Assembly: GCA_002686955.1 (NCBI GenBank)
Contig: NYZA01000163.1
Location: 1 to 13,402, forward strand
DNA length: 13,402 bases
Reading direction: 5' to 3'
Source: Gemmatimonadota bacterium
GTDB lineage: Bacteria > GCA-2686955
How positions within the stretch are numbered: position 1 is the stretch's first letter; every line of letters starts with the position of its first letter. The notes below the pieces were generated by a model that saw only the letters and a list, made by a program, of their open reading frames with translations, made no database searches and was not told where the DNA came from. A program made the position numbers and the translations under genes. Shown here piece by piece: positions 1 to 13,402 of the stretch.

Positions 1-1
1 C

Positions 2-1486
2 CTGACCGGGTTCGAGGTGACCGTGCCGACTGAGATCACGGAGGCGCTGCTTGGCGAAGCCGAGACCGCGCTCGCAGCGATGGCCAAGGTTCGGGCCGAA
101 GGCCGGTACATTGCCGGGCTGGACCGGATGGAGGCGCGCATCCTCTCGGCCATGGCCGAAGAACTTCCGATCCTGCACATCACGCGGGTTCTGCCGCCCG
201 ACCGTGGGCTCAGCGAAGAGTGGGCTGCCGCCGCTCCGCCTGGGATGATCCTGGCTCGGGCGGTGGAAGTCGATGCGGCCGGAGGAGTCGCCGTCCACTA
301 CCTGACGATTCCCCACTCGCCCGATCCATACACCGCGACCACGGCGACCGGCGGCCGGACGCGCACTCTGCGCTACATGCGTCGTCTCAAGTCGGGCGCC
401 GACCCGAGCCAGATCCGTCTCCGGATCACCCCCGCGGACGAGGCGGCCTTGCGCGCGGCCACCGAGAAGGGTGAGGAGATCTGGATCGTATCGGTGGATC
501 ACTCCGTCGAGGACCCAATTCGGGAGGGTCGCTCACGGCATGTTTTCGAGGCGTTGCGAGAGCTGGGCGAGATTCACCAGGCAGCCCCGCCTCTCGCCGA
601 GCTTCGCGCGGGCGAATCCCACGGCGCCTTTCGACTCGTCATGGGGGTCCGTGAGGGCGCCGCACCGATTCGGGATCTGCTGGAGAAGATCGCGGGCGAC
701 GCCGAGTGGGCCGTTCGGCCTTTCGTGTTCACCTCGGGCGATATCGAGCAGCCGCGGGGCGCCGCGCTGACCGGCGGCAGAAGCTCAGTGCTGGTCGATC
801 GCGCGACTCTGCACGAACTGACCACTCACGCGAGCGCTCTCGTCGATCGCGTGCAGGAGATGCAGGAAGCGGATACTAACGGCGCGCGCGCTCTGATTCC
901 TCTCCGCGAGGCGCTCTCGGGCGCGATCGAAGAGCTTCTGAACGTCCCCGCGGAGAGGCTCTTCGCGGGTATCGATCGGTTGGCGCTCGATGTCTCCAAA
1001 CGCCGGGGACGATCGGTGCGAACCCTGACCGAGATCGAGCCAGGATCGAGAATCCCCCGCTGGATCGCCGAGTCGCTCCGCGATTCGATTCTGCACCTGG
1101 TGCGCAATGCGGTGGACCACGGAATCGAAGCGGCGGCCGATCGCGTCGGGATCGGCAAGCCGCCCGTCGGAACTCTGCGTCTGGCCTTCCGCCGCACCGG
1201 GAGCGATTGGGTTCTCGAGGTGGAGGACGATGGCGCCGGGATCGATGCGCAGGCTCTGAGAGCGAAGCTCCCCGAGTCGGATTCGGTCCCAATGGAGGAG
1301 CTGATCTTCACGAGCGGCGTCACATCGCGCGCCGAGGCGGACGATATCAGCGGTCGCGGACTCGGACTGGGGATCGTCAAAGACGCCGTGGAGGCTTGTC
1401 GTGGCCGCATCGACATCCGTACCTTCCCGGGGGAGGGGACGAGCTTCCGTATTGAGCTTCCGGATCGATCCGAGGAGATTGTGTGA
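2..1486 (+). CDS. CheA-type histidine kinase, C-terminal part, no CheW-like domain
   Basis: The frame is open to the left edge; the first start codon inside the window is GTG at 17, but the sequence before it reads on without a stop, so the gene probably begins outside. Counting from that GTG, residues 1-255 hold inter-domain material, including a segment with the pattern of the CheA region after the phosphotransfer domain (W-I-V-S-V-D-H-S near 155, LRELGE near 180). Residues about 256-345 match the CheA dimerisation helices, and 350-485 the HATPase domain: N box LHLVRNAVDHGIE (359-371), DDGAGID (404-410), LIFTSGVTS (429-437) and GRGLGLG (446-452). The protein stops right after the ATPase domain, so the P5/CheW-like coupling domain of classical CheA is absent. 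A phosphotransfer His domain, if present, lies upstream of the window. It is expected to phosphorylate a receiver, most simply the next gene, whose start overlaps its stop. Kinase class is clear; the input signal is unknown. Confidence 0.85.
   Translation: MTGFEVTVPTEITEALLGEAETALAAMAKVRAEGRYIAGLDRMEARILSAMAEELPILHITRVLPPDRGLSEEWAAAAPPGMILARAVEVDAAGGVAVHYLTIPHSPDPYTATTATGGRTRTLRYMRRLKSGADPSQIRLRITPADEAALRAATEKGEEIWIVSVDHSVEDPIREGRSRHVFEALRELGEIHQAAPPLAELRAGESHGAFRLVMGVREGAAPIRDLLEKIAGDAEWAVRPFVFTSGDIEQPRGAALTGGRSSVLVDRATLHELTTHASALVDRVQEMQEADTNGARALIPLREALSGAIEELLNVPAERLFAGIDRLALDVSKRRGRSVRTLTEIEPGSRIPRWIAESLRDSILHLVRNAVDHGIEAAADRVGIGKPPVGTLRLAFRRTGSDWVLEVEDDGAGIDAQALRAKLPESDSVPMEELIFTSGVTSRAEADDISGRGLGLGIVKDAVEACRGRIDIRTFPGEGTSFRIELPDRSEEIV
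1472..1477 (+). promoter_or_regulatory. Ribosome binding site of the CheY-like gene
   Basis: GAGGAG lies eight bases before the ATG at 1486, inside the end of the kinase gene. It supports the ATG at 1486 over the in-frame GTG one codon earlier, and indicates translational coupling of the two genes. Confidence 0.6.
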
Positions 1487-1887
1487 TGCAGATTCATCAG
1501 CCCTCGGAAGGGGAGCGAGGACCAGACGGCGGGATCCTCATCGTTGACGACTCCGGCTATCTCCGCGCGAAGCTGCGGCGCGTCCTGGAGAAGTTCGGCT
1601 ACCAGGTGGCCGGCGAGGCCGAAGACGGCGGCGCTGCGGTCAAGATGTTCCAGGAGCTCCGCCCTTCGCTCGTCACGATGGACGTCGTGATGCCGCATAT
1701 GGATGGGGTGCAGGCGGTTCGTGAGATCCGGCAGGTCGATCCTCAGGCGAAGGTGGTCATGGTGACCTCTCTGGGACACCAGGAAAAAGTGCTGGAGTGC
1801 TTGCGCGCGGGCGCGGTTAACTTCGTGGTCAAGCCTTTCACCGAGCATCAACTCATGCGGGTGGTTCGGCGGGTCTTGAGGGACTGA
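1486..1887 (+). CDS. CheY-like single-domain response regulator
   Basis: A 133-residue stand-alone receiver with no output domain. All conserved receiver residues are present when counted from the ATG at 1486: acidic pair D21-D22 (IVDDS), phosphoacceptor D66 in TMDVVMP, T94 in VTS and K116 in VKPF. About 15 extra residues precede the first strand. The ATG shares its A with the TGA stop of the upstream kinase, which is typical of coupled translation, so the CheA-type kinase is the likely phosphodonor. With no DNA-binding or enzymatic output it must act by protein contact, as CheY does on a flagellar switch or as shuttle receivers do in other chemosensory pathways; which one cannot be told here. 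A GTG one codon upstream (1483) is a possible but less likely start. Confidence 0.93.
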   Translation: MQIHQPSEGERGPDGGILIVDDSGYLRAKLRRVLEKFGYQVAGEAEDGGAAVKMFQELRPSLVTMDVVMPHMDGVQAVREIRQVDPQAKVVMVTSLGHQEKVLECLRAGAVNFVVKPFTEHQLMRVVRRVLRD

Positions 1888-1929
1888 TACCTCCGTCCGC
1901 CTCGCGCGACTCTGAATCGGGGACTCCCG

Positions 1930-3891
1930 ATGTACCTCTCCGGCTCGCTGTGCGCCCTCTCGATCGTGGCGGCACCGGCCCCACCTTCCGCGTCCGCGGG
2001 CTCCGGCTGCGGAGTGGTCTCCGGAAGAACAGATGTCGGTGGACCGGCACCGGCTCTGCGCTACGAGAATGTGGCCGACTCGCTCGGCGTCGGCGGTGAC
2101 GCGCGGGCCTGGGGTTTCTCGTTGCGCGACATAGATGCAGACGGGATGCCCGACCTCTATCTGGGTCACCACGAGTCCTCGCCCCGATTCTTTCGCAACG
2201 ACCTTCTCGGCGGCGGCGTTTTCGTCGAAGAGCATCCGAGCCTTCCGAATTGGGACGACTTCGCCGGCGCGGACCAACATTCGGTTTCCATTCTCGATGC
2301 CGATGCTGATGGCTGCGTCGATCTCTATCAATGCGTCGGCTCCGCTAGAGGAGGCAGGCCGGGCGACAACTGGTTGCTCTCCTTCCAGTGTGGATTCGAT
2401 CCGATCGATCTATCGGCCGACTCCGGCCTGCTCGACCCCTACGGTCGTGGCCGAACGCCCCTCTGGCTCGATTTCGATCTCGATGGGATCGCCGATCTCC
2501 TTCTGCTCAACGCATTGAGCGCCGGAAACCGATCGCGCCTCTTTCGAGGCCTCGGTGGAGCGAACTTCGAAGAGATCGTCGACGGGGCCGGACTCCCTCT
2601 CGACTGGCACTGGGTCAGCGGTCTCGCGGCCGACCTCGACGAGGACGGGGACTCCGATCTCGTGCTCACCGCGACCGGCGTCTGGCTCTTTCGGAACGAG
2701 GGGGGACTTTTCACCGATGTAACGGCGGCCTCCGGAATCAACATCGTCACGCAAACCGACGTCGCGATGGGCGATGTGAATGGGGATGGCTTCGTCGATC
2801 TGGTCGGGGCCTCGTTCGCCGCATCGACCGACCTGATCGGTCAACCGGTTCCGGAGGAGCTGAAGTACGAGCTCCGCCTGAACGGCCCCGCGCTGAAGGG
2901 GGCACGCTTCCTTTGCGATTCCGACTCGATCTGGCTGAATCTGGTGATGCTCTATGCCGAGCGCCCGGAGGTCGTCTGGCTGGGCAGCGGATCGGTCAAC
3001 CCCGCCGAGCTTCCGCTAAGCCTCTCCGCCGACGACCCCGTCCTGCTCGGTGAGCCCGATCTAATCGGCGTCGCGCCGGGGGCCTTCCTCTGGCGAGAGC
3101 CGACCGGTCACTGGAATCTGCGCGTTGCCGGTGAAGGGGAAGTCCCGGGATCGTTCGAGCGTTCAGGAGGCTGGCTGCGATTCGATTCCCCCATCGACTC
3201 GATCGAGACCTTCGAGCTCGAGATCGACGCGGTCACGGCGCGACCGAACCATCTCTACCGAGGCAATGGCGACCTCACATTTTCCGATGCCTCCTTTTCG
3301 AGCGGCTTTCGCGACCGACAGCTTCAGTCCCGCGATCTCGCGCTCGGCGACCTCGACAACGACGGCGACCTCGACATCTTCGTCGTCAACGGTGGAATCG
3401 TGGAAAACCTCCCCGACGGTCTCTATCTGAACGACGGATCGGGCCGCTTTCGAGAGGTTTCGGATGGAGTCGGCATCCCCTTCCAGCCTCGCGGATCGGG
3501 CGAGTCGGTGGGCATCAGTGATCTCGATCGCGACGGCCGGCTCGAGATCCTGGTGCTCAATGGCGGCGGTTTCCGGCCTTTTGTCGGTCCCCAGGACCTC
3601 TTCCGGGCCACGACGAGACCGGGCCGTTGGCTTCTGATCGCCCTCGATCAAGAGGCCGGCGACCCAACGCCCCTCGGATCGCGCGTCGATCTCTATGCTG
3701 GAGGCCGGCGGCAGGTGCGCTGGTACGACGCCGGCCAAGGCAACCGCAGCCAGCAAGACGCCTTCCTCCATTTCGGACTCGGTTCGGCCACGATCATCGA
3801 TTCGGTGGTCGTCACCTGGCCCGACGGAAGCTCGGTTCGCTCGATCGCCCCGGAGACCGATCGCACGATCCACTTTTCGAACAATCCGTAG
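1930..3891 (+). CDS. Exported FG-GAP/VCBS repeat protein with C-terminal ASPIC/UnbV domain
   Basis: A 653-residue protein with a short hydrophobic leader (residues 1-23, ending in A-S-A) that looks like a weak signal peptide lacking the usual basic start. Seven calcium-loop motifs of the form D-x-D-x-D-G-x-x-D/E start near residues 67, 123, 181, 235, 282, 474 and 531, as in integrin-like beta-propeller FG-GAP/VCBS repeats. The C-terminal 70 residues (from LGSRVDLYAGG at 582, through VVVTWPDGSS) match the ASPIC/UnbV domain that closes CRTAC1-like proteins. These are surface or secreted proteins thought to bind ligands; no catalytic residues are visible. Residues 300-440 carry a non-propeller insert. 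GGGGA at 1919-1923 precedes the ATG by six bases. The gene lies 42 bases after the receiver gene on the same strand and may be co-transcribed, though the function gives no obvious link. Confidence 0.88.
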   Translation: MYLSGSLCALSIVAAPAPPSASAGSGCGVVSGRTDVGGPAPALRYENVADSLGVGGDARAWGFSLRDIDADGMPDLYLGHHESSPRFFRNDLLGGGVFVEEHPSLPNWDDFAGADQHSVSILDADADGCVDLYQCVGSARGGRPGDNWLLSFQCGFDPIDLSADSGLLDPYGRGRTPLWLDFDLDGIADLLLLNALSAGNRSRLFRGLGGANFEEIVDGAGLPLDWHWVSGLAADLDEDGDSDLVLTATGVWLFRNEGGLFTDVTAASGINIVTQTDVAMGDVNGDGFVDLVGASFAASTDLIGQPVPEELKYELRLNGPALKGARFLCDSDSIWLNLVMLYAERPEVVWLGSGSVNPAELPLSLSADDPVLLGEPDLIGVAPGAFLWREPTGHWNLRVAGEGEVPGSFERSGGWLRFDSPIDSIETFELEIDAVTARPNHLYRGNGDLTFSDASFSSGFRDRQLQSRDLALGDLDNDGDLDIFVVNGGIVENLPDGLYLNDGSGRFREVSDGVGIPFQPRGSGESVGISDLDRDGRLEILVLNGGGFRPFVGPQDLFRATTRPGRWLLIALDQEAGDPTPLGSRVDLYAGGRRQVRWYDAGQGNRSQQDAFLHFGLGSATIIDSVVVTWPDGSSVRSIAPETDRTIHFSNNP

Positions 3892-3897
3892 GGAGGA

Positions 3898-4890
3898 CTA
3901 CACCACTCCCGGCAAGGGCCGTCCCCGCTCGTCCACCTGCGCGGCGCCCGGCTTCCGCCGCCGCGGCTCGTCCCCGCTCCGCTCCATCACCACCGGCCGC
4001 GGCGCCTCCCGCTCGTTCACCCGAGTCGAAACCACCCGCTCGACCACCAGCAGCTCCTCGCCCTCCGCCGCCACCTCGTAGACCGCACGCTCGTCGGCCC
4101 GGTAGTCCACCGGGCGTCGCCGCTCGAGGTCGAAGAGCAGCTCCCCCTCGCCCCCCGATTCCCGCAGGCGTCCGACCTCCGCGCCCTCGGCGTTGGCCGC
4201 GGCGAAGGTGTGACGGAAGCGAACGCGCACCCTCGCCAGCCTGCCCCGCACGATCTCTTCCAGCTCGAAATCGGAGGTCGTCTTCAGCAGCGCCACCACG
4301 CCGCCGACACTCTGAACCTCCTCGATCCGGTCGGTGCTCCATTTCGCGCCCGGACCCTTCCTACGCCCCGCTACGCGCTGAAAGAGATGGGGGAGGAATG
4401 AAACGAAGGTGTTCTGCCGCTCCTGATAGAGGCGCGCGTTCGGGAAGGCGGTCCTTGTGCCCGTCCGCCGAATCGATCGGATCTCGCCGTCCGCCGCCAG
4501 AGAAACTTCGTAGCCGAAATCGCTGCTCAGCGGCACCGAAAGCTGCTCGAGCAGCGTGTCTCCGTCAATCCCGATGTCGATCTCCGACGCGCTCAGATCG
4601 ACATCGGGGTAAAGAACCTCGTAACGCGCCGCCGAACCCGGCGTCGACTCCAACGAGCGGGCGACGCAACCCAACGACGCCTCGATTCTGCTCTCGTGGC
4701 GGGCACCCGGTCTCCGCGTCGTCCGGCTCAAGCTGTAGCCGAGCGCGTAGTGGCTCTCGTCTCGTCCGCCATCGCCCCTGGCGTAGCTGAGCTCGCGGGC
4801 CCGCGGATCGAGATCGTGGCGCTGGGCGAAGATCAGGCCCGCGGTCGTCGCGAGAAGAACCGATCGGACAAGCATCGAGAGAGGGGTCAT
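3898..4890 (-). CDS. Exported protein of unknown function
   Basis: A 330-residue protein that I cannot assign to a named family. The start is placed at the ATG at 4890 because it gives a signal peptide (MLVRSVLLATTAGLIFA, probable cut after IFA near residue 22) and has AGGAG six bases upstream (4897-4901). A longer frame to 4968 would put 26 hydrophilic residues ahead of the signal peptide. The mature part alternates charged and hydrophobic residues as in beta-rich periplasmic proteins, with a G-D-G-D-x-L-L-E-Q-L stretch and a segment S-L-A-A-D-G-E-I near residue 120; the last 50 residues are very rich in Arg, Glu and Pro. It lies 253 bases downstream of rho on the same strand and converges on the FG-GAP gene with only six bases between stops. 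No lipobox Cys or membrane anchor is seen. Confidence 0.75.
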   Translation of the reverse strand: MTPLSMLVRSVLLATTAGLIFAQRHDLDPRARELSYARGDGGRDESHYALGYSLSRTTRRPGARHESRIEASLGCVARSLESTPGSAARYEVLYPDVDLSASEIDIGIDGDTLLEQLSVPLSSDFGYEVSLAADGEIRSIRRTGTRTAFPNARLYQERQNTFVSFLPHLFQRVAGRRKGPGAKWSTDRIEEVQSVGGVVALLKTTSDFELEEIVRGRLARVRVRFRHTFAAANAEGAEVGRLRESGGEGELLFDLERRRPVDYRADERAVYEVAAEGEELLVVERVVSTRVNEREAPRPVVMERSGDEPRRRKPGAAQVDERGRPLPGVV

Positions 4891-4896
4891 GGGGGG

Positions 4897-4901
4897 CTCC
4901 T
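4897..4901 (-). promoter_or_regulatory. Ribosome binding site of the exported-protein gene
   Basis: AGGAG on the minus strand, six bases before the ATG at 4890. It decides the start in favour of the signal-peptide form rather than the longer frame. Confidence 0.55.
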
Positions 4902-5143
4902 GTGCATCCCCCGAGCGCAAGGCCCGTGCCCCCGGCAGCTGAGAAGGAGCCAACTTATTGCACAACAACGCTTTGAGCGCTTCCTAATCCACTTCCACGA
5001 CCTCTCCGTGGGGCTCCGGGCCGACCCCTCGCACGGTCAAATCCCCCGATCGCCCACGCCGAATCCCCCTCGCTCCGCCCCCGCGCCGGAAGAAACTGCC
5101 CCGCGGCCGGTCGTGCCGATCGGCTCCCGGGCTCCTGGTCCAA

Positions 5144-6562
5144 CTACTGCGTATTGAGCAGCATCAGGAATTTCGCGTTGGTCTCGAAGCTCTGCATCTT
5201 GCCCAGCAGCATCTCCACCGCCTGTACCGGCGGCATACTGGCCAGGCCGCGCCGCAGCCGCTGCACCGGAATCAGCTCGGAGGTCTCGTAGAGCTTCTCC
5301 TCCTTGCGGGTTCCGCTCCGGTTGACGTTGATCGCCGGGAAGATCCGACGGTCCGCGATATCGCGTGAGAGCTCCAGCTCCCAGTTTCCCGTCCCCTTGA
5401 ACTCCTGGAAGATCACCTCGTCCATGCGGCTGCCGGTCTCGATCAAGGCGGTCGCCAGAATCGTCAGACTCCCGCCTTCGATCAGCGACCGCGCGGCACC
5501 GAAGAACTGCTTCGGCTTCTGCAGCGCCCTGGAGTCGATGCCGCCCGACATGATCTTGCCGCCGTGGGTGAGGTCCACATTGTGGGCGCGCGCCAAGCGG
5601 GTGAGCGAGTCCATCAGAATCACCACATCTCTGCCCGATTCGACCAACCGCTTGGCCCGTTCCTGGGTCACCTGCGCTACGCGAATATGGTTCTTGACCG
5701 GCATATCGTTCGAGGAGTGGATCACCTCTCCCCGCACCGATCGCCTGATATCGGTGACCTCTTCGGGGCGCTCGTCCACCAGGAGCACGATCAGGTGCAC
5801 ATCGGGGTTGTTCGTGGCGATCGCTTCGGCCATCGCCTTGAGCACCATCGTCTTCCCCGCCTTCGGGGGCGAGACGATCAATCCGCGCTGACCCATGCCC
5901 ACCGGCGCCATCAGATCCATGACGCGTCCGGTCAGATTGTCCGACAGGGTCTCCATGCGCAATCGGCCCGTCGGATCGGTCGGGGTCAGATCGGCGAAGG
6001 GGGGACGGATCTTCATCTCCTCGGGCTCGAGGTCGTTCACCTTGCCGACCTCCTGGAGCAAGGGTCCGCGCCCACCCTCGCGCGCGATCCCCGCCACCGT
6101 ATCGCCCTCTCTCAGGCTGAGCTCCCGCACGATCTCCTTCGGCACGTAGGTGTCCTCTTCCGAGGGGAAGTAGGAGTTCTCGATGCTCCGCAGGAAGCCC
6201 GATCCCGCCGGAACCACTTCGAGCACACCGCTCACATCGATCGGCGGCCCGATCGGCTCCGCCAGGCGTCTCTCGCGCGAGGGCTCGCGCCCGCGCCCTC
6301 TGCCACGCCCACGACCTCTGTCACGGCCCCGACCCCTCGACCGACCACGAGTCCCCCTGCTCTCGTTCCGCCCGCCCCCGCGCCCCCGCGACGAACGCCG
6401 CCTACCGTCGGAGCCTTCTCCCTCACCGCCTTCGCCGCCGCCGCGCCCGTTGCGAGACGCCCCTCCACGGGACCGCCTGCGGCGCCGCCGCCTCGGCCTT
6501 TCCTCCCCACCGCCCTCGCCGGGCTCCGAGGTCTTGCGTCGCTCTTCTTCTCTCTCGGTCAT
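5144..6562 (-). CDS. rho: Transcription termination factor Rho with RG-rich N-terminal region
   Basis: A 472-residue Rho, the hexameric RNA-dependent ATPase that ends transcription at Rho-dependent sites. The RNA-binding cold-shock-like domain runs from about 108 (VSGVLEVVPAGSGFLR, then YFPSEEDTYVP). The ATPase core has Walker A PPKAGKT (232-238), LLVDERPEEVTD (260-271), Walker B VVILMDSLTRLAR (313-325), the Q-loop region HGGKIMSGG (333-341) and the R-loop region EFKGTGNWELELSR (387-400). Residues 20-100 are low complexity: a run of seven Arg at 24-30, Gly/Glu-rich patches, then an RG dipeptide run at about 79-92. This replaces the usual helical Rho_N domain, which I do not see. The ATG at 6562 has AGGAG five bases upstream; an in-frame extension to 6658 is open but lacks such a site. 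The gene reads toward the exported-protein gene. Confidence 0.96.
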   Translation of the reverse strand: MTEREEERRKTSEPGEGGGEERPRRRRRRRSRGGASRNGRGGGEGGEGEGSDGRRRSSRGRGGGRNESRGTRGRSRGRGRDRGRGRGRGRGREPSRERRLAEPIGPPIDVSGVLEVVPAGSGFLRSIENSYFPSEEDTYVPKEIVRELSLREGDTVAGIAREGGRGPLLQEVGKVNDLEPEEMKIRPPFADLTPTDPTGRLRMETLSDNLTGRVMDLMAPVGMGQRGLIVSPPKAGKTMVLKAMAEAIATNNPDVHLIVLLVDERPEEVTDIRRSVRGEVIHSSNDMPVKNHIRVAQVTQERAKRLVESGRDVVILMDSLTRLARAHNVDLTHGGKIMSGGIDSRALQKPKQFFGAARSLIEGGSLTILATALIETGSRMDEVIFQEFKGTGNWELELSRDIADRRIFPAINVNRSGTRKEEKLYETSELIPVQRLRRGLASMPPVQAVEMLLGKMQSFETNAKFLMLLNTQ

Positions 6563-7069
6563 CGGGACTCCTGTGATCGGTCCACGGAAACTCCTCGGTG
6601 AGCCCCTCCCGGGGGCCTCATCGCGCCTCGTTGCTACTTGTCGGCGATGCCCCCTCACGGAATCGGTCGGCTCGCCTTGAAGAGATGCTCGGGAGACTGG
6701 GCTGCCCGGTCGACGCGGATCACCACCGGAACACCTTGCTCGCCATTCCGGAGTGTGTGTGCTCGCCGGTTCCCAGTTCGTCTCGGAGGATCCGATTCCT
6801 ACCGCGGTGGGCGTTCAAGACGTGGAACGTACGGTTCGGACCCCAAAGAAGGTCGGCTTGGCCTCCGAATCGAACCAGTTGTGTTGGAGGCCCGTGATTG
6901 TGGGTAGGGTAGCCCAGTTCTCCCTTTTTGTCGCGCATTGCGATCGCGGTCGCCCTCGAGGAGCGGGCCGCGGCCGGAACCCGAGAGGCCAAACCCCCTT
7001 GCATGTACCTGCCGCTCCTCCCAACATTGTATGACGAAAGGGCTTCTGACCGAAACCCAAGGAAGGAGA
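6563..7069. other. Gene-free stretch upstream of rho
   Basis: About 500 bases with no credible coding frame: the open frames here are short, overlap each other on both strands and look like no family I know. Part of it must hold the rho promoter and leader on the minus strand, but I see no convincing -10/-35 pair. A 7-bp inverted repeat (GGCCTCC at 6860-6866, GGAGGCC at 6886-6892, 19-base loop) could form a hairpin. No tRNA, tmRNA or RNase P signature was found by eye. Confidence 0.5.
6568..6572 (-). promoter_or_regulatory. Ribosome binding site of rho
   Basis: AGGAG on the minus strand, five bases ahead of the ATG at 6562. It supports the short start (MTEREEERR) over the 32-codon longer frame. 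Confidence 0.6.
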
Positions 7070-7245
7070 CCAGGATCCGCCATCCAATGCGTGCCCGAGC
7101 CGTGCGAATCTTGGCCTTGGTCGAGGAACCGCACCGATTTGAGCGCAGGCGTAGTGGAGCTACGTTGAGCATCAAATCGGTGCGAGAGACGAAGGATATG
7201 GCCAAGAGGCGCATGGTGAAGCGCGTATTAGGTGGCGGATCCTGG
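7070..7245. repeat. 176-bp foldback element with three nested inverted repeats
   Basis: Three pairs of arms are nested and nearly symmetric. The outer pair is 13/13 identical: CCAGGATCCGCCA (7070-7082) against 7233-7245. The middle pair matches at 14 of 17 bases, one mismatch being a G-T wobble: 7100-7116 against 7200-7216. The inner pair is 12/12: GCACCGATTTGA (7131-7142) against 7172-7183. The apex (7143-7171) holds a small hairpin, CGTAG-TGGAG-CTACG (7150-7164). Spacers are 17/16 and 14/16 bases, so the whole folds into one long imperfect stem. This is the form of a miniature inverted-repeat transposable element or a rod-shaped structured RNA; 6S RNA has a broadly similar rod with a central bubble, but I see no sequence proof. 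I see no clear target-site duplication. No transposase is adjacent. Confidence 0.7.
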
Positions 7246-7258
7246 GGATGGTGAAGGT

Positions 7259-8773
7259 TTGAAGATCTCTCTCGGGATTCGCTTCGCCGCTCTGGTGGTG
7301 GGGGTTCTCTCGATTGTGCTCGGGACGGCCACCTACGTCTCGATCGCGTCGCAGAGAGCCAAGTTCCTCGAGGTCATGGGAGGGGCATCGGCGATCGGTG
7401 TCGATCTGATCGGCGCCGAGGTCGAGCGGGCCTTGACCCACGGAGGCATCGACCAGATCGAGGGGATCATCGACCGGGCCGCGGAGGCCACCCCCGTCGA
7501 GAGGGTCTACCTGATCGATCGCCAGGGAAACGTGATCGCATCCGCGGGCGAGGAAAGGGCGGACGATCGGCTCCCCGAGATCTATCGAGAGCTCGCCGAA
7601 TCGGCGACGAAGCGGGGCCGGGCGATCGGCCGGCGCGCCGGCGAGGGGGTCGATTTCGTCACCGTGCGAGCGCTGGCGAACGGCCCGCGATGCGTCTCTT
7701 GTCATGAGAATGAGCCGAGCCCGCTCGGACATCTGGCGATGGAGGTCTCGCTGGCCGCCACCCGTGAGTTCGTCCGTGGCCAGGCGGCTCTGGCGCTCAT
7801 CGCCGCAACCACCGCCGGCTCGATGGCGGCGGTTCTGCTCTGGGTCGTGGCGCGTCGCTGGGTGATCCGCCCCGTGGAGCGGCTGCGGCAGGGTCTGACC
7901 GCCGTCGAGGTGGGGATTCTCGACGTGCGCATCGAGACGAGCGGGGGCACGCCGGAGCTCCGGCGGGTTGCCGAGGCGTTCAACGCGATGGCCGATCGCC
8001 TCTCCGCAGCCCGCCGCGCCGTGGAGCGCACCCACGCCGAGAACCACGTCGCCGCCGACCACGCGATCTCGCTGAACACGATCGCTTCGGTGCTCGCCCA
8101 CGAGCTTCGAAACCCGATGTCGGGCATCGGCGTGGCCCTCGACACTATTCGCCGCGACCTGCCGGAGGAGCATCCGCATCAGGCGCTCATCGCTCAAGCG
8201 GAGCACCAGCTCGACCGGGTCAATCGAGAGCTCGACGATCTGCTGGCCTACGCACGCCCTCCTCGCGAAGAGCTCCGCTGCAGCGTCGACCTGGCGACCA
8301 TGGCCAAGCGCACCGCCGCGTTCGCCCGTCCCGGCGCGCGCGCGGTCGATGTAGAGCTCATCGTCGACGTAGGCGAGGATCTTCCGCATGTCGACGGCGA
8401 ATCGGATCGCCTCGAGCAGGTCCTTCTGAACCTGATTCAGAACGCCGTCCACGCGGTCAGCGAGAGCAGCGGGAGCGGAGGCATGGTCTGCGTGGCCGTG
8501 CGCTCCGACCGCGAGGGTGACCTGATCATGACCGTCGACGACGACGGCCCCGGCATTCCCGACCACCTAGCCGAGCGGATTTTCGAGCCCTTCTACACCA
8601 CCCGCAAGCAGGGCACCGGCCTCGGACTCCCTCTGGCGAGCCGAATCATCGAATACCACGGCGGCACCATCCGTCTCGGTCGATCTCGCCTCGGGGGCGC
8701 CCGCTTCCTGGTGCGTCTACCCGGTTGCTCCAGCGATGAAGGGCATGAGGATGGGGACGGGGCGGCGGCCTGA
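7259..8773 (+). CDS. Membrane sensor histidine kinase with periplasmic CXXCH heme motif
   Basis: A 504-residue kinase when started at TTG 7259. Order of parts: membrane helix 1 (about 9-27), periplasmic sensor (28-175), membrane helix 2 (176-197), HAMP (198-250), HisKA with phosphorylated H281 in LAHELRNPMSG, and HATPase with N395 (NLIQNAVHAV), DDDGPGIPD (427-435), FEPFYTT (442-448) and GTGLGL (452-457). The sensor ends with R-C-V-S-C-H (C145, C148, H149), a c-type heme attachment motif, followed by the L-G-H-L-A-M-E-V strand that leads to helix 2. Such sensors are inferred to report redox state or a gas ligand. A GTG at 7232 would add nine residues, but it lies against the right arm of the inverted repeat and lacks a ribosome site, whereas GGGGATGG precedes the TTG. 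No receiver or sigma-54 regulator gene adjoins, so the partner is elsewhere. Confidence 0.9.
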   Translation: MKISLGIRFAALVVGVLSIVLGTATYVSIASQRAKFLEVMGGASAIGVDLIGAEVERALTHGGIDQIEGIIDRAAEATPVERVYLIDRQGNVIASAGEERADDRLPEIYRELAESATKRGRAIGRRAGEGVDFVTVRALANGPRCVSCHENEPSPLGHLAMEVSLAATREFVRGQAALALIAATTAGSMAAVLLWVVARRWVIRPVERLRQGLTAVEVGILDVRIETSGGTPELRRVAEAFNAMADRLSAARRAVERTHAENHVAADHAISLNTIASVLAHELRNPMSGIGVALDTIRRDLPEEHPHQALIAQAEHQLDRVNRELDDLLAYARPPREELRCSVDLATMAKRTAAFARPGARAVDVELIVDVGEDLPHVDGESDRLEQVLLNLIQNAVHAVSESSGSGGMVCVAVRSDREGDLIMTVDDDGPGIPDHLAERIFEPFYTTRKQGTGLGLPLASRIIEYHGGTIRLGRSRLGGARFLVRLPGCSSDEGHEDGDGAAA

Positions 8774-9104
8774 AGAGGGAGAGGAAAGAGGGGGATTGGG
8801 GCGACATGCTCTCGCCGGTCTTCGTCCCCCCCGCCGACGCTCACCGCGACCGGCTGCGCATCTCCCGGGGGCTGGACCGCTCTTGTTCTCGAAACGCCGC
8901 GGCGCGACGCGACCCGCCTCACGCAGCGTTCACGCGTGCCAACGCCTTCGGCCGCCGCGCTCACCTGCCGTCCGCGGCCATGGAGACAGGCGCCGCGTGA
9001 CGCGCCTCGATGAATTCCCGCCAGGGGCTACGTCCTGGCGAAGTCGAACCCCAAGGGGGAGACGAAACCGGCGGCGCGACGGCGTACGCGGGCACCGTGA
9101 GGAT
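8774..9104. other. Gene-free stretch after the sensor kinase
   Basis: About 330 bases with only short overlapping frames and no recognisable family. A frame starting at ATG 8806 (64 codons) begins with a vaguely receiver-like stretch but lacks the acidic pair and the phosphoacceptor region, so I do not call it. A 36-codon frame from ATG 9010 ends inside the left arm of the following inverted repeat. An 8-bp inverted match (GAATTCCC near 9013, GGGAATTC near 9120) links it weakly to that element. Confidence 0.4.
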
Positions 9105-9297
9105 TGACGTTTCGATATAGGGAATTCTCTGGAGGACCGCGCACTGGCGGGCGGAGAGCCGTCGTTCCTGGCCAGGCAAGCCCAGCGGCTCCACTCGGGG
9201 CGAACTTCCCGCCCTGCGTGCCGGCGAGGCAGTACTGGTCAGCGCGCCCCTCTCCGCGTCGTGGCACTCGCGAGCTCGAGGGCATATCGAAACGTCA
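9105..9297. repeat. 193-bp inverted-repeat element downstream of the HNH gene
   Basis: A perfect 14-bp inverted repeat bounds the element: TGACGTTTCGATAT at 9105-9118 and its complement at 9284-9297. Inside lie an 8-bp perfect pair, GCGGAGAG (9151-9158) with 9250-9257, and an 8-bp pair with one wobble, CTGGCCAG (9168-9175) with 9235-9242. Near the centre is a small hairpin, GGGCG-aacttcc-CGCCC. The right boundary is 12 bases past the HNH stop codon. It may be a structured RNA in the HNH 3' region, or a non-autonomous foldback element. Its sequence is unlike that of the 7070-7245 element. Confidence 0.55.
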
Positions 9298-9308
9298 GCG
9301 ATTCTCCA

Positions 9309-10670
9309 TCAACTTGTTGCTTGTCTCCGGCGATTGTGCGCCCCGCAGAGCAACCGCAGATTCGATTCGGTGTTGTCGCCACCGCGCGCGAAAAGTTGAA
9401 CGTGGTCGATCTGTACGAACCAGCGGCTTCCGCAGCGTCGTCCTTGGCCATCGAGGTAGGTGCAGCAACTCTCGTCTCGCGCCCAGACCCGGCGGCGGAC
9501 CTCGGCGGGTATATGACGGGAACGTTTCGTGCTGTTGTCATCGCTCGGACGAGGTGGCGCAGTGGGGGCGCGTGCACTGAAGGGCGCGTCGGCAGGCGAG
9601 GCGACGCGCGTAGCGGGCGCGTCGAGACGGCGCTTTTTGCCGGCCGTGGCGGGTGCCATGGCGAGTGCTTCGGCAGATGCGTCGGCGGGCGCGTCAATGG
9701 GCGCGTCGAATCGGGGTCTCTCGGCCGCGGTGTTCGGGACGCTCCTCTTCTTCCGGCGCGCCTGGGGTCTCGGGCGCTCCGCTTGAGTGGTTGATGCCTC
9801 CTCACCGGGCGCGGCGGCGCGCCGTTCCTGGATGCGCTCGGCGCGACGGCGGCGGCGTGCATCGGTGAGCAACGCATCCAACCCAAGCTCGAGGATGCGG
9901 GCCAGATCCCCGTCGGGAAGCGAGTGACTGAGCTGTGCACGGGCCTCTTCGAGCTTCTCCGCGAACCCTTTGCCGACGGTGAGGGAGAGACTGTAGAGCG
10001 CCTCGGCACCGGCCGCCGATTGGTCTTCCGTGGGGGTCGATTTCGGGCTGGATGTGGCCGGCGAGAGAGCTGGGTTCCCGGCTGGTTTGGGGCCACCGGT
10101 GGACGGTGCCGGCGAGCCCTTACCGGCCTGTTCGCCATCCCTCCGAGTGCCGGTGTTGGCTCGCCCCGGGGCGAGTCGCGCCGCCACGCCTCGATCAGGT
10201 CCGCCATCCGCCGGCCCGCGCCCCCGCGCAACCGGAGCCCGCAGGCGCCGCAATGTCCCCTTCCGGCGAGGGGGCGCCGCCGCCGGGAAACGGTCGGCAA
10301 CCAGCGCTTCGATCTGTCGCTTGGTCAGCCCGGACGCGGCCGCCAAGAGCTCCCGATGATTCTCCCGCGTCATATACGGCCCAAGAATCGCCAATCCCGC
10401 GAGATGGATGCGACCCGCGCCGAACGCCCGCAACACGGCGGGGAATCGACGGCCGAGCCTCGCCGCCTGAATCGGTTTGTAGGCAACATCCTCCGAGAAA
10501 CCGAGGCGGGTCGTACAGAACGCGAACATCGAGAGGCAGGCTTCCTCGAGATAGAGCCTGCGCGCATCGACCTCGCCCAGCTCCACCAACAGCTCCCGCG
10601 TCACACCGCGCACCTGAGCCACCAGATTCCGCAGCGCATTCAGTAGCTCCGTGTTCGATCGAGTCTTCAT
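9309..10670 (-). CDS. HNH endonuclease with DUF222-like N-terminal helical domain
   Basis: A 453-residue protein. Residues 1-140 are the helical domain seen in large families of HNH proteins (L-R-N-L-V-A-Q, then EVDARRLYLEEACLSMFAFC, LGFSEDVAY, LAGLAILGPYMTRENHREL). A linker rich in Pro, Gly, Ala and Arg follows. A second conserved block near 225-270 (LEEARAQLSHSLPDGDL, LELGLDALL) and a second Ala/Pro-rich linker with repeated D-A-P motifs lead to the C-terminal nuclease at 385-453. There D422-H423, N437 and H445 give the D-H...N...H signature, with C402/C403, C413 and C442 as likely structural zinc ligands. The start is the ATG at 10670, which opens the conserved domain; the frame reaches 10754. 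Such proteins occur in many copies in some genomes and are poorly understood; nuclease activity on DNA is inferred. It stands alone, with inverted-repeat structures on both sides. Confidence 0.88.
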   Translation of the reverse strand: MKTRSNTELLNALRNLVAQVRGVTRELLVELGEVDARRLYLEEACLSMFAFCTTRLGFSEDVAYKPIQAARLGRRFPAVLRAFGAGRIHLAGLAILGPYMTRENHRELLAAASGLTKRQIEALVADRFPAAAPPRRKGTLRRLRAPVARGRGPADGGPDRGVAARLAPGRANTGTRRDGEQAGKGSPAPSTGGPKPAGNPALSPATSSPKSTPTEDQSAAGAEALYSLSLTVGKGFAEKLEEARAQLSHSLPDGDLARILELGLDALLTDARRRRRAERIQERRAAAPGEEASTTQAERPRPQARRKKRSVPNTAAERPRFDAPIDAPADASAEALAMAPATAGKKRRLDAPATRVASPADAPFSARAPTAPPRPSDDNSTKRSRHIPAEVRRRVWARDESCCTYLDGQGRRCGSRWFVQIDHVQLFARGGDNTESNLRLLCGAHNRRRQATS

Positions 10671-10972
10671 GGCGTTCAATCCTGTTCCTTTCTTGGGTTG
10701 GACCCGATTCCACCCTCGAATTTCGCGGCCTACTGTAGTCGCCCCCGACGCCACTTCTCCATCCGCGGGACATAAATCGTTACTGCCGCCACGATCTCCA
10801 GGCAGAGAGGGTCTGTGCGCGCTATCGAGGCCGCGGAAACTATGACGCTCAGTTCGCCCTTTTCGGCCGCGAAATCGCTGTCAAGTGTTTTTGTTGCCGA
10901 TCACCAGGAACCGCGCCTACCGAGACGCCGCCGCCTCTCCACGATTCCGCCCCGAAGAGAGGACACCAAACT
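10671..10972. other. Gene-free stretch between the HNH gene and the FKBP remnant, with an 11-bp inverted repeat
   Basis: About 300 bases with no coding frame I accept. It should contain the HNH promoter on the minus strand. An 11-bp perfect inverted repeat, ATTTCGCGGCC (10720-10730) with 10865-10875, encloses a 7-bp one, TCCGCGG (10762-10768) with 10831-10837. This is weaker than the two structures above, and an 11-bp match could arise by chance in GC-rich sequence of this length. AGAGAGGA at 10956-10962 looks like an old ribosome site ahead of the FKBP remnant. Confidence 0.4.
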
Positions 10973-11281
10973 CTGAAAAACCTCCTCACCAAGCCCATCG
11001 CCGCCCTCGCCGCCCTCGCCGCACTCCTCCTCACCCCGACCCCGGGCAAAGCCGGGTTCGACAGCTCGGTTCAGCGCGGCGAACCTTCAACATTTCCCCT
11101 GAACCGGGTCATCAAGGGCTGGACCGAGGGACGAACTCCCGGGCCGCGGTGGTTGCGCCTTCCCCCATCGGTCTTGGAGGACGTCGTGACGTGGGATCAA
11201 CTCGGGCCAAGAAGGTATCGGTCGATCGGGCACCGGTTCCGGTCACTTTCGGAACGGTGTCGTCGGATCGTCCTCGAATAG
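10973..11281 (+). pseudogene. Remnant: signal peptide joined to the middle of an FKBP prolyl isomerase, CTG start
   Basis: The frame opens with CTG at 10973 and no ATG, GTG or TTG precedes it in frame nearby, though a ribosome-site-like AGAGAGGA lies about ten bases upstream. It may be a lost ATG (one base change) or a rare CTG start. Residues 1-27 form a clear signal peptide (K-N-L-L-T-K, then an Ala/Leu core, ending G-K-A). Residues 28-53 match the middle of FKBP-type peptidyl-prolyl isomerases: F-D-S-S, R-G-E-P, T-F-P-L-N, V-I-K-G-W-T-E-G, including the active-site Trp (W50). The first strands of the FKBP fold are missing before it. The invariant part after it (L-Q-L-M and L-A-Y-G) is missing too: from 11132 the frame turns into unrelated sequence until TAG at 11279. 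I infer two deletions and no function. Confidence 0.7.
11231..11259. other. Stable hairpin in the FKBP remnant
   Basis: CACCGGTTCCG (11231-11241) pairs with CGGAACGGTG (11250-11259) with one bulged G and an 8-base loop, giving ten base pairs. No U-tract follows on either strand, so it is not a classic intrinsic terminator, though it could be a leftover of one. Confidence 0.4.
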
Positions 11282-11404
11282 CGTGGAATTGGGGGGACCC
11301 CGCGCGACGGCCGCCCTCCCCACGGCCGGGCGGGCTAGTGTTCCCAATCAGAAACCGAGCTACGCTCAAGGCACCCTCAAAGGTCAACCGCGAAGCGGGG
11401 CTCG
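11282..11404. other. Non-coding spacer between two gene remnants
   Basis: Short, very GC-rich spacer with no frame or site I recognise. There is only a weak purine-rich stretch (GCGGGG) before the ATG at 11405. Confidence 0.3.
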
Positions 11405-11954
11405 ATGCCCTTCCTGGCGGCCCACAACCTGGTCAAGATCTACCCTGGCGGGGTGCGAGCGCTTGACGACGTGTCTCTCGACCTCTACCCCGAGTACACT
11501 GGAACCGGGCTGGTCTCCATCCTGGGAGACGAGCCAGTCGCTTCGCCCGTAGAGGCGCTCCGCCGAGTGCGCGCCTCCTTCCTCGGCCGCTGGCAGCTCC
11601 AGTGGCTCGCGCCTCTCGGGTTCGAGAACGCTTACGAGCTGGCGGTACCCGAGACCCTGGCCCACGCGCGGGGCTTGCGATCCATCTCCGACCTGAGCGC
11701 GATCTCCGGCCAGCTCCACGCCGGGTTCGGCCACGAGTTCCTCGAGCGTCCCGATGGTCTGCCGGGTCTCGAGGCGATGTACGGCCTGCGCTTCGCCTCG
11801 GTGCGGGGCCTGCAGCAGGCGCTCAAATATCAGGCCGTGGCCAGCGGTGAGTTGAGCTGTCTCGATGTCTACACGACCGACGGACGCCTGATCGTTCACG
11901 ATCTACGGGTGCTGGAAGACGACCTAGGCTTCTTCCCGCCCCCTATGCCGCCGC
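11405..11954 (+). pseudogene. Chimeric remnant: ABC ATPase N-terminus joined to an osmoprotectant-binding protein, then frameshifted
   Basis: Residues 1-29 are the start of an ABC transporter ATPase (L-V-K-I-Y-P-G-G-V-R-A-L-D-D-V-S-L-D-L-Y-P), stopping before the Walker A motif. From residue 30 (11492) the same frame continues as the second half of a glycine betaine/choline-type (OpuAC) binding protein: EYTGTGL, WLAPLGFENAYELAV, S-I-S-D-L, E-F-L-E-R-P-D-G-L-P-G-L, M-Y-G-L, V-Y-T-T-D-G-R-L and L-E-D-D-L-G-F-F-P-P. After 11941 the family's next residues (Y-A-A) lie in another frame, because the C run before TAT at 11944 is out of length by one or two. The rest of the ATPase, any permease and the first half of the binding protein are gone. 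The open frame runs on to 12700 only as a shadow over the next gene. Neither an ATPase nor a complete binding protein could be made. Confidence 0.75.
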
Positions 11955-12050
11955 CTCTCGGGAGCGATCCCCGCGGCCCTGCTCGCGCTGGCAGTGGATG
12001 GTCTGCTGGGTTGGGTGGAGCGCCGCCTCCGCCCGCACGGTCTTCCGTGA
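11955..12050 (+). pseudogene. Remnant: C-terminal tail of an osmoprotectant ABC permease
   Basis: In a third frame, 31 residues ending at TGA 12048-12050 match the end of OpuCB/OpuCD-type permeases: L-S-G-A-I-P-A-A-L-L-A-L-A-V-D, then L-L-G-W-V-E-R-R-L-R-P-H-G-L. This is a last membrane helix followed by the usual E-R-x-L-x-P-x-G tail. It directly abuts the frameshifted end of the binding-protein fragment, so a second deletion has removed the end of the binding protein and nearly all of the permease. The order ATPase, binding protein, permease fits decay of one transporter operon, although the ATPase piece is too short to place in a subfamily. Confidence 0.65.
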
Positions 12051-12199
12051 CGCGCGGACATGCGCCCCGGCGCTCCCCCTGCGCGATGTGGCCGGCGGCC
12101 GATGCGGCGGCAAGCTCCAGCCGGAGGGCGGAGGACCGATCACCGTTGAGGGGGAGGGAAGCGTGGGACCCTTTCCTGTACGGATCTACATTCCCGCGA

Positions 12200-13333
12200 T
12201 CATTCGCCCACCGTGCGAAGCTCACTCTCTGGAATCACGTCGATCCTTGCGTCGAGTGTGTAGCGTCGCTCGCCGGGATAAATGATGAGCAACCGGTCCA
12301 GCTCCAGATCTTCAGTGGCGATTCGCATCGACCGCGTGACCTTCGGCGCATCCTGTCTCTTGATCTCAATTCCAAGTCGACGAGTCGGGATGTAGAGATC
12401 CAGCTCGGAACCGCTGTGGACCGCGTAGAAGTAAGCGTCCTCCCGGGGGAAAATCCGGAGAGCTTGTTCCAGCACGTACCCCTCCCACGAGGCGCCCAGC
12501 TTTGGGTGAACCAGAAGGTCCCCGTAGGCGCCGATGCCCTGAAGGGTGTGAAAGAGGCCGCTGTCCCGGAAGTAGATCTTCGGGGTCTTCACCAGACGCT
12601 TGCCGACATTGACATACCACGGCAACAGGCGCCGGATCATGAGCGCCTGCTCCAGCGCTTCCAGGTATCGTCTGGCGGTGTTCGGAGCGATGCCCATTGA
12701 GCTCGCGATTTCGTTTCCATTCCAGGTCTGCGCGTGGTAGTGCGAGAGCATGGTCCAGAAGCGCCCCATTGCTTGGGGTGAGATCGCGAAACCGAGCTGC
12801 GCCAGATCACGCTCGAGGAAGGTGCGAACGAAGTTCCGGCGCCAGGCCAGGCTGTCCTCGTCGGAGTCGGCGAGAAAGGAGCGGGGGAACCCGCCTCGGA
12901 TCCACAGGCTCCGTGCTCCGTCGCGGCTGATCTCCCCACAGTCGAATCCGCCCATCTCAACGATCTCGACGCGTCCGGCAAGGGTCTCGCTCGCCTGCCG
13001 CGAGTGCTCCGGCGACGCGCTTCCCAGAATTAGATAGCTCGCCGAGCAGTCCTGCTGATCCACCAGCACGCGCAGCACAGGGAAAAGATCGGGACAGCGT
13101 TGTGCTTCATCGATGACCACCAAACCACTCAGCCCCGACAGCGCCGTCATCGGGTTCTGCATCAGCAGCGCGGCGGTAGGGTCTTCGAGGTCGAAGTAGG
13201 TCGAGGGTCTCCCCTCGAGCAGCGTCTTGGCCAGCGTGGTCTTGCCGCACTGGCGGGGTCCGATCAAGGCGACAATGGGGCTTCTGCGCAGCGCCCTTGT
13301 GACGCGATCCGATAGAGCTTCTCGCGCGACCAT
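12200..13333 (-). CDS. AAA ATPase with C-terminal DUF4143 domain
   Basis: A complete 377-residue protein of the AAA_14/DUF4143 family. Walker A is GPRQCGKTT (25-33, K31), Walker B LVVIDEAQ (71-78, D75-E76), and a sensor-like strand LILGSAS sits at 101-107. A winged-helix-like segment (N-G-N-E-I-A-S-S-M-G-I, N-T-A-R-R-Y-L) follows at 204-239. The DUF4143 part has Y-F-R-D-S-G-L-F near 254, S-W-E-G-Y-V-L-E near 283, and a PD-(D/E)XK-like set E310/D312...E323-x-K325 (GSELDLYI, then GIEIKR). Known members bind ATP; a nuclease role for the last domain is structural inference, and the cellular role of the family is unsettled. The ATG at 13333 has no ribosome site but a promoter-like sequence just upstream. 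It converges on the transporter remnants and looks intact, unlike them. Confidence 0.9.
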   Translation of the reverse strand: MVAREALSDRVTRALRRSPIVALIGPRQCGKTTLAKTLLEGRPSTYFDLEDPTAALLMQNPMTALSGLSGLVVIDEAQRCPDLFPVLRVLVDQQDCSASYLILGSASPEHSRQASETLAGRVEIVEMGGFDCGEISRDGARSLWIRGGFPRSFLADSDEDSLAWRRNFVRTFLERDLAQLGFAISPQAMGRFWTMLSHYHAQTWNGNEIASSMGIAPNTARRYLEALEQALMIRRLLPWYVNVGKRLVKTPKIYFRDSGLFHTLQGIGAYGDLLVHPKLGASWEGYVLEQALRIFPREDAYFYAVHSGSELDLYIPTRRLGIEIKRQDAPKVTRSMRIATEDLELDRLLIIYPGERRYTLDARIDVIPESELRTVGE

Positions 13334-13340
13334 GGTTGAA

Positions 13341-13368
13341 ATTATGCATGGCGGTTGCAGGATTTCAA
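13341..13368 (-). promoter_or_regulatory. Candidate promoter of the AAA ATPase gene, possibly giving leaderless mRNA
   Basis: On the minus strand TTGAAA (13363-13368) and CATAAT (13341-13346) are separated by 16 bases, close to the sigma-70 consensus. Only seven bases lie between the -10 element and the ATG, so transcription would begin at or next to the start codon. The local AT richness and the absence of a Shine-Dalgarno site agree with this. Confidence 0.45.
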
Positions 13369-13402
13369 GTGAACTTTGCAGTCATGGGACGGGCTCCCGG
13401 TC

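Follow-up and report, generated by a model that had tools for sequence, protein, structure and literature searches.

The window analysed here, a stretch of 13,402 nucleotides, belongs to a Gemmatimonadota genome known from a fragmented draft assembly (270 contigs, 84.5% complete). On its forward strand lie three pieces of an ABC importer in direct succession, joined at two junctions and traversed by a single mechanical reading frame:

11405..12700, forward strand: mechanical ORF of 431 aa (ORF list)
11405..11491, forward strand: head, ~26-29 codons from the start of an ABC ATPase gene of OpuA/ProV type (translation; alignment to the ATPase starts of relatives)
11478..11485, forward strand: junction 1, TCGACCTC, a probable word common to both parents, with the frame kept (deduced from the genes of relatives)
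11480..11941, forward strand: middle, ~150-154 codons of an OpuAC-type substrate-binding domain, DLYPEYTG...LEDDLGFFPP (PF04069; identity to Mor1; solved binding proteins)
11942..11959, forward strand: junction 2 zone, CCTATGCCGCCGCCTCTC, where LSGAIP is read one frame off from FFPP, which is in the frame of 11405 (DNA comparison with relatives)
11955..12050, forward strand: tail, the last ~31 codons and stop of a permease half, LSGAIPAALLALAVDGLLGWVERRLRPHGLP (local alignment)

Read from 11405, the stretch 11405-11954 (+) translates without a stop as MPFLAAHNLVKIYPGGVRALDDVSLDLYP directly joined to EYTGTGLVSILG and onward, so the in-frame join of an ATPase start and a binding protein described in the original prediction is present in the sequence. 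The ORF, which had been taken to end at 11954, actually extends to 12700: there is no stop near the end of the binding-protein fragment, and the residues beyond ~179 are out-of-frame nonsense of ~250 aa, partly antisense to an AAA_14/DUF4143 gene at 12200-13333 (-) (ORF list; Pfam of the antisense gene). While the union of ATPase head and binding protein stands, the earlier reading missed the third piece, the permease C-terminus, which lies out of frame. A promoter-like site was sought at the locus and none was found.

The head consists of 29 aa from the ATG at 11405; the start codon is kept, and the Walker A, signature and Walker B motifs, none of which occurs in the remnant, are lost. Only the ~29 residues preceding Walker A are left, and PF00005 has no match at the locus. 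The ATPase nature claimed for the start of the chimera holds: aligned to the ATPase starts of five loci among the closest relatives (L013, L015, L016, L017 and L025), the head reaches BLOSUM62 scores of 58-66, vs ~31 for shuffled heads, with up to 15 identities in 28 at the expected upstream position; against the ATPase starts of other relatives the scores are lower, usually still above the shuffles. Sugar-type ABC ATPases often read SLDLYPGE ahead of Walker A. The head might thus have come from a different ABC operon, for example one with a sugar-type ATPase, and have been joined by rearrangement and not by deletion within one operon: it reads VRALDDVSLDLYP, a common form in that type, and LYP is absent at that point from the ATPases of the relatives listed, which read roughly V-x-L-x-V-x-x-G-E. 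However, the head sits exactly at the ATPase-start position of the relatives, on the same strand and in the same order, its best matches are the heads of L017, L016, L015, L013 and L025, and no other similar ATPase start was found in the assembly. The LYP itself, which had been ascribed to the ATPase as well, is found in none of the relatives' ATPases examined, and the binding proteins read IDLYPEYTG or close variants there; most likely, therefore, judging from these alignments, LYP at junction 1 is the contribution of the binding protein alone. An origin of the head in another operon is accordingly improbable, and a source in the same operon is the reading we infer.

The middle piece matches Pfam PF04069 (OpuAC) over ORF residues 18-179 (E 2.7e-29; profile 44-200 of 257), with 103 bits against a curated cut-off of 21.2; the NCBIfam OsmF equivalog NF049931 gives 47.8 bits, below its curated cut-off of 400. 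The fragment lacks the signal peptide, ~50 residues at the start of the mature protein and the C-terminal end. A complete two-lobe OpuAC domain with an export signal is not present, as no signal peptide lies ahead in frame, and solved binding proteins of ~275 residues align to the fragment only over mature residues ~52-213, so that the binding domain is truncated on either side. Among solved chains, the nearest to it are choline/nicotine sensor precursor proteins and EgtUC. A search of the genome collection yielded 80 loci with relatives, among which the best identity is 71%, in Acidobacteria bacterium Mor1. The fragment is 50-71% identical to its relatives, as Mor1 is to the others at 47-74%; its differences from them are concentrated at third codon positions in the DNA comparison, and the 450 bp of this piece contain neither a stop nor a frameshift. 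The middle is thus as conserved as its functional relatives and would have been under selection until recently. Because an old pseudogene would show decay and this piece is undecayed, the collapse would be recent, or else the join would be an artefact; the conserved middle fits either.

The tail follows the binding-protein fragment directly, one base out of frame, and corresponds to the C-terminus of the permease half in relatives, e.g., LSGAIPAALLALAADAVLGALGKWLRPRGVGP in L019. Its local alignment scores are 78-108 against close relatives whose locus includes the permease end, and 33-47 for shuffled queries. PF00528 (BPD_transp_1) has no match at the locus, where the membrane-spanning permease domain is absent and the last ~31 codons alone are left.

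An intact operon, for which a search among relatives had been proposed, was found. In the closest loci an ATPase gene with Walker A precedes a single open frame that comprises signal peptide, binding domain and permease, and such intact relatives occur in Acidobacteria, Eisenbacteria, Nitrospira and others. The order head, binding domain, tail was recovered in 13 of the 18 loci in which the binding-protein motif could be placed and both head and tail outscored the shuffled controls; in the non-conforming loci among those listed, the best match of the head lies elsewhere or the permease end lies ahead of the binding domain. The binding domain is full in the relatives examined among the 80 loci, and the chimeric architecture was seen in none of the 80, the matches starting at query residue 11 at the earliest and mostly at 18-25, that is, in the binding domain. 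In the closest loci 887-1046 bp separate the point ahead of Walker A from YPEYTG, and 756-795 bp lie between FFPPY and the LSGAIP motif; of either stretch essentially nothing is left in the remnant. The remnant measures 646 bp of an expected ~2.3 kb, so about 1.7 kb is gone, of which junction 1 accounts for about 0.9 kb and junction 2 for about 0.77 kb. What survives, in parental order, is ~29 codons from the start of gene 1, ~150 codons from the middle of gene 2 and ~31 codons from its end.

Since the three pieces stand in parental order, both outer ends of the operon are kept, intact relatives exist, and the frame shifts at junction 2 and runs on as a nonsense tail to 12700, we consider the locus likely to be a pseudogene made by deletions, in which a two-gene ABC importer operon of betaine type survives in condensed form. 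Its pieces are collinear with an intact relative, the interior is missing and the frame is disrupted, as expected of a pseudogene made by internal deletion. The ancestral operon would have consisted of an ATPase gene followed by a fused binding-protein/permease gene, serving a quaternary-ammonium or similar solute. Two internal deletions, of the sizes given above, would have left little of the ATPase or the permease and taken the beginning of the binding domain; slippage or end-joining at short shared words is the probable mechanism. The first leaves the frame unbroken, a one-in-three outcome by chance, and this creates the apparent chimera; the second breaks the frame. Junction 2 alters the frame, and therefore no complete fusion protein can result. 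Having no ATPase motifs, export signal, permease or proper end, the remnant is most likely non-functional. The frame is continuous over 179 codons and the residues of the middle are conserved, which could be read as a functional small fusion protein, an ATPase N-terminal strand with a binding-protein core in a new role. Yet the Walker motifs, the signal peptide and a complete binding fold (profile 44-200 of 257) are absent, ~250 aa of nonsense follow with no nearby stop, and no fetched relative has the same architecture, which makes such a protein exceedingly unlikely. We regard as equally far-fetched the idea that the collapsed operon is at an early stage of giving rise to a new gene, with the 179-codon fusion translated and retained as a small cytoplasmic protein that binds a solute.

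The proposed loss of the DNA in between, fusing the ATPase start to the binding-protein gene, is supported as a deletion within the operon, but the shared DLYP-coding stretch invoked for recombination between short direct repeats is too long and the second deletion went unnoticed. Most relatives' binding-protein genes read ATCGAYCTCTAYCC at junction 1, and the ATPase genes diverge from about there. Given this reading and the lack of LYP in the relatives' ATPases, the word common to the parents probably measured about 5-8 bp around TCGACCTC and did not extend over all of DLYP; it can be approached through relatives because the ATPase DNA of the parent is lost. Within the operons of relatives, the two sides share words no longer than 5-7 bp near junction 1 and 4-8 bp near junction 2; over the full lengths of the ATPase and fusion genes the maximum is 10-14 bp. 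Words of 4-8 bp are near chance length, and microhomology is therefore compatible with the junctions, not demonstrated by them. An exact 13-nt direct repeat, GCCGCCGCCTCTC, occurs at 10927-10939 and at 11947-11959, its second copy lying on junction 2; it may possibly be due to chance in GC-rich DNA.

Common metagenome assemblers start at k = 21, the usual minimum. The alternative origin suggested for the join, an assembler collapse of similar k-mers, is not favoured, because the junction words are shorter than this. More broadly, the operon may be intact in the organism, with a contig that skips two stretches via chimeric or low-coverage joins, an assembly or library artefact with which the fragmented, 84.5% complete draft and the full conservation of the surviving middle piece, free of any sign of decay, would agree. 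Such an artefact would, however, need two independent skips within one operon, at words of 4-8 bp in relatives (no more than 14 bp even across the full genes); elsewhere on the contig the large genes are intact (ORF list; Pfam), and neither the missing parts of the binding domain nor another copy of the head occurs elsewhere in the assembly. We therefore hold it to be unlikely, though less so than a foreign origin of the head. A second intact copy, sought in the 84.5% complete assembly by protein, by DNA, by the OpuAC family and by the head sequence, was not found, nor was any other OpuAC domain. In the one same-family genome searched, neither a homologue of the binding domain nor DNA matching the junction region turned up. 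The viral contigs searched do not contain the exact junction DNA, and no plasmid was found with similar DNA. Literature searches returned no report of such a fusion, and a search on short-repeat deletions returned nothing specific.

The surroundings of the locus are rich in repeats. An HNH-type gene at 9309-10754 (-), intact in this copy, belongs to a multi-copy family with 13 matched stretches in the draft genome, many of them fragmentary or stop-bearing, and one in the sister genome; its repeat, shared with three other contigs, takes in ~130 bp upstream of the gene and ends at 10891. An interspersed repeat at 9102-9208, of up to ~110 bp, is 78-89% identical on two other contigs and one sister-genome contig. 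Another, short, at 12061-12126 is 84-86% identical to C176:31412-31473 and C71:6971-7021; the repeated fragment, of 51-62 bp, starts at 12061, eleven bases past the permease stop. The decayed repeats count toward a decaying neighbourhood, as would suit a deletion pseudogene. The stretch 10943-11290, which codes a signal-peptide-like LKNLLTKPIAALAALAALLLTPTPGKA with CTG at the start position and then ~75 residues without an assigned family, is possibly another gene remnant. It was considered as a part of the operon and was not tied to it; an ATG start is lacking, and repetition elsewhere in the genome stops at 10891.

What the locus shows is the usual decay of genes or, with lower probability, a mistake in assembly; it is no new protein. 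It illustrates that a pair of internal deletions can produce a chimera with an unbroken frame, which automatic annotation would label a new fusion protein. It also points to the apparent loss of the sole uptake system of OpuAC type found in the assembly of this genome, whose phylum is sparsely sampled. Among known systems, the nearest are the operons of an ATPase gene and a binding-protein/permease fusion gene in Mor1 (L012), Eisenbacteria (L014), Thermoanaerobaculia (L015 and L019) and Nitrospira bin75 (L023), which share the order and orientation of the pieces and whose binding domains are 62-71% identical to the fragment; these operons are intact, whereas the remnant is frame-shifted and has lost about 1.7 of about 2.3 kb. 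The OpuAC binding proteins of subcluster F-III (ProX, OpuBC, OpuCC and EgtUC) are homologous to the fragment over mature residues ~52-213; the fragment differs in lacking both ends of the domain. The relatives with solved structures bind choline, betaine or ergothioneine (PMC9732360; solved chains). EgtU unites membrane and binding domain in one chain, as does the fusion gene of the relatives, in which the binding domain precedes the permease (PMC9732360 for EgtU).
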